Shown here piece by piece: positions 1-64,000 of a stretch of DNA of 64,000 bases. The notes beneath the pieces were generated by a model that saw only the letters and a program-made list of their open reading frames with translations, was not told where the DNA came from and made no database searches. A program made the position numbers and the translations under genes. Source of the stretch: Daejeonella sp. (GTDB taxonomy: Bacteria > Bacteroidota > Bacteroidia > Sphingobacteriales > Sphingobacteriaceae); NCBI RefSeq assembly GCF_030684675.1, contig NZ_JAUXXZ010000028.1, positions 62,001 through 126,000 on the forward strand, in the 5' to 3' direction. Numbering within the stretch: position 1 is the first letter of the stretch; every line of letters begins with the position of its first letter.

Positions 1-864
1 TCGTTCAAATAATCTTGGAAGATATTTTTCTTCAATTCCGATACCATCATCAGTGATTTCCACCAAAATCTGGTCATGAAGTTCAAAGGTTTTGATTGAA
101 GTATTTCCACCGCTCTTACCATATTTAAAGGAATTATCAATCAGGTTTACCAAAACCTGTCTGATTTTTTCCCTGTCTGCATATACCCAGGTCGGGCTAT
201 GATATTTTTCTTTAAAATGCAGCGTGATATTGTATTTTTTTGCTTTTAATTCCAGAGAATCAATTACTTCATGTATCAGATCGGTTAAATTAAACCGATC
301 GTAATTCACAGGTATTTCCCCGCTTTCCAGTTTTGAAATAGCATCCAGATCTTTAATGAAAAATGCGAGGCGGTCGACATTCCTGGAGGCTTTTTCCAGA
401 AATTGCTTTGACATTTCAGGATCATCAATATCCCCTTCCTGTAAAGCTTCAATATAGCCCTGAATTGCAAAAAGCGGGGTTTTCAATTCGTGGGAAATAT
501 TAGATAAGAATTCCCTTCTGAATTTTTCCTGATCTTTTAACTGATCGATCTCTGATTTTTTATCCCTTGCCCATTCCTTAACTTCAAGTTCAACATCATT
601 GATTGGATCGGCACTTACATATTCTCCCAAAGCATCTTTTAGATCTTTCCCCAGTTTTAGGTTATGAATCAACTTATAGATTAACTTGATCTTACTGTAA
701 ACAAATCTTTCGATCAGATAGTAGAAAACCAGATAGCTGGTTACCAATGAAACGGAAAAGGTAATGAAGAAATCGAGGAGATTTTGCTGAAAGTAAAAGT
801 TGATTATCGATAAAGATAAAGCAACCGCCAAAGCATTGATAAAGACGAGAACCCACAATTTCAT
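1..864 (-). CDS. Sensor histidine kinase, PhoR-like (3' end cut by window edge)
   Basis: Reading back from an ATG at 862-864 gives 288 uninterrupted codons that run off the left edge, so the C-terminus is missing. Two hydrophobic stretches lie within the first 65 residues, followed by a charged linker and the phosphoacceptor box SNISHELKTP with His at about residue 125. An N box (NLIDNSFKYG) and the G1 motif DDGIGI are also visible. It should be a membrane-bound two-component kinase that autophosphorylates on His. It starts only 8 bases after the stop of the flavoprotein gene on the same strand, so it may be co-transcribed with the polyketide operon. Its response regulator is not in the window. 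Kinase family is certain; the signal is unknown. Confidence 0.93.
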   Translation of the reverse strand, partial: MKLWVLVFINALAVALSLSIINFYFQQNLLDFFITFSVSLVTSYLVFYYLIERFVYSKIKLIYKLIHNLKLGKDLKDALGEYVSADPINDVELEVKEWARDKKSEIDQLKDQEKFRREFLSNISHELKTPLFAIQGYIEALQEGDIDDPEMSKQFLEKASRNVDRLAFFIKDLDAISKLESGEIPVNYDRFNLTDLIHEVIDSLELKAKKYNITLHFKEKYHSPTWVYADREKIRQVLVNLIDNSFKYGKSGGNTSIKTFELHDQILVEITDDGIGIEEKYLPRLFER

Positions 865-872
865 GATGCAAG

Positions 873-1994
873 TTAATATATTAAGCGTTCGCCATGTGTT
901 TTTTTAACCAAAAATTGTGTCAATGCAGGAAGTTTTGCAAGAGTTGATACAGTCAGGTCAGAAATAAAGGTATTTCCAAATAACTTCTGAATCAGCTGGC
1001 CACTTTTAAGTCTGAGGGCAAATTGTTTCCCCCATTGAAGCTTATATTCATCTTCAAGCGCGATTCTGTCCAGATTCGAGCCCTTTTTTGCGAAACGCAT
1101 GATACTATCTGCAAGAATTTTTGCCGAGTGAATTGCGATTGCCATTCCATTCCCGCATAGCGGAGTAATCATTCCGGCTGAATCACCGCAAAAGAGTAAA
1201 TGATTTTCAGTTAAATTTTTCTTTTCAAAAGAAATTTCATTAATCACTTCAGGGCTTTCGAATAAAAACTCTGAGTCTTTAAACAGCCTTCGCAAATGTG
1301 GGTTTTTGAACAGAACTGCTTCTTCCATCTCCGGAATGCCCGAATATTTTTTAAGGTTTGCTGTCTCTGAGAGGTAACATAGACAGAATTTATCATCTTC
1401 AATCTTACTTACCCCGCAATAACCACCCTGAAAATTATCAAGACGAACCAGGTTTCCGGGCAGATCAGTTTTGATATGGTATTTTACACCCAGATATGGA
1501 CTCCGTCTGTAAAAAAAACTGCGATTCAATTTTTGATCAAGGTTAGATCGTTTGCCATAGGCTGCAATGGCAATAGTTGTCTCATAAACAGTGTTTCCCG
1601 GAGTTGTGATCTTGAATTTACCTTCGTTAAACGATATATTATCTACCTTTTCGAAAATGAATTCCACGCCAAGTCTTTTTGCTTGTTCGTACATTAAATG
1701 GTCAAGCTTGTAACGGCTTAAGCCAAATCCGCCCATTGGCAAATCTGCCTGCAAAATTTTACCTGAAACAGATGTGATTGCTAAACGGTTTATCCGGGAG
1801 TAACCGGATTCAGAGATCCCGATATTTAATGATTCCAAAAATGGGAAGACCTCATTGGAAATATATTCGCCGCAAACTCTGTGGAACGGATATTTTTTCT
1901 TCTCAAAAACGCTTACCTGATATCCATTCTGTTGAAGAAGAATAGCACTGGTCAATCCTGCGAGTCCGCCTCCGATTATCAGTATATCACTCAT
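873..1994 (-). CDS. FAD-dependent oxidoreductase, geranylgeranyl-reductase-like
   Basis: The 373-residue protein starts with a Rossmann dinucleotide fold (IIGGGLAGL, residues 6-14) followed by an acidic strand end (VSVFEKK). It has the second FAD motif CGDSAGMITPLCGNGM near residue 272, as in the geranylgeranyl reductase and PHBH-like flavoproteins. It lies 14 bases downstream of the methyltransferase and just after the type III polyketide synthase. By analogy with the srsA-srsB-srsC operon of Streptomyces griseus, it probably hydroxylates or otherwise oxidises a polyketide-derived phenolic lipid, possibly to a quinone. Reduction of a prenyl chain is the alternative, given the nearby UbiA gene. 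Family assignment is strong; substrate is inferred. Confidence 0.88.
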   Translation of the reverse strand: MSDILIIGGGLAGLTSAILLQQNGYQVSVFEKKKYPFHRVCGEYISNEVFPFLESLNIGISESGYSRINRLAITSVSGKILQADLPMGGFGLSRYKLDHLMYEQAKRLGVEFIFEKVDNISFNEGKFKITTPGNTVYETTIAIAAYGKRSNLDQKLNRSFFYRRSPYLGVKYHIKTDLPGNLVRLDNFQGGYCGVSKIEDDKFCLCYLSETANLKKYSGIPEMEEAVLFKNPHLRRLFKDSEFLFESPEVINEISFEKKNLTENHLLFCGDSAGMITPLCGNGMAIAIHSAKILADSIMRFAKKGSNLDRIALEDEYKLQWGKQFALRLKSGQLIQKLFGNTFISDLTVSTLAKLPALTQFLVKKTHGERLIY

Positions 1995-2008
1995 GCTCAG
2001 TTTTCAAA

Positions 2009-2737
2009 TCAGATACCTCTTCTCTCCTTATTTTTTTCTGTTTCAATGCATATTTGCCATCTGAATGCCCACATCCATTTGATCGAAAAAATTTTAAATT
2101 CTCCTTTTTTCAATAGCTTCTCAAGCTCCTCCCGTTTGAAGCTGCGGAGTACAGAAAGTTTGGAATCGTGTTTAACCATTTCAGATTTTGAAAAAACTGA
2201 GGTTAAAACGCCGATGGAATGGTAGGCAAACCAATGTCGGTGCAGATCATTGATCACCACATATTCAGCAGCACAATCAGCCATTTTTTGAATCATTCTG
2301 ATCCAGTTTTCATCAGCAAAGTGATGTGTAAACAGACTTGATATTACAATATCAAATTGATTACTAATAAGTTGTTCACCCATTACGTCGGCTAGAATAT
2401 AGGAGATCTCCGGAAAATCTCCGGATTTTACCCTTGCATATTCGATGGCTGATTCAGTAGCATCAACTCCAACTAATTGGATTTTAAGATTTCGTTTGCG
2501 TGCCCATTTGGCAATTACCCTCAATGAATCTCCGCCACCGCAACCCCAATCACTGATGATCATCCCATCCTTTATGCCTATCTTTTGGAAAGCATCGAAA
2601 AACACATTATACCCACCCAGAAACTTGTTTACTACTTCAAGCTCATCCATGATGGGGTCGATAATCTCATGTCCCAATGAGAAATCGTCCATCATTTCTT
2701 CTTCCGAACTTCTGCGACTAAAGTCAGGCATTTCCAC
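2009..2737 (-). CDS. Class I SAM-dependent methyltransferase
   Basis: This is a 242-residue protein with the SAM-binding motif I DWGCGGGDSL, an acidic residue after strand 2 (VGVDATESA) and a motif-IV-like strand (FDIVISSLFTHHF). Its start overlaps the end of the type III polyketide synthase gene by 14 bases, so the two are probably translationally coupled. By position it should methylate the polyketide or phenolic product, as SrsB does in the Streptomyces phenolic-lipid operon. O- versus C-methylation cannot be told from sequence. Confidence 0.88.
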   Translation of the reverse strand: MEMPDFSRRSSEEEMMDDFSLGHEIIDPIMDELEVVNKFLGGYNVFFDAFQKIGIKDGMIISDWGCGGGDSLRVIAKWARKRNLKIQLVGVDATESAIEYARVKSGDFPEISYILADVMGEQLISNQFDIVISSLFTHHFADENWIRMIQKMADCAAEYVVINDLHRHWFAYHSIGVLTSVFSKSEMVKHDSKLSVLRSFKREELEKLLKKGEFKIFSIKWMWAFRWQICIETEKNKERRGI

Positions 2738-3845
2738 TTCTTTTTAAGATCATAGATTCGACTGTTAAGCCAGGTCCGAAAGCAAAGCCAAGAATGTTTT
2801 CACCACCAATCCCCTCCGGATCGTCCATCAGCTTTTTGAGAACAAATAGTATTGTGGCAGACGACATATTTCCATAATCCCTTAATGTATCATAGGCAAA
2901 GCGATTTGCCATAGAAGAAAATCCAAGTGCATTCTCAGCCGCCTCAAGGATTTTTCTTCCTCCGGGATGTACTGCAAAACAACTGATATCTTTGAATTGC
3001 AGGCCTGCTTTCCTCAGTAGTTTATTGGAAATGGATTGAATATGTTTTAAAATCAGTTTAGATACCTTCGAAGTCAGTTTCATTTCAAACCCCGCATCCC
3101 CAACATACCAGCCCATTTCGTTTCTGGCCTCATTCAAAAATTCAGAATAAAATGTATCAAGCAAAAGATGCTTATTTCGAGTCTTTGTTTCATCACTGTT
3201 TTCTACAATAACCGCAGCGGCACCATCCGAAAAAAGCGAATTAGCAACCCAGTTATCCAGAGTGTTTTCCTTTTGAAAGTGAAGTGTGCAGAGTTCAACT
3301 GAAACAATCAGGATTTTTGCAGAGGGATCGGCGCGACAGATATAATCAGCAACTTTAAGGGCATTTAAGCTGCCGTAACAACCCATAAAATTAATACAGG
3401 TTCGTTCTATATTTCGGTTGAGACCTAGTTTTTCAACCAGCTCTATATCAATTCCGGGGGCGTGCATGCCTGTGCAACTGACAGTTATCAGGTGAGTAAT
3501 CGAAGGAGTAAGAATCTCAGTATGATTGGTTATACAATCATTAACAGCTTCTGCTGCAAGATCTGCTGCAGTATCCTGATATAAATTTAGTCGTTCGCGG
3601 GTTCCGGGAAAAGGCTCAAAATCAGCAGTCTTCCCAAAGAAAGTATTGTTATTACATTCTTTTTCCCCGAAATCGGGTATTACCGAGTAGCGATGTTCAA
3701 TTCCTGAATGATCATAAATTCCTTTTAGCCGGGAAGCATTGGTATCATTGAGTTTGAATGCCTTGAGCATGAAATGATAAATATCACTCTGTGGAATTCG
3801 GTATTTTGGGTTTGCGGTACCAATCGCGCTAATGCAACTGCTCAT
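2724..3845 (-). CDS. Type III polyketide synthase (chalcone/stilbene synthase family)
   Basis: At 373 residues this has the usual length of the family. The catalytic triad is visible: Cys156 in INFMGCYGSL, His293 in AVHPGGRK and Asn326 in YGNMSSAT. These homodimeric enzymes condense an acyl-CoA starter with malonyl-CoA units without a carrier protein and yield alkylresorcinols, alkylpyrones or related phenols. The gene is first in a minus-strand run that continues with a methyltransferase and a flavoprotein, and a UbiA prenyltransferase is divergent from it. The set suggests a membrane phenolic lipid or quinone. Starter unit and ring type are not predictable here. Confidence 0.93.
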   Translation of the reverse strand: MSSCISAIGTANPKYRIPQSDIYHFMLKAFKLNDTNASRLKGIYDHSGIEHRYSVIPDFGEKECNNNTFFGKTADFEPFPGTRERLNLYQDTAADLAAEAVNDCITNHTEILTPSITHLITVSCTGMHAPGIDIELVEKLGLNRNIERTCINFMGCYGSLNALKVADYICRADPSAKILIVSVELCTLHFQKENTLDNWVANSLFSDGAAAVIVENSDETKTRNKHLLLDTFYSEFLNEARNEMGWYVGDAGFEMKLTSKVSKLILKHIQSISNKLLRKAGLQFKDISCFAVHPGGRKILEAAENALGFSSMANRFAYDTLRDYGNMSSATILFVLKKLMDDPEGIGGENILGFAFGPGLTVESMILKRSGNA

Positions 3846-3977
3846 ATCAGTAAATTACTAAATATTTATGTTTTTGGTTTTAATTACAATATATAAGCCA
3901 GAATTGATCCTATATTTTTTATTCAAACCATATATAGCTTTGAGGACTGATTGGAGTATAAAATGTTAATTTAGTAA

Positions 3978-4862
3978 ATGAATCTTTTAAGAAGTTTCTT
4001 TCCGACTGTATCCACTTTATTGCATTTACGCTTATTGTTTTCTGTCTTCCTGCTGCCAGTGTTTCTCTTTGCGCTATCTCAGGTACCAAAAATCAATTGG
4101 CAGGATGCAATTTTAACTTTTGTTATCTGGCATCTGCTGGTATATCCTGCCAGTAACGGTTACAATAGTTATTTTGATAAAGACGAAGGGAGTATTGCAC
4201 TTATAGAAAATCCACCGCCTGTTGATAAGAGTCTGTACTATTTTCCCCTCTTACTTGATATAATTGCCTTATTATTAACAGTTTATGTTAACTGGATCTT
4301 ATTTTTTGCAGTCCTTATTTATGGGGTATTTTCTAAAATGTATAGTCATCCTTCAATCAGGTTGAAGAAATATCCTGTTATAAGTTTCATGATTGTATTT
4401 ATTTTTCAGGGAGCCTTTGTTTACTGGAGCACTTATGCTTCAATTTCGGGTGTTGATGTATTATTTGGATGGAATTTGAATTTTACGCTTGCCGGACTCA
4501 TTTGTTCCTGTCTGATTGGTGCAACTTATCCGCTTACTCAGGTGTATCAGCATGAAGAGGATTCGAAAAGGGGAGATAAGACCCTCAGCCTCATTTTAGG
4601 TATCCGGGGTTCTTTTTACTTTTCAGCCTGCCTTTTCCTGCTTTCCGGAATTCTCCTTTTCATTTATTGGGACAGATTGGAATTACTTGGGAATTTCTGG
4701 TTGTTTTTGATTGTCTCTGCCCCGGTATTTGTATTATTTCTCAGGTGGTTTGCCAAAGTTTACCGGGATCCGGTGAATGCAAATTTTAAGAACATGTCGA
4801 GAATGACCCTCTTAAGCGGTATAATGATGCTGATTTATTTTGGCTTGCTGAATATTATCTAA
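3978..4862 (+). CDS. UbiA-family prenyltransferase
   Basis: The 294-residue product is almost entirely hydrophobic with about eight or nine membrane helices. It has two Asp-rich motifs typical of UbiA aromatic prenyltransferases: NSYFDKDEGS around residues 63-72 and EEDSKRGDKT around residues 190-200, which bind Mg-prenyl diphosphate. It is transcribed divergently from the type III polyketide synthase across a 132-bp gap. A joint role, attaching a prenyl chain to the polyketide-derived aromatic ring, is likely but inferred. The alternative is an unrelated quinone or lipid pathway. Confidence 0.87.
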   Translation: MNLLRSFFPTVSTLLHLRLLFSVFLLPVFLFALSQVPKINWQDAILTFVIWHLLVYPASNGYNSYFDKDEGSIALIENPPPVDKSLYYFPLLLDIIALLLTVYVNWILFFAVLIYGVFSKMYSHPSIRLKKYPVISFMIVFIFQGAFVYWSTYASISGVDVLFGWNLNFTLAGLICSCLIGATYPLTQVYQHEEDSKRGDKTLSLILGIRGSFYFSACLFLLSGILLFIYWDRLELLGNFWLFLIVSAPVFVLFLRWFAKVYRDPVNANFKNMSRMTLLSGIMMLIYFGLLNII

Positions 4863-4869
4863 CAATAAT

Positions 4870-4910
4870 AACAGGAAGTAGAATTTAAGCCATAACAATT
4901 ATTTCCTGTT
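4870..4910. terminator. Inverted repeat between convergent genes
   Basis: AACAGGAA at 4870-4877 and TTCCTGTT at 4903-4910 form a perfect 8-bp stem with a long loop between the convergent UbiA and HD-domain genes. It has no strong U-tract, so a terminator role is tentative. Confidence 0.35.
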
Positions 4911-4940
4911 GCCGATTTCCAGTTCCCTATTTTCCATTCC

Positions 4941-5618
4941 CTACTTCCCCTTCCATTCCCTATAAAATTGCTCCAGATACTGTTCCATAAACAAATGCCT
5001 TTCTGCTGCAATCTTCCTTCCGGATTCAGTATTCATTTTATCTTTTAACAGTAGCAGTTTTTCGTAAAAATGATTGATAGTTGGGGCGGCAGAATTTTTA
5101 TATTCTTCCTTGCTCATATTAAGAGCTGGAGGAACCTCGGGGTTATATAATTCACGGTTTTTGAAGCCTCCGTAAGTGAATGCTCTCGCAATTCCAATGG
5201 CACCAATTGCATCGAGACGGTCGGCATCCTGTACAATTTCGAGTTCCTTTGAGTGGAATTCTACCTTTCCAAGACTTGCTTTGAATGACATATTGCGGAT
5301 GATCTGCTGAACATGCAGGATCAAATTTTCAGGCAGTTGTTGTGAAGAAAGAAAATCCTCTGCTTTTTTTGGGCCGATTTCCTCGTCACCATCATGAAAT
5401 TTGCTGTCAGCAATATCATGTAGTAATGCAGCCAATTCAACGGTGAGTTGCTCGGCTGACTCTGTTTTTATGATTTGAAGTGCATTATTCCATACCCTCT
5501 GAATATGCCACCAATCGTGTCCGCTTTCGGCGCCTTCTAAAGTATGCTTAACAAACTTTACTGTTTCAGCGATAAGCTGATCATGGTTCAGTTTTAGGGT
5601 CTCTTTTGCTGCCTTCAT
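4941..5618 (-). CDS. HD-domain phosphohydrolase
   Basis: The metal ligands of an HD hydrolase are visible: His in GHDWWHIQRVW, the HD pair in ALLHDIADSKF, and the distal Asp in IVQDADRLDAIGAIG. The protein resembles the small YedJ-like HD family that acts on nucleotides or phosphate esters; the substrate is unknown. An open frame extends upstream to 5705, but the ATG at 5618 is the best start because the family normally begins shortly before the metal motif; this gives 225 residues. The start overlaps the 3' end of the RNA methyltransferase gene by 38 bases, suggesting coupled translation. Confidence 0.87.
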   Translation of the reverse strand: MKAAKETLKLNHDQLIAETVKFVKHTLEGAESGHDWWHIQRVWNNALQIIKTESAEQLTVELAALLHDIADSKFHDGDEEIGPKKAEDFLSSQQLPENLILHVQQIIRNMSFKASLGKVEFHSKELEIVQDADRLDAIGAIGIARAFTYGGFKNRELYNPEVPPALNMSKEEYKNSAAPTINHFYEKLLLLKDKMNTESGRKIAAERHLFMEQYLEQFYREWKGK

Positions 5619-6756
5619 ATAATTCGTATTCCAATAGCCTGCAATCGAGTTTGCCATTGTAAAATTCGATTCTTCTTGACGCCCGCAGGCCGATTTTTTT
5701 TGCAAGATCAGGGTTTCCGGTGAAAATATATCCTCTGTAACCCTTACACTTCTGCTTCATATAATCACCAATCCGTTTGTAGGTAGCTTCAAGTTTAGTA
5801 TGAACTCCAAGACGCTCACCATATTCGGGGTTAAAAATAACTATCCCCGCAGCTTCGGGTACTTCGGTGTCCGCAAAATCACAAACTGAAAAATCAATCA
5901 GATGATCAACACCGGCAGTTTTTGCATTTTTTATTGAAATATCAATCGCATCTTCCGAATGATCAGTGGCTACAATTCTGAAATCAATCTCTTTTTTTGC
6001 CTTCTCCTTGAGTTTGCGTCTTTCTTCGAAGAAAACCTGTTCATCGTAACCAATGATATGCATGAAACCATAGTTCATGCGAAACATTCCCGGCGTTTTA
6101 TCAGTTGCAAGCAAGGCTGCTTCAATCGCCAGAGTTCCTGATCCACACATTGGGACAACAAATGGACTTTTTCTATCCCATCCTGTAGCTATGATGGTTC
6201 CTGCAGCAAGTGCTTCCAGCATTGGCGCTTTACCGGGAATTTTGCGGTATCCATGTTTAGCCAATGTTTCGCCAGAGGTATCTATAAATATCTCAGCGTC
6301 ATTTTCCTTCCAATAGAGGTGAATAACTGCTTTGTTTGTCTCGGGTCCGGTATTTGGCCTGATTTCTTTTTTCTCCTTTATGCGGTCAACAATTGCATCC
6401 TTCACTTTCAGATTTGCGAAAAGCGGAGTGGTGATCGTTTCATTATCGACAGTTGAACTTACTGAGAAATAGCCTGTAAAGTCAATCAGCTCTTCCCATG
6501 ATATTTCCAGTAATTCCTTATAAAGTCTTGCAGGGTTCTCAGCTGTAAATGCTTTAATGGAATATAAAACCTGACTTGCGCAACGCAAATTCAGATTCAG
6601 AGGGATACAATCATTGATGGTTCCTTCCAGCTCCAAACCGGTACTGAATGCTCTCTTGATCTCATAACCCAATGCTTCTACCTCTTGCTTAAGATAAGGA
6701 GCCAGGCGATTGTTGCAGGTTATGATGATCTTGCTTATTGTGTGGAAAACTTGCAT
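5581..6756 (-). CDS. THUMP-domain class I RNA methyltransferase (RlmL N-terminal/YcbY-like)
   Basis: The N-terminal half carries a THUMP RNA-binding domain and the C-terminal half a UPF0020 methylase with the SAM motif VVPMCGSGTLAIEAA. The catalytic motif reads FNPEYGERLG, where many relatives have NPPY. It should methylate a guanine or adenine base in rRNA or tRNA, most likely a 23S rRNA guanine as RlmL does. I place the start at the internal ATG at 6756 (MQVFHTISKIIITC) because the homologous N-terminus begins with this strand; the open frame extends 7 codons further. The next gene on the strand is the HD hydrolase. Confidence 0.88.
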   Translation of the reverse strand: MQVFHTISKIIITCNNRLAPYLKQEVEALGYEIKRAFSTGLELEGTINDCIPLNLNLRCASQVLYSIKAFTAENPARLYKELLEISWEELIDFTGYFSVSSTVDNETITTPLFANLKVKDAIVDRIKEKKEIRPNTGPETNKAVIHLYWKENDAEIFIDTSGETLAKHGYRKIPGKAPMLEALAAGTIIATGWDRKSPFVVPMCGSGTLAIEAALLATDKTPGMFRMNYGFMHIIGYDEQVFFEERRKLKEKAKKEIDFRIVATDHSEDAIDISIKNAKTAGVDHLIDFSVCDFADTEVPEAAGIVIFNPEYGERLGVHTKLEATYKRIGDYMKQKCKGYRGYIFTGNPDLAKKIGLRASRRIEFYNGKLDCRLLEYELYEGSKRDPKTEP

Positions 6757-6894
6757 AATAAATTGCGAAGTTAGCAATTAAAAACTGCCTTAATTTTATA
6801 CTTTTACAAATCGTATCCGCTGGCAGGTTTTTGCAAAACGAGTCGGTTAATTTTGTACGATCTAAAACCAGAATACATCAATAATTTTAATAAC

Positions 6895-7260
6895 ATGGAC
6901 ATAAAAGGTAAAGTACATGAGATCTCACCGGTAATTACCGTGAGCGAGAAATTCAAAAAACGTGAGTTAATACTTGAATACGCAGAAAATCCTACTTATC
7001 CGGAATTTGTGAAGTTTGAGGCAGTTCAGGATAAAGTGAATCTGTTCGATAATATTAAGGTGGGCGATCAGGTGGAATTGTTTTTTAACCTTCGCGGACG
7101 TGCATGGACAGATAAAATGGGCAAAACATCTTATTTTAATACCCTTGCTGTATGGAGAATAAATCCTCTGGGTTCTGGTAGCTCTGCTCAGGCTGCTCCT
7201 GAATATGCGGCTCCGGTTGACATCAGTTCAGCTCCCGACGATGATGATCTTCCTTTCTGA
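6895..7260 (+). CDS. DUF3127 (OB-fold-like) protein with SSB-like acidic tail
   Basis: From the ATG at 6895 (MDIKGKVHEIS) the protein has 121 residues. The first 90 or so match DUF3127, a small predicted OB-fold family of Bacteroidota. A flexible Ala/Pro/Ser linker follows and the chain ends in DDDDLPF, very like the C-terminal tip by which single-stranded DNA-binding proteins recruit partners. An open frame extends upstream to 6853, but those 14 residues do not look like the family. Binding of single-stranded nucleic acid is inferred from the fold and tail. A strong terminator follows directly. Confidence 0.85.
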   Translation: MDIKGKVHEISPVITVSEKFKKRELILEYAENPTYPEFVKFEAVQDKVNLFDNIKVGDQVELFFNLRGRAWTDKMGKTSYFNTLAVWRINPLGSGSSAQAAPEYAAPVDISSAPDDDDLPF

Positions 7261-7288
7261 TCATTAGTCTGAAACACCATAAAATCAT

Positions 7289-7323
7289 AAGCCCCGTCCG
7301 GTAATCCGGAGCGGGGCTTTTTG
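7289..7323 (+). terminator. Rho-independent terminator
   Basis: AGCCCCGTCCGG pairs with CCGGAGCGGGGCT (one bulged base) and is followed by a T-run. It sits right after the DUF3127 gene and between it and the convergent secreted-protein gene; on the other strand the stem is preceded by an A-run, so it may act both ways. Confidence 0.88.
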
Positions 7324-7338
7324 ATTCTCAACAAATTA

Positions 7339-8373
7339 TTATTCTTTAACCAATCGTTTTATAAACCAAACTTTATTTTGCTCTATAGTAATATAATATA
7401 CCCCATTTTCTGCTAATGGTATCTGTTTCATATAAGATCCATTAAAATTGCTAAGTTCATCCGAAAATAATGGCTTCAGATCAGTGTTCAGAATCTTCAG
7501 CTTTATCGGCCCCTTGCTCTCTAAATTGAAGGAGATTCCAATCTTACCATTTGAAAAATTCGGAAATAAAGTCAGGTCTTTAACATCCAGTTGATTTTCC
7601 GTATTTTCAAGACCGGTGATAGTTTTCAACTGAGTTTTTTCTGCATCGCTAAGGCGGATATTCATCCTGCTGGTTATACCATTTTTGTCTGTGGAATTAA
7701 AATTAAATGAAGAAGAATTATTCCTGTTCCTCATGCCCGGAAATTCACTTCTTTCAAATTCAAAAGCCATGGGTGGAGCAGGATGCATTGGTGCCCTTGG
7801 CATTCGAGGCATTCGAGGCATAACAGGTGCTCCCGGGGCCATACCCCCGTGCATTGTGATGATACGTTTTCTGAGATTACTGTCCAATCCATCCATCTGG
7901 AACCTGAATTCTTTCATAATGGTATCCGTATTAAAGTTAAATGACATGCTACTGTCTCCATTAAACTTGAAAACATCAAACCCGCCCGGTATTCTATCTT
8001 TCAAATCAAATCGAAACTCTTTCAAATCGCCATCTTCCCAATACAAAACATGCGGGGCATCTCCTTTTCGGCTAATGATGATCTCTTTATCTATTCCATC
8101 TTTAGGCTTAATAATTACTCTTTTTTCAAGAGACCCGCCTTTGCCTTTAATACGACCTTCCATATCCTTGAACTCTTTCCTTAAGCGCATTCGTTCTTCC
8201 TGATCTGCCTCGCTTAATTTTTTTCCATTAATTATCGTGTCGCCGTTCTTAATAATAATGCTTTGATTGATTTTTTTTTCTACCTGTGCCTTAGCTGAAG
8301 TGCCTGAACTTACAACGATTAGGGTAATAAATCCCATCAGCATAAGGTGTGGATTGAGAATGAACCTTTTCAT
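7339..8373 (-). CDS. Secreted hypothetical protein with T9SS-type C-terminal domain
   Basis: The 344-residue protein has a signal peptide ending near SAKAQ (about residue 30). A charged central region follows with a low-complexity Met/Pro/Arg stretch (MPRMPRMPRAP) around residues 185-200. The last 75 residues, starting LTLFPNFSNGKIGISF and ending YYITIEQNKVWFIKRLVKE, have the layout of a type A T9SS sorting domain, although the usual YPNP motif is degenerate (FPNF). It is therefore probably exported by the type IX system or kept at the cell surface. Its function is unknown. It is divergent from the histidine kinase at 8586. Confidence 0.75.
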   Translation of the reverse strand: MKRFILNPHLMLMGFITLIVVSSGTSAKAQVEKKINQSIIIKNGDTIINGKKLSEADQEERMRLRKEFKDMEGRIKGKGGSLEKRVIIKPKDGIDKEIIISRKGDAPHVLYWEDGDLKEFRFDLKDRIPGGFDVFKFNGDSSMSFNFNTDTIMKEFRFQMDGLDSNLRKRIITMHGGMAPGAPVMPRMPRMPRAPMHPAPPMAFEFERSEFPGMRNRNNSSSFNFNSTDKNGITSRMNIRLSDAEKTQLKTITGLENTENQLDVKDLTLFPNFSNGKIGISFNLESKGPIKLKILNTDLKPLFSDELSNFNGSYMKQIPLAENGVYYITIEQNKVWFIKRLVKE

Positions 8374-8550
8374 ATGTTTTGGTTTTAGTTTATTATTTAA
8401 ATGCTGGGTTTATTGAACCGCTTGTCAGGATTGAATCATTGATCAATAAGAACAACAATTAGGGCCTAATCATCTGGCTTGCAGAACCAAAAGTAAATGG
8501 CTTATGAATGGGATTTTGTTAATGCTTTGTTAAAATATGTTAAAACTATA

Positions 8551-8578
8551 TTGACAAAGAGAGTGTTGCGTATTTTTG
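8551..8578 (+). promoter_or_regulatory. Bacteroidota-type promoter for the 8586 kinase
   Basis: TTGACA-like sequence from 8551 and a perfect TAnnTTTG box (TATTTTTG) at 8571-8578, only 7 bases before the ATG at 8586, so the transcript would be almost leaderless. Confidence 0.5.
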
Positions 8579-8585
8579 TTTCAGG

Positions 8586-10445
8586 ATGAAGAGTAAAAGC
8601 ATCAGTTTAATAATTGGATTAATGACCATCGCCTTGCTGGGGGTGATGGGAATGCAATGGTATTTTTTCAGGCAGTCCTACCAACTTCAATCGCGCTTGT
8701 TTGACCAGTCAGTGCATGAAGCTTTGAATAATGTAGTTGAACGCCTGGCTAAAAGAGATGCCAATAATTTTCTTGAGAAAAAGGCCGAGTTTATCAGTCT
8801 TCCCGAACCACCAATCATCGAAAGGGCACCGGTTTTTGTAGCAGCACCTGAAAAGCCTGTCAGGATTAAACGTAGAAGGCCAAGAATGTCGGATGAAAAT
8901 TATATGCTGGTTCAGCAAAGAAAAGCTGATAGTATATTCATGATCAGGGACAGTCTGCTAAGGGCAAGATATCCAAATATGGTTTCTTTTAATGATGCGG
9001 TTACAGCTTCTGAGCTAAAGGATCTTGAATATAACTTTCGGGTTGATGTCTATCAGGTTGAGGACGCCTTTGGTCAGATCCATGAACAAACCCGAAGGAC
9101 AATTTCGAGAGCCCCCAAAGCTTATCCGCAAATAAACGCGGCAATATCCGGATCCGCTCCGGGATTATTACCCGATTCTGTAACTCAGTATATCGTTTTC
9201 GATCCAATTGAGGGGGCGTTTCTACGTACTATACCGCGCCCAAGATTAAGGAACATACCGCGCCCACCAGATGTTAATGAAGCCGAACAGGACAATAGAG
9301 TACAGAAAGTGAAGCAATATTTTGCTGAAGAGAATCAAAAGAAGGCAGATGTATTTAAAGATCTTTATCAGGAGTACCGGGAGGTTGATGTTCCACTGAA
9401 CAAACGTGTTCATCCGCAGACACTTGATTCCATGCTCAGAGCAGAATTACGTAATCTCTCAATTCTGAGCAATTATGAGTACAAGGTCACTTCTGCAGAG
9501 CGGGACTCACTTATTTTTACAAGGGCTTCTAATCAAACGAAGTTCCTGCCCTATAATAGCTATGAAACCCCACTCTTTCCAAAGGATATGATCAGGGATT
9601 CAGGAATGTTAACCATTACATTCCCTGATAAAAATTCCATCATTCTTTCTAATATGACAGCCATGATGGGTTTATCGGGTGGCTTATTGCTCATACTGAT
9701 CTTCAGCTTCGGATATACCATTCATTCTATTCTGATGCAAAAGAAGATATCAGAAATGAAAACTGATTTTATCAATAATATGACCCATGAGTTTAAAACT
9801 CCGGTAGCTACCATCATGATCGCGAGTGAGGCTCTGAAAGATCCTGAACTGACAATAGATAAGAGTCGCATTGAACGTTTGGCGAATATCATTTACGATG
9901 AAAATGTTCGTCTGGGAAGTCACATTGAACGGGTGCTTAACATTGCAAAAATTGAAAAAGGTGATCTGAAACTTGAACACAGGGATGTGGACATGAACGA
10001 CCTTCTTTCAGCGATAGTCGACAGCATGTCACTTCAGCTTCAGAAGAGGAATGCTAGCATTGAGCTAGATCTAAAAGCAGGATATTCTACAGTAACCGGA
10101 GATGAACTTCACCTGTCAAATGTGATTTTTAACCTGCTTGATAACGCTAATAAATATAGTCCTGAGAATCCTCAAATAAAGATCAGTACCTTCATCTCAG
10201 GTAAAAACCTCATTATTAAGGTTGCTGATAAGGGAATTGGGATGAGTAAAGATCAGCTATCAAAGATATTTGACCAGTTTTACCGGATACCAACCGGCAA
10301 TTTGCATGATGTTAAAGGTTTTGGTTTAGGGTTAAGCTATGTAAATAATATTGTTAAACGTCTGAATGGAACGATCAGAGTGAAGAGTGAAAAGGATGTT
10401 GGATCAGAATTTGAGATAAGTCTCCCTTTAAAACCTGTGGCATAA
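8586..10445 (+). CDS. Two-component sensor histidine kinase (RprX-like)
   Basis: This 619-residue kinase has an N-terminal membrane anchor (residues 7-29), a long periplasmic domain rich in Arg/Pro (IKRRRPR, IPRPRLRNIPRPP), and a second membrane helix around residues 360-380. The dimerisation/phosphoacceptor segment DFINNMTHEFKTP has His401; N box (FNLLDNANKYSP), DKGIGM and GFGLGLSYV ATP-lid motifs follow. The response regulator begins 48 bases downstream, so the pair forms one operon. It resembles the RprX/RprY systems of Bacteroides. It is divergent from a gene for a secreted protein, which may be its target or signal partner. Confidence 0.93.
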   Translation: MKSKSISLIIGLMTIALLGVMGMQWYFFRQSYQLQSRLFDQSVHEALNNVVERLAKRDANNFLEKKAEFISLPEPPIIERAPVFVAAPEKPVRIKRRRPRMSDENYMLVQQRKADSIFMIRDSLLRARYPNMVSFNDAVTASELKDLEYNFRVDVYQVEDAFGQIHEQTRRTISRAPKAYPQINAAISGSAPGLLPDSVTQYIVFDPIEGAFLRTIPRPRLRNIPRPPDVNEAEQDNRVQKVKQYFAEENQKKADVFKDLYQEYREVDVPLNKRVHPQTLDSMLRAELRNLSILSNYEYKVTSAERDSLIFTRASNQTKFLPYNSYETPLFPKDMIRDSGMLTITFPDKNSIILSNMTAMMGLSGGLLLILIFSFGYTIHSILMQKKISEMKTDFINNMTHEFKTPVATIMIASEALKDPELTIDKSRIERLANIIYDENVRLGSHIERVLNIAKIEKGDLKLEHRDVDMNDLLSAIVDSMSLQLQKRNASIELDLKAGYSTVTGDELHLSNVIFNLLDNANKYSPENPQIKISTFISGKNLIIKVADKGIGMSKDQLSKIFDQFYRIPTGNLHDVKGFGLGLSYVNNIVKRLNGTIRVKSEKDVGSEFEISLPLKPVA

Positions 10446-10493
10446 ACAGCAGGTTAATGAAAATAATATTTTCCCTTTTTTGGAATCCCTGAT

Positions 10494-11189
10494 ATGAAAA
10501 AAATATTACTAGCCGAAGATGATCCGAATCTGGGTATGCTTTTACAGGATTATTTGCAATTAAAAGGAAAATTTGAAGTTGTACTCTGTCAGGATGGCGA
10601 CGAAGCTCTTAAAGCGTTCAATAACGACCATTTTGATATGTGTATCTTCGATGTGATGATGCCCAAAAAGGATGGTTTTACACTGGGTAAAGACATTCGC
10701 CGTATTAACCCACATATTCCAATCATTTTTGCAACAGCCAAGACCATGATCGAGGATAAAGCTGAAGCATATAATTTAGGTGGAGATGATTATATCACAA
10801 AACCATTCCGTATTGAAGAATTGCTTTTAAGGATCAACGCTTTGTTTAAACGGGTCTCAGATTCTGATAAGACTGAAGCCTCAGATCAGCAATCAAAATT
10901 TGACATCGGCAATTATAAATTTGACTATACCGCACAACTGATCACAAATGCTGAATCCCAGCAAAAGTTATCAACTAAGGAAGCAGAATTACTCAGGCTT
11001 TTATGTCTCAAAAAAAATGAGGTTCTAACCCGTGAAGAGGCATTAATCTCAATATGGCATGATGATAACTACTTCAATGGCAGGAGTATGGATGTTTTCC
11101 TAAGCAAACTCCGGAAATACCTGAAAGAAGATCCGAAAGTGGAGATTATCAATGTGCACGGAAAGGGGTATAAGTTATTGGTTAGCTGA
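10494..11189 (+). CDS. Response regulator, OmpR/RprY-like
   Basis: The 231-residue protein has a receiver domain with acidic pocket EDD (residues 8-10), phospho-acceptor Asp53 in IFDVMMPKKDG and Lys103 in DDYITKPF. A C-terminal winged-helix DNA-binding domain (STKEAELLRLL through NVHGKGYKL) follows. It is the cognate partner of the kinase immediately upstream and should act as a transcription factor. Targets are unknown. Confidence 0.95.
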   Translation: MKKILLAEDDPNLGMLLQDYLQLKGKFEVVLCQDGDEALKAFNNDHFDMCIFDVMMPKKDGFTLGKDIRRINPHIPIIFATAKTMIEDKAEAYNLGGDDYITKPFRIEELLLRINALFKRVSDSDKTEASDQQSKFDIGNYKFDYTAQLITNAESQQKLSTKEAELLRLLCLKKNEVLTREEALISIWHDDNYFNGRSMDVFLSKLRKYLKEDPKVEIINVHGKGYKLLVS

Positions 11190-11242
11190 TTTTTAAGCGA
11201 CAATAATTTAAGCTTTTAGTATCTTTAGGTAAATTACCGTTC

Positions 11243-13093
11243 ATGAAATTCCCTTCCCTGCAGACTTTTGTCCATTCCATAAGGAGTGTTTTGTTGCGGT
11301 TCCCGCTCGAAATTGGATTTGCTCTGCTGGGTACCGTGGCGGCGACGGTTTTCATAGAGATCAGTGACCTCAAAATGGCAGCAGAAAGCCTTTGTGTGAG
11401 GCTTCTCCTGATAGCTAATCTGGGTCTTGTTTTGTCAATTTCACTCAGTCTTTTATCAGAAAGCAATTTTTATTCAGTCCTGAAAAAGAACCTGTTCAGG
11501 CTTATAATGTTACTCCTTAATGTTGGTTTATTCTTTTTGATCGACCCATTAAAGCGTGAAACGGATTTTTTCAGATTTATTTTGCTGGCACTGGCCTTTC
11601 ATCTTTCAGTTTCCTTTGCTGCTTATTTCGGAAAGGGCCATATCAATGCCTTCTGGCAATTCAACAGGATTATTTTTCTTCGCTTTTTAATCGGGGGAAT
11701 TTATAGTGCAGCACTGTTTCTTGGGCTTGCGGCTGCCATTGGATCAATGAATTTCCTGTTTAATTTCAAGTTTGAGTGGGATACCTTTGCCATACTATGG
11801 GTCTGGATAGCTGGTATCTTTCAAACCGTGTTTTTCCTGTCGGGAGTTCCTGCAAATTTAAATGAACTTGAAGAGGATAAAACCTATCCCGGCGGACTTA
11901 AAATATTTACACAGTTCGTTCTCATTCCATTGGCTACGGTATACGCAATTATACTGCTTGCTTATGAAGCTAAGATCCTGATCGAATGGGAGCTTCCCAA
12001 AGGTCTCGTTTCAAATCTGATACTTGGATATGCAGTTTTTGGGATTTTATCACTGCTCCTCATATATCCTGTCAGAGATCAGGATGAAAATAAATGGTTG
12101 AAAACATTCAGTCGCAGTTTTTATTATGTACTAATCCCATTGATACTATTGCTTGTATGGGCAGTTTTGGCCAGAGTTATTGACTATGGAATTACTGAGG
12201 AACGTTATTTTCTGATCATTCTGGCGGCCTGGCTTGCTTTTATAAACGCCTATTTCCTGCTTTCAAAAAGTCAGAATATCATGATTATCCCTTTCAGTTT
12301 GTGTCTGGTTACGGTATTATCTGTATATGGCCCGCAGGGGGCATTTTCTACATCAAGGAGATCGCAGATCAATGAACTGAAGCAATTGTTCGAAAAGCAA
12401 GGATCACTTGAGGGAGATAAGATCATTGCATTAAAACTTAAGCCGGGCAAAGAAGATATGACCCGGATGATTAATATTGTAGATTATCTTGTAAATATGC
12501 ATGGCCTGGAAAGTTTTAGCCCGATTCTAAAGCGGGATCCGGGGATAGTTGCTGATTCATTGCTTTCTGTTAATGAGAAGAAGAAATATGATTCCCGTAC
12601 CAGTAACTGGGAGATAAAAAGCAGGCAGAAACTTTGGTTATACACCTATCTGAACCTTCAGCCGGATGATGCCAGGGGTTCTAAACTGAATCTTGGGATG
12701 AACATGGCCGAAGCCTTTAATGCGGACCTTCTCCCATTGAATGAAGCAGATTATATGCTTCCCCTGAGTATTTCTGCTGATACTTTGTCAAACATAATAA
12801 ATGCAAAAAAATTGCTCATTACCAGTGTGGTAAATCAGAATAAATTGAAAGTGCATTATGGGTCTGAAGAAAAATATATCATCCTGGATACCTTAATCAA
12901 TCAATTGGATATGGAATTGAAGAGGCAGAAATTGGCCAATAAACAAGCCTTGCAGGTCTCCAGACAATTGCTTTCACAGAATCTTGAATTTGATGGCCTG
13001 AAGCTGCAAATAGTATGGAATCAGATAAATTTCAATGATAATAAAGACTTACTTTCAGCAAATGGCTATGTTTTGTTAAGTGTTAAAGATTGA
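11243..13093 (+). CDS. DUF4153 family membrane protein
   Basis: The 616-residue protein has roughly a dozen membrane helices in the first 380 residues, then a soluble C-terminal part. The segment TEERYFLIILAAWLAF followed by FSLCLVTVLSVYGPQ and SRRSQINELKQLF is characteristic of DUF4153. Molecular function is unknown for the family. The gene follows the two-component pair by 53 bases and may be in the same transcript. Confidence 0.83.
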   Translation: MKFPSLQTFVHSIRSVLLRFPLEIGFALLGTVAATVFIEISDLKMAAESLCVRLLLIANLGLVLSISLSLLSESNFYSVLKKNLFRLIMLLLNVGLFFLIDPLKRETDFFRFILLALAFHLSVSFAAYFGKGHINAFWQFNRIIFLRFLIGGIYSAALFLGLAAAIGSMNFLFNFKFEWDTFAILWVWIAGIFQTVFFLSGVPANLNELEEDKTYPGGLKIFTQFVLIPLATVYAIILLAYEAKILIEWELPKGLVSNLILGYAVFGILSLLLIYPVRDQDENKWLKTFSRSFYYVLIPLILLLVWAVLARVIDYGITEERYFLIILAAWLAFINAYFLLSKSQNIMIIPFSLCLVTVLSVYGPQGAFSTSRRSQINELKQLFEKQGSLEGDKIIALKLKPGKEDMTRMINIVDYLVNMHGLESFSPILKRDPGIVADSLLSVNEKKKYDSRTSNWEIKSRQKLWLYTYLNLQPDDARGSKLNLGMNMAEAFNADLLPLNEADYMLPLSISADTLSNIINAKKLLITSVVNQNKLKVHYGSEEKYIILDTLINQLDMELKRQKLANKQALQVSRQLLSQNLEFDGLKLQIVWNQINFNDNKDLLSANGYVLLSVKD

Positions 13094-13179
13094 TAATTAC
13101 TAGATTAACTTGAACTTGACATAATATTTAAAAACCGCATAGAAACATAGCATTTTAAAGTTGCCAACCTACATTTTAG

Positions 13180-13217
13180 ACACAGATAGTCTTGAAGCTT
13201 CGCTTCAATCTATGTGG
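13180..13217. terminator. Hairpin downstream of the DUF4153 gene
   Basis: An imperfect stem built on TTGAAGC / GCTTCAA and flanked by pairing CACA-TAG / CTATGTG bases lies between convergent genes. A transcription terminator is the simplest reading, though there is no long T-run. Confidence 0.45.
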
Positions 13218-13231
13218 TTAAATATTAATCT

Positions 13232-13251
13232 TTAGATATTTTAATATCTAA
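13232..13251. terminator. AT-rich palindrome between convergent genes
   Basis: TTAGATATT and AATATCTAA form a perfect 9-bp inverted repeat 12 bases after the stop of the dehydrogenase gene (minus strand). It may end transcription from that side. Confidence 0.35.
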
Positions 13252-13262
13252 CTTACGTTAGA

Positions 13263-14804
13263 TTATAGATCAAACTTAATTCCCTGTGCAAGCGGTAATT
13301 TATCCGAATAATTGATCGTGTTGGTTTGACGACGCATATAGGCCTTCCATGCATCCGATCCTGATTCCCTGCCGCCACCAGTTTCTTTTTCGCCTCCAAA
13401 AGCCCCTCCGATTTCAGCACCTGAAGTACCGATATTCACATTGGCTATGCCGCAATCTGATCCCGAACAGGAAAGAAACTGCTCTGCCTCGCGCAGATTT
13501 AGGGTCATGATTGCTGATGAAAGCCCTTGCGGAACAGCATTTTGCATTGCGATTGCCTCGTTGAGGGTTTTATATTTCATCAGGTAGAGAACTGGGGCAA
13601 AGGTTTCGTGCTGGACGATCTCAAATTCATTTTTTGCCTCTGCAATACAAGGTTTTACATAGCATCCTGATTCATACCCTTCCCCTTCAAGAACACCACC
13701 TTCTACTACAAAATTGCCTCCTTCAGCCTTACATTTTTCAATAGAGTTGAGATAGGCCCTAACGGCGTCTTTATCGATCAAGGGACCAACGTGCATATTT
13801 TCATCGAGGGGATTCCCTATTTTCAATTGCCTGTAAGCATTCACCAGCTTATCCCTGAAAGTATCATAAACACTTTCGTGAATGATCAGCCTGCGGGTTG
13901 AAGTACAACGTTGTCCGGCGGTTCCAACTGCGCCGAATACGGCACCTACCAACGACATTTCAAGATCTGCGTCTTTAGAAATAATGATGGCATTGTTTCC
14001 TCCAAGTTCCAGTAAACTCCTGCCAAGACGTGCACCAACCGCTGCTCCAACAGCCTTTCCCATACGGGTTGAACCCGTTGCTGAGACCAGGCCTATCCGT
14101 TTATCATGACTCAATAGTTCTCCTATGCTGCGGTCACCAACTAAAAGGCATGATACTCCCTCAGGAACATCATTCGCCTCAAATATTTTTTGTAAAATAT
14201 GCTGGCATGCAATAGCTGTCAACGGAGTTTTTTCTGAAGGTTTCCAGATACAAACATCGCCACAGACCAGAGCGATTGTCATATTCCATGCCCAAACGGC
14301 AACAGGAAAATTGAAGGCTGATATAATTCCAACAATACCAATCGGGTGCCATTGCTCATACATCCGGTGGGCCGGTCGTTCTGAGTGCATGGTCAGTCCG
14401 TATAACTGACGCGATAAACCTATGCTAAAATCGCAGATATCGATCATTTCCTGTACCTCGCCATAACCCTCCTGTAAACTTTTACCCATTTCATAGCTTA
14501 CAAGCTTACCCAGATCAGTCTTATGCTGCCTTAGTGCTTCGCCAAATTGTCTGATCACTTCACCCCTCCTGGGAGCAGGCCAGGTTCGCCATGTCCTGAA
14601 TGCATCCCCAGCTTTCAGAACCGTGTTTTCATAATCGAAATTATTTGAGAATCTTACCGAGGCAATCTCCTTCCCATCTACCGGTGAAAAAATTGCATGC
14701 ACATTTTGCTGCGCATTACTGTTCCAAACTTTACCTGTACTGCTTGCTTCATTGATTGCCTGGATTCCAAGGGCTTGTAAAACCGGTAAAATATCTATTT
14801 GCAT
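13263..14804 (-). CDS. ALDH7-type aldehyde dehydrogenase (aminoadipate-semialdehyde / piperideine-6-carboxylate dehydrogenase)
   Basis: From the ATG at 14804 (MQIDILPVLQALG) the protein has 513 residues. NAD-binding segment ISAFNFPVAVWAW, catalytic Glu266 in LELGGNNA and catalytic Cys300 in GTAGQRCTSTRR are all present. The GQRCTSTRRL signature and the sequence around it fit ALDH7 (antiquitin), which oxidises alpha-aminoadipate semialdehyde in lysine breakdown. The open frame continues 13 codons upstream to 14843, but the shorter start matches the family better. It stands alone between convergent and divergent neighbours. Confidence 0.9.
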   Translation of the reverse strand: MQIDILPVLQALGIQAINEASSTGKVWNSNAQQNVHAIFSPVDGKEIASVRFSNNFDYENTVLKAGDAFRTWRTWPAPRRGEVIRQFGEALRQHKTDLGKLVSYEMGKSLQEGYGEVQEMIDICDFSIGLSRQLYGLTMHSERPAHRMYEQWHPIGIVGIISAFNFPVAVWAWNMTIALVCGDVCIWKPSEKTPLTAIACQHILQKIFEANDVPEGVSCLLVGDRSIGELLSHDKRIGLVSATGSTRMGKAVGAAVGARLGRSLLELGGNNAIIISKDADLEMSLVGAVFGAVGTAGQRCTSTRRLIIHESVYDTFRDKLVNAYRQLKIGNPLDENMHVGPLIDKDAVRAYLNSIEKCKAEGGNFVVEGGVLEGEGYESGCYVKPCIAEAKNEFEIVQHETFAPVLYLMKYKTLNEAIAMQNAVPQGLSSAIMTLNLREAEQFLSCSGSDCGIANVNIGTSGAEIGGAFGGEKETGGGRESGSDAWKAYMRRQTNTINYSDKLPLAQGIKFDL

Positions 14805-15047
14805 AAAATTTCGTATTTTTGTAAAGTTAAGCAATTCTCCCAAGGGCTTTTGAAAGCTTCATGATAAAAACATATCCGAAAAGCTGCGTCTTTATTTATT
14901 TATTTTTCAGCTAATTAGCCTCTGACTTGTCAGGATGTTGAAAAATAAAAGCAAAACACTTAGCGATTTGCCTTAATTTAAAATAAATATGGCTCATTGT
15001 TTATACATAATGAGCCGGGAGAACGTTCTTAATCGTATTATTTTAGG

Positions 15048-16451
15048 ATGGAAGAAGATTTTGAGTTTGATTTTTCCGAAGATCCCAGATTTTCGGTAGA
15101 AAGATATGAAGAGATGATCCGTAATCAGGATCAGTATTTTTTTGATGCTCAGGCATTTGAAAATATAATTGAATACTATATCGAGAAAAACGATCCGATT
15201 AAGGCGTTACAGGTTACTGAATATGCCATTAATCAGCATCCATTCGCAGCAGTATTTTCAATCAAGCAGGCCCAGCTTTACGTGGCAACCAATCAGTTTG
15301 ATCTTGCATTTGAATCGCTTTGCAGAGCCGAAACCCTGGAACCTTCAGAAGCTGATATTTATACAATCAGAGGGAACGTATATGAGGGAATGGAACGGCA
15401 TCAGGATGCGCTCGATAACTATGAAAAGGCATTGACCCTTGCTGAAAGCACGGATGAGATATTGCTTCACATTGCTTATGTCTATCAAAGTATGGGCGAT
15501 TATGAGAACTCAGTAAGCTACCTTAAGCAATGTCTTCAACAGAATATGGAGAATCAGGATGCGCTATATGAATTGGCATTCTGTTATGATGTTCTGGATA
15601 AGCAGGAAGAAAGCATTAAGTTTTATGAGCAATACATTGATAATGAGCCTTATTCTTATGCTGCCTGGTACAATCTGGGAAATGCATTTAATAAGATGGA
15701 TCTTTTTGAAAAGTCGATTGATGCTTATGATTATGCCATTCTGATCAAAGATAATTTTGCCTCTGCCTACTTCAATAAGGGTAATGCGCTGGTTCATCTC
15801 GACCGGTATGCTGAGGCTATTGAAGTTTACAAGCAAACATTTGAATACGAACCGCCTAGTGGCGATACTTATTGTGCCATCGGTGAATGTTATGAGAAAC
15901 TCGAACGGATGGACGAGGCACGCTCATATTATAAAAAATCAGTAAAACTGGACCCCACACAATCTGACGCCTGGTTTGGTATTGGTGTGACTCTTGATTT
16001 TGAGGAAAGGTATTTTGAATCACTCTATTTTTATAAGAAAGCGCTGGATCTGGATGATAAAAATGCAGATTACTGGTTCGCTATTGCCGATGCCCAATAT
16101 AAACTAAAGCAGTTGCCAGAATCAGAAAAGGCTTATGAAAAGGTTCTGGAATTAAATCCTGTGGATATCGAGGCCTGGCTGGATTATTCTTCAATTTTAT
16201 TTGAGCAGGATAAACTGGATTCGGCTATCGAGATTATCTCAGAAGGAATTAAAAATAACCCCGACTCAGCTGAATTATATTACAGAATGGTGGCTTATCT
16301 ATTTGCGGCTCATCAGTTCAGTGAAGCGCTTATTTACCTCGAGACTGCATTGAATTCAGATCCGGAAAAACATCATATTTTATTTGAGTACCTTCCTCAA
16401 CTGCATGAAAATAAGGTTATTGTGGACATTATTAACCGTTATACCCGTTAG
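15048..16451 (+). CDS. Tetratricopeptide repeat protein
   Basis: The 467-residue protein starts with an acidic segment (EEDFEFDFSEDP) and then carries about ten to twelve TPR units, seen as recurring A-x-Y-x-x-G-N and P-x-x-A-x-A-W spacings (for example AWYNLGNAFNKMDLFEKSIDAY). No signal peptide or enzymatic motif is visible, so it is probably a cytoplasmic scaffold. A conserved Bacteroidota protein of this layout is common, but its role is unknown. Confidence 0.88.
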   Translation: MEEDFEFDFSEDPRFSVERYEEMIRNQDQYFFDAQAFENIIEYYIEKNDPIKALQVTEYAINQHPFAAVFSIKQAQLYVATNQFDLAFESLCRAETLEPSEADIYTIRGNVYEGMERHQDALDNYEKALTLAESTDEILLHIAYVYQSMGDYENSVSYLKQCLQQNMENQDALYELAFCYDVLDKQEESIKFYEQYIDNEPYSYAAWYNLGNAFNKMDLFEKSIDAYDYAILIKDNFASAYFNKGNALVHLDRYAEAIEVYKQTFEYEPPSGDTYCAIGECYEKLERMDEARSYYKKSVKLDPTQSDAWFGIGVTLDFEERYFESLYFYKKALDLDDKNADYWFAIADAQYKLKQLPESEKAYEKVLELNPVDIEAWLDYSSILFEQDKLDSAIEIISEGIKNNPDSAELYYRMVAYLFAAHQFSEALIYLETALNSDPEKHHILFEYLPQLHENKVIVDIINRYTR

Positions 16452-16575
16452 AAAAGGAAAAAAATATTAGCCTTTAGGTTTTGATTTTTTTTTGGAGATT
16501 TGCACCTGAGTGAATAGCCTGAATTTAAAGATGGAAACATATTGTAGGGCATTCTATAATCAATTATAATAACAG

Positions 16576-17346
16576 ATGAATTATACTCTAAAGAATATCC
16601 CTGAGCGTACACAAAAACCGCGTCAGAATGGTCTGACTATGGTTATGGATAAGGGACTAAGTGTACGTCAGATCGAAGATTTCCTGGAAGTTGCAGGACC
16701 ACATACTGATATTGTAAAATTGGGCTGGGCTACATCTTATGTAACACCCAATCTCGAAAATAAATTAAAAATATACAGGGATGCTAATATTCCGGTTTAC
16801 TTTGGCGGGACTCTCTTTGAGGCATTTATAATAAGAAATCAATTTGATGATTATCGCCGGGTGCTTGATAAATACGATATGAAGTTTGCCGAAGTATCCG
16901 ATGGATCAATTACCATACCTCACGAAGAAAAGTGTGAGTACATCCGTAAACTTAGCGAACAGGTAACAGTTATTTCGGAAGTTGGCTCAAAAGATGCAGC
17001 AAAAATCTTTGCTCCTTATAAGTGGATCAGTTTGATGAAGGCTGAAATTGAAGCTGGATCCTGGAAAGTTATCGCGGAGGCCCGTGAGAGTGGAAATGTT
17101 GGTCTATATCGTGATTCAGGTGAAGTAAGACAGGGTCTGGTGGATGAAATTTTAACTCAGATTCCCGCAGAAACAATCATCTGGGAAGCGCCACAAAAGG
17201 CTCAGCAGGTTTGGTTCATTAAATTAATAGGTAGCAATATCAATCTTGGAAATATTGCACCTGCAGATGTTATTCCGGTTGAAACATTGCGTCTGGGATT
17301 GAGAAGTGATACCTTCGATCATTTTCTAAATATGGAAGAAAAATAG
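16576..17346 (+). CDS. Phosphosulfolactate synthase (ComA family)
   Basis: The 256-residue protein matches the ComA family (PF02679), which adds sulfite to phosphoenolpyruvate to give phosphosulfolactate, first known from coenzyme M synthesis. Visible family segments are TMVMDKGLSVRQIEDFLE, VKLGWATSYV, FGGTLFEAF and LIGSNINLGNI. Coenzyme M itself is not expected in this organism. The homologue could instead feed sulfolactate or sulfonolipid synthesis. It lies 50 bases upstream of aroE and gldD on the same strand. Confidence 0.88.
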   Translation: MNYTLKNIPERTQKPRQNGLTMVMDKGLSVRQIEDFLEVAGPHTDIVKLGWATSYVTPNLENKLKIYRDANIPVYFGGTLFEAFIIRNQFDDYRRVLDKYDMKFAEVSDGSITIPHEEKCEYIRKLSEQVTVISEVGSKDAAKIFAPYKWISLMKAEIEAGSWKVIAEARESGNVGLYRDSGEVRQGLVDEILTQIPAETIIWEAPQKAQQVWFIKLIGSNINLGNIAPADVIPVETLRLGLRSDTFDHFLNMEEK

Positions 17347-17395
17347 GTTCAGGTAATTTTATACGTGATAAAGCCAGCTATCAATTTAATTTAGC

Positions 17396-18175
17396 ATGAA
17401 AAAATACGGTCTGATAGGTTATCCGCTGACACATTCTTTCTCAAAAAAATATTTTACCGAAAAATTTTTGAATGAGGGGCTTGACAGCTATCAGTATGAA
17501 CTGTATCCCCTTCCAAATTTGAGCGATCTTCCTGATCTGATAAAGAGTATTCCCGACTTGTGCGGATTAAATGTGACTGTGCCCCATAAAATTGGGGTTA
17601 TGTATTATCTGGATAGGATTGATCCGGCAGCAAAAGAGATTGATGCTGTAAACTGTATAAAAATTGTAAATCATCAGCCGGTTGAGGCATTTTTCAGTGG
17701 GGAGCTTTCTTCGATGAATGTCAGGCTTGAGGGCTACAATACAGATGCATATGCTTTTGAGGAATCGTTGAAACCATTAATAAAAAAGCATCACCAAAAG
17801 GCTCTGGTTCTTGGAACGGGGGGAGCCTCGAGGGCAGTTGCTTATGTGCTCGAAAAGCTAGGAATTTCTTATCGATTGGTTTCAAGAAGAAACATCCGGA
17901 AGCAGTTAAGTTATAAGAAATTGACAGCAGATATTATGAATGAACATCTGCTGATTATAAATACAACTCCCCTTGGAACCGCTCCAAATATTGAAGAATG
18001 TCCGGATATACCTTACGAATTACTGAGTAGTAAACACCTGCTTTATGATCTGGTTTATAATCCTGCAGAAACGGAATTTCTTAAACGGGGAAAAGCCAAA
18101 GGTACTGCAATAAAGAATGGTATGGAAATGCTCCATATGCAGGCAGAAAAATCCTGGGAAATATGGAATAGCTGA
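17396..18175 (+). CDS. aroE: Shikimate dehydrogenase
   Basis: This 259-residue enzyme reduces 3-dehydroshikimate with NADPH in aromatic amino-acid synthesis. Substrate residues are visible in YPLTHSFSKKYF and in LNVTVPHKIGV with the catalytic Lys; the NADP loop is GTGGASRAVAYVLEKLG, followed by NTTPLGTAPN and the C-terminal NGMEMLHMQA. It shares one base with the gldD start (TGATG), so the two genes are translationally coupled. Confidence 0.93.
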   Translation: MKKYGLIGYPLTHSFSKKYFTEKFLNEGLDSYQYELYPLPNLSDLPDLIKSIPDLCGLNVTVPHKIGVMYYLDRIDPAAKEIDAVNCIKIVNHQPVEAFFSGELSSMNVRLEGYNTDAYAFEESLKPLIKKHHQKALVLGTGGASRAVAYVLEKLGISYRLVSRRNIRKQLSYKKLTADIMNEHLLIINTTPLGTAPNIEECPDIPYELLSSKHLLYDLVYNPAETEFLKRGKAKGTAIKNGMEMLHMQAEKSWEIWNS

Positions 18176-18756
18176 TGAAAATACGCTTTCCATATCCTTT
18201 TCTCATGATCGCATTCCTTTTTATATCCTGTGGCAATGAATATTCTCCAAAACCACGGGCCTATTTCAGAATTGAATTTCCTGAAAAAAAATACCAGACT
18301 TATTCAGGGGACTGCCCGTATACCTTTGATTTTCCTGAATACGCACAAGTTCAGCCGGATAGCAGCAGGGATTCGAAACCATGCTGGCTAAATGTTAGTT
18401 ACCCGAAATTTAATGGAAGGCTCCATTTAAGTTATCAGCCTATCTCCTCTGCTGCCGAATTCAATCAGCTTACCGAGGATGCCAGGACATTTGCATTTAA
18501 ACACACTGTAAAGGCTACCGCAATAGATGAGGGAATTATCTCTTATCCCAAAGAAAAGGTTTATGGGATTTATTATTCCATTGAAGGAAATACGGCATCA
18601 TCTGTTCAGTTTTTTCTGACAGATAGTACAAAAAACTATCTTCGGGGAGCCCTTTATTTCAATGAACAGCCAAGGCTCGATTCAATACAGCCGGTTTTGG
18701 ATTTTGTTAAAAAGGATATAGACCAGATGATTAAAACTTTTAAATGGAGAAACTGA
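18175..18756 (+). CDS. gldD: Gliding motility lipoprotein GldD
   Basis: The 193-residue protein has a short signal peptide with lipobox LFISC (Cys about residue 19). The segment KPRAYFRIEFPEKKYQ and the conserved Cys pair GDCPYTF / SKPCWLN match GldD. GldD is needed for gliding and is tied to the T9SS machinery in Flavobacterium johnsoniae. It follows aroE with a one-base overlap; the comA-aroE-gldD order suggests one operon. Confidence 0.92.
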   Translation: MKIRFPYPFLMIAFLFISCGNEYSPKPRAYFRIEFPEKKYQTYSGDCPYTFDFPEYAQVQPDSSRDSKPCWLNVSYPKFNGRLHLSYQPISSAAEFNQLTEDARTFAFKHTVKATAIDEGIISYPKEKVYGIYYSIEGNTASSVQFFLTDSTKNYLRGALYFNEQPRLDSIQPVLDFVKKDIDQMIKTFKWRN

Positions 18757-19399
18757 ACAGCTGATATTTTAGAAAATAAGTTAACCTGAGATCAATATAA
18801 AATCTTGCATGACTATTTAGGTTGAATATTTTCTTTTGTTTTAGAAAGCAAGGTCTGTGATTCTTCGGTTCCAGCAGTCCCGTGTTCTGCTGTAGTTTTT
18901 GCCTATAAATTCCTTTGTAATATAAAAATCTGCCCGGGCAAAAATCTACAGCTGCCACCCAGGTTTATTTCAAAAGGCAAATGGTCCTTTTGCCGGGTTG
19001 CCCGTTCCGATGAAAAATAACCCGGGGTAAAATAAACCTTGCCGAAGGAGGTATCTTCCGGCTATTCGTAATTTGAACAGAACGGGATTTCTTGCCGGAA
19101 ATACTCCGGAGGAAAGGGCTAAACCAGCCTATAACACACAAGCATTGGTTTCCAAAAATCAATTTAAGGACTCCAGATTCTCATCAGACCAATTATAACC
19201 GTATTTTTTACCCTTATTATATCGACTCAGGTTAAGATAGCTTTTAGCAATGCCAATATCCCTTTCAACACTTTACCCTGTAACCTACTGCTATCATGGC
19301 ATCATTATTATTTCTGTACAAAATACATCCAAAGGATGTGAAAGATTCAATCCAACAATTATCTTAGCTGTTTGGCTTTTACCAACTAATTGAAAATTC
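18757..19399. other. Gene-free region of about 640 bp with a structured core
   Basis: No convincing gene lies here. The first and last thirds look like ordinary AT-rich spacer. The centre (about 18870-19130) is richer in G+C and full of inverted repeats, annotated separately. Short open frames on the minus strand (18740-18958, 18965-19162) overlap the stems and resemble no known protein. Confidence 0.6.
18872..19109. ncRNA. Candidate structured RNA or folded DNA element
   Basis: Several stems follow each other. CAGCAG 18872-18877 pairs with CTGCTG 18887-18892. CTGTAGTTTTTGCC 18890-18903 pairs with GGCAAAAATCTACAG 18937-18951, with one bulged base. AGGTTTATTT 18961-18970 pairs with AAATAAACCT 19030-19039 and encloses two further perfect stems, CAAAAGG/CCTTTTG (18971-18992) and CCGGGTT/AACCCGG (18993-19025), giving a three-way junction. 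CCGGA/TCCGG closes a small hairpin at 19095-19109. This could be a non-coding RNA, a leader for the peptidase at 19400, or a remnant repeat element; strand is undetermined. Confidence 0.45.
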
Positions 19400-20701
19400 A
19401 TGAAAGCGTTTTATTTGTTCCTCCTGCTTATCATAGCACACAGTGCCTCAGCTCAGCTAAGTCCTGATGAAAAGAATATTATTGATTATTTAAAAGCCCA
19501 TCAAGGGGAAGCTGAAGAATTATTGATTGAATCAGTCAATATAAACAGTGGAACACTTAATGTAGATGGAGTCAGAAAAGTTGGTGTGGTTTACCGCAGA
19601 GAGCTTGATAAGCTTGATTTTACTACTGAGTGGGTTGATTTGCCTGATTCATTACGTCGTGCAGGCCATCTGGTAGCCAGCCGTAAAGGCAGCCAGGGTA
19701 AACGTCTTTTTCTCATTGGCCATTTGGATACAGTTTTTGAGTTGGATATGGAATTCAGTCCCTATCAGAAACTGAACGATTCTACTGCAACCGGACAGGG
19801 GGTGAATGATATGAAGGGTGGTAACGTGGTTATGATATCTGCGTTAAAAGCATTGCATGAACTCGGCTTATTAAAAAATACACAGATCATCGCCTATTTT
19901 ACCGGTGATGAAGAAAGCTCTGGTTCTCCGCATGAGGTTGCAAGAAAGGATTTCATTGAGCGCGCAAAAGCAAGCGATATTGCATTGGGATTTGAAGGGG
20001 CACAAGGCTTAAATACTGTTGCAGTAGCCAGAAGAGGTATTGGTGGCTGGACATTGAATGTGACTGCTAAAACAGGACACTCTGCCGGAATATTCAGCGA
20101 AAATGCTGGATACGGAGCTATTTATGAAGCTGCCCGTATCATTAATGAGTTCAGAACTCAACTTAAGGATGAGAAATATCTGACCTTCAATCCGGGTTTG
20201 ATCAGCGGTGGTTCAGAGATCCGTCTTGATCCCGCAAATGCCAGGATGGAAGCTATTGGTAAAACCAATATAATCTCGCCAAGCACTTTTGTGGCAGGAG
20301 ATCTTCGTTTCATTTCTGAAGTTCAGCGGGATAGGGCAAGAGAAAGGATGAAAGCTATTGTATCTCAAAATCTTAACGGAACTTCTGCCAGCATTTCATT
20401 TACTGATGGCTTGCCTGCAATGGAACCTACTGAAGGAAACTATAATCTTGTTAAATATCTCAACCGGATTACTCAGGATATGGGTATCGGCGCTACAAAA
20501 GCCGGAGATTCCGGTGCACGTGGAGCAGGTGATATTTCAGATATTGCAAAATATGTAGATAGCCTTGATGGTATGGGTGCTTCCGGAAGCGGTGCGCATA
20601 AACCCGGCGAATTAATCAATCTGAAGGAGTTTCCGCTGCTTATACAGCGGGCTGCACTGATGATTTACAGATTAAGCCGTCAGAACCCGGCACTCAATTA
20701 A
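19400..20701 (+). CDS. Secreted M20-family metallopeptidase (glutamate carboxypeptidase-like)
   Basis: The 433-residue protein has a signal peptide ending at SASAQ. Two-zinc peptidase motifs are visible in order: LIGHLDTVFE (His, Asp), GQGVNDMKGG (bridging Asp), FTGDEESSG (catalytic and metal Glu), and GSGAHKPGE (last His). A dimerisation domain lies between them. It should cleave C-terminal residues from small peptides or folate-like compounds in the periplasm, as CPG2-type enzymes do. Substrate is inferred only. Confidence 0.9.
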   Translation: MKAFYLFLLLIIAHSASAQLSPDEKNIIDYLKAHQGEAEELLIESVNINSGTLNVDGVRKVGVVYRRELDKLDFTTEWVDLPDSLRRAGHLVASRKGSQGKRLFLIGHLDTVFELDMEFSPYQKLNDSTATGQGVNDMKGGNVVMISALKALHELGLLKNTQIIAYFTGDEESSGSPHEVARKDFIERAKASDIALGFEGAQGLNTVAVARRGIGGWTLNVTAKTGHSAGIFSENAGYGAIYEAARIINEFRTQLKDEKYLTFNPGLISGGSEIRLDPANARMEAIGKTNIISPSTFVAGDLRFISEVQRDRARERMKAIVSQNLNGTSASISFTDGLPAMEPTEGNYNLVKYLNRITQDMGIGATKAGDSGARGAGDISDIAKYVDSLDGMGASGSGAHKPGELINLKEFPLLIQRAALMIYRLSRQNPALN

Positions 20702-20741
20702 TCCCCATTGGGTCTTTCCACATTAAACGGCTGGAATTTGG

Positions 20742-20749
20742 TACTTTTG
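20742..20749 (+). promoter_or_regulatory. -7 box before the MBL hydrolase
   Basis: TACTTTTG matches TAnnTTTG and ends 5 bases before the ATG at 20755, so a transcript starting here would be leaderless. No clear -33 TTTG is seen at normal spacing. Confidence 0.35.
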
Positions 20750-20754
20750 CAATT

Positions 20755-21393
20755 ATGATCCAGATTAAATCCTTTGCTTTTAACCCCTATCAGGAAAATA
20801 CCTATATCCTTCATGATGATACACTGGAATGCGTGATCATTGATCCGGGCATGTATACAGGTGAAGAACAGAATGCATTTCTAAAATATATTGCTGATAA
20901 TAATCTGAAACCGGTTTTATTGCTGAATACCCATTGCCATATCGATCATGTACTTGGGAATAAGTTCATTTATGATACTTATGGCCTGTTCCCCCAGTTT
21001 CATAAAGGCGAGGAAATGGTATTGAATTCTATCGTTTCTTATGCTCCCCAAATGGGAATTCGCTATGAAGTATCTCCTTTACCTCAGGTCTATCTGCCTG
21101 AAAGTGGAACAGTAAAATTTGGTGAAACTGAGCTTGGACTGATTTTTTCACCCGGTCATTCACCTGCCCATCTCTGTTTTTTTAATAAGGAAGAAAATTT
21201 TTTAATTGGGGGTGATGTTTTGTTCTACCGTAGTATTGGGCGTACGGATCTGCCCGGCGGGAACTATGATTTGCTGATTAGTAATATACGTGAAAAGCTA
21301 TTCAGCCTGCCTGATGAAACCAGGGTTTACCCCGGACATGGGCCTGCGACAAGTATAGGTTTTGAAAAACAGTTCAATCCTTTTTTAAGCTGA
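20755..21393 (+). CDS. MBL-fold metallo-hydrolase (glyoxalase II-like)
   Basis: At 212 residues it is a compact metallo-beta-lactamase fold enzyme with the full two-metal set: THCHIDH (residues about 60-66), a His in SPGHSPAHL, the bridging Asp in IGGDVLF and the last His in YPGHGPAT. The family hydrolyses thioesters such as S-lactoylglutathione or related small substrates. It lies 17 bases upstream of the LolC/E-type permease. Confidence 0.9.
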   Translation: MIQIKSFAFNPYQENTYILHDDTLECVIIDPGMYTGEEQNAFLKYIADNNLKPVLLLNTHCHIDHVLGNKFIYDTYGLFPQFHKGEEMVLNSIVSYAPQMGIRYEVSPLPQVYLPESGTVKFGETELGLIFSPGHSPAHLCFFNKEENFLIGGDVLFYRSIGRTDLPGGNYDLLISNIREKLFSLPDETRVYPGHGPATSIGFEKQFNPFLS

Positions 21394-21410
21394 CCTGAAG
21401 GATAAAAAGG

Positions 21411-22640
21411 GTGAACACATCTTACTATATAGCTAAAAGGTATTTGTTTTCGAAGAAGTCGGTCAATGCGATAAACTTCATTTCAGGGATCTCAATGCTT
21501 GGTGTATTTGTAGGAAGTGCAGCATTGATCATCATCCTTTCGGTTTTCAATGGATTTGAAAATATTGTACTTTCCATGTACAATACCTTTAGCCCCGAAC
21601 TAAGAATAGAGCCTGCTGAAGGGAAAACATTTGATCCTTCAGAAAGCCGTTTTATAAACCTGAAAAATGACAAACGCTTCCTTAACTATACCGAAGTTTT
21701 AGAAGAAAAGGCATTAGTGAGGTATGGTGATAGCCAGTCGATTGCTCTGATAAAGGGAGTTAGCGTAGGCTTTATGAAAAACAGAACCGGTCTCGATTCG
21801 GTTATCTCCAGCGGCAGTTTTTCGCTCCATCATATTGGGAGGGACATGGCTGTAATCGGTTCGGGCCTTCAAAATTCTTTATCGGTAAATCTCAATAACG
21901 AGTTTCAAACGCTTGATATTTATTCCCCAAAGAAAGGGGCCTCGAATTCCATTAATCCAATTGATGAGTTTAATGTTCGTTCTATTTACCCCTCCGGAGT
22001 TTTCACGGTACAGCAGGAGTTTGATAATATGGTCATTGTGCCCATTCAGTTTGCCCGTACTCTGCTTGATGAGGAGAAATTAATCTCCTTTATTGAGATC
22101 AATACGGTGCCGGGTACAGATGTAGATGAACTTCATGATGAAATAAAGAACCTGCTGGGAAAGGATTTTATCGTCAAAAATCGAAGTCAGCAGAATGAAT
22201 TGCTCTACAAAATCCTTAATTCCGAAAAATGGGCTATTTTTCTGATACTCACCTTTGTGCTGATCATTGCCATCTTCAATATTATCGGCTCATTAACTAT
22301 GCTGGTAATAGATAAACGAAAGGACATTGCAATCCTGAGCAGCCTAGGTGCAAGCAGGCAATTAATCAGGGGAATCTTCTTTATTGAAGGCATGATGATA
22401 TCAATGCTGGGATGTATTATTGGAATGGCCGCCGGATTGGTTTTTATTCTTTTACAACAGAAATTTGGCTTTATTGCAATGGCCGGTACTAACCTGATCA
22501 TTGATCATTATCCAGTAGGGATCAAATTATCTGACTTTGTTCTCGTCTTTGCTACGGTATTGATCGTTTCAGTCATCGCCTCGGGTATTTCTTCACGTTT
22601 AAGTGTGAAAAATACAGTGGATCTGAGGGAGGATCTATAA
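21411..22640 (+). CDS. ABC transporter permease, FtsX/LolC-LolE family
   Basis: Starting at GTG 21411, the 409-residue protein has one membrane helix near residue 30 (SMLGVFVGSAALIII), a long periplasmic domain and three helices in the last 140 residues, the MacB/FtsX layout. This suggests the membrane part of a lipoprotein-releasing complex. The ATPase is not adjacent. The GTG start is supported by the conserved beginning NTSYYIAKRYLFSKK. Its last codons lie in a 28-bp repeat that recurs 185 bp downstream. Confidence 0.88.
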   Translation: MNTSYYIAKRYLFSKKSVNAINFISGISMLGVFVGSAALIIILSVFNGFENIVLSMYNTFSPELRIEPAEGKTFDPSESRFINLKNDKRFLNYTEVLEEKALVRYGDSQSIALIKGVSVGFMKNRTGLDSVISSGSFSLHHIGRDMAVIGSGLQNSLSVNLNNEFQTLDIYSPKKGASNSINPIDEFNVRSIYPSGVFTVQQEFDNMVIVPIQFARTLLDEEKLISFIEINTVPGTDVDELHDEIKNLLGKDFIVKNRSQQNELLYKILNSEKWAIFLILTFVLIIAIFNIIGSLTMLVIDKRKDIAILSSLGASRQLIRGIFFIEGMMISMLGCIIGMAAGLVFILLQQKFGFIAMAGTNLIIDHYPVGIKLSDFVLVFATVLIVSVIASGISSRLSVKNTVDLREDL

Positions 22641-22839
22641 ATAGCTGTTTGGTATCCTTGCTGTCCGTTGAGTTCAGCGCAGCGTCTCTACGGATGGAAA
22701 ATAAAAAAGAGTCTTTCGACTCGCCGCGCTGAAGAATTATATTTTGTTGGAGTCAAAGACTCCAATCTATTCACAAATCCTTAGATACGCTACGCTTCTA
22801 CGTACAGTTACGGGAGGACTTATAAATAGCTGTTTGGTA
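22627..22839. repeat. 28-bp direct repeat flanking a hairpin-rich insert
   Basis: Positions 22627-22654 and 22812-22839 share 26 of 28 bases, including the perfect 19-mer TATAAATAGCTGTTTGGTA. The 157 bases between hold a nested structure, TTCAGCGC/GCGCTGAA (22673-22733) around GAGTC/GACTC, and then the perfect hairpin TTGGAGTC-aaa-GACTCCAA (22747-22765). The copies coincide with the 3' ends of lolE and hldD. This looks like a small insertion with a duplicated target, and its hairpins may now end transcription of both genes. Confidence 0.75.
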
Positions 22840-23785
22840 CCAGATAATTTTTCACATAATCCTCAACACCTGCTTCCAGACTATAGAAATCGAGGCTATA
22901 ACCAATTGACCTTAATTTTTCCATGCTTGCCTCAGTAAAATACTGATACTTTTCACGGATATCCTCAGGTGTGGGAACAAATGAGATGGAGACTGGTGTA
23001 TCCATTGCATGGAAGGTTTGTGTTGCAAGGTCAAGGAATGTCCTTGCTTTACCTGTACCCAGGTTATAAATACCCGAATCTTTACGGTGATGCATCAGGA
23101 AATATAAAACATTGACTACATCTTTGATGTAAACAAAATCACGCATCTGTTCGCCGTCTTTAAATTCGGGATTATGGGACTTGAATAATTTCATAGCCCC
23201 TGTTTTTTTGATCTGATTGAAAGTATGGAAGATCACGGAGGCCATGCGTCCTTTATGATATTCATTCGGCCCATACACATTGAAAAACTTCAGTCCTGCC
23301 CAGAAATAGGGTTTCTTTTCCTGCTCTAAGACCCAGATATCGAAGTCATTCTTGGAATCACCATATGGATTCAGGGGCTTCAGCATTGGAATCTTTGATT
23401 CATCATCTTCATAACCTTGCTCCCCTAATCCGTAGGTCGCAGCTGAAGATGCATAAACGAGCGGAAGGCCAAATTCGGTGCAGATATTCCAGATGGTTTT
23501 AGTATAATCGAGGTTAAGACGGTTCAATAATTCCCTGTCCATTTCCGTGGTATCGGTACGTGCGCCAATATGGAACACAAACTGTACATGTAAATGGTTT
23601 TCGCGCAGCCATTCCGAAAAAGCTTCCCTTTCTACTTGTTTGGAATAGCGTTTACCCTCGAAATTTTTATTCTTGTTCTCATTGGAAAAATCATCCACCA
23701 GCACCAGGTCATAAAAACCTTCATCGTTTAATTTTTGAACCAAACAACTTCCGATAAATCCAGCTGCGCCTGTAATAATGATCAT
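22820..23785 (-). CDS. hldD: ADP-L-glycero-D-manno-heptose 6-epimerase
   Basis: The 321-residue short-chain dehydrogenase-type epimerase has the NAD(P) motif TGAAGFIGS near the N-terminus, YASSAATYG and the catalytic YGDSK (YxxxK). The segment LVLVDDFSNENKNKNFEGK and the GEQMRDFVYIKDVV region are typical of HldD/RfaD. It makes the L,D-heptose precursor of lipopolysaccharide inner core. Its stop codon lies inside the second copy of the 28-bp repeat. Heptose kinase genes are not in the window. Confidence 0.92.
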   Translation of the reverse strand: MIIITGAAGFIGSCLVQKLNDEGFYDLVLVDDFSNENKNKNFEGKRYSKQVEREAFSEWLRENHLHVQFVFHIGARTDTTEMDRELLNRLNLDYTKTIWNICTEFGLPLVYASSAATYGLGEQGYEDDESKIPMLKPLNPYGDSKNDFDIWVLEQEKKPYFWAGLKFFNVYGPNEYHKGRMASVIFHTFNQIKKTGAMKLFKSHNPEFKDGEQMRDFVYIKDVVNVLYFLMHHRKDSGIYNLGTGKARTFLDLATQTFHAMDTPVSISFVPTPEDIREKYQYFTEASMEKLRSIGYSLDFYSLEAGVEDYVKNYLVPNSYL

Positions 23786-23811
23786 GCTAAATGATTATTT
23801 CTTTTGTACAA

Positions 23812-24729
23812 TTATAAGAATAAGTTTTGTTTCGTTTCCGGGATGATACCGACTTTATGTGCCTCCTCAAAGAACGTTTGAACGGCTTTTCTTCCCGGTT
23901 CACCCAGATCAATGGAAAATTTGTTGACGTATAAATCAATGTGTTTTTTAATGACTTCTGTACTCATTTCCTGCGAAAGTGAGCAGATAAAATCCATTCC
24001 GGATTCAGGATGATCAAACGCATACTCGACACTTCGTCGAATGATACGGTTCACTTTTTGTTTTATTTCTTCCGGAAGATCCCTTTTGATCATAATACCC
24101 CCTAATGGAATAGGACCTTGGGTCAGATTTTCCCAAAACTCACCCAGATCGATGATCTTTTTCAAGCCTTTCTCCTGATAAGTGAAACGATTTTCATGGA
24201 TGATTACACCCATATCGATCTGATGGTTCAATAAGGCGGATTCAATTTCAAAAAATTTCATCTCAATTTTATTTTTCGCCTCCGGGAAGGCCAGGCTTAA
24301 CAGAAAATTAGCTGTGGTATATTTTCCGGGAATGCCAATTCTGAGGTCTGAGGTCTGAGGTCTGAGGTCTGAGGTCTGAGGTCTGAAGTCTGAGGTCTGA
24401 GGTCTGAAGTCTGAGGACTGAGATCTGAGATTTTGCAAATTATCAGTTGAAATATAGTCTTCATTTTCGCAAATGAGTAATGGGCCAACCCCGAAACCAA
24501 GTGCGCTTCCTGCATGGAGTAACACATAATTTTCAGTCAGGTAAGCATAGGCATGATAGCTCAATTTGGTAATGTCGAGGTCTGTCCTGAAAGCTTTTTG
24601 ATTGAGAGTTTCAACATCATCATATACCACATCAAAGTTAAGTCCTTCGGTGTCGATCTTCTGATGGATCATAGCATCAAAAATGAAGGTATCGTTGGGA
24701 CAGGGTGAAAATCCGAGGCTCAGTTTCAT
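23812..24729 (-). CDS. mqnD: 1,4-dihydroxy-6-naphthoate synthase (futalosine pathway)
   Basis: The 305-residue protein begins LSLGFSPCPNDTFIFDAM and contains IGIPGKYTTANFLLSLAFP, IDMGVIIHENRFTY and LPLGG-like segments (IPLGGIMIKRDLP) of MqnD, which converts cyclic dehypoxanthinylfutalosine to dihydroxynaphthoate for menaquinone. About 30 extra residues made of PQTSDLR/PQTSDFR units lie at residues 102-130, just before IGIPGKYTTAN. They are encoded by a 7-bp tandem repeat. The gene overlaps mqnB by 4 bases (ATGA). Whether the repeat disturbs activity is unknown, but the frame is intact. Confidence 0.92.
   Translation of the reverse strand: MKLSLGFSPCPNDTFIFDAMIHQKIDTEGLNFDVVYDDVETLNQKAFRTDLDITKLSYHAYAYLTENYVLLHAGSALGFGVGPLLICENEDYISTDNLQNLRSQSSDFRPQTSDFRPQTSDLRPQTSDLRIGIPGKYTTANFLLSLAFPEAKNKIEMKFFEIESALLNHQIDMGVIIHENRFTYQEKGLKKIIDLGEFWENLTQGPIPLGGIMIKRDLPEEIKQKVNRIIRRSVEYAFDHPESGMDFICSLSQEMSTEVIKKHIDLYVNKFSIDLGEPGRKAVQTFFEEAHKVGIIPETKQNLFL
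24341..24431. repeat. 13-unit heptanucleotide tandem repeat inside mqnD
   Basis: Thirteen consecutive 7-bp units of CTGAGGT (plus strand), eight perfect and five with one or two changes (CTGAAGT, CTGAGGA, CTGAGAT). Since 7 is not a multiple of 3, gain or loss of a unit shifts the reading frame of mqnD; three units restore it. The repeat encodes the same PQTSDLR peptide in any frame. Confidence 0.95.
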
Positions 24730-25370
24730 GAGTTGAAAAGTTGAATAAGGGTATCGTTCAGATTTTTTATTGCGAGTTCGACTTGCCAGTTCGCCCGGTT
24801 GCGCCGTTCAACAACATTTGAAATCGCCCGGATCTGTATCCCTGGCTTGCCGGCTTGTTCACAGGCATAGAAAAATGCAGCACCCTCCATTGTTTCTATC
24901 TGAGGATGAAATCTTTCGACAAATTCAGCGATTGACTTTTCATCGCCATGAACCTTATTTACGGTTACTGCTTTGACTTTTTTGAGTTGATCATAGCCCG
25001 GGAATCCGGATACAGAACCAGCAGAAAACAGGCTCTTACCCAAGCCAATAGTATCGGCATTCAGAAAATCACTGCCGTCTTCAGCTCCGAATTCTGCAAG
25101 AATATCTTCTGATACCCTGCACAGATCACCCGGCTGAATTGCCGGATCGAAACTACCGGCAATACCTGCATTAATAGCCAGATCGAATATTTTTTCAGTA
25201 CAATAACTTCCCATAGAAAAGGCTGTAGCGACCATTCCAACACCGCTGATCAGAACACTCACTTGATGTGCTCCGATTCTCTTTTCCAGGATAAGGAGAT
25301 TATGGAATCCATGATGAAGCAGAAATGGATTAATCTCGGCCTGAGTGGCGGCTACAAGAAGTATATTCAT
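24726..25370 (-). CDS. mqnB: Futalosine hydrolase
   Basis: The 214-residue protein belongs to the nucleoside phosphorylase fold: ISGVGMVATAFSMG, INAGIAGSFDP, QPGDLCRVSEDI, and ETMEGAAFFYAC with the substrate-binding Met-Glu pair. The sequence AEFGAEDGSDF and the coupling to mqnD identify it as MqnB, which removes hypoxanthine from futalosine or its aminodeoxy form in menaquinone synthesis. It is first in the two-gene minus-strand operon; other mqn genes are elsewhere. Confidence 0.92.
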   Translation of the reverse strand: MNILLVAATQAEINPFLLHHGFHNLLILEKRIGAHQVSVLISGVGMVATAFSMGSYCTEKIFDLAINAGIAGSFDPAIQPGDLCRVSEDILAEFGAEDGSDFLNADTIGLGKSLFSAGSVSGFPGYDQLKKVKAVTVNKVHGDEKSIAEFVERFHPQIETMEGAAFFYACEQAGKPGIQIRAISNVVERRNRANWQVELAIKNLNDTLIQLFNS

Positions 25371-25403
25371 TAAGCGAAGTTACGCAATTAGCTTTATTTG
25401 TCC

Positions 25404-25432
25404 TTGAGGCATTTTTAGTTTGATTATATTTG
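25404..25432 (+). promoter_or_regulatory. Promoter of queD-folE
   Basis: TTG at 25404-25406, 18 bases, then a perfect TAnnTTTG box (TATATTTG) at 25425-25432. It supports the ATG at 25451 as start, because the upstream in-frame ATG at 25430 lies within the box. Confidence 0.55.
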
Positions 25433-25450
25433 CATTTTAATTTATTGAAA

Positions 25451-25861
25451 ATGATATATATTACTCGCAGAGAGCGGTTTAATGCAGCACATAAGCTATA
25501 CAGGCAAGAATGGAGTGATGAACAAAATCTGGAAATATTCGGAAAGTGTTCTAATCCAAACTGGCATGGGCATAATTACGAATTGTATGTAACTGTAAAG
25601 GGAGAGATTAACCCTGAGACAGGATTTGTTATTGACTTAAAGGAACTAAAGAAGATCATTACGGTTTACGTGACCAATGAACTTGATCATAGAAATATCA
25701 ACCTGGATGTAGATTTCATGAAGGGTAAAATGGCTTCAACGGAGGTGCTTGCAGTTACAATTTTTGAGGTTCTTAAACCCCATGTCGAAAACCAGGGAGC
25801 TATTTTGCATTCGATAAAATTATATGAAACAGAAAATAACTTTGTAGAGTATTTCGGTTAA
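25451..25861 (+). CDS. queD: 6-carboxytetrahydropterin / 6-pyruvoyltetrahydropterin synthase
   Basis: From the ATG at 25451 the protein has 136 residues. Zinc-binding His14 (FNAAHKL), His39 and His41 (NWHGHNYEL) and catalytic Cys33 (GKCSNPN) are present, with LDHRNIN and a C-terminal Glu (LYETENN). It acts on dihydroneopterin triphosphate for queuosine or pterin synthesis. It is followed by folE, whose product supplies this substrate, in one operon. Confidence 0.92.
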
Positions 25862-25886
25862 TATTGAAGGAATTGAAACCAATAGT

Positions 25887-26522
25887 ATGAGTATAAAAAG
25901 TAATAATACAGAGATTGCTAAGATTGATGGCTATGTCAAGATTGATAGTTACGATCAGGAAAAAATCGAGCGTATCGCATCTCATTATAAGGCAATATTA
26001 GCTGATCTGGGCGAGAATCCATCCCGTGAAGGATTGCTGCAGACACCGGTCCGTGTAGCAAAGGCTCTTCAGTTTCTTACTCATGGCTACGATGCAAAGC
26101 CCGAAGAAATTCTACGTAGTGCAATGTTTAAGGAAGATTATAGCCAAATGGTGGTGGTTAAGGATATTGAAGTATTTTCAATGTGCGAACACCATATGCT
26201 GCCCTTCTTCGGAAAGGCACATATTGCCTATATTCCCAATGGTCATATTGTGGGCCTTAGTAAAATCCCGAGGGTTGTAGATGCATTTGCACGTCGTTTA
26301 CAGGTTCAGGAGCGATTAACCAATGAAATACGTGATTGTATTCAGGAAACTCTGAATCCTGTAGGTGTAGCAGTTGTGATAGAATGTAAACATCTTTGCA
26401 TGTCGATGAGAGGTATACAAAAGCAGAATTCGGTTACCACTACCTCTGCATTTACAGGTGCATTTGTAAATGAAACTACGCGCTCAGAATTTTTAAGGCT
26501 TATTACCGCTAGTTTGAGTTAA
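25887..26522 (+). CDS. folE: GTP cyclohydrolase I
   Basis: The 211-residue enzyme has the FolE signatures [18 protein letters not shown] (zinc-binding Cys and His), [25 protein letters not shown] and [11 protein letters not shown] (second zinc Cys). It converts GTP to dihydroneopterin triphosphate. It follows queD by 25 bases, so the pair makes and uses the same intermediate. Confidence 0.95.
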
Positions 26523-26583
26523 ATAAATTTATTAAAAAGAAAAATTTTTAACATTTTATCGCCTGAATGGGCTTTTATAAAAT

Positions 26584-27465
26584 ATGAAATCATATATTTT
26601 TCCGGGACAGGGTGCCCAGTTTTCAGGGATGGGTAAGGATCTTTACAATCATTCTGAAGCAGCCAGAAATCTATTCGAAAGTGCAAATGAAATACTTGGA
26701 TTCAGGATTACCGATATTATGTTTGAGGGTACTGATGAAGATTTGAAGCAAACTAATGTAACTCAGCCAGCCATATTTCTTCATTCTGTGATTCTTGCTA
26801 AGGAACTGAAAAGTGAATTCCAGCCCGACATGGTTGCAGGTCATTCTTTGGGTGAATTTTCAGCCCTGGTTTCTGCAAAAGCCCTGTCATTTGAAGATGG
26901 TTTGCGATTGGTCAGTGCCCGTGCCAATGCTATGCAAAAAGCTTGTGAGGTTAGACCTTCTACGATGGCAGCTATCCTGGGGCTGGATGATTTTACAGTA
27001 GAGGATATTTGTTCACGGATCAGTGATGTTGTCGTACCTGCCAACTATAATTGCCCCGGTCAACTGGTTATTTCCGGATCAATTGAGGGAGTTGACAAGG
27101 CTTGCGAATTATTAATACAGGCTGGGGCAAAAAGAGCATTAAAACTGAATGTGGGGGGAGCATTTCATTCCCCTTTAATGGAGCTGGCACGTGTTGAACT
27201 GCAATCTGCAATTGAGAATACTGAAATTAATGAACCCCTTTGCCCGATTTATCAGAACATTGACGCAAAACCATACACCGATGTAGCCAATATTAAACAT
27301 AATCTGATTTCACAGTTAACCGGTGCTGTACGCTGGACACAGACAATTGAAAAAATGCTCCATGATGGAGCAACTTCATTTACTGAAGTGGGTCCGGGTA
27401 GTGTATTACAGGGTCTTGTAAGGAAAGTTGATCGCAGTATACCAACATTTAGTGCAGATTTATAA
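26584..27465 (+). CDS. fabD: Malonyl-CoA:ACP transacylase
   Basis: The 293-residue protein starts with IFPGQGAQFSGMG and has the nucleophile Ser88 in GHSLGEFSAL, Arg in VSARANAMQ, and His195 in GGAFHSPLM, the full FabD active site. It loads malonyl groups onto acyl carrier protein for fatty acid synthesis. It sits alone, 61 bases after folE and 80 before the large kinase. Confidence 0.95.
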   Translation: MKSYIFPGQGAQFSGMGKDLYNHSEAARNLFESANEILGFRITDIMFEGTDEDLKQTNVTQPAIFLHSVILAKELKSEFQPDMVAGHSLGEFSALVSAKALSFEDGLRLVSARANAMQKACEVRPSTMAAILGLDDFTVEDICSRISDVVVPANYNCPGQLVISGSIEGVDKACELLIQAGAKRALKLNVGGAFHSPLMELARVELQSAIENTEINEPLCPIYQNIDAKPYTDVANIKHNLISQLTGAVRWTQTIEKMLHDGATSFTEVGPGSVLQGLVRKVDRSIPTFSADL

Positions 27466-27545
27466 AAATAATCATTTGAATTTCACTAAAGGGGTCTGAT
27501 TTTTGTTCACTAAGTTTATTAAGCTTTTTACCTAATTCATCACCC

Positions 27546-30500
27546 TTGAGCGGGAATTTAAAAATTCGGCTTCTTCTGCTTTTGCTGGCCATTGGCTTTG
27601 CATGCACGGCTTTAACGATAAATTATACTATTCAGGACGAAGAAGTACTTAGCCTTGAAGCCAGGAAAGTCGAACGACGTCTTCACAGAAAGGAGAAATT
27701 AGTTGATCAGTTGTTAAATAATGTAGCTGTCCGCGATTCATTAAAAAACATCAATAGTAATGGAGAATGGGCTCAATTTATCATTTCTGAGTTCAGTGAA
27801 AAGGAAGACATCTATATCCAGACCTTTGAAAAGGGAAAACTAAGTTTTTGGAGTGGGATACGGATCGTATTAGAAACAGATAGCCTGCTTCGGGAGGGCA
27901 ACACATTTATTCATTGGAAGAATGGATATTATGAAGCAGTCAAAAAATCCTGGGGAGATTTTTCTGTAATCTGTTACATTCCTTTCATGTCTGATTACCC
28001 CTACCAGAATGAATACCTGAGGAATAATTTTTCAACAGACCTTTTATCCTCAAACACTTTGGATATAGCCAGTTTGAATGACAATGATGTGTTTAATATC
28101 CGCAATCTGGGCGGTAAATATTTATTTTCTGTAAAACTCAGAACACCGGCCTCCAATTCATTTTACAACTATCTTGAGTTATGGATGTGGGTTATGGCCA
28201 TCACTTTTGCCCTGATCTTTTTGACCAACCTTTGTATTTCTATCGCAAATAAAGGCAATGTTGGCTTTGCTGTTCTTTTATTGTTCAGTTCGGTTCTGGC
28301 TTTCAGACTCATTGATCTCCAAAACAGATGGTTAAGCACATATTTTGATATTGAACTTTTCGACCCTAAGTATTACGCCTCCAGTTATTTCTTTCCTTCT
28401 ATAGGAGAATTTTTTCTGAATATCCTGTCTTTTACATGGGTATTTGTATTTATTTACTCTTACCGGAATAAAATTCTAGGTTCGGTTTCTATACTCAGCA
28501 AGCCTATCAGCTATATTTTGTTGTTTGCAACGGGTCTGTTTGTTTGTATCAGTGCCTTTGTTATTGATGATCTTTTTAATGGACTGGTAACTAATTCGAA
28601 TATCAACTTTGATGTAAGCAATGTTCTGAATTCTACCTGGTTGAGCTGGTTTGGATTCCTGATCTTCTGTTTTGCAATTCTGAATCTATATCTGATCATA
28701 TCATTTTCTTTAGCCTTAATATCCAGATTGAGCATCAATAAGATGGAGCGCTTCCTCATTTTTGCAGGAGCCTTGTTTTTGGCTATTTTATATCATATAC
28801 TTTTTACTGAGTTTACCGTATACTTTTTGTTATTCGCTTTGATACTCTTTCTGGCCGGTCGGGCCTATTTTAAATCAGAAGGGAAAATGAATGCCGGAAA
28901 TTTGGTTGTCTGTATATTGATCTGTGCACTCATTGGTTCATTGAAACTATCTAAATATCAGTTTATTAAAGAACAGGAAAGCCGGAAGATTCTGGCAGGT
29001 AAACTGGAATCATCAGTAGATCCCAATGCAATTCTTTTGTTTTATAATCTGGAGAGGGAAATCATCAGCGATAAATTTATTATCGATTATTTTAATGATC
29101 CTTTGTCAAGTCACAGTGCATTAAATAACAGACTTGTCAAATTGTATATGGCCGGTTATTTATCCAGGTATGATTTTGAGAGTTTTGAGTACAATGAAAA
29201 GGACGAATTTTTTCATGGTGATAGGGGAATCCCGCTGTCTAATTTCAAAAATCTTGTTCTAAAGGGCTCGGTCAAAGTCACAGAATATTTTTATCAAAGA
29301 AACAATACGTTTGGCTTTAAACAATACTTTGCAATACTGCCAATAATTGACGACAATAATAGGATCGGAACTCTGGTTTTACAACTCAATTCTAAACGCC
29401 TGAATGAAGTTGGAGTATTTCCCGAGCTTCTCATTGATGGAAAAATAAAGGAGGATCTTCAGCTCAACGATTATTCATTCGCTTATTATAGTGACGGCCG
29501 TTTACTAAACCAGCATGGGAATTATGTTTATAATCTGGTAAATAATGAATTCAGAGGAAAAAACAGAGAATTTGTTTATGTCAATAATTCTGAGAATGGC
29601 CGGCAATATAATCATCTGGTCTTTCAGCCAAATCCCAGGAAGCTTGTAATTGTCAGTCGGGAAATAAACAGTCTCTTTACTCAGCTCGCTTCGGTTTCGT
29701 TCATTTTTTTAATCTTGTTATTGTTTGCAGGTTTAATATATGTTCTACAATTAACCTGGAACAGTTTGCAAAATTATAATATCAGCTTCCGGAATTTCAG
29801 ATGGAGGCTGCTGATCTCATCCAACAGGATGTTGTATAAAACAAGGATACAGGTATCCATGGTTGCTGCAGTAGTGATAACACTTTTGATAACTGGTATA
29901 ATCACTTTTTTCAATATTAGTCAGCAATACAGAGATCAGCAGGAATATACTGTTTTGGATAAAGTAGCCAAGATCTCATCGGGTATTAATAAGCAAATTG
30001 TGGATATGGGGATGCCAACTCCAGATGAGCAAGCGGAAGTTGCATTCAATAGTTTAGCCGATCTGAATGGTGTAGATCTGAATTTGTTTGATATCAACGG
30101 TAAGCTATTGCATTCTACTCAGCCTAAGATTTATGAGAATGGCTTAATTGCTTCTCAGATGAATGCGTTGGCTTATTTATATCTCAATAGATTACAGAAA
30201 TCTGAATTTATAAACAGAGAGCGAATTGGAAATCTGTCATTTATTTCTGCATATGTACCCCTGCGGAACAGTAAAAGTGAGGTAATTGCTTATTTAGGAC
30301 TTCCATATTTTTCGAATGAAAAGGATTATCAGGACAGGATAGGCATTTTTCTGAATGCGCTGATCAATGTGTATGCCCTGGTATTTGTGGCTATAGGTTT
30401 TTTTGCTGTTTTTGTTGCAAGTCGTATCACCAGTCCGCTGACATTGATACAAAAACTTCTACGTGATACAAAAATTGGGACTAAGAATGAACATATCAAT

Positions 30501-31271
30501 TGGAAGCAGAATGATGAGATAGGAAATCTGATCAGTGAATATAATACGATGATATATGCACTTGAAGAAAGTGCAAAAAAGCTTGCCCGTTCAGAGCGTG
30601 AATCGGCCTGGCGTGAAATGGCTCAGCAGGTTGCACATGAGATCAAGAATCCACTAACTCCTCTAAAACTTGGGGTTCAGCTTCTGGAGAAATCCTGGAA
30701 AGAAAAGGATCCAAAATTTGAGGCTAAATTTGAACGTTTCACGAAATCATTTATGGAGCAGATAGAAAGTCTCTCGCATATAGCCTCTGAGTTCTCTAAT
30801 TTCGCTAAAATGCCCGAAACCAGATTAGAACAGATAAATCTGAATGAGAAAATAAGGCAATCCATTATACTTTACAGGCAGTCTGAACATACAACTATTA
30901 ATTTTGAAAGCAACTCAGGGAGCGATATTATTATCAATGCTGACAGGGATCAAATATTAAGATGTTTTAATAATTTAATTAAGAATGCTATCGAGGCAAG
31001 GTCTGGTGAGAGACATTGTATTATTGATATTCTGTTGTACTGTAAGCCAGGTTCTGTATGTGTTGAAATAAAAGATAATGGAACCGGTATGTCTGAAGAA
31101 CTTAAAAGAAAGATTTTTACTCCTAATTTTACAACAAAAACATCCGGTACCGGACTTGGACTTGCATTTGTGAAGCAGGCTATAGAAAATATTGGTGGGA
31201 ACATCACATTTGAAACTGCACCGGATCTTGGTACTACATTTTATATAGTAATACCAGTGCTTGAAACCTAG
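27546..31271 (+). CDS. Large membrane sensor histidine kinase, NtrY-like
   Basis: The 1241-residue kinase is unusually long. It has an N-terminal membrane helix, a first extracytoplasmic region, a block of several membrane helices (about residues 210-480), a second sensor region, then a helix and HAMP-like segment around residues 945-1010. The phosphoacceptor segment is QQVAHEIKNPLTPLKLG with His1031, followed by FNNLIKNAIEA, DNGTGM and GTGLGLAFV. I use the TTG at 27546 because no ATG lies upstream in frame with a hydrophobic start. No regulator is adjacent, so the partner is elsewhere. Confidence 0.88.
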   Translation: MSGNLKIRLLLLLLAIGFACTALTINYTIQDEEVLSLEARKVERRLHRKEKLVDQLLNNVAVRDSLKNINSNGEWAQFIISEFSEKEDIYIQTFEKGKLSFWSGIRIVLETDSLLREGNTFIHWKNGYYEAVKKSWGDFSVICYIPFMSDYPYQNEYLRNNFSTDLLSSNTLDIASLNDNDVFNIRNLGGKYLFSVKLRTPASNSFYNYLELWMWVMAITFALIFLTNLCISIANKGNVGFAVLLLFSSVLAFRLIDLQNRWLSTYFDIELFDPKYYASSYFFPSIGEFFLNILSFTWVFVFIYSYRNKILGSVSILSKPISYILLFATGLFVCISAFVIDDLFNGLVTNSNINFDVSNVLNSTWLSWFGFLIFCFAILNLYLIISFSLALISRLSINKMERFLIFAGALFLAILYHILFTEFTVYFLLFALILFLAGRAYFKSEGKMNAGNLVVCILICALIGSLKLSKYQFIKEQESRKILAGKLESSVDPNAILLFYNLEREIISDKFIIDYFNDPLSSHSALNNRLVKLYMAGYLSRYDFESFEYNEKDEFFHGDRGIPLSNFKNLVLKGSVKVTEYFYQRNNTFGFKQYFAILPIIDDNNRIGTLVLQLNSKRLNEVGVFPELLIDGKIKEDLQLNDYSFAYYSDGRLLNQHGNYVYNLVNNEFRGKNREFVYVNNSENGRQYNHLVFQPNPRKLVIVSREINSLFTQLASVSFIFLILLLFAGLIYVLQLTWNSLQNYNISFRNFRWRLLISSNRMLYKTRIQVSMVAAVVITLLITGIITFFNISQQYRDQQEYTVLDKVAKISSGINKQIVDMGMPTPDEQAEVAFNSLADLNGVDLNLFDINGKLLHSTQPKIYENGLIASQMNALAYLYLNRLQKSEFINRERIGNLSFISAYVPLRNSKSEVIAYLGLPYFSNEKDYQDRIGIFLNALINVYALVFVAIGFFAVFVASRITSPLTLIQKLLRDTKIGTKNEHINWKQNDEIGNLISEYNTMIYALEESAKKLARSERESAWREMAQQVAHEIKNPLTPLKLGVQLLEKSWKEKDPKFEAKFERFTKSFMEQIESLSHIASEFSNFAKMPETRLEQINLNEKIRQSIILYRQSEHTTINFESNSGSDIIINADRDQILRCFNNLIKNAIEARSGERHCIIDILLYCKPGSVCVEIKDNGTGMSEELKRKIFTPNFTTKTSGTGLGLAFVKQAIENIGGNITFETAPDLGTTFYIVIPVLET

Positions 31272-31316
31272 AATTAGAACATATTAACTGAAACAGATGA
31301 TTAGTGGACAGCCTGT

Positions 31317-32237
31317 TTATCTGAGACTCACTGATCCTTTTCCCATGGTATATCCATCGGCGTAGAGGATTATTGTGTAGGCACCTTTCTGATATGTTCT
31401 GCCATCAGACCAATCTATGGTATAGTTCCTTCCGTCATTTGCAAATTCAACAGCGGTTTTATAAGAATATTGTAATTCTTCATCATCAGAAATAAACATT
31501 CCACCATTATTGGCAATCACCAGATTACCGCTGGGGTCGATCACCCTCATAAAAATAGTATGCATACCTTTTTCAGCTAATGGGTTATTTACAAGTGAAA
31601 AGTTTACCCTAAGCTTATCGGTTGTACTTGCACGGGTAACCATACTCTCTTTACCATTATTCCGAATGTTAAATGCGGATATTGAAACATTTCCTGATTT
31701 AATTGCAGCCGCAACCTGAACTTTGGTATATAACTCTTCATTCTGCTTTTCAAGTTCGTTGGCTTTGGTGCTTACTGAGTCGACTGCCGACAAGAGCTCA
31801 TTTCGTTCACTAGTCAGGTCCTGATTTTGTTTTTTCAGTTCATCAATTTCTGTTGAGTATTTGGAAACAAAATATCGGAGTTGTTTTATCTCTTCCTGCG
31901 CCTTTGCAAGTTGACCCTGTGTGAGCTGACCTTGTTTGAGGGCATTTCTTAACTCATCAATCTTCTCTCTTGCTATTTCCTGTTCTTTCAGCATTTCCTC
32001 TGAAAGCTTCAGATTATTGCTTGTCGCATTATCCAGCTCAGCTTCAATTTTATCAATTTCAGTCTGCATTCTGGTTTTTTCATCACTTACCGTAACGATA
32101 CGGTCATTAGCTTTCTTGTCCTTAAAAAATAAATAGGTATTGGTTCCTAGTAAGGCAAGAATTACAGCAACCAAAAAATAAATCTTATTTGAGTCCTTTC
32201 GTATTGGCTGCTCCTGTTCCGGGTTTTCCATGTTCAA
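31317..32237 (-). CDS. Membrane-anchored coiled-coil protein, unknown function
   Basis: The 306-residue protein has a short cytoplasmic N-terminus, one membrane helix (about residues 20-37, IYFLVAVILALLGTNTYLFF), then about 130 residues of heptad-rich coiled coil. A C-terminal beta-rich domain follows (residues 190-306, VSISAFNIRNNGKES through KGSVSLR). It resembles conserved Bacteroidota proteins of unknown role, and no catalytic motif is seen. It is convergent with the large kinase. Confidence 0.75.
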   Translation of the reverse strand: MNMENPEQEQPIRKDSNKIYFLVAVILALLGTNTYLFFKDKKANDRIVTVSDEKTRMQTEIDKIEAELDNATSNNLKLSEEMLKEQEIAREKIDELRNALKQGQLTQGQLAKAQEEIKQLRYFVSKYSTEIDELKKQNQDLTSERNELLSAVDSVSTKANELEKQNEELYTKVQVAAAIKSGNVSISAFNIRNNGKESMVTRASTTDKLRVNFSLVNNPLAEKGMHTIFMRVIDPSGNLVIANNGGMFISDDEELQYSYKTAVEFANDGRNYTIDWSDGRTYQKGAYTIILYADGYTMGKGSVSLR

Positions 32238-32489
32238 TTATCTGGTTAACGAAAATTAAATGTCTATTTAAAATCAATGCGATAAAACCTCATTTGTGAC
32301 AAATATATTGTTTAAGAATTGGGTTTTAATAATTTTTGACTTGTGTATATGCCATTTTCAGCCGTTTAAGGCACCTTAAAGACTGAAATTACACAATTTT
32401 TGGTATTGTTTATCCATATTGTTGCCCAAAATACAATAATGCAATTAATTAGATTAATTATCTTTACCCGCTAAACGTTCTTCTTTTAC

Positions 32490-34019
32490 ATGGCAAAAAA
32501 AATAATTTTCTTCCTCGCATTCTTTGTCGCTGTTCCTGTTTATTTAAGATCTCAAATTAAATCTAATCCCAAACGGGAATTCAGGGGGGTTTGGGTAGCT
32601 ACAGTTGCCAATATCGATTGGCCATCCAAGCCAGGATTAAGTTCTGATATACAAAAGGCTGAACTGATCCGCATATTTGATGATCATCAGAAAAGTGGGA
32701 TAAATGCGATCATGTTACAGATTAGGCCTGCTACTGACGCATTTTATGGTAGAGGCCGCGAATTATGGAGTCGTTTTTTGACCGGAACTCAGGGCAGAGC
32801 CCCCGTTCCAAATTATGATCCCCTTGACTTTGCAATTGAAGAGGCGCATAAACGGGGTATGGAACTTCATGCCTGGTTCAATCCATACCGTGCAACACAT
32901 AATCTTATTGATGCACATACCGCAGCCAACCATATATCCAAACAGAAACCTGAATGGTTCTTTACTTACGGTGGAAAGAAGCTTTTTAATCCCGGATTGC
33001 CCGAAGTTCGTCAATATATTGTGAGTGTAATTATGGATGTAGTTCGTAATTATGACATTGACGGTGTGCATTTCGACGATTATTTTTATCCTTATCCGGA
33101 GGCTCAGCCGCTCAGGGACAGCGAAACATATTATAAATATGGAAGCGCATTCAAAAATATTGATGATTGGCGTAGGAATAATGTTGATACGCTTATACAT
33201 ACCTTATCTGACAGCATTCACAGGGCAAAAAAGCATATTAAGTTTGGTGTTAGCCCTTTTGGTATCTGGCGAAACAAGTCACAGGATCCGGAAGGCTCTG
33301 AAAGTAATGGATTTGACGGTTATGGTAAACTCTATGCCAATGCCCGGAAATGGGTACAATTGGGCTGGCTTGATTATATAAATCCACAGATATATTTCCC
33401 TTTTGGTTATCAGGTGGCTCCTTATGATAAGTTGCTCGATTGGTGGAGCAATAATACCTTCGGAAAGCATTTATATGTGGGTCAGGGTGTTTACAGGGCA
33501 TTAGAAAACCGGCCGGGATGGAGTGACAGATCGCAAATACCGAAACAGATCCGGTATTTGAGAAATAATAAGAATACTCAGGGGAGTGTCTTTTTTAGCT
33601 CCAAATCGGTTACCAATAATATGGCAGGAGTTAAAGATTCTCTTCGCAGAGATTTTTACCGTTATCCTGCCCTTCAGCCAACAATGGCCTGGCTGGATGA
33701 TGTTAAACCCAATGCTCCCACAGTGCTTGTAGCCAAACCTGTTGCAAAGGGTGTTGAATTAAACTGGCAAGCACCTACTGTGGCCAGTGATGGTGATAAA
33801 GCTTTTGGATATGTAATTTACAGGGTTAACCGGGGCGAACGAATGGATACTGAACAGACCCACCATATTTTGAAGATCTCGTTTAAAGCATCAGAAACAA
33901 CATTTACAGATACTTTAGTTAATGCTAACCGTCTTTATACCTATGTTGTTACTGCGATCGACAGGCTTAAGAATGAAAGTCAGGCTTCAAATGCAGTTAC
34001 TGCAGGCTCAAGATTCTGA
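32490..34019 (+). CDS. GHL10 (glycosyl hydrolase-like 10) family protein, secreted
   Basis: After an N-terminal signal peptide (FFLAFFVAVPVYL), the segment KREFRGVWVATVANIDWPS starts a GHL10/DUF187 TIM-barrel domain with MELHAWFNPYRA, DGVHFDDYFYPYPE and WLDYINPQIYFP. A fibronectin-type domain occupies the last 90 residues. Relatives act on cell wall or exported glycans; the substrate here is unknown. The gene is convergent with the M16 protease and separated by a terminator. Confidence 0.88.
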   Translation: MAKKIIFFLAFFVAVPVYLRSQIKSNPKREFRGVWVATVANIDWPSKPGLSSDIQKAELIRIFDDHQKSGINAIMLQIRPATDAFYGRGRELWSRFLTGTQGRAPVPNYDPLDFAIEEAHKRGMELHAWFNPYRATHNLIDAHTAANHISKQKPEWFFTYGGKKLFNPGLPEVRQYIVSVIMDVVRNYDIDGVHFDDYFYPYPEAQPLRDSETYYKYGSAFKNIDDWRRNNVDTLIHTLSDSIHRAKKHIKFGVSPFGIWRNKSQDPEGSESNGFDGYGKLYANARKWVQLGWLDYINPQIYFPFGYQVAPYDKLLDWWSNNTFGKHLYVGQGVYRALENRPGWSDRSQIPKQIRYLRNNKNTQGSVFFSSKSVTNNMAGVKDSLRRDFYRYPALQPTMAWLDDVKPNAPTVLVAKPVAKGVELNWQAPTVASDGDKAFGYVIYRVNRGERMDTEQTHHILKISFKASETTFTDTLVNANRLYTYVVTAIDRLKNESQASNAVTAGSRF

Positions 34020-34037
34020 GTTTTATTCTTGTTGCAT

Positions 34038-34073
34038 AAAAAAAGCCGTTCATAAGCATGAACGACCTTTTTA
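34038..34073. terminator. Bidirectional terminator
   Basis: CGTTCAT-aagc-ATGAACG with an A-run before and a T-run after, placed between the convergent glycosidase and M16 protease genes. Confidence 0.8.
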
Positions 34074-34086
34074 AATAATGATTTTT

Positions 34087-36933
34087 CTATTTTTCAGGAA
34101 GCAACACCATTCTGATGAAATTATCAGGGTTCAGACGATATTGGACTGTTGCTTTCAGGGCTTCAGGATTTAACTCCTTTAACGATTCAAGGTAGCTTAA
34201 AACCTGTTTAGGCTCATCCTCATTCTGAAGCTGGCTGGTCAGATATCCCAACCAGAAACCATTATCCTTAAGTTGTGTTTCTGTGGTACGGGTTTCTTCG
34301 GCAATGAATTTTTCAATATCACCAGCAAGGGCACCATTTACTCTGATCTTATTTATTTCATCCAGGGTTGAGCTGATCAGTTTTTCTACATTTTCTGGGG
34401 CACAACCGAAAGAGATATTGAAGGTGTAGCGTCCTTTTGGAAACTTGGTATACGAGGCACGTGCCCCAACACCATATACACCGCCTTCATCTTCTCGCAG
34501 GCGTTCGATCAGTTTAATTGTCAGAACCTCAGCCAGTGCGTTTAATTGATTGTTATGTTTTTCACTCCAGGTATAGTCACCACTGAAAATAAGACGAACA
34601 CTTGCTTTTGGCTCCTGACCTTTGTAGATTTTTTTGTCAATTTTACCTGCCGGAATCTTAATTCCAAGATCTTTTGCAGTTTCTTTACGATTGCTGGAAG
34701 GTAATGAGCCAAGATACTGTTCGAGCAGAGGTTTGAGTTCTGAAGGATTAAAACTTCCTACAAAAACGAATGTAAAATCACTTGCATCAGCAAAACGATC
34801 TTTATAAATCTCAAATGTACGATCCAGGTTTACCTGATTGATTTTCTCAACAGATGGACCTGTTCTGCGGACATTGTAATTTCCAAGAATAGCAGCTACA
34901 GAATCTGCAAATACACTGTTCGGGTCATTGCCTCTGTTTGCAAGTCCGCCTTTTTGCTGCGCAATCAGACCTTTAAAGGTTTCAGCATCCTTACGTGGTT
35001 GGGTGAAATAGAGGTAGGTTAGCTGTAATGCGGTTTCAATATCTTTAGGACTTGTTGAACCGGATATTCCTTCAAACCTCTCCATAATATACGGTGACAC
35101 CGAAACTTTTTTTCCACTCAATAATTTTGGAAGCTGAACAGAATTAAATTCACCCAATCCACCATTTCTTATGATCGCAGTGGCATATAGAGCTGATTGA
35201 AAATCAGCATCGCTATATAAAGAAGATCCGCCTGCGCTGAATGCAGAAAAACTGATCTCATCATTCTTGAAATCGGTTGGTTTCAGAACCACTTTTACAC
35301 CATTACTTAATTTGAATTCAGTTACCCCGATTTCAGGAATTTTAGATTCAGAAATGACCTTACCTCCACTTAATTTAGCAGAAAGCAGGGGCTTATCTGA
35401 AACCTGATCAACATAAGCACTGATATTACTTTGTTTGGTACCGCTTATCCAGCTTTCAACTTTGGCTTCATCAGGCAAATTATCTTTATCCTTTTCAGGA
35501 CCCATGATAATCACATCGCGGTTAACATCGGTGATATATTTTTTGGCCAGGCTATTTACATCAGTCAGGCTAATTCCAGCCGTCATAGTATTAGCCATTT
35601 TGTATTCGTATTCAATACCAGGGCTGGCTTCCTGCTCCAGAAAATGGCGCAGATATTCGTTTACAAGGCTTTCCGAAGGTGTTTTATCCTTTTCCTTGAA
35701 GGCCGACTCCATATTGGTCAGGTACGATTGCTTGGCACGGTCCAATTCGGTCTGAGTGAATCCGAATCGCTGAACCCGCTCAGTTTCAGTCAAAATGGCT
35801 TTAAATCCTCTTTCCATTTCTCCAGGTTTCGCTACAACGAATACATTATACATGTCGAGCCCGGCTAAAAAGCCGCTTATATTGGCTCCTGCCTGTAAAA
35901 AAGGAGGATCTGCCTGTTTACTCATATCGGCAAAGCGGGTCCCGATCATTGAATTAAAGAGAGATCTTAAAATACTATTTCTGTAATCTGTTGCGGTGAT
36001 CAGCTTCGACTCTGGATGCTTGATCATTATCTGCGCAACACTGACAGGGAATTCCTTATCAGTTACTGCGATGAATTGATTTTTATTTAATAAGGAGATT
36101 GAATATTTGGTTCGCTGGCGTGGCTTAGCGGGATTTTTAAGATCAGAAAATTTTGCTTTAATGGTTTGTTCCATCGCATCAACATCAATGTCTCCAACAA
36201 CAATTAATGCCTGAAGATCAGGACGGTACCAATCTTTGTAGAACTGTTTAATTGTTTCAGTTGAGAAATTTTTCAATACTTCTTCAGTACCGATTGGAAG
36301 ACGGTCGGAATAGCGTGAATTATTAAAAAGCATTGGAAGATATTTATCCTGCATACGTTGTTGAGCGCCTTTTCCTAAACGCTTTTCTTCCAATACAACT
36401 CCGCGTTCCTTATCAATTTCAGCAGGATCTAAAGTTGCATCCTGAGCCCAGTCGCGCATGATCTGAATACCATTTTTAAGTACTTCCGGATCATCTGATG
36501 GAATTGGAAGCTGATACACAGTTTCATCAAAACTGGTGTAAGCATTCAAATCAGCACCAAAGCGAACTCCTGCTTTTTGAAGGTAGTTAACCAGATCATT
36601 TTTCGGAAAGTTTTTTGTTCCGTTAAAGCCCATGTGTTCCATAAAATGCGCCAGTCCCCGCTGGTCATCATTTTCCATGATTGAGCCTATTTTGTTCGCC
36701 AGGTATAGTTGAACACGATTTTTGGGCTCAATGTTTTTCCGGATGTAATAGGTAAAACCATTGGGAAGTTTACCGGTCCTAACTGCAGGATCTAATGGAA
36801 TAACACCAGAAGAACTTTGTTTTGTGGTAGCAGTCGATTTGCTTTTTACAACTGTTTGAGCATTTGATACTCCCGCAGCAGCAAACATTACCGCCACCGA
36901 AAGGGTAAGTACTGATTTATTTAGAAATTTCAT
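34087..36933 (-). CDS. Secreted M16-family zinc protease (two-domain)
   Basis: The 948-residue protein has a signal peptide ending at SNAQ and two M16 repeats. The first has the inverted zinc motif HFMEH (His96, Glu99, His100) in RGLAHFMEHMGFNGT and the distal Glu in EERGVVLEE-like sequence (KERGVVLEEKRLG). The second repeat lacks the motif, as usual for the structural half. It is probably a periplasmic or outer membrane peptidase. It stands 40 bases from the downstream acyltransferase gene. Confidence 0.9.
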   Translation of the reverse strand: MKFLNKSVLTLSVAVMFAAAGVSNAQTVVKSKSTATTKQSSSGVIPLDPAVRTGKLPNGFTYYIRKNIEPKNRVQLYLANKIGSIMENDDQRGLAHFMEHMGFNGTKNFPKNDLVNYLQKAGVRFGADLNAYTSFDETVYQLPIPSDDPEVLKNGIQIMRDWAQDATLDPAEIDKERGVVLEEKRLGKGAQQRMQDKYLPMLFNNSRYSDRLPIGTEEVLKNFSTETIKQFYKDWYRPDLQALIVVGDIDVDAMEQTIKAKFSDLKNPAKPRQRTKYSISLLNKNQFIAVTDKEFPVSVAQIMIKHPESKLITATDYRNSILRSLFNSMIGTRFADMSKQADPPFLQAGANISGFLAGLDMYNVFVVAKPGEMERGFKAILTETERVQRFGFTQTELDRAKQSYLTNMESAFKEKDKTPSESLVNEYLRHFLEQEASPGIEYEYKMANTMTAGISLTDVNSLAKKYITDVNRDVIIMGPEKDKDNLPDEAKVESWISGTKQSNISAYVDQVSDKPLLSAKLSGGKVISESKIPEIGVTEFKLSNGVKVVLKPTDFKNDEISFSAFSAGGSSLYSDADFQSALYATAIIRNGGLGEFNSVQLPKLLSGKKVSVSPYIMERFEGISGSTSPKDIETALQLTYLYFTQPRKDAETFKGLIAQQKGGLANRGNDPNSVFADSVAAILGNYNVRRTGPSVEKINQVNLDRTFEIYKDRFADASDFTFVFVGSFNPSELKPLLEQYLGSLPSSNRKETAKDLGIKIPAGKIDKKIYKGQEPKASVRLIFSGDYTWSEKHNNQLNALAEVLTIKLIERLREDEGGVYGVGARASYTKFPKGRYTFNISFGCAPENVEKLISSTLDEINKIRVNGALAGDIEKFIAEETRTTETQLKDNGFWLGYLTSQLQNEDEPKQVLSYLESLKELNPEALKATVQYRLNPDNFIRMVLLPEK

Positions 36934-36973
36934 TTTTATTATGGTTTATAATTGGACTGCAAATTAAGAAAAA

Positions 36974-38131
36974 CTACACCTTGATAATAATTTTTTTGTT
37001 GTACATCCACCAAAGGATGCCAAGCCAGATCAAAATAAAGGTTACTGCACCTGTAAGGGATGCATTAATTGGTGAAAAGTAAGGACTGAAAAAGGTTTGA
37101 TACATCCATTCGCGAGAGTTTACTGTACTTCCATCAGGCATATTAACCTTAATCATGGTGAGAATTCTCGGGATAAGTCCGGAAAGGAAAAACACAGTTA
37201 TTGCATTTACGCCGTAAACAACAAATGGTTTTGTCCCTTTTTTATAGCCCTGAACATCAATCAGCCAGTAACATAATGCAAGTCCAATAGTAGCAAGTCC
37301 GCCGGCATAAAGAACAAAGGAACTTGTCCAAAGTGCTTTATTTATTGGGAAGCAAAGATCCCAGATCAAACCAAGAATAACAGCTAATATTCCAATTGAA
37401 AATATCCAGGAAATTTTCACACTTTCTTCCCTGTCTTTACGCTTGAGCCAGGCACCTATCAGCACACCGAAAAGCCCTGTTCCTATCGCTGGAAGGGTAC
37501 TCAGAATTCCCTCCGGATCCCAGGTTTTTGCTGAGCGCCATAAATGCGCTTCTGTAAGAATGCTTCTGTCGAGCCAGGCACCCAGATTGGTTTCTTTTTC
37601 AAGGTTAGCATATCCCACTCCAGGAACAGGGATCAGGGTCATTATTGCCCAATAGGCGATAAGGATACCAATCAATAATCTAAGCTGGGTTTTTGGGTTG
37701 GTTTTTATAAAAATTACAGCTGTAATGAAGAACACAACAGCAATACGTTGCAGAACTCCCGGGATCCGAACCGTTTGGAATGCCTCCATCGGTTCAGTAA
37801 ATACTTTGGGGAAAAGGTTTAGAAACAGGCCAAGTCCGAATAATATCAGCGCCCTTTTTAAGGCCGTCATTATAAGTTTCGAATGGCTCATATATCCCTT
37901 TTTACTGCCAAGTGCATAACTGATGGAAACTCCAACAATGAACAAAAAGAAAGGAAAGATAAGGTCTGTTGGGGTGCAACCATGCCATTCAGCATGTTTC
38001 AAAGGGGCATATATATGAGTCCAGCTACCCGGGTTATTGACCAGAATCATTGCTGCTACAGTCAGGCCTCTGAAAACATCAAGAGATAATAGTCTGACCG
38101 GAGATTGTTGAAGAATAGAAGGTTGAGACAT
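36974..38131 (-). CDS. Membrane acyltransferase, NagX/HGSNAT-like (DUF5009)
   Basis: The 385-residue protein has about ten membrane helices and the signature LSLDVFRGLTVAAMILVNN followed by HAEWHGCTPTDLIFPFFLF of the heparan-alpha-glucosaminide acetyltransferase family, with the putative active-site His. It probably transfers acetyl groups to amino sugars across the inner membrane. It lies upstream of the M16 gene and next to a sulfatase and NagB, consistent with amino-sugar catabolism. Confidence 0.85.
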   Translation of the reverse strand: MSQPSILQQSPVRLLSLDVFRGLTVAAMILVNNPGSWTHIYAPLKHAEWHGCTPTDLIFPFFLFIVGVSISYALGSKKGYMSHSKLIMTALKRALILFGLGLFLNLFPKVFTEPMEAFQTVRIPGVLQRIAVVFFITAVIFIKTNPKTQLRLLIGILIAYWAIMTLIPVPGVGYANLEKETNLGAWLDRSILTEAHLWRSAKTWDPEGILSTLPAIGTGLFGVLIGAWLKRKDREESVKISWIFSIGILAVILGLIWDLCFPINKALWTSSFVLYAGGLATIGLALCYWLIDVQGYKKGTKPFVVYGVNAITVFFLSGLIPRILTMIKVNMPDGSTVNSREWMYQTFFSPYFSPINASLTGAVTFILIWLGILWWMYNKKIIIKV

Positions 38132-38259
38132 CAGGATTTTAATAAATGAATATTAAATCTGCATTTTTTTATTTTAATAAAGAAGGGTTTACGTGATTTA
38201 ATATTCAGCCTGAACAGACATTTTCTAATCAGGCTAACTTAATGCATTGAAACCGGTCT

Positions 38260-39789
38260 TTATAGTTTCTGAGACAGAACTTTTAAAGCTGTTTCATCCT
38301 TGTTTTCTAAACTCAGTTGTTTAAGTTGCTCTTTCAGATCTTCTGTAATTGTATGATATTTTTTCAGGCCATAAAGATTTTTCATTTCATTTGGATCTTT
38401 TTGAAGGTCATAGAGCTCCCAGAAATCTTTATGTTCATAAAAACGGATTAGTTTGTAGCGGTTGGTACGAATTCCGAAATGCTTTAAAACACTGTGTTCG
38501 CCGGGGAATTCATAGAAATGATAATAAGCTGATTTTCTGATGCTAGCATTTGCATTTCTGAACAGCGGCATCATAGATTTACCCTGAATTTCTTTTGGAA
38601 TAGCCAGACCTGCAGCTTCTAAAAACGTAGGGGCGAAGTCAACATTAGATACAATCTGATTGGATATGGTACCCGGCTTTATTATACCGGGGTATCTGAT
38701 TATTAAAGGTGTACGCATCGACTCTTCATACATAAAGCGTTTGTCGAACCAGCCATGCTCACCCATGTAGAATCCCTGATCAGAGGTATAGACCACAATA
38801 GTATTTTTTGCCAGATCGTTCTTATCAAGATAGGAGAGGATCTTACCAATGTTGCGGTCGAGGGAGAGTGTGGTGCTGTAATAATCCCGCATATACCGCT
38901 GATATTTCCACTCCGTTAATTCATTTCCTGTTAGTTTTCTGTTCTGTAAGTCCTTGTCTATTTTATAATAATAGGCATTCCATTTTAATCGCTGATCAGG
39001 ATTCATTCGGGCAAGAAAAGAAGCTGCCAATGCATCCGGTTCACTTCTCATTTTGAGATCATATCCCAGTTTCATGGTCTTTTCAATCGACATATCCTGC
39101 ATTCCGGCGGCAATCCGGTTTGAATACTGATCATAAAAATTCTTTGGAAGAGGAAAATTGACTTTATCAAATTTACCCAGATCCTGAATATCAGGCATCC
39201 ATGTGCGGTGAGGGGCTTTTTCGCCAACCACCACGAAAAAGGGTTTTGAAGGATCGCGTTTATCAAGAAAGTCTATGGTCAGGTCTGTTATTACATCTGT
39301 AGCATATCCTTCCTTTCGGGTGGTATCGCCCCGCATGTTAATCAGATCAGGATTATAGTACAGCCCTTGTCCCGGCAGAATATTCCAGTAAGTAAATCCC
39401 TGAGGATAAGAAACCAGGTGCCACTTTCCAATCCAGGCTGTTTGAAATCCGGATTGTTTAAGTCGGGCAGGAAACACATCCTGAGCAGCATCAAATGTAT
39501 CACGGTTATCCCGCATTCCATTCATGTGACTGTACTTACCGGTGAGTAAAACGGCCCTGCTTGGTCCGCAGATTGAATTTACAACAAATGCTTTTTTAAA
39601 AAGCGCCCCCTCTTTTGCTAAACGGTCGATATTGGGAGTTGCTCCATACTTCGATCCATACGCTCCAATAGTGGAAATAGCATGATCATCTGTCAGAATG
39701 ATGATTATATTGGGCTTTGAAGATTGCTGGGCATATGCAGTCAATGCGACCAGCATATTGAAAAGAACAACTGAGATCGTTTTCCTCAT
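38260..39789 (-). CDS. Sulfatase (N-acetylglucosamine-6-sulfatase-like)
   Basis: The 509-residue secreted enzyme has a signal peptide (FNMLVALTAYAQ), metal-binding DD (residues 34-35) in ILTDDHAIST, and the formylglycine motif C74-GPSR in NSICGPSRAVLLTG. The closing segment GEHGWFDKRFMYEESMRTPLIIRYPG is typical of the arylsulfatase family. The place between the acyltransferase and NagB points to a GlcNAc-6-sulfate or related substrate. A sulfatase-maturing enzyme is not in the window. Confidence 0.88.
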   Translation of the reverse strand: MRKTISVVLFNMLVALTAYAQQSSKPNIIIILTDDHAISTIGAYGSKYGATPNIDRLAKEGALFKKAFVVNSICGPSRAVLLTGKYSHMNGMRDNRDTFDAAQDVFPARLKQSGFQTAWIGKWHLVSYPQGFTYWNILPGQGLYYNPDLINMRGDTTRKEGYATDVITDLTIDFLDKRDPSKPFFVVVGEKAPHRTWMPDIQDLGKFDKVNFPLPKNFYDQYSNRIAAGMQDMSIEKTMKLGYDLKMRSEPDALAASFLARMNPDQRLKWNAYYYKIDKDLQNRKLTGNELTEWKYQRYMRDYYSTTLSLDRNIGKILSYLDKNDLAKNTIVVYTSDQGFYMGEHGWFDKRFMYEESMRTPLIIRYPGIIKPGTISNQIVSNVDFAPTFLEAAGLAIPKEIQGKSMMPLFRNANASIRKSAYYHFYEFPGEHSVLKHFGIRTNRYKLIRFYEHKDFWELYDLQKDPNEMKNLYGLKKYHTITEDLKEQLKQLSLENKDETALKVLSQKL

Positions 39790-39808
39790 GATATCTGATC
39801 AGAATGGG

Positions 39809-41725
39809 TTAGAATTTCCACCTGACAAAGGCTTCCATTGCTTCGTATTCGGCCAATCCCAGCTTATCGTATGCTTTAGCGGTTTCACGGGTTCGGTCTT
39901 CGGCACGGACCCAGAATTCCCTTGCATCATCTCCCGGAAAGACTGGTCTGTCTTTTTGAGACTGATGTTTGAAAATTGCGAAACGTTTACGTTCAACCTC
40001 CTGTGGTGAAAGCGGAACAGCCATTTGAATTTCGTGAGTATCAAACTCATGCCATGCACCTCTGTATAGCCATAGCCAGCAATCTTTGATCCATGCCTTA
40101 TCTTTCAAACGCTCAAGAGCCTGAATAAGAATGTCAAAACATACTTTATGGGTACCATGCGGATCAGCAAAATCACCCGCAGCAAAGATCTGATGAGGTT
40201 TGATTTTTTCGAGCAGATCCATGGTTACTTTGATGTCATCCTCAGAAACAGGATTCTTATGTGTTTTACCCCTGTCATAAAAAGGTAATGACATAAAGTG
40301 AATCTGTTCGTCGCTAAGTCCGGCAAAGCGTGCACCGCTGATCGCTTCTCCTTTACGAATCAGTCCCTTTAATATCTGAATTTCAGACGTATCAGCCTGA
40401 TTGGGCTGTTTTGACTCCAAAAAATTCCGCATGGAGTGATATAGATCATCCAGTTTTTGGGTATCTAAACTAATTGATTTACTGAAATCGCGCGCAAATT
40501 CAACAAAACGGAGTGCGTCATCATCCCAAACTGCAGTATTACCAGAAGTCTGGTATGCAACATTTACATCATGGCCCTGATCTACCAGGCGGATAAATGT
40601 TCCGCCCATAGAAATTACATCATCATCCGGATGCGGAGAGAATATGATTACCCGCTTTTTATCCGGAACAGCACGCTCTGGTCTTTGTGAGTCGTCAGCA
40701 TTGCCTTTTCCACCCGGCCAGCCAGTAATTGTGTGCTGAAGTTTATTGAAAATATGAATATTGATATTATAAACAGGGCCCTTTTCGGTTGCAAGCTGAG
40801 CCATACCATGACTGTTATAATCTTCTTCAGTAAGCTTTAATATCGGTTTTCCAAGGGTATTGGCAAGCCAAATCACTGCTTTTTTGACCATTTGCTCATC
40901 CCAAATGCAATCTTTTACAAGCCATGGGGTATTGAATCGGGTTAAGTCTGAAGCCGCATCCTGATCCAATATGAATTCAACATTTTCTGAAAGCTGAAGA
41001 TAGGTTGCCGGAACTTCAGAAGAGATCTCACCTTCAACTGCCTTTTTAATGATTGATGCCTTTTTAAGGCTCCATGCCATCAGAATGATTTCTCTTGCCT
41101 TGAAAATTGTACCGATACCCATGGTTATCGCTTTAGTCGGCACATTCTCTTTTCCTCCAAAATCACGTGAAGCATCACGGCGGGTAAGATCATCGAGCGT
41201 TACAAGCCTGGTACCTGAATTTGGTGCAGAACCTGGTTCGTTAAAACCAATGTGTCCGGTACGGCCTATACCAAGTATCTGAAGGTCAAGTCCTCCAAGG
41301 GAGGTAATTTTCTTTTCATATTCCAGGCAGAATCCATGGATTGTTTCGATAGCTAAGGTTCCATCAGGGATATGAACATTAGCCATATTAATATCAATAT
41401 GGTTGAACAGATTTTCCTTCATGAAAGTCACATAGCTTTGCGGCGACGTGGGTTTCATAGGAAAATATTCGTCAAGATTAAAGGTGATGACATTTTTAAA
41501 GCTGAGACCTTCTTCTTTGTGGATCCTTACAAGTTCTTTGTAAACGCCAACTGGTGTTGCACCGGTCGCAAGTCCAAGAATTGCGCTCTCGCCATTTTTT
41601 TGTTTTCTGATGATCAGATCAGAGATCCGGCGTGCAACCTTCTTAGCGGCGGTTTCTTCATTTGGATAAACGGTAACGGGAAGTTTTTCGAAGCGGGTTT
41701 CTTCAAGTAAATTTAATCTTGCCAT
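39809..41725 (-). CDS. nagB: Glucosamine-6-phosphate deaminase fused to a PIG-L deacetylase domain
   Basis: The 638-residue protein joins two enzymes. Residues 1-265 are NagB (GLATGATPVGVYKEL, FNLDEYFPM, GIGRTGHIGFNEPGS), which converts glucosamine-6-phosphate to fructose-6-phosphate. From about residue 355 a PIG-L/LmbE domain follows with its zinc motif FSPHPDDDVISMGG. Such fusions are known in Bacteroidota. The second domain may deacetylate GlcNAc derivatives before NagB acts. The gene is followed on the strand by the sulfatase, 19 bases away. Confidence 0.92.
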   Translation of the reverse strand: MARLNLLEETRFEKLPVTVYPNEETAAKKVARRISDLIIRKQKNGESAILGLATGATPVGVYKELVRIHKEEGLSFKNVITFNLDEYFPMKPTSPQSYVTFMKENLFNHIDINMANVHIPDGTLAIETIHGFCLEYEKKITSLGGLDLQILGIGRTGHIGFNEPGSAPNSGTRLVTLDDLTRRDASRDFGGKENVPTKAITMGIGTIFKAREIILMAWSLKKASIIKKAVEGEISSEVPATYLQLSENVEFILDQDAASDLTRFNTPWLVKDCIWDEQMVKKAVIWLANTLGKPILKLTEEDYNSHGMAQLATEKGPVYNINIHIFNKLQHTITGWPGGKGNADDSQRPERAVPDKKRVIIFSPHPDDDVISMGGTFIRLVDQGHDVNVAYQTSGNTAVWDDDALRFVEFARDFSKSISLDTQKLDDLYHSMRNFLESKQPNQADTSEIQILKGLIRKGEAISGARFAGLSDEQIHFMSLPFYDRGKTHKNPVSEDDIKVTMDLLEKIKPHQIFAAGDFADPHGTHKVCFDILIQALERLKDKAWIKDCWLWLYRGAWHEFDTHEIQMAVPLSPQEVERKRFAIFKHQSQKDRPVFPGDDAREFWVRAEDRTRETAKAYDKLGLAEYEAMEAFVRWKF

Positions 41726-41754
41726 GAGAGGATCAGACTTTTTTAGGTGAGACG

Positions 41755-41762
41755 CAAATATA
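41755..41762 (-). promoter_or_regulatory. -7 box for the nagB fusion
   Basis: On the minus strand TATATTTG matches TAnnTTTG about 30 bases before the ATG at 41725. No strong -33 element was found. Confidence 0.35.
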
Positions 41763-41858
41763 ATTACAAATTCATTATGCAGGGGAACTTCTCAAAATAT
41801 ATTGGCAGGCAAATTTTATTGGCAGGTATTTATCCGCTTTTTTATATCATTACAGAAG

Positions 41859-42621
41859 ATGAAAAGGTTTTTAATTCTGGCTATTTTTGGCTTTTTGGGT
41901 AGTTCCTCAGTCCTGGCTCAAAAGATGAATGTTATGTCTTATAATATTCATATCGGACAAAATAGTGCTAATCATGATCAACTAATGGGAATTGCCCAAT
42001 ATATCCAAGATTCAAAAATCGATATTATTGGTTTGCAGGATTTGATAGTGTTTGTAATCGTTCAGGAAAGGCTGATCAGATGAAATTTCTTGCTGAGCAG
42101 ACTGGCATGTATTACGCTTATGCCCGACACTTTGCATTTGATGGTGGTTCCTATGGATTAGGGGTATTATCGCATTATCCACTTATGGATATTAAAGATT
42201 TGCGTATCAATTTAAGCAGTACCAGGAAACCGGAAACCAGATCACTCCTGACAGTAGATTTCATAAAGGGCAGGACTAAATTCACTTTTGCAACTGTGCA
42301 CATGGATTACCGCGATTCAAAATCCCGCCAGGTTCAGGCCGAAGAAATTGTAAAAATATTTTCAGAGAGTAAAAACCCAATTATTTTAACGGGAGATTTT
42401 AACGCAAAGCCCGGAACAAAGGAGCTTAAAACATTGGAGATCATTTTTACTGGTGCGACTGAGCTATCTGGCCCCAATACCCTGCAACAAAACCAAAAAA
42501 CAAGATTGATTTCATTCTTGTTAGAAAGGGTCTGATAGCAGTAATTAAAAAACAGGACACAGGTTACATGCTTTATTCGGATCATCTGCCGGTATTGTCT
42601 GTTTTTAAGGTCAGAAAATAG
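41859..42621 (+). pseudogene. Endonuclease/exonuclease/phosphatase family gene with two frameshifts
   Basis: The first frame (ATG 41859) gives a signal peptide ending VLAQ and VMSYNIHIGQN, the start of an EEP-family hydrolase, up to IGLQD. The second frame, reaching 42535, gives DSVCNRSGKADQMKFLAEQ, TFATVHMDYR and ILTGDFNAKPGT. The third frame continues with PATKPKNKIDFILVRKG and YSDHLPVLSVFKVRK to the stop at 42621. The shifts lie near 42040 and 42470. Each moves the frame in the same direction, so they do not compensate. Either the gene is broken or the assembly has two errors. Confidence 0.85.
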
Positions 42622-42689
42622 CCCGGGAACTAATTCTTCTGTATGGTTTTCTATACAATACAATAATTGCAAGAAAGTATTAAATTTTG

Positions 42690-43304
42690 TTAAAGTAGTT
42701 TGATCCCCAAACTCAGGTGGAATAAATTTTGCTTCTGGCTATATTTTTCACTCTGACTGACATTGCTTAGTCCGGCTTCATAACGTAGGTCAAGTGTCAG
42801 ATTACCCAGGTCAACACCTGTTCCGGCTTGGAGTCCGAGGGTCTGTTTCTTGTAATTTCCAAAATCACTTACACCCTGATATGCTGTAGCGAAAGTGGTG
42901 TTTTCATCAATAATGAATGATACTACCGGGCCGGCCATAAAACGAAGATTCAGTTTATTGGGGCCAATTTTAGTTCCAAGTAAAAGAGGGAGATCGAGGG
43001 TAGTAAATTTTACCTTACCCTTCGCTGTGATATCGGTTCCACCATTGTCTTCTATCCTGATGAATTCATTTCCCTTACTGCCCAAATATAACTCCGGCTG
43101 AAAATAAATTCCTGCAGCACCAATTCTTGAAAATATTCCTGCCTGATAACCCATAATACTGTTTTCATCAGTAAGGTCATTCTTTGTTTTTAGTGAAGAG
43201 TAATTTACGCCACCCTTAATTCCAAAAGCAAATGATGGCAATTGTGCCATTGCCGTCATACCTGATATGAACAAAAGGAATGCAGCTAGTATGATTTTTT
43301 TCAT
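42690..43304 (-). CDS. Outer membrane beta-barrel protein, PorT/OmpA-like (PF13568)
   Basis: From the ATG at 43304 (MKKIILAAFLLF) the protein has 204 residues with a signal peptide ending AMAQ. The rest alternates hydrophobic and polar strands with the start FAFGIKGGVNYSSLKTK and end LFHLSLGIKLL, typical of the small Bacteroidota beta-barrel family. The exact role is unknown. The upstream in-frame ATG at 43325 is less likely because it would precede the signal peptide with polar residues. Confidence 0.82.
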   Translation of the reverse strand: MKKIILAAFLLFISGMTAMAQLPSFAFGIKGGVNYSSLKTKNDLTDENSIMGYQAGIFSRIGAAGIYFQPELYLGSKGNEFIRIEDNGGTDITAKGKVKFTTLDLPLLLGTKIGPNKLNLRFMAGPVVSFIIDENTTFATAYQGVSDFGNYKKQTLGLQAGTGVDLGNLTLDLRYEAGLSNVSQSEKYSQKQNLFHLSLGIKLL

Positions 43305-43384
43305 AATATTAAATTTGTGGTACAAGCTTATAACGTCAATATTTATTCCAAATTATTTAGCTTATATCATTTAAGCGAATTAGC

Positions 43385-43415
43385 TTGAAATTTGTCACTA
43401 TAAACTTTAATTTTG
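43385..43415 (+). promoter_or_regulatory. Promoter of the CsbD-like gene
   Basis: TTG at 43385-43387, 20 bases, then TAATTTTG (perfect TAnnTTTG) at 43408-43415, 14 bases before the ATG at 43430. Confidence 0.5.
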
Positions 43416-43429
43416 TACAAATTTAAACC

Positions 43430-43645
43430 ATGGCAGAGATTAGCATAAGTAATTCAGATTGGGATCGTTTGAAGTTAAAGGTAAAACGAAAATATAATAA
43501 TCTTAGCGAAGAGGATCTGGCATACCAGCAGGGTCAGGAAGAAGAGCTAATCACCAGACTGATGAGCAGATTAAAGCGTGATCGTGAGTATATTGTGTTT
43601 ACGCTTAAAAAGGGGATGTTACATCTCGATACAAACCGTTTATAA
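43430..43645 (+). CDS. CsbD-like small stress protein
   Basis: The 71-residue protein follows the pattern of the CsbD/YjbJ family: W-x2-K-x-K-x-K-x4-LSEEDL, then a QGQEEELITRL helix and a basic C-terminal part. Family members are induced by general stress; the function is not known. It is a free-standing small gene with its own promoter. Confidence 0.7.
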   Translation: MAEISISNSDWDRLKLKVKRKYNNLSEEDLAYQQGQEEELITRLMSRLKRDREYIVFTLKKGMLHLDTNRL

Positions 43646-43732
43646 GCAGATTCCTCCTTATTTTCTGTAAATCCATTTCCCCTAAATAAAAAAGGAAGGA
43701 TTTTTGTATCTTTAATTATCATAATTATAAGT

Positions 43733-45463
43733 ATGAAGAATCCTGTCAATTCTGGGTCCGCAAGATCAAAATTCAAGAAAGCATTATTACCCGGCGTAGT
43801 AATCATTTCAATTTTTTCATTTTCTTTCGTTGAAGATCTTTTTCAGGTGTCCAAGAACCTGGACATATTTGCTGCCATTTATAAACAATTGAGCATCAAT
43901 TATGTAGATGATGTCAACTCTTCGGAGATGATGAAGAATGGCATCGATGCCATGCTTGAAGAACTGGATCCTTACACTGAATATATACCAGAATCAGACA
44001 TTGAAGACTATAAACTAAAATATGTCAGTACGCAGTATGGGGGGATTGGAGCTACCATTTCGAACAGGGATGGAAAGGTTATAGTAGCAGAGCCATATGC
44101 AGGTTTCCCGGCACAAAAGGCAGATATCCGTGCCGGAGATGAATTTCTTGAGATAAATGGTGTTTCTTTGAAAGGGAAGACCAACGAACAGGTAAGTTCT
44201 ATGCTTAAGGGTTCAAAGGGCACCCCTGTTAAGCTTCGTATTCAACGTCCGGGAATGCCAAAGTCAATGGAACTGAACCTTACCCGCGAAGAGATCAGAC
44301 AAAATAATGTACCCTATTATGGCATGCTTGCAAATAATGTCGGTTATATCAAACTGGATAAATTTCTTGAAAATTCAGCTCAGGAGGTAAAAGATGCCTT
44401 AGCAGAACTCAAAAAGCACAATATCAACGGCTTGGTACTGGATCTTCGTTTCAATGGTGGTGGCATTCTTCAGGAAGCGGTTAAAATAGTGAATCTCTTT
44501 GTTGATAAAGGGGTTACAGTAGTGATTCAAAAAGGACGGAATCGTGAAAAGTCAATCACTTATAACACATTCAGTACACCACTTGAGCCTAATCTGCCCC
44601 TTGTTGTTCTGATCAATAATCGTTCAGCATCGGCATCAGAGATTGTTGCCGGATCGTTGCAGGATCTCGACCGGGCGGTTGTTATCGGGCAGCGTAGTTT
44701 TGGGAAGGGCCTGGTACAACAAACATTTAACCTGCCATACAACAGCCTTGTAAAAGTTACCGTTGCCAAATATTATACCCCATCAGGCCGGTGTATTCAG
44801 GCTCTTGATTATACTCACCGCGATACAGATGGTATGGTTGTGAAGGTAGCCGATTCGCTCATCACCGAGTATAAAACCAAATCAGGAAGATCGGTGTATG
44901 ATGGTAGCGGAATTTTTCCTGATGTTTTTGTAAAGCCAATGAGGTATAGCCTGATAACCCAGACTCTGGCCTCAAGGTATCACATCTTTGATTACGCAAC
45001 GCAATACCGTAACCTGAAAACAAGTATTAGTGATGCCAAAAACTTCAGGCTTAGTGATGCTGAATACAACGATTTTATAGCTTTTCTTTCAAAACGGGAC
45101 TATAATTATGATACCAGGGTTGAAAAGCTATTGAATGAATTGCGTGATGAGGCTGAGAAAGAGAATAAAATCGGAGATCTGAAGCCGGAATTCGACGCAC
45201 TTAAAGCGAAAGTATCACACAGTAAGAAAAATGATTTGGTATTGTTCAAAGATGAAATCAGAAAGGTTCTTGAAAGCGAAATAGTATCAAGATATTATTT
45301 TGAAAAAGGCAGGCTTGAACAAAATTTCAAATATGATAATGAGCTGAATGAGGCTCAGAAGGTTTTATCTGATAAATCAGTTCTGGCTTCTATCCTAAAT
45401 GGCGAAGGAACCTATAAATCTATTGGAAAGCCGGGAGAGGATTACTCTGCTAACCTAAAGTAG
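43733..45463 (+). CDS. S41-family C-terminal processing peptidase
   Basis: The 576-residue protein has one N-terminal membrane helix or signal anchor, a PDZ domain (YGGIGATISNRDGKV through SMLKGSKGTPVKLRI, residues 100-180), and the protease core with catalytic Ser in NRSASASEIVAGSL and Lys in RSFGKGLVQQTF. It should degrade or trim proteins in the periplasm. The C-terminal 120 residues are helical and family specific. It is convergent with the S9 peptidase. Confidence 0.93.
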   Translation: MKNPVNSGSARSKFKKALLPGVVIISIFSFSFVEDLFQVSKNLDIFAAIYKQLSINYVDDVNSSEMMKNGIDAMLEELDPYTEYIPESDIEDYKLKYVSTQYGGIGATISNRDGKVIVAEPYAGFPAQKADIRAGDEFLEINGVSLKGKTNEQVSSMLKGSKGTPVKLRIQRPGMPKSMELNLTREEIRQNNVPYYGMLANNVGYIKLDKFLENSAQEVKDALAELKKHNINGLVLDLRFNGGGILQEAVKIVNLFVDKGVTVVIQKGRNREKSITYNTFSTPLEPNLPLVVLINNRSASASEIVAGSLQDLDRAVVIGQRSFGKGLVQQTFNLPYNSLVKVTVAKYYTPSGRCIQALDYTHRDTDGMVVKVADSLITEYKTKSGRSVYDGSGIFPDVFVKPMRYSLITQTLASRYHIFDYATQYRNLKTSISDAKNFRLSDAEYNDFIAFLSKRDYNYDTRVEKLLNELRDEAEKENKIGDLKPEFDALKAKVSHSKKNDLVLFKDEIRKVLESEIVSRYYFEKGRLEQNFKYDNELNEAQKVLSDKSVLASILNGEGTYKSIGKPGEDYSANLK

Positions 45464-45483
45464 TTATCTGTTACTTGTTATCA

Positions 45484-45516
45484 GTTACCGGTTGCTGATA
45501 TCAGACAACCGATAAC
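45484..45516. terminator. Hairpin between convergent peptidase genes
   Basis: GTTACCGGTTG and CAACCGATAAC pair with one mismatch across an 11-base loop, just after the S41 gene and before the S9 stop. No T-run, so a terminator is likely from place only. Confidence 0.5.
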
Positions 45517-45522
45517 AGACAA

Positions 45523-47661
45523 CTATTCTATGAAAGTCAGTCCCATATTATAGAGCATAAATGCCCATTTATCAGCCTGTTCTTCAATAATTTTTGTAGT
45601 AGGTTTACCGGCTCCGTGGCCAGCATTAGTTTCGATCCTGATTAGTGCAGGACTCTCTCCTTTGTGATATTCCTGTAATCTTGCTGCGAATTTAAATGAA
45701 TGGGCAGGAACAACACGATCATCATGATCTGCTGTTGTGATCAATGTTGCAGGGTATGAGATTCCGGGTTTCAATGCATGATAAGGGGAGTATTTCAAAA
45801 TATACTCAAACATTTCTTTCGAATCTTCTGCTGTTCCGTAATCATATGCCCATCCTGCCCCGGCAGTAAATTTATTATACCGTAGCATATCAAGTACTCC
45901 AACAGCCGGCAGGGCGACTTTAAAAAGTTCAGGACGCTGACTCATAACAGCTCCCACAAGGAGTCCGCCATTCGATCCGCCTGATACTGCCAGAAAATCT
46001 TTTGAGGTATATTTATTACTGATCAGGTATTCTGCTGCCGCTATGAAATCATCAAACACATTTTGTTTGTTCATTTTTGTACCGGCTATGTGCCATTTCT
46101 CACCATATTCCCCTCCTCCCCGAAGGTTAGGTACAGCATAGATTCCACCTTGTTCAAGCAATATGATGTTAGAAGTGCTGAATGCCGGTGTCAGGCTGAC
46201 ACTGAATCCTCCATAGCCGTATAGTATGGTTGGATTCTTTCCATTTAGTTCAATTCCCTTTTTATGAGTGATAATCATGGGGATTTTAGTTCCATCCTTT
46301 GAGGTATAGAAAACTTGTTTTGATATGAAATTTGATGGGTCAAATTTCACTCCTGATTTCTTGTATTCAATAGATTGCCCGTTTGCAATAATGTATTTGA
46401 AGATCGTTGGCGGGTAGATGTAAGATGTGAACGTATAATATAGCTCTTTCTCGGATTTTTTAGCATAAAAGCCGCTTGCTGAACCAACACCAGGGAGAGT
46501 AACTGTGCGTTCCAGATTTCCATCCATGTCATATTGCATAACCAGTGAAGTTGCATCTTTCAGGTAGTTGGCGAAGATTTTTCCTCCTGCTGTGCTGATA
46601 CTAAGTACGTTATCGGTTTCAGGTATCAGATCCTTCCAGTTTTCAGGACCCGGATTGGATACATCAACTATGACTACTTTGTAGTTTGGTGCATTCAGAT
46701 TAGTGAAAATATACAGCTTGCTGCCCTGATTGTCAATAATACTATGATCGCCCTTAAAATTGTTTACAACATTAATGATCGGGCTTCCGGGTTTTGAAAG
46801 ATCCTGAAAATATAATTCATTTCCCGTGGTTGATTCAGCAGCAGTAATAACCAGAAAGCGCTCATCTTCAGTCACACCAGCACCAATATATCTTCGTGGG
46901 CTTTGTTCACCTCCAAAGACTAGTCTGTCCTCTTTTTGCGAACTTCCAATTCGATGAAAGTATAATTTATGAAACTGCGTTAAACCTGAAAGCTGACTTC
47001 CTTCTATAGGTTTGTCATAACTGCTGTAATAGAATCCTTCATTCCCTTTCCAGGCAAGACCTGAAAATTTAACATCAATCAGGGTATCTCCAATAATTGT
47101 ATGGTCATTAGTGTTGAGAATAATTACTTTTCTCCAGTCTGAGCCCCCTTCAGAAATCTGGTAGGCTGCCATACTCCCATCTTTAGTGAATTCTATCCCG
47201 GCGAGCGACGTAGTAGCATCTTTGGAGAATGTATTTGGATCCAGAAATACTTCAGGCTTGGTCTTATCCTTTTGTCTGTAAAGCACATACTGGTTCTGTA
47301 GTCCATCGTTTTTGTAGAAATAAGTATAGTCACCTTCCTTAAAAGGGGCGGTATACTTTTCATAATTCCAGAGTGTTTCAAGGCGGGTTTTAATGGCCGA
47401 CCTGAATGGAATCCGGTTCAGATAATTCTGAGTTACCTTATTTTCTGCTTCTACCCAGGCTTTGGTTTCTGCCGAACGATCGTCTTCAAGCCATCGGTAA
47501 GGGTCATTTATAGTGTTGCCAAAATAGGTATCTGCAATATCGATTTTATTAGTTTTAGGATAGGCCATTTTATTGGTATTGGGGCTTGTATGCTGTGCAA
47601 TTCCGAAAAGGGGGTCAATCAGCAGTGCGGCTGCCATGACAAAATGTTGAACAGGCTTCAT
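45523..47661 (-). CDS. S9 prolyl oligopeptidase-family peptidase
   Basis: The 712-residue protein has an N-terminal signal-like segment and a beta-propeller domain starting near YPKTNKIDIADTYFG and NDPYRWLEDDRS, typical of prolyl endopeptidase. The catalytic domain has Ser in AVSGGSNGGLLVG, Asp in TTADHDDRVVPAHS and His in NAGHGAGKP. It should cleave short peptides after proline, probably in the periplasm. It is convergent with the S41 gene and divergent from lpxH. Confidence 0.93.
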   Translation of the reverse strand: MKPVQHFVMAAALLIDPLFGIAQHTSPNTNKMAYPKTNKIDIADTYFGNTINDPYRWLEDDRSAETKAWVEAENKVTQNYLNRIPFRSAIKTRLETLWNYEKYTAPFKEGDYTYFYKNDGLQNQYVLYRQKDKTKPEVFLDPNTFSKDATTSLAGIEFTKDGSMAAYQISEGGSDWRKVIILNTNDHTIIGDTLIDVKFSGLAWKGNEGFYYSSYDKPIEGSQLSGLTQFHKLYFHRIGSSQKEDRLVFGGEQSPRRYIGAGVTEDERFLVITAAESTTGNELYFQDLSKPGSPIINVVNNFKGDHSIIDNQGSKLYIFTNLNAPNYKVVIVDVSNPGPENWKDLIPETDNVLSISTAGGKIFANYLKDATSLVMQYDMDGNLERTVTLPGVGSASGFYAKKSEKELYYTFTSYIYPPTIFKYIIANGQSIEYKKSGVKFDPSNFISKQVFYTSKDGTKIPMIITHKKGIELNGKNPTILYGYGGFSVSLTPAFSTSNIILLEQGGIYAVPNLRGGGEYGEKWHIAGTKMNKQNVFDDFIAAAEYLISNKYTSKDFLAVSGGSNGGLLVGAVMSQRPELFKVALPAVGVLDMLRYNKFTAGAGWAYDYGTAEDSKEMFEYILKYSPYHALKPGISYPATLITTADHDDRVVPAHSFKFAARLQEYHKGESPALIRIETNAGHGAGKPTTKIIEEQADKWAFMLYNMGLTFIE

Positions 47662-47682
47662 GATAATTGGTTTTTATGAATT

Positions 47683-47690
47683 CAAAAATA
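47683..47690 (-). promoter_or_regulatory. -7 box for the S9 peptidase gene
   Basis: On the minus strand TATTTTTG matches TAnnTTTG, 21 bases before the ATG at 47661. Confidence 0.4.
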
Positions 47691-47778
47691 CGAGAAGCTG
47701 AGTAATATATGGTCAATTACCCGTCAATTGTTTTCTCAAGAAGGAATGCAAGCAGGATTTCAGAGAATAAAAATTATG

Positions 47779-47786
47779 TACTTTTG
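47779..47786 (+). promoter_or_regulatory. -7 box for lpxH
   Basis: TACTTTTG matches TAnnTTTG and ends 5 bases before the ATG at 47792; a weak TTTC lies 17 bases upstream. The transcript would be leaderless. Confidence 0.4.
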
Positions 47787-47791
47787 AAATC

Positions 47792-48544
47792 ATGTCAGCC
47801 AGCAAAATATATTTCGCCTCCGACTTTCATTTTGGGGTTCCCGATCATTCTTTAAGCCGTGAACGTGAAGATCTTGTCGTTAGCTGGCTCGAAGAGATCC
47901 GGACAGATGCCGCTGAGATCTATCTTATCGGTGATATATTTGATTTCTGGTTTGAGTATGCAACAGTGATTCCAAAAGGCTTTATCCGCTTTCAGGGAAA
48001 GCTTGCTGAACTCGCTGATTCAGGGATAAAGATTACCTTGTTTAAGGGCAATCATGATATGTGGATGTTCGATTATTTTGTAAAAGAACTGGGGGTTCAG
48101 ATCATTTCTGATGAGCTTGTTCTTGAGCGAAACGGGAAGAAGTTTTATTTGCATCATGGCGACGGACTTGGTCCGGGGGATGCTAAATACAAAATCCTCA
48201 AAAAGATTTTCAGAAGTGGGTTTTGCCAATGGCTTTTTGCGCGCATTCACCCAAATCTTGGGGTTGGAATTGCGGGAAAATGGTCAATGCATAGTCGCTT
48301 GCAAAATAATCAGAAAGAGGAGTTTACCGATCTTGATAAAGAATGGCTTGTTTCTTATTCCAAAGATTTATTGCTTAAGGAACATTATGATTTTCTGATA
48401 TTTGGGCACAGGCATTTACCACTTGATGTTCAATTGGGGGATAGCCGTTATATCAACCTGGGTGAATGGATGAACTTTAATTCTTATGCCGTTTTTGATG
48501 GTGAGAATCTGGAGCTTCGCTACTTTAAAAAATATGAAGACTAG
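47792..48544 (+). CDS. lpxH: UDP-2,3-diacylglucosamine diphosphatase
   Basis: The 250-residue metallophosphoesterase has the motifs [39 protein letters not shown] and FGHRHLP of LpxH, which hydrolyses UDP-diacylglucosamine to lipid X in lipid A synthesis at the inner membrane. The length and the extra aromatic pair after the second motif fit LpxH rather than a general phosphatase. It stands alone. Confidence 0.9.
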
Positions 48545-48597
48545 TATCAGTAAAGCAATTCCCTTATTATCCTTCTGCTAAATTTCCAAAAAAGCCG

Positions 48598-48605
48598 TAT
48601 TTTTG
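48598..48605 (+). promoter_or_regulatory. -7 box for prfA
   Basis: TATTTTTG matches TAnnTTTG, 58 bases before the prfA ATG; no clear -33 element. Confidence 0.35.
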
Positions 48606-48663
48606 TAGCCTTATTGAAAAAAGCTTTTTAATTGGGCTTTCAATAGGTTTTTCAAAGAACAGG

Positions 48664-49737
48664 ATGTTACAAAAACTAGAATATATAAAGGAGCGCTGGC
48701 AGGAAGTTGAGCGTGAGCTGAGCAATCCGGCAACGATGGGCGACATGAAGCGCTTTGCCCAGCTTAATAAGGAATATAAAGATCTGACTAAGATCGTTGA
48801 TGAGTATAAGATTTACAGCAATGTGATCAGCAATATCGAGTCGAATAAAGAACTTCTTTCGAACGAGAAGGATGATGAATTGCGTGAAATGGCTAAAATG
48901 GAGCTGGATGAGCTGATTCCTCAACAGGAGCAACTGGAAGAAAAGATTCGTGTGATGCTCATACCTAAAGACCCTGAAGACAGTAAGAATGCAATTGTTG
49001 AGATTCGTGGAGGGACAGGTGGTGATGAGGCTGCTCTTTTCGCTGGCGACCTATACCGTATGTACACCCGTTATTGTGAGCGCAAGGGTTGGCGTATGGA
49101 GGTTGTAGATGTAACAGAGGGAACTGCAGGTGGTTATAAGGAAGTTGTTTTCAATGTTACTGGTGAAGATGCCTATGGACAGCTGAAATATGAATCGGGT
49201 GTTCATCGTGTGCAGCGTGTGCCTGATACCGAAACAGCAGGTCGTGTACATACTTCGGCTGCCTCGGTGGTAGTTTTGCCAGAAGCGGATGAGTTTGATG
49301 TGCAAATCAGCATGAATGATGTACGTAAGGATTTATTCTGTTCTTCCGGTCCGGGTGGGCAATCAGTAAATACGACTTATTCTGCAGTTCGTTTAACGCA
49401 TATTCCTACCGGGATTGTAGCACAATGTCAGGATCAGAAGTCACAGTTAAAGAACTTTGATAAGGCATTTGCTGTTCTCAGGAGCAGGGTATATGAGCTT
49501 GAGCATGCAAAGATGCTGGAAGAGACCTCTAAGAAACGTAAAACAATGGTTTCTACCGGAGACCGTTCGGCTAAGATTCGTACCTATAATTATCCTCAGG
49601 GAAGGGTAACGGAGCATCGGATTGGCTTAACAATTTATAATCTTCCAAATGTGATGAATGGGGATGTTCAGGAAATAATCGATCAGTTACAGCTTGCAGA
49701 GAACGCTGAAAAGATGAAAGAGGGCTCAGTTGCCTGA
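48664..49737 (+). CDS. prfA: Peptide chain release factor 1
   Basis: The 357-residue protein has the GGQ motif at residues 231-233 ([16 protein letters not shown]), which triggers peptide release, and the RF1 segment [18 protein letters not shown]. It ends translation at UAA and UAG codons. The second half continues with the conserved region [14 protein letters not shown]. It stands alone before the tRNA genes. Confidence 0.96.
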
Positions 49738-49912
49738 TGGTTTTCTGATGAAAGCAGGCTTTAAATCAACTGATTTTTATTGTTATTAATTGAATATTAG
49801 CAGTTTAGCCACAGATTGAAAATTAAGCTTTTTATTATTTGCACTATATAGGTTATTGCCGTATATTTGCCTCACTTTTAAGAAAAACGGTTTCCGCAGA
49901 TCTAAAAAGGAT

Positions 49913-49985
49913 GATTCCGTAGCTCAGCTGGTAGAGCATTACACTTTTAATGTAGTGGTCCTGGGTTCGAATCCCAGCGGGATCA
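49913..49985 (+). tRNA. tRNA-Lys (anticodon TTT)
   Basis: The acceptor stem GATTCCG pairs with CGGGATC (one G-T pair), with D-arm AGCTCAGCTGGTAGAGC, anticodon loop CTTTTAA carrying TTT and T-arm CTGGGTTCGAATCCCAG. Discriminator A at 49985; CCA is not encoded. Its 3' end is repeated downstream at 50056. Confidence 0.97.
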
Positions 49986-50094
49986 CATAGTAACGTGCGA
50001 AGCACGAGTAAATCAATTTCTCTGGGATGAGAAGTTTACCCTGGTGAAAATCAGGGAATCCCAGCGGGATCACAAAGTTACGTGCGCAGCACGA
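49969..50094. repeat. Duplicated tRNA-Lys 3' end (attachment-site-like)
   Basis: The 39 bases at 49969-50007, which run from the T-arm of tRNA-Lys through its 3' end and the following hairpin CGTGCGAAGCACG, recur at 50056-50094 with three changes. The 48 bases between contain further short stems (TTCTC/GAGAA, CCCTG/CAGGG). A repeated tRNA 3' end is the usual mark left by tyrosine-integrase elements. Confidence 0.7.
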
Positions 50095-50161
50095 AAAAAA
50101 TTGTATCTTTCCTGTGCTGACAGGAAATAGCTCTGAAAGCAAGGTATAATAAAGATAAAAC

Positions 50162-50235
50162 GGACCGGTAGTTCAGCTGGTTAGAATGCCGCCCTGTCAC
50201 GGCGGAGGTCGCGGGTTCGAGTCCCGTCCGGTCCG
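50162..50235 (+). tRNA. tRNA-Asp (anticodon GTC)
   Basis: Acceptor stem GGACCGG pairs with CCGGTCC, the anticodon loop CTGTCAC carries GTC, and the T-arm is GCGGGTTCGAGTCCCGT. Discriminator G at 50235, CCA not encoded, followed by a T-run. Confidence 0.97.
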
Positions 50236-50256
50236 CTTTTTTAATGTTAAATGACA

Positions 50257-50293
50257 CAAAAACCCTCAAATGATATGATTTGAGGGTTTTTTG
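50257..50293 (+). terminator. Rho-independent terminator after tRNA-Asp
   Basis: ACCCTCAAAT (50262-50271) and ATTTGAGGGT (50278-50287) form a perfect 10-bp stem with a 6-base loop and T-run; an A-run on the other side would allow action in both directions. Confidence 0.88.
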
Positions 50294-50342
50294 TTTTCAG
50301 AGCATACCAAAACATTCATCTTTTCGCATAAAAAAGGTGAGT

Positions 50343-50383
50343 AATTCGGGAGTTCTTTTAGTCTAAAACCGAACTCCCGAATT
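50343..50383. repeat. Perfect 13-bp inverted repeat
   Basis: AATTCGGGAGTTC (50343-50355) and GAACTCCCGAATT (50371-50383) are separated by 15 bases, 100 bp before the integrase remnant. Without a T-run it looks more like a protein-binding or attachment site than a terminator. Confidence 0.6.
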
Positions 50384-50482
50384 AGCATGTAAGTAATTGA
50401 TTTACAACCTGTTCAATGCTTGAACATCTTGATTTCAGGTGATTAAATAATCAAATTTGTTTCATTATTAATCATCATCATT

Positions 50483-50735
50483 ATGAGAACTACGCTCAAT
50501 TTGCTTTTCTCTCCAAGAAAACCAAAGAATTACCAATCAGGCGACATGCCAATTTACTTACGGATCACTGTAGATGGCCAACGCGTCGAAGTTGCGGTAA
50601 GCCGAAAATGTGATCCCAGTCGCTGGGATATCAGAATGGGACGAGCCACGGGCAACAAGGCCGATGCAAAAACCTTAAATGCTTTTCTGGATGGAATGCA
50701 GACTAAGATCCATGAGATCCACCGTCAAATTTTAG
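50483..50735 (+). pseudogene. Tyrosine integrase, N-terminal fragment
   Basis: About 84 residues match the arm-binding domain of Bacteroidota site-specific integrases: RTTLNLLFSPRKPKNYQSG, MPIYLRITVDGQRVEVAVSRKCDPSRWD and ATGNKADAKTLNAFLDGMQ. Homology stops near residue 84 and the frame continues as unrelated sequence to 50866. The core appears again at about 51085, so the gene was split by an inserted or substituted segment of about 350 bp and is non-functional. Confidence 0.8.
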
Positions 50736-51039
50736 CTTTTACATCTGACGGATGGCTTGATTTAAAAGGGTCTTTTACCCGTAGCTGCTCTATACGATCG
50801 GAAACGATTTCCTGCACATGCTTGAAAAAGCTTTGTTCGTGTCCCTGTGGGTTGTTAGAGAGATAGTAATTTAGATGGTGCTGATAAAAAGCTTCAAACC
50901 GGCTTTCATCCAGCTTTATTAAACGATAAAGAAGGTGGTTATCTTCAAGCAGTTTGGACCAGAATAAGGGTCTGCCGATATCTAATGACTGAGGCGAAAA
51001 GTCAAATCGCTGGCGGTGTTTGAAATAGGTTGTCTTCAT
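50725..51039 (-). CDS. Hypothetical protein inside the split integrase
   Basis: From the ATG at 51039 (MKTTYFKHRQRFDFS) a 104-residue frame runs to 50725; an open frame reaches 51102, but its first part is antisense to the integrase core. It is rich in aromatic residues and Leu (YRLIKLDESRFEAFYQHHLNY), with a helical look and no family I can name. The last 15 codons may lie over the integrase junction. It could be a fragment of an element protein; low confidence that it is expressed. Confidence 0.35.
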   Translation of the reverse strand: MKTTYFKHRQRFDFSPQSLDIGRPLFWSKLLEDNHLLYRLIKLDESRFEAFYQHHLNYYLSNNPQGHEQSFFKHVQEIVSDRIEQLRVKDPFKSSHPSDVKAKI

Positions 51040-51084
51040 GGGCTGACATAATAATACTAAACTAAGGTTCACGATGATTGTTTG

Positions 51085-51208
51085 AATTTCCGCTTCCGAC
51101 AATGAATCGTGGTTTAAAACTTATTGGCAGAAAACTCAAATTCCGGTAAATGTCCCTTTGCTACCTAAAGCTAAAAAGCTAATCAGACAGTATGAAGGGC
51201 TTTTATAG
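51085..51208 (+). pseudogene. Tyrosine integrase, internal fragment
   Basis: In the frame ending at the TAG 51206-51208 the sequence DNESWFKTYWQKTQIPVNV then PLLPKAKKLIRQYE matches the part of integrases just before the catalytic His-x-x-Arg. The catalytic C-terminus is missing. Together with 50483-50735 it is one broken integrase gene. Confidence 0.7.
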
Positions 51209-51215
51209 CCGTTTT

Positions 51216-52652
51216 TTACTGGTCAAACAACAGGCCCATTGTTGCCTCCTTTTGTACGAGCCCTGGATAGTTCTGACTATTCTTTACGCCAAAGGTGGTG
51301 ATCATAGTTAAGAACAAGGCTTTTTTGGTTTTGGTCTGTTGTTGGAAGATCTTGAGTTTGCTTTCCAGTTCCTTGGCATAAGCTTTGGTGATCTCAAAAT
51401 CATTTGCCGAAAACTTCATTTCGCAGATGTTTATACAGGAATCATTCCTGTCGATCAGCAGGTCGATCTGAGCGCCTTTGTCTGTCTTATCTTTTGGCTG
51501 ATGTCTCCAGACCGAAACTTCGGCATAGACGTCACTGATGCCGATAGCTTTTTTGATCTGTGAGATGTGTTTCATGCAGACACTTTCAAACGCATTTCCA
51601 CTCCAACTCGTCCAGGAATTTCCGGAAATGAAACGAAGCCAGGTTCCCACTCCGGTGGCTTTGCTCCCCTCCATAAATTTGAGATAGAACAACGAATATT
51701 CGTCGGTAAGTTTATACAGCGCATCTTTTTTGCTCTTGTTCAATGGGATGTAGGAGCTGATAAATCCCGATTCGGTAAGCTCTTCCAGTAACTGTGTTGT
51801 ATGCCCTCCTGAACTGAGTTTGCATGTAGCAATGAGTTCTGTTCTTGTGAGGCCTTTCCCTTTTTTTGCCAGCGCCCGGACAATATCGATGTGGCTCTGT
51901 GCACTATCAAACAAAGAGTGGTACAGGTTTTTAAACTCATCCTGCAACAGACCCTCTTTGGTAAAGCAAAGTTTGTCTATGGCCTGTGTAGCGCTTTCTC
52001 CCGGTTCTACTTCTTTGAGATATTGCGGTATCCCTCCCATTACCATGTAAAGCTGCAGTACCTGGTATTTGTCAAGCTTGACTTTCCGGTGTTTCAGATA
52101 TGCATCGGTTTCCCCCACGGTGAAGGGTAATAGACGGATTCTACGGGTCACCCTGTTGTGCAGCCCTCCACGATTGTTGAGGACCTTTTTAATCATCCAG
52201 GCCGCCGCAGAACCACAAATGACCACCACCAATTTCTTCTGTTTGGATGCCCAGCTGTTCCAGAAATTCTCAAAAGCGGAAAGGAACCCCGACCGTGGCG
52301 TGTCTATCCATGGAAATTCGTCGAAGAAGATGATCGTCCGTTCTTTTGATACGATAGGGTTCAGGTATTGCTTTAACAACTCAAAGGCTTTCAGCCAGCT
52401 TCCCGGCCGCGCTATAGGAAGTCCCCCGGCTGCAAACGTAAGCGCTAATGTGAAGCTTTCTAGTTGTTGTTCTAATGTAGCATGATGCATCCCCGAAAAT
52501 TCAAACACCGGCATTTTACTAAACCCGTTTCTGATCAGGTAGGTTTTGCCAACCCTTCTGCGGCCGTAAACTGCTACTAGTTCTGCTTCACTGGATTTTT
52601 CTATTTTCTCCAGTGCCACTTTCTCTTCCAGCCTTCCTATAACTGTTTCCAT
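51216..52652 (-). CDS. AAA ATPase with DUF234 nuclease-like C-terminus
   Basis: The 478-residue protein has Walker A GRRRVGKT (residues 30-37), Walker B TIIFFDE (Asp111, Glu112), a winged-helix region (KGLTRTELIATCKLSSGG) and a C-terminal domain with a PD-(D/E)XK-like pattern, AQIDLLIDRNDS then INICEMKFS (about residues 390-412). This archaeal-type ATPase family is scattered in prokaryotes and often mobile; its role is unknown, with defence or toxin-like functions suggested. It sits between the broken integrase and the defence operon, and its upstream region has two palindromes. Confidence 0.87.
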   Translation of the reverse strand: METVIGRLEEKVALEKIEKSSEAELVAVYGRRRVGKTYLIRNGFSKMPVFEFSGMHHATLEQQLESFTLALTFAAGGLPIARPGSWLKAFELLKQYLNPIVSKERTIIFFDEFPWIDTPRSGFLSAFENFWNSWASKQKKLVVVICGSAAAWMIKKVLNNRGGLHNRVTRRIRLLPFTVGETDAYLKHRKVKLDKYQVLQLYMVMGGIPQYLKEVEPGESATQAIDKLCFTKEGLLQDEFKNLYHSLFDSAQSHIDIVRALAKKGKGLTRTELIATCKLSSGGHTTQLLEELTESGFISSYIPLNKSKKDALYKLTDEYSLFYLKFMEGSKATGVGTWLRFISGNSWTSWSGNAFESVCMKHISQIKKAIGISDVYAEVSVWRHQPKDKTDKGAQIDLLIDRNDSCINICEMKFSANDFEITKAYAKELESKLKIFQQQTKTKKALFLTMITTFGVKNSQNYPGLVQKEATMGLLFDQ

Positions 52653-52972
52653 ACAAACATTTTAAAACAAAAATAATGAAACAATTTGAGATTTGGCGTG
52701 ATATGACATTTTATATCACGCCAAATCTTTTGTTTTAGGTGTACTTTTGGCGTGATAGATGTTTTTATAATGCGCCAAATCTTATATTCAAGAACCTTGC
52801 TGTTCAGGCTTGGTCATGGTATTAGGATTTAAAAGTTCAATAACAATCTACAGCAGGTGGTTAAGTTCTTAGCAGGAAATATTTTACCCCGATACTGTTG
52901 GGTATCAATGCTTGACTCAACATTAAACTTTTTGTTTAAATTGTTCCCGCCTATTAACTGAATCCGTACTTA
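52653..52972. other. Divergent intergenic region before the defence operon
   Basis: 320 bp between the ATPase and the 943-residue gene. The ATPase side holds the two palindromes; 52800-52972 shows only AT-rich spacer with no clear TAnnTTTG box, so the operon promoter could not be placed. Confidence 0.6.
52690..52779. repeat. Two palindromic TTTGGCG motifs upstream of the ATPase
   Basis: GATTTGGCGTGATAT (52690-52704) and ATATCACGCCAAATC (52713-52727) form a perfect 15-bp stem with 8-base loop. A second, imperfect unit follows: TTTGGCGTGATA (52746-52757) with CGCCAAA (52773-52779). Four copies of the same half-site within 90 bp suggest an operator or a mobile-element end. Confidence 0.75.
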
Positions 52973-55804
52973 ATGAAATACCTTGAGTGGAATAATTGTA
53001 TTGCCGACTATTTCTTTACACCTGAAAAATCAGGGGATGATATTTGTTTATATATAACCAAAAAGGACGTTATATTAATAGGAAAAGGGAAGACTGAACT
53101 TCGAGTTAATGATGAAGAAATCTGGAGTGACTTTATAGCGGCTATTAAATCAGGTATGCCTGGCTCATCAAATTTACCAACACTTATTGATAAGGCGACC
53201 TATACATATGAGTTTTGGAAAAAGCCCAGACCTAAATTTATTGATGGCATCGCAGTAACTTCCCCTTTCTACATTGGATACTTAATCTTTTTTATAATTC
53301 CCCTCACTGAAGAGATCTTTGAACTTCACGCAAGAAATTACTATGGACGCCTTAGTGCATTTCTGAAAGCCAATTTAATAAATCAAAGGATAAATAGCCT
53401 TCAGGATTTAGAACCGCTGTGGAACGATTTGGAGGAGTGGTCCATTCTTACCATGAATGGAGACCTCGGATTTTTCTCATTAGGTAAGTATAGTGCAAAT
53501 TATAAATATGTCGGGAAACCTTTTTCTCAATGCATTTTCTCGCCAGCTTCAATAAAAAGGCTTCCCGAATTATTTTTTGAATCGGGCATGATACCTAATT
53601 CATCATATTCAGACACGGAAATGCAACAATGCCTTTTGCGATACGGGCCTAGTAAACTTGGCTTGACTCATGCCGTTTTAGAACTTATCAAAAAGAGCGG
53701 CTCAAATGAGTTAGGTCAATCCATTATTCAACTGGTTAAAAGAGAATATTCAAAATGGACTGGAGAATCCCATGAATTCATTGAAAATGGCGCGATTGAA
53801 AAAAGAAAAAGAAGTTATACGATATCACCGCTATTATTACAATTTAAACTGTTTTCCAACAGGGGTCAAATACAATTTTCATTTCGAATGCATTCCTTCA
53901 ATGATTACCCGGAAGATTTAAAATTTGGAGATATTGAAGTTTTGAACATTGGTAAAGGTTTTTCAAAAGTTTTTGATCTGCCGACAAAATCAAGTTTGGA
54001 CCCGTTTGATTTGAAGGATGATTTCAACAAATGGATAGCCCGGTTTCCCAAAAAGGATGTCCGGCTGTTTATAAGCGCGGGCATTTATCAGTTAAGTGCC
54101 GACTACTGGATTGAGACAGAAACACTATCTAAAACTGATCGTATGTATTTGCTTTGCAGGAATGAGGTGAAAGAGAAAATCGAAAATTGGGGAGATCATT
54201 TTAAACAAGGAACATTTTCTCTGATCGATAATTTAGAAGGACTACCGGAGGATTATTCTCTTTTCAGCTTTCTAAATCCATCTATTAGCTTTGAAGGGAT
54301 ACCAGTCCTAACTATTTTATCCGGAAAAACAATCCAATTATTACGCGCCCTTAGAATAACACATAGAAGTTTTACAAATGATTTCTTACCTGACGTGGAA
54401 ATCTCAAATTCAGATGGCAATGAAATTGTTTATATGCAATACCGCAACCATAACGAAAAAATATTCTTAGAAAAAAAGCAAACATCTAATAATCGTTGGG
54501 GATTGCCAGAAGAAATTGTCTCAAATGTTGATTTTCATATAAAAGTCGAGAATGAGCATTTTTCAGGAAACGACATAGCTTACTCGATAATATGCACTGA
54601 TCATTCTGCTAGAAAAGTTGATGGTATTAATCTCCCCAAAAGAGATGCATTTGGTAGAAAATCGAGTAAGGAGTTGCAACAATACTCTATCGGCAGTAAT
54701 ACTATTGGCATCAATTTAAGACGGCAAGAGTCCTACAGACAATTTTTTATAAATATCTTTGAAGATACAAATGAAGATCTCACCGTCCCAAAATATATAA
54801 ATCAGGAAGGTAACATCCTCTTGTCGTTTCTGACTTATAGAAATACGAGCTCAACGGAAGAATTTTACGAGGCCTTTGAATTTTTACACTCGAAAAATTT
54901 AGACGACAGAATACAAGAGTCCAATATAAATTATTCGAAGATTAAAAGGGGCGCACTAAATATGTATGATTATTTGGGCTACCTCGATTATGATTATGAA
55001 TCAAAAGAAATTGTTGTAAATCCACCACAGCTAATCTTTATTCCTGCTGCAAAAGGCAGGCGGGTGTTATTGATTGGGGGACGCGATTCTGCATTTGTCA
55101 ATACTATGTTAGAAATCGCACCCAAACATCACTTACAGGTTGAAATTACGAAACAATCATCCCTAAACCGGCATCTATTACTTCCTGATGCAATTACTGT
55201 CAAGGCTTATGGAGGTCGCTCCGAAAACTTTGGTGAAAGAAACATTAAAGCCTTTGCAGAAGAGTTAGGCATTAATTTCAACCCAAACGATCTAATACAA
55301 GTGGGTATGCAATTGTTTGCAGCCGACATAGATGAATATGAGCGAGATCTTATAGATAACAATGAAACAAACGAAGATGATTATGACTGGGCACGAAAAA
55401 TTTTTAATCCAGCTAGCTTAACTTATGAAAGGAGTTCAGGGGAAACATTTGACAAATCCTTTTCATTGGTTGAATATAAATTAAATGAGTACACTTACTA
55501 TAACAAGCTATGGAAGGATCAAAAATGCTACTTAATTGATAAAAATTGGGGAAAGTATTTAGCGCTTAAACACTTTAACAAACAAGTTATATTATATGAT
55601 GTGAAAAAGCACAAGGTTGCTATTCCGTTTGAATTGCCGTTACCACGATTACTTGCTGAATCTATTATGCTGCTAAGCGGAATCGCGCCTGTCTACCTAA
55701 AAATAGATTCTAAAGCATATCGAATTTACGATAATATTCCCAGTCCATTTATTAAAAATTTGTTTGATAAGCTAAAGCAGACAACAATAGAATTTAATCT
55801 ATAA
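52973..55804 (+). CDS. Unknown 943-residue protein, first gene of the Druantia-like operon
   Basis: I do not recognise a named domain. The start MKYLEWNNCIADYFF is followed by a mixed alpha/beta region; there is no signal peptide and no membrane segment that must be one. Around residues 660-705 a winged-helix-like unit (RGALNMYDYLGYLDYD, then EIVVNPPQLIFIPA and GRRVLLIGGRDSAF) stands out. No ATPase or nuclease motif is visible. The gene ends 5 bases before the helicase gene. By size and place it could match the large accessory proteins of Druantia (DruH in type III, DruF in type II), but this is not shown by the sequence alone. Confidence 0.85.
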   Translation: MKYLEWNNCIADYFFTPEKSGDDICLYITKKDVILIGKGKTELRVNDEEIWSDFIAAIKSGMPGSSNLPTLIDKATYTYEFWKKPRPKFIDGIAVTSPFYIGYLIFFIIPLTEEIFELHARNYYGRLSAFLKANLINQRINSLQDLEPLWNDLEEWSILTMNGDLGFFSLGKYSANYKYVGKPFSQCIFSPASIKRLPELFFESGMIPNSSYSDTEMQQCLLRYGPSKLGLTHAVLELIKKSGSNELGQSIIQLVKREYSKWTGESHEFIENGAIEKRKRSYTISPLLLQFKLFSNRGQIQFSFRMHSFNDYPEDLKFGDIEVLNIGKGFSKVFDLPTKSSLDPFDLKDDFNKWIARFPKKDVRLFISAGIYQLSADYWIETETLSKTDRMYLLCRNEVKEKIENWGDHFKQGTFSLIDNLEGLPEDYSLFSFLNPSISFEGIPVLTILSGKTIQLLRALRITHRSFTNDFLPDVEISNSDGNEIVYMQYRNHNEKIFLEKKQTSNNRWGLPEEIVSNVDFHIKVENEHFSGNDIAYSIICTDHSARKVDGINLPKRDAFGRKSSKELQQYSIGSNTIGINLRRQESYRQFFINIFEDTNEDLTVPKYINQEGNILLSFLTYRNTSSTEEFYEAFEFLHSKNLDDRIQESNINYSKIKRGALNMYDYLGYLDYDYESKEIVVNPPQLIFIPAAKGRRVLLIGGRDSAFVNTMLEIAPKHHLQVEITKQSSLNRHLLLPDAITVKAYGGRSENFGERNIKAFAEELGINFNPNDLIQVGMQLFAADIDEYERDLIDNNETNEDDYDWARKIFNPASLTYERSSGETFDKSFSLVEYKLNEYTYYNKLWKDQKCYLIDKNWGKYLALKHFNKQVILYDVKKHKVAIPFELPLPRLLAESIMLLSGIAPVYLKIDSKAYRIYDNIPSPFIKNLFDKLKQTTIEFNL

Positions 55805-55809
55805 TCAGT

Positions 55810-58800
55810 ATGAAAGATCCAATAGGTTCGTTTGAAATTATAAAAGAAAACTTCATACGGTATGTGGAAACCGCGTTTGGTACCAGGTTCGATGGTGTTG
55901 AACGTGAGCGGTATAATCTTCTTAATTATGATAAAGTCCTTTATCGTAAGCCTTGGATTGAGCCCTTACCCGATTATATTACAAGCGATAAGCGTATTGA
56001 TGATTTAACCCTGGAAGATTTAGGCAATAAATTAAATATTCAAGAAGCAACTATTTTTAAGGCACTGGTAAAGACCGGATTATTCCCTGAAGACATAAAA
56101 ATGCACTCTCATCAAGCAGAGATGTTGAGATTGGCGTTGGAAGGCAATAATTGCATTATCACTTCTGGAACCGGTTCAGGTAAGACAGAATCCTTTTTAC
56201 TACCTCTGTTTGCGCAGCTTGCAAAAGAGCTTGTTGGTTGGCAACGTCCACATCCAAAACCCACAACAGTTAATATTTGGTGGAAAGAACGGGTACAAGG
56301 AGGACTTACAACTGCTCAAATTGTTGATACAGCAAACTTTACGCTGAGTGATGCCGCCAGGCAGCGCCAGCATGAAAAACGAAAATCAGGCGTAAGAGCG
56401 CTGATTCTTTATCCAATGAACGCTTTGGTTGAAGATCAAATGAGCAGGTTGAGAAAGGCTCTGGATTCGGATGATACAAGGCAGTGGCTAAATACGAATG
56501 CGAACGGCAACTCGATATATTTTGGCCGATATAATGGTAGTTCTCCTGTTGCCGGTGAATTGAAGAAGATAGTAGAGGACAGGACGGTAATCAATAAGAA
56601 AAAGGTTGATCGACTAACAGAAGTGCTACGACAAATTGAAAAGGCTTCAGACAAAGTTGAACAATATATACAAGCGGAGAATAAAACCGCAGCTGAGGCG
56701 AAGGAGTTAAAATCCTTTTTTCAACGTCTTGACGGCTCCGAAATGAGAACCCGGTTTGATATGCAAGTTGCACCTCCTGATATTCTCATTACAAACTATT
56801 CTATGCTGAGTATTATGTTAATGCGGGATGTTGACTCTGGAATTTTTGAAGAAACGAGACAATGGCTGGCTTGTGAAGACCTAATTGAAACAGAAAGACA
56901 GGATGCTAAAAGGAACAGGATATTCCACCTAATTATTGACGAATTACATTTATATAGAGGTACGCAGGGGACGGAAGTAGCCTATCTACTAAAACTTGTA
57001 CTTAACCGTATAGGATTGGATCCCCATCATCCCCAGTTGCGCATTCTAGCATCTAGTGCATCGCTTGAAGTTGGCGACGAAGACAGCAAAAATTTTGTTT
57101 GTGACTTTTTTGGAATCAGTAAAGCACATTTTGATACAAAATTTAAATTAATTGAAGGCAAAAACAATCTTGTTGTCCCCTTTCCTGAAGGCGGAAAGAA
57201 ACTTCCGGTTAGACCTTTTAAAGAAGTTGCAGAACAATTTTCACTAGCGAAAGGAAATATTTCAAATGCAAGCTTTATTGCAGCCTGCGAGGCCGCTGCT
57301 ACAAATATTGGCATAGAATTCGGAATTGGACGACAAGGAAATGGACTTGAAAAACTGCTTTCCGTGATTACAGATCCAGCCCTTCAATTGAAAGAAAGAT
57401 TGTACTCACCTTGTGCTGACTATAAAGCGGTTTGTTCAATAAAAGCAGCAGGGGATGATGCATCAGGAAAGTATTTTGCAGAAACAATTTTTGAACATAC
57501 TCAGTTAAGAGAAGATTTGCAAAATGCCCTAAGAGGTCTCCTTATAACAAGAGCAATACTTGACGAACCTCAGTTTCAACTAATTGCTTCGGCAATTCCT
57601 AACGACCGAAAATTGCCAAGGTTCAGATTTCATTATTTTTTTAGAAATATAGAGGGAATCTGGGCATCCATAAAGGCAGATGACGTCAGCAGCACCACCT
57701 ATCTGGATGGTGAACGAACAGCGGGGGAATTATTTTCCACTACAAGAATCACCTCCAGAAGCGGAAACAGGGTCTTAGAGCTACTTTATTGTGATAATTG
57801 CGGAACAACCCTATTTGGGGGAAGTAGATTGATTACTAGAAATGAATCAGGCAATCATTCTTTTGAATTGCTTCCAATCAGTCCCAACATCGAAGGAATA
57901 CCCGAAAAAACACCTGCGAAACTGTTAGAAAAAAGAAGTTTTCAGGAATTTGCTGTCTTTTGGCCGATTGGCAACCAGGAATTTATCAGGCACGATCGAG
58001 AGCATGGTATTCCAGCGAATTATTGGAGGCAGACAACCGTCAATGGCCACAACCAAGGGGACTATGAAGCCAATTGGATTGAAGCGTCAATTAATTGCAT
58101 TTCAGGTGATATTGACTTTACGCACGAAAAAGCAAACTCGGACACTAATTGGATAAAAGGATATTATTTTACAGTTACTCCAAATGGATCGGACAGGGAT
58201 GTCGCTTTTCCTGATGCTAATGGAAATATTAATGATGTAGAAACGCACCGGGCTCTTCCAAATGTTTGCCCATGCTGTGGATTGAATAATCAAAAGCGAA
58301 GACAAGATACACCCAAAAGAAAATTCACACCCATTAGGGGCTTTAGAACAGGTTTTGCTAAAACGACACAGATATTCGCAAAGGAATTAATGTATCAATT
58401 GCCCGATAACGAAGCCCAACGAAAACTGGTTGTCTTTTCAGACAGCCGTGAAGATGCTGCCCAGGTCGCAAACGGCATCGAAAGAAACCATTTTACAGAT
58501 TTGTTACGTGAAATTTTGGTTGACGAACTTCACACCAATTTGATGTTACGCTTCCATATCATAACGGCCTTGGATAGTAGTGATGAAGAGCGACAAATAG
58601 AACTTCGGGAAAAAGCGCCAATAATTTATGACGAGGTGGAAGATCTGTTTGACAAATCAAATTACCTTGGGCAAAATACAGTCAAGCAGCGCGAGAAAGA
58701 GGACGCATCTATTAGGTTAAACGAGTATCGTTCCTTGCTGATAAATGTGAGGGAATTGGTCCACATTACAAATTCAGTAAATCTCGCACCACTTATTAGA

Positions 58801-61800
58801 AAGTTTGTTGATCTAGGAATTAATCCAGGCGGTAATGATCTTTCGTTACAATCCAAACCATTAGCAGGCAGATTTGTCCCGTGGTATGAATTAATTGACT
58901 TTGACAGGGAGGAATGGAAAGCGGGCATTAGTGATGAGTTCATTGCAGAAATGAGGGACGGAACACTGACCAACCTAGCTTCTATGTTCTTTGGATCACT
59001 TTTTTATTCTTTTGAATCGTCAGCATTAGGTTATGTAAGCATCAATCCGGTTTTGCCGGTAATTACTGACCAAGCACGTGCGGTTGTACTTTCACCGGAG
59101 GTGTTTTTACAAATTGTCAATTCAACCATTCGAATTTTAGGAGATAAATACAAACATAATAAAGTCGACGACCCGAACCCTTTTAACCTCACGACATATA
59201 ATGAACTCCCCGGCCAAGTAAAAAAATATATCCGCGCAGTCGCTCTCCGCTTTTCAAAACAAGAACATGAACTGGGAGATGCTGTGTTTACAACACTCAA
59301 TACAGGCGGTTTATTGACCGGAGATACAGGAATTCAAGTTGAAAATCTCTTCATTAAAGTTGCAAGATCAACTGACTATGTTTGGACAAGTCCGCGCGCA
59401 AGCAGGCCACACCTGCATCTTAGCGGAGGCATTTGCACTTATTCAGTTACACCATTACAGACTGACAATGATGGCATTTGCGATGACATATGGGGAAATA
59501 ATTATTTATCGTACAATGCTATAAAAGAGAAGCGACCGCCAATACGTTTACACTGTGAAGAATTAACTGGCCAGACGGACGACCAATTTGAGAGGCAAAG
59601 GCATTTCCGAAATATTATCCTTCCAGACGAGGGTGAAAGACAAGTAAAGGCAATTGATTTGTTAAGCGTAACGACTACTCTTGAAGTGGGCGTTGACATC
59701 GGGGCCTTGCAAGCGGTAATGTTGGGTAACATGCCTCCACAAAGGTTTAATTATCAGCAACGGGTCGGACGTGCGGGTCGCAGGGGTCAGGCTTACTCTG
59801 TAATATTAACTTTTTGCAGGGGTAGAAGTCATGATGAGTTCTATTTTTCAAATCCTCACAAGATAACAGGTGATTCGCCGCCAACTCCGTTCCTTACGAT
59901 GAATCAGGAAAGGATCTTTAAACGTTTGCTTGCAAAGGAAATTTTCAGAAAGGCATACAAGTACGAGAACATTGACATTAGAAACGACGAAAAATCAAGT
60001 GTTCATGGTGAATTTGGAAGTATAGGCGACGTACAGGTAAATTGGCTTGAATACAAAGAACAAATTATCCATTGGATTAACAATAACGTTACCAAAATAG
60101 AAGAAACAGTTGACGCATTAATAACACCTGCTTTGCTGACTAAGAAGAATGATTTTGTTACCTGGATAACAGATACACGAGATATGAACGGCCTGATGGG
60201 AAAGGCCCAGAGTGTTATAAACAACGAGGAAATATCAACTACAGACGTGTCAGAAAAACTGGCAGAAGGCGGGGTATTGCCAATGTTCGGAATGCCCACC
60301 ACAATAAGAAATCTATACCATGGCATTAAAAAAAATCTAGATCCACTTTCTATAGACAGAGCGCAATCAATGGCAATCTATGAGTTTGCTCCCGGCGCCC
60401 AAAAAACAAAGGACAAAGCAATACACCAAGTGATAGGTTTTACAAGCGACATAATAAGTACAAGAATACGTGGAATTGAGACTGTTACCAACGTAAGAAC
60501 GGGCAATCAGCTTCCCTTCTCAATGAACCGCTGGTTTGTACGTTGCAGGGCGTGTGGCTTTTTTGAAACCTATTCAGAGGAAATGAAAATTGAATTGGAT
60601 ACCCAAAGTCAGTTTGACGATTGCCCCAATTGCGGTGAAGTTAATCCCGATAAATACCAAAGACCAGTAAAATTGAAATCTCCGAGAGCATATAGAACTA
60701 ATCTTTCTATCGGTAGCGATTCAAAAGATGATTCAGAGTTTCTTTTGTCAAGACCACCAATTTTTGCAGAAAAGATAAATGATCCGGATAATCCAGATCA
60801 ACATCAAATCATAAACAATGCTAACCTGACTATAAGTGACAAAGATGTTACTTGGAGGGTTAACACGAACTCTGATCGCTATTTCACGGGAAGACTTTAC
60901 AGCACAAATAATAGATTCCCTTTTAACCAAGGTAATGGATATTGGTTTAATGAACAGTGGTTAGTCAATGATTTCGCCGTTAATTCTGAGTCAAACGGTT
61001 ATTCAATGTTCGTTCAGAATGGCACAGTCGGTCAAGATGAAAATATTGCTTTGGCAGCCAATAAAAAGACCGAGATTTTTAGAATAGCACCTGCAAGCGT
61101 TTCCTTGGAATTGGACCTGAATATGTTTTCAAGGGAAACCGATCCACCGCATATTAAGGCACAATCTAACGGTGTGCGTTCAGGATATTATTCAGCAGCA
61201 TTCTTATTTCAAAGGATTTTGGCAGATAAACTCGATGTTGATCCTGCGGAAATTGAAATTGCGGATATTTCTATGAAAACCCTTGACGATGGAACAGATC
61301 GGAAAATCGCTGAAATTATCTTAACAGATGAATTACCTAACGGCTCTGGGTTTGTGCGGTATTTATATAATAATTTTCAGAACATTCTTGCCGAAGCAAT
61401 AAATCCGCCTGATGCAACTGACTATTTGGGTAAGATTCATACACAAACACATCAAGACAGGTGCAGTGATGCTTGCTACGATTGCCTGAAAGTTTACAGG
61501 AACATGAATTATCACAGTTTGTTGGACTGGAGATTAGGCTTAGCTATGATCAGAGTCATGAGCGACGCGAGTTATACATGCGGGGCAGACGGCAATTTCA
61601 GTCACTATATTGAACTGAATACTTGGCTTGAATTTGCGACTGAATTAAGAAACAGCTTCGCCCAGAGCTTTAGTTTTACAGATTTGGCTGAAATTAACCG
61701 ATTACCTGTGATTACGTTCGGAAGAAATCAAGCAAATGTGATAATGATCGTTCATCCTTTCTGGGATTTAAGAAATATCCGCGAGGCAAATTGGTTGGCT

Positions 61801-61920
61801 GAAGTAAAAGCTGAAATTGATGAATATAGTAGTAGCAGAGGCGGTACTATCAGTATCATTGACACTTTCAATTTACATCGCAGGCCTGGATGGTGCTACG
61901 AAAAGTTAGTTAACAGATGA
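55810..61920 (+). CDS. DruE-like DEAD/DEAH helicase with DUF1998-like C-terminus
   Basis: The 2036-residue protein has Walker A GTGSGKTE (residues 120-127), Ia-like ILYPMNALVEDQ, motif II DELH (from residue 377), motif III SSAS (about 414), FSDSRED (about 876), motif V TTTLEVGVDIG (about 1287) and motif VI QQRVGRAGRRGQ (about 1316). Zinc-type Cys pairs lie near 660 (CDNC), 820 (CPCC), 1579 (CRAC) and 1605 (CPNC). The C-terminus has RCSDACYDC (1884-1892), as in DUF1998 proteins. This fits DruE, the helicase of Druantia anti-phage systems. DISARM differs by splitting helicase and DUF1998. The stop overlaps the nuclease start. Confidence 0.9.
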   Translation: MKDPIGSFEIIKENFIRYVETAFGTRFDGVERERYNLLNYDKVLYRKPWIEPLPDYITSDKRIDDLTLEDLGNKLNIQEATIFKALVKTGLFPEDIKMHSHQAEMLRLALEGNNCIITSGTGSGKTESFLLPLFAQLAKELVGWQRPHPKPTTVNIWWKERVQGGLTTAQIVDTANFTLSDAARQRQHEKRKSGVRALILYPMNALVEDQMSRLRKALDSDDTRQWLNTNANGNSIYFGRYNGSSPVAGELKKIVEDRTVINKKKVDRLTEVLRQIEKASDKVEQYIQAENKTAAEAKELKSFFQRLDGSEMRTRFDMQVAPPDILITNYSMLSIMLMRDVDSGIFEETRQWLACEDLIETERQDAKRNRIFHLIIDELHLYRGTQGTEVAYLLKLVLNRIGLDPHHPQLRILASSASLEVGDEDSKNFVCDFFGISKAHFDTKFKLIEGKNNLVVPFPEGGKKLPVRPFKEVAEQFSLAKGNISNASFIAACEAAATNIGIEFGIGRQGNGLEKLLSVITDPALQLKERLYSPCADYKAVCSIKAAGDDASGKYFAETIFEHTQLREDLQNALRGLLITRAILDEPQFQLIASAIPNDRKLPRFRFHYFFRNIEGIWASIKADDVSSTTYLDGERTAGELFSTTRITSRSGNRVLELLYCDNCGTTLFGGSRLITRNESGNHSFELLPISPNIEGIPEKTPAKLLEKRSFQEFAVFWPIGNQEFIRHDREHGIPANYWRQTTVNGHNQGDYEANWIEASINCISGDIDFTHEKANSDTNWIKGYYFTVTPNGSDRDVAFPDANGNINDVETHRALPNVCPCCGLNNQKRRQDTPKRKFTPIRGFRTGFAKTTQIFAKELMYQLPDNEAQRKLVVFSDSREDAAQVANGIERNHFTDLLREILVDELHTNLMLRFHIITALDSSDEERQIELREKAPIIYDEVEDLFDKSNYLGQNTVKQREKEDASIRLNEYRSLLINVRELVHITNSVNLAPLIRKFVDLGINPGGNDLSLQSKPLAGRFVPWYELIDFDREEWKAGISDEFIAEMRDGTLTNLASMFFGSLFYSFESSALGYVSINPVLPVITDQARAVVLSPEVFLQIVNSTIRILGDKYKHNKVDDPNPFNLTTYNELPGQVKKYIRAVALRFSKQEHELGDAVFTTLNTGGLLTGDTGIQVENLFIKVARSTDYVWTSPRASRPHLHLSGGICTYSVTPLQTDNDGICDDIWGNNYLSYNAIKEKRPPIRLHCEELTGQTDDQFERQRHFRNIILPDEGERQVKAIDLLSVTTTLEVGVDIGALQAVMLGNMPPQRFNYQQRVGRAGRRGQAYSVILTFCRGRSHDEFYFSNPHKITGDSPPTPFLTMNQERIFKRLLAKEIFRKAYKYENIDIRNDEKSSVHGEFGSIGDVQVNWLEYKEQIIHWINNNVTKIEETVDALITPALLTKKNDFVTWITDTRDMNGLMGKAQSVINNEEISTTDVSEKLAEGGVLPMFGMPTTIRNLYHGIKKNLDPLSIDRAQSMAIYEFAPGAQKTKDKAIHQVIGFTSDIISTRIRGIETVTNVRTGNQLPFSMNRWFVRCRACGFFETYSEEMKIELDTQSQFDDCPNCGEVNPDKYQRPVKLKSPRAYRTNLSIGSDSKDDSEFLLSRPPIFAEKINDPDNPDQHQIINNANLTISDKDVTWRVNTNSDRYFTGRLYSTNNRFPFNQGNGYWFNEQWLVNDFAVNSESNGYSMFVQNGTVGQDENIALAANKKTEIFRIAPASVSLELDLNMFSRETDPPHIKAQSNGVRSGYYSAAFLFQRILADKLDVDPAEIEIADISMKTLDDGTDRKIAEIILTDELPNGSGFVRYLYNNFQNILAEAINPPDATDYLGKIHTQTHQDRCSDACYDCLKVYRNMNYHSLLDWRLGLAMIRVMSDASYTCGADGNFSHYIELNTWLEFATELRNSFAQSFSFTDLAEINRLPVITFGRNQANVIMIVHPFWDLRNIREANWLAEVKAEIDEYSSSRGGTISIIDTFNLHRRPGWCYEKLVNR

Positions 61921-62993
61921 TGAATAGAATTGGAAAAATAAATTACAGGCAAATCAACAGAATTTCCCCAAGCCAATTTTATTCCATGAAAAATTGTGCC
62001 TACAAATCCATTCTGGCAGAAGCTTTCGAGAAGAAACCTCTGTTGCCTATTTCACCAACCGCATATTTGGGAATAGTCATGCATAAAATGCTTGAGTTGA
62101 TTTCAAAAGGCACAGTGTCTAGTGAAGAAGAATTTGATTTTCAATTTAATGAACAAGTAAAATTCCAGGAAGAAACTTTGAAACAGCTAGGTTACCCCTT
62201 CTTTGTTCCCCTTCAAAAGAACGTAAAGGATTTTGGAATGAAAAAGATTCTATTAAAGAAGCATTTGAAAAATCGTGTCATACGAACAGGGTCAGCTAGA
62301 AGTATCAAGATCGATTCTGAAAAATGGTTCGAATCAGCAGATAAATCAATCGGCGGGAAAATTGATCTGATAATCGAGGAAGGATTTGAGACAGAAATTA
62401 TTGATTTCAAAACCGGAGGAATTACCCACGATGTATTAGACGACGAAGGGGATGTTTTTTCGAATATAAAAAATGAATACAAAGAACAGTTAAAATTATA
62501 CGCTTACTTATATTTTGAAAAAACAGGCAAATATCCTGTCCGTTTGAGTTTGGTTGATTTGGCAAAACAAAAATTTACTGTTGACTTTACCAGCCATGAA
62601 TGCAAGACAATTTTTGACGAGGCCAGGGAGTTATTAAAGGCAACCAATAATAGCATCAACAATTCAATATTCTCTGCTAATCCATCTGTTGAAAATTGCA
62701 AATACTGCCTCTATAGGCCGGCATGCAGCTATTTTTTAGAATATTTAAAGATAAATGACTCATTTAATGACATTTCTGGAAGAATATCAAAAGTGGTTAA
62801 GTATCTCAACGGGAATGTAACGGTATTCATTGATTTGCCGGAAAGGAGTATTTCGGTTATGGGTTTTATTGCAGAAAACCTCCAGTATTTTAATGAAAAT
62901 ATCAATAACACCATTGCTATTTTCAACGTGAAGAAAGAAGCCAGTGAGAATGTTTATTCAGTTACAAGGACTACAACAATTTATGATCAATAG
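61917..62993 (+). CDS. Cas4/AddB-like PD-(D/E)XK nuclease with iron-sulfur cluster
   Basis: The 358-residue protein opens with RISPSQFYSMKNCAYK and has active-site residues His56, Asp150 (GGKIDLI), Asp163 and Lys165 (IIDFKTG) and a Gln191/Tyr195 pair (QLKLYAY). Cys27 and C261-x2-C264-x5-C270 match the four-Cys iron-sulfur site of Cas4 and AddB. The last 85 residues look like an extra beta-rich domain. It should cut DNA, presumably unwound by the helicase. Its ATG overlaps the helicase stop (ATGA), and its end overlaps the methyltransferase start by 11 bases. Confidence 0.88.
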   Translation: MMNRIGKINYRQINRISPSQFYSMKNCAYKSILAEAFEKKPLLPISPTAYLGIVMHKMLELISKGTVSSEEEFDFQFNEQVKFQEETLKQLGYPFFVPLQKNVKDFGMKKILLKKHLKNRVIRTGSARSIKIDSEKWFESADKSIGGKIDLIIEEGFETEIIDFKTGGITHDVLDDEGDVFSNIKNEYKEQLKLYAYLYFEKTGKYPVRLSLVDLAKQKFTVDFTSHECKTIFDEARELLKATNNSINNSIFSANPSVENCKYCLYRPACSYFLEYLKINDSFNDISGRISKVVKYLNGNVTVFIDLPERSISVMGFIAENLQYFNENINNTIAIFNVKKEASENVYSVTRTTTIYDQ

Positions 62994-64000
62994 TAAGATA
63001 CCCATTTTATCATGTTTCTCGGGCGGTGGCTTTCTAGATATGGGATTTGAAATAGCCGGGTTCTCAATTGTTTGGACTAATGAGATTGAGCCATCATTTT
63101 CAACGTTCTATAGTGAGGGCATTACATCGTGGAAAAAAAATAAGGAAGCAATAAATAACGAAATTAAATGCACTATATCCAATAACTATTCAATAAAAGA
63201 CGTAACACAGGAAACAGTAATCGATGAAGCCTTTGGCGGTGAAAAACCAGACGTTTTTGGAATGATTGGGGGACCTCCATGTCAGGATTTCAGTATTAAT
63301 GGAAATCTCAATGGGTTTAAAGGAGATCGAGGATCATTGACTGATACATATTTATATAAAGTACTTGAATTACAACCGTCATTTTTTGTGATGGAAAATG
63401 TAACTGGCTTAATAAAGGTTAAAAAGCATGGCAAGCACTTTTTTGAGCTACTTAAAGCAATGGCAGACGATTATTTAATTGATTGGGATGTTTTAAATAG
63501 CTTGGAATTTGGAGTGCCTCAGTCTCGCGAAAGAATATTTGTTATTGGTCTCAATAAAAAACAATTTCAGTTGGATTCCATTAAGCTGAATATCAAAGGT
63601 CAATGGTTTCCATTTAGAGAAAATGCCATATATCAAAATCCACAGACTTATTACAAATGGCCGCAGCCAAACGCTTTTGGAAATTCGGTATCAAAATCAA
63701 ATGATATTCCCTTGCAACTCTGTTTGGACTCTTGCCTAGTCCCGTACAACGAAGAGCAAAATATTCCGAATGCCGATGAATATTTTAATCTAACAGGTGA
63801 CAAAGAAAGGTTCAAACAAATAAAAGAAGGTGAGACAAACCGCCCTTCATTTAAAAGACTTCACCGTTTTAAGTATAGTCCCACTGCTTGTTATGGTAAC
63901 AATGAAGTGCATTTGCATCCCTACTATAATCGAAGACTATCCGTTAGAGAGGCATTGCGAATACAAGGGGTTGACGATTCATATGTATTATCTACAAAAG
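62983..64000 (+). CDS. C5-cytosine DNA methyltransferase (3' end beyond window)
   Basis: The ATG at 62983 opens 339 codons that run off the right edge. Motif I is FSGGGFLDMGFE, motif IV GGPPCQDFS with catalytic Cys100, motif VI MENVTGL (about residue 138), motif VIII QSRERIF, and the last visible part SVREALRIQG is close to motif X. The target site is unknown. The gene starts inside the 3' end of the nuclease gene, so all four genes form one unit. It could mark host DNA as self, like DruM of Druantia type II or DrmMII of DISARM. Confidence 0.93.
   Translation, partial: MINSKIPILSCFSGGGFLDMGFEIAGFSIVWTNEIEPSFSTFYSEGITSWKKNKEAINNEIKCTISNNYSIKDVTQETVIDEAFGGEKPDVFGMIGGPPCQDFSINGNLNGFKGDRGSLTDTYLYKVLELQPSFFVMENVTGLIKVKKHGKHFFELLKAMADDYLIDWDVLNSLEFGVPQSRERIFVIGLNKKQFQLDSIKLNIKGQWFPFRENAIYQNPQTYYKWPQPNAFGNSVSKSNDIPLQLCLDSCLVPYNEEQNIPNADEYFNLTGDKERFKQIKEGETNRPSFKRLHRFKYSPTACYGNNEVHLHPYYNRRLSVREALRIQGVDDSYVLSTK

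What the first reader, a model, noticed from the sequence alone, without database searches (positions are those of the whole stretch)
52973..64000. Four-gene Druantia-like defence operon with helicase, iron-sulfur nuclease and cytosine methyltransferase
Seen: four genes on one strand with gaps of 5 bp, then overlaps of 4 and 11 bp, next to tRNA genes and a broken integrase. Known: Druantia systems use a very large DruE helicase with DUF1998; type II adds a cytosine methyltransferase. Inferred: the 943-residue protein, the helicase, the nuclease and the methyltransferase act as one self/non-self system. The gene order (unknown-helicase-nuclease-methyltransferase) and the Cas4/AddB-like nuclease may mark a variant.
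Basis: partly seen in the sequence, partly recalled or inferred. Interest (0 to 1): 0.9.

Follow-up and report, generated by a model that had tools for sequence, protein, structure and literature searches.

The report
Druantia operon mixing two known types
A bacterial chromosome carries what looks like a five-gene antiviral defence operon built around the giant Druantia helicase, in a gene combination that falls between two catalogued Druantia types, and in at least one relative its probable recognition gene has been replaced as a unit while the helicase stayed nearly the same.

Summary
In detail: four same-strand genes, a 5-bp gap, then 4- and 11-bp overlaps. The window ends inside gene 4; the contig adds a fifth gene, Vsr. 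It is a Druantia system: gene 2 is a full-length DruE (1847.5 bits). It is neither canonical type II (no DruG found) nor type IV as published (DruM is present). The "unknown" 943-residue protein is a DruF-DruL fusion. Gene 3 is PADLOC "DruK", a RecB/Cas4-like nuclease whose four iron-sulfur-type cysteines are invariant in 20 of 20 rows. Of 21 DruF(L)-DruE loci read in Bacteroidota/Ignavibacteriota, 20 have K next and 19 have M next on the same strand. In 395 phylum genomes FL and K occur in the same 7.

New here: DruL looks like the detached C-terminal part of long DruF, and FL is exchanged: against the nearest DruE relative (82% identical), F is 31% and L 37% identical, and DNA similarity starts at the DruE start codon. 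Best reading: FL recognises, DruE unwinds, K degrades, M and Vsr manage host DNA. A new variant of a known kind; no function was tested.

The parts
52973..55804 (+). FL: DruF-DruL fusion, 943 aa; F = residues 1-600, L = 601-943; proposed recognition/adaptor subunit
   Evidence: PADLOC DruF4 PDLC00054 230 bits over residues 1-583 and DruL4 PDLC00056 168.4 bits over 616-937; AlphaFold model: helical 1-261, beta-rich about 281-545, then L
55810..61920 (+). DruE: 2036-aa YprA/MrfA-type SF2 helicase with MZB/DUF1998 zinc module; C-terminal part without a conserved D/E-x-K
   Evidence: PADLOC DruE2 1847.5, DruE4 1661.6 bits; PF00270, PF00271, PF09369 over cut-off; GTGSGKT and DELH identical in 28 of 28 rows, C-terminal columns; PDB 9wae relative
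61917..62993 (+). K: DruK, 358-aa PD-(D/E)XK nuclease, Cas4/AddB-like with C27, C261, C264, C270; proposed DNA-degrading effector
   Evidence: PADLOC DruK 75.5 bits, Cas4 40.9 bits; PF12705 64.8 bits against 22; Cys and D150, D163-x-K165, Q191, Y195 invariant in 20 of 20 rows
62983..64000 (+). M: DruM, cytosine-C5 methyltransferase, 377 aa; continues past the window to L002:14116, followed outside the window by vsr at L002:14121-14549 (142 aa)
   Evidence: PDLC00030 DruM2 425.3 bits; PF00145 158 bits; TIGR00675 146.7 bits against 100.65; Vsr TIGR00632
50162..50236 (+). tRNA-Asp whose 3' end is the left edge of variable DNA
   Evidence: ARAGORN; in 16 of 17 matched genus relatives similarity ends at 50236-50249 although the query ran on to 50420
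50483..50866 (+). integrase remnant (arm DNA-binding domain only)
   Evidence: PF17293 E 1.4e-11; 127-aa ORF

Best explanation
This is a chromosomal Druantia-family antiphage operon, FL-DruE-DruK-DruM-Vsr, in a variable island behind tRNA-Asp. Shown by sequence: the family of each part, the recurring order, and the replacement of FL in one close relative. Inferred mechanism: FL is the recognition and loading subunit. Its model has a helical part, Ig-like beta-sandwich, and a winged helix plus an alpha/beta part; no catalytic motif stood out to me; it has the lowest median conservation of the parts compared. On recognising invading DNA or a phage protein, FL admits the YprA-type helicase DruE to that DNA. 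DruE's C-terminal part lacks a conserved catalytic D/E-x-K, so DruE unwinds, and the Fe-S RecB/Cas4-like nuclease K, encoded next to it, degrades the strand that DruE releases, as in other helicase plus Fe-S nuclease pairs (recalled: AddAB, Dna2, Adn). M methylates cytosines at a site that looks constant within the closest clade and so lowers self-attack. Vsr repairs the T:G mismatches that deaminated 5-methylcytosine leaves (recalled role).
For: Family assignments. K and FL in the same 7 of 395 phylum genomes (5 of 170 genera), DruE in those 7 plus 2 more distant ones. K after DruE in 20 of 21 loci. Nuclease residues and cysteines of K invariant in 20 of 20. No conserved D/E-x-K in the DruE C-terminus over 28 rows, in line with the published prediction of inactivated Vsr domains in Druantia I/II helicases (PMC12458937). 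In 16 of the 18 fused operons, median pairwise identity is E 69, K 59, M 57, L 50, F 42; F is below E in 120 of 120 pairs, L in 119. Own and L018: DruE 82%, F 31%, L 37%; the blastn match begins at 55810, the DruE start codon; the DruE tree joins the two with SH-aLRT 100 and the FL data reject that clade, p-AU 0.0005. In type III, DruH is the proposed sensor, diverges faster than DruE and has Ig-like domains (PMC13192584).
Against: No experiment. No fold match of FL or L is strong (best Z 8.0, at an rmsd of 27.6, and 6.3), and no sequence homology of FL to DruH was found, so the sensor role rests on divergence, one clear exchange and a loose likeness of architecture. DruH itself is also reported to cut DNA, so a sensor-like protein need not be only a sensor. 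K is also below DruE in 104 of 105 pairs and M in 76 of 120: DruE is simply the most conserved part, and fast change of F could mean weak constraint. Three cyanobacterial and one Deinococcus relatives have F, L and E with no K found, and L030 lacks K, so K is not the only possible effector. In the FL tree L018 has a long branch, which the test cannot fully discount.
Confidence: 0.58

Rival explanations
1. A site-specific restriction-modification system: M marks one short sequence as self and FL-DruE-K find and cut DNA lacking that mark at the same sequence.
For: M follows K (or E) on the same strand in 19 of 21 loci; in seven closely related rows printed, a stretch of M's target-recognition region is nearly identical while the rest diverges; Vsr, the usual partner of cytosine methylation, is within the fetched region in 7 of 21, a lower bound because some regions end soon after M.
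Against: L020 has F, L, E, K and no M in its 14.4-kb contig, and no M was found beside the cyanobacterial and Deinococcus F-L-E genes. M can be exchanged apart from the rest: L031 and L025 share F 80, L 82, E 84, K 78% but M 57%. Own and L018 differ strongly in FL while that stretch of M is kept, which is not expected if both read one site. In more distant rows the recognition region of M falls to 20-56% identity, so a constant site is not shown for the whole group.
Confidence: 0.25
2. An abortive system: infection frees K or DruE to attack host DNA and the cell dies before phage release.
For: In Mycolicibacterium a type III system is reported to act by abortive infection (PMC13316683, outline with section headings and abstract seen).
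Against: The accompanying M and Vsr look like means of sparing and mending host DNA; ARMADA, a relative, is reported as direct and non-abortive (PMC12458937 abstract). Nothing here tests it.
Confidence: 0.1
3. A DNA repair or replication operon of the host that only resembles Druantia.
For: MrfA/YprA-type helicases and RecB-type nucleases also work in repair (recalled); Vsr is a repair enzyme.
Against: Patchy: 7 of 395 phylum, 8 of 395 class and 5 of 201 family genomes, and 0 of the other 19 genus members; position in variable DNA beside PDC-S27 and an integrase remnant; DruE 1847.5 bits against 68.3 for the best NCBIfam helicase model.
Confidence: 0.04

Closest known systems
Druantia type IV (PADLOC 2021, PMC8565338: DruE, DruF, DruL)
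   Same: F and L domains and DruE present; the DruK models of PADLOC-DB are numbered next to DruE4, DruF4 and DruL4; by the DruE tree this system lies with F-L-E loci, apart from the six type II records (with long-branch warnings)
   Different: F and L are one protein; DruM, stated absent from type IV, is present; K and Vsr are not in that paper's description of the type
Druantia type II (DruM, DruF, DruG, DruE), e.g. Agrobacterium pusense L041
   Same: DruF-type protein, DruE, DruM and Vsr; PADLOC scores DruE2 above DruE4 for our helicase, against the tree
   Different: No DruG found; order FL-E-K-M-V, not M-F-G-E-V; extra nuclease K; DruE outside the type II clade
Druantia type III (DruH-DruE)
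   Same: A fast-diverging protein encoded before a DruE; Ig-like domains in both
   Different: No sequence homology FL-DruH found; type III DruE is predicted to have an active C-terminal PLD nuclease (PMC12458937), ours shows no conserved D/E-x-K
ARMADA / DISARM (YprA-family relatives)
   Same: YprA-type helicase, DNA methyltransferase, nuclease
   Different: No BrxHII-like protein or PglX-like methyltransferase among the five genes read
Cas4/AddB-type Fe-S nucleases
   Same: K has the PD-(D/E)XK core and the one-plus-three cysteine pattern (pattern recalled)
   Different: K is far below the Cas4 equivalog cut-off (29.9 against 65 bits)

Membership tests
Druantia (family as a whole) | Very large DruE helicase with MZB/DUF1998 module | tested here: met
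   PDLC00015 1847.5 bits over residues 1-2034; PF09369 25.9 bits against 24.2
Druantia (family as a whole) | DruE in an operon with other Dru proteins | tested here: met
   DruF, DruL, DruK and DruM model hits in the adjacent genes
Druantia (family as a whole) | Protects against phage | not testable with these tools
   needs an infection experiment
Druantia type II | DruG present | tested here: not met
   no DruG2 in the full hit lists of FL, DruE, K and Vsr, nor in the 25 of 61 hits shown for M; the same model hits three type II records at 62.4 to 414.9 bits. Limit: the contig ends 218 bp after vsr
Druantia type II | DruM present | tested here: met
   PDLC00030 425.3 bits
Druantia type IV (PMC8565338) | DruE, DruF and DruL present | tested here: met
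   DruF4 and DruL4 hits on one fused protein
Druantia type IV (PMC8565338) | DruM absent | tested here: not met
   DruM hit
Druantia type III | DruH present | tested here: inconclusive
   no DruH hit on FL in PADLOC and no profile match of F or L to 7 DruH sequences; no direct structure comparison could be made
[quoted passage not shown]
   the five genes read are assigned otherwise, but the contig ends just after them
Cas4 (TIGR00372) | score over curated cut-off | tested here: not met
   29.9 bits against 65
DNA cytosine-C5 methyltransferase | score over curated cut-off and catalytic motifs | tested here: met
   TIGR00675 146.7 against 100.65; PPCQ, MENV, QSRERI, GNGVP found in order (motif names recalled)
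Vsr mismatch endonuclease | score over curated cut-off | tested here: met
   TIGR00632 143.8 against 97.85

The most novel reading that the evidence does not exclude
DruF-DruL is a plug-in recognition cassette. It is exchanged as one unit onto a conserved DruE-K-M-Vsr effector chassis, and its parts also occur outside DruE operons (an F protein with an unknown partner in L060, a fused FL-like protein without DruE nearby in L062, and an F fragment in front of DISARM-type DrmE-DrmA-DrmB genes in L033). Types II and IV would then be one modular system whose target range is set by which FL is fitted, as specificity subunits do in type I restriction.
Probability: 0.3. Interest if true: 0.7.

Novelty: new variant of a known kind. 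Interest (0 to 1): 0.45.

Why it matters
I found no mechanism for Druantia types II or IV in the papers that I opened (PMC8565338, PMC12458937, PMC11090510, PMC13192584, PMC13316683, each in part). This operon links the two types: the protein that defines type IV (DruL) is most likely the C-terminal part of the long DruF, a specific Fe-S nuclease goes with DruE helicases that show no conserved nuclease motif of their own, and FL has been replaced exactly at a gene boundary. That makes a direct test possible: swap FL between two operons that share DruE and see whether phage range follows FL. It also suggests that detection rules that ask for separate DruF and DruL genes, or for DruG, could misname such loci (not tested).

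Tried and rejected
Housekeeping helicase: rejected on scores. FL as a DruH homologue: no support by profile comparison against one DruH or seven; kept only as a likeness of architecture taken from PMC13192584. A fold for FL or L: Foldseek gave no match at E 1e-3 or better for either model; the VIA second look gave Ig-like folds at residues 451-543 of FL (Z about 6) and, for L, a winged helix (10-86, Z 5.5) and alpha/beta folds at 82-168 (Z 5.3-6.3) that I read as ferredoxin-like, all in the range the tool calls middling. Single-sequence comparison of FL with type II DruF failed; with profiles F matched at E 5e-10 and FL collinearly at E 1.3e-5 in local mode, while global mode gave no alignment. 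L alone against the C-terminal part of type II DruF: score 26.3 against a maximum of 20.6 in 30 column shuffles, but hhalign probability only 2.6%, so that link rests mainly on PADLOC's long DruF2 models. Idea that M switches target between close operons: not supported, a stretch of the recognition region is kept in the seven rows printed; distant rows differ. Viral contigs: one scan with FL, no relative. Phages: two distant DruE-like records. Bacteroidota-type promoter pattern (recalled): 0 matches in L002. PDB chains related to FL or type II DruF by sequence: none. A first hhalign run with a mistaken global option was repeated in local mode. My first seemed to show the tRNA-Asp edge, but its query ended at that base; the edge is taken alone. 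Rows left out: L027 and L063 are one record and counted once; L061 and L032 are cut by contig ends, L033, L060, L062 have no DruE near and L037 is in pieces, so they are not in the 21; L061 was left out of the DruE tree; L026 and L066 are not among the 16 operons of the pairwise table; L022's L region has stops and was left out of the L set.
Full report
THE OBSERVATION. The window is G000:C73:62001-126000 of an 84-contig genome and the contig ends 767 bp further on. Those 767 bp complete the methyltransferase (377 aa from ATG 62983, stop at L002:14116) and hold a fifth gene, Vsr (L002:14121-14549). To the left lie tRNA-Lys, tRNA-Asp, a 127-aa integrase remnant and a divergent AAA+ gene that PADLOC lists as candidate defence protein PDC-S27 (678.2 bits).

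THE SITE. The stretch 47700-50420 was compared with 20 genomes of the genus, own included: 18 of 20 have a match. Of the 17 matched relatives, 16 have a match that ends between 50236, the last base of tRNA-Asp, and 50249, although the query ran on to 50420; the other, G868, matches a tRNA only. What follows was listed as ORFs in 8 relatives and varies, L089 and L091 being alike. So DNA right of tRNA-Asp, with PDC-S27 and this operon, is a variable island. Family Sphingobacteriaceae is inferred: a same-family genome, G773, shares its contig with Sphingobacterium litopenaei. FL was found in 0 of the other 19 genus members.

THE PARTS. Gene 1: PADLOC DruF4 over residues 1-583 (230 bits) and DruL4 over 616-937 (168.4 bits), so a DruF-DruL fusion; no Pfam or NCBIfam family at E up to 1. 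Gene 2: DruE; DruE2 models 1847.5 and 1834.7 bits, DruE4 1661.6; nearest solved structure 9wae, a 1970-residue helicase (708.4 bits). GTGSGKT and DELH are identical in 28 of 28 DruE rows; the last 190 residues hold no conserved D/E-x-K, which agrees with the published prediction of inactivated Vsr domains in Druantia I and II (PMC12458937, parts 1 and 2 of the results and the figure legends read). Gene 3: DruK models (75.5 bits) and PF12705 (64.8 bits); C27, C261, C264, C270 and D150, D163, K165, Q191, Y195 are invariant in 20 of 20 rows. That these are the Cas4/AddB iron-sulfur and RecB-nuclease patterns is recalled, not taken from a call. Gene 4: DruM2 425.3 bits, TIGR00675 146.7 bits. Gene 5: Vsr.

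RELATIVES. One scan of named genomes with FL gave 12 loci; genome draws gave FL or F in 7 of 395 phylum, 8 of 395 class and 5 of 201 family genomes, own included and partly overlapping. I read 27 distinct Bacteroidota or Ignavibacteriota loci with F material, own included. Of these, 21 have F or FL followed by DruE. Among the 21: fused FL 18, separate F and L 3 (L019, L020, L022, the last with stops in L); K after E in 20 (not L030); M next on the same strand in 19 (not L020; in L066 M and Vsr lie 2-4 kb away on the other strand); F(L), E, K, M all in this order on one strand in 18, own included; Vsr somewhere in the region in 7 (L002, L018, L019, L023, L031, L034, L066), a lower bound. DruE is interrupted in L020 and L026. 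The six left out are L032 and L061 (contig ends), L033, L060, L062 (no DruE near) and L037 (genes in pieces). In the 395-genome phylum draw K (E 1e-15) and FL occur in the identical 7 genomes, from 5 of 170 genera, and DruE (E 1e-40) in those 7 plus 2 distant matches. Three cyanobacterial plasmids and one Deinococcus plasmid have F, L and E with no K or M found; one of them, L036, has an annotated PD-(D/E)XK protein 4 kb downstream behind a transposase, not matched by the K profile. Six proteobacterial records have type II.

DRUL IS PART OF DRUF. Stand-alone DruL of Calothrix matches positions 745-979 of the 1011-residue DruF2 model PDLC00023 (E 1.5e-5), and that of Deinococcus its positions 945-1007 (E 5.2e-4). 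The profile of fused FL aligns in one collinear stretch, positions 5-911, with type II DruF 20-825 (E 1.3e-5, 80% probability, local mode). L alone gives a weaker signal, 26.3 against a maximum of 20.6 in 30 shuffles. So the protein by which type IV was defined (PMC8565338, passages and one section read) is probably the C-terminal part of long DruF, and the two types share a core F-L-E with different additions: G, M, Vsr in type II; K, M, Vsr here. In the DruE tree the six type II records form a clade (SH-aLRT 100) outside which this operon lies; the tree is a quick one and warns of long branches, and PADLOC's DruE2 score above DruE4 points the other way.

FL IS EXCHANGED. L018, from a genome outside the class, has the DruE nearest to ours: 82% identical, joined with support 100. 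K is 65%, M 57%, but F 31% and L 37%. Over 120 pairs of 16 operons (16 of the 18 fused) F is less conserved than DruE in 120 and L in 119; K is below DruE in 104 of 105 and M in 76 of 120; medians are E 69, K 59, M 57, L 50, F 42. Own-L018 is the strongest outlier (z -3.8), and L018 makes the other low outliers too, so this is one clear event. blastn finds a 7.6-kb match at 74% that begins at 55810, the DruE start codon, and a second piece at 63826-64485; FL has none at E 1e-10. The FL alignment rejects an own-L018 clade (p-AU 0.0005). M is also exchanged at times (L031 against L025: F 80, L 82, E 84, K 78, M 57%), yet a stretch of its recognition region stays the same in the seven rows printed; over all 20 rows that region ranges from 20 to 94% identity.

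STRUCTURE. FL was predicted from 14 fused relatives (mean pLDDT 77.6, pTM 0.67) and L alone from 20 (89.8, 0.86). FL reads as helices 1-261, a beta-rich part about 281-545 with Ig-like matches at 451-543, a linker, then L: winged-helix-like 10-86 and an alpha/beta part 82-168 in L numbering. No match is strong. No catalytic motif stands out among the invariant residues, which is my reading, not a test.

MECHANISM. Type III work gives the frame: DruH as proposed sensor, itself with nuclease activity when dimeric, and DruE as helicase-nuclease on replication intermediates (PMC13192584, passages and one section read; PMC13316683, outline and abstract). Carried over by analogy: FL recognises, DruE unwinds, and because DruE shows no conserved nuclease motif, K degrades. 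M and Vsr keep host DNA safe. FL's role is inferred from speed of change and exchange; K's from motifs and co-occurrence; M's from family. None is proven.

NOVELTY. PADLOC-DB already holds DruF4, DruL4, DruK and DruM models, so the parts are catalogued. A search for five terms (DruK, DruL, three spellings of type IV) returned 450 papers, of which 20 were listed; only PMC8565338 among those 20 concerns Druantia, and its main text has no DruK. No paper in the library holds Druantia, Bacteroidetes and Cas4 together. I found no description of the fused FL-E-K-M-Vsr operon or of FL exchange in the listings of searches and the parts that I read; most listed papers were not opened, and subscription papers are not in that library. 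Verdict: a new variant of a known kind.

Noticed in passing
window:51216-52652 (-): Divergent neighbour is PADLOC candidate defence protein PDC-S27 (678.2 bits), an AAA+ ATPase with weak nuclease-like similarity at its C-terminus; the island holds at least two defence-type loci.
   Followed up: partly
window:52683-52788: Between PDC-S27 and FL lie a perfect 16-nt inverted repeat (arms 52689-52704 and 52713-52728) and a longer imperfect one (43-nt arms, 74%); a 15-nt core of it is found nowhere else in the window at up to 2 mismatches. Operator-like or hairpin.
   Followed up: partly
L033:10001-18761: Allomuricauda abyssi: an ORF matching only the first 157 residues of DruF stands before DrmE-, DrmA- and DrmB-type DISARM genes; could be a recombination scar or a real chimera.
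   Followed up: partly
L060:1763-6759: An F protein 48% identical to ours, next to a 465-aa protein of no known family and behind AbiEi/AbiEii genes, with no DruE in the 19.9 kb read.
   Followed up: partly
L062:11223-14198: A 991-aa protein matching both F (hhalign 98.9%) and L (97.1%) profiles, with no DruE in the 19.9 kb read.
   Followed up: partly
window:50236: The 3' end of tRNA-Asp is the edge of variable DNA in 16 of 17 matched genus relatives: an insertion hotspot.
   Followed up: partly
L017:4468-5571 and L031:21062-21769: Unassigned genes directly after M (367 aa and 235 aa) in two relatives, no NCBIfam hit; possible further accessory proteins.
   Followed up: partly
L067:4415-8856: E. 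coli K-12 yjiT-yjiV is a remnant of a type III Druantia (DruH-DruE); longer copies occur elsewhere in the species (L069).
   Followed up: partly
PDB 9wae and six further entries: A 1970-residue helicase close to DruE has solved structures; no chain related to FL or type II DruF was found by sequence.
   Followed up: partly
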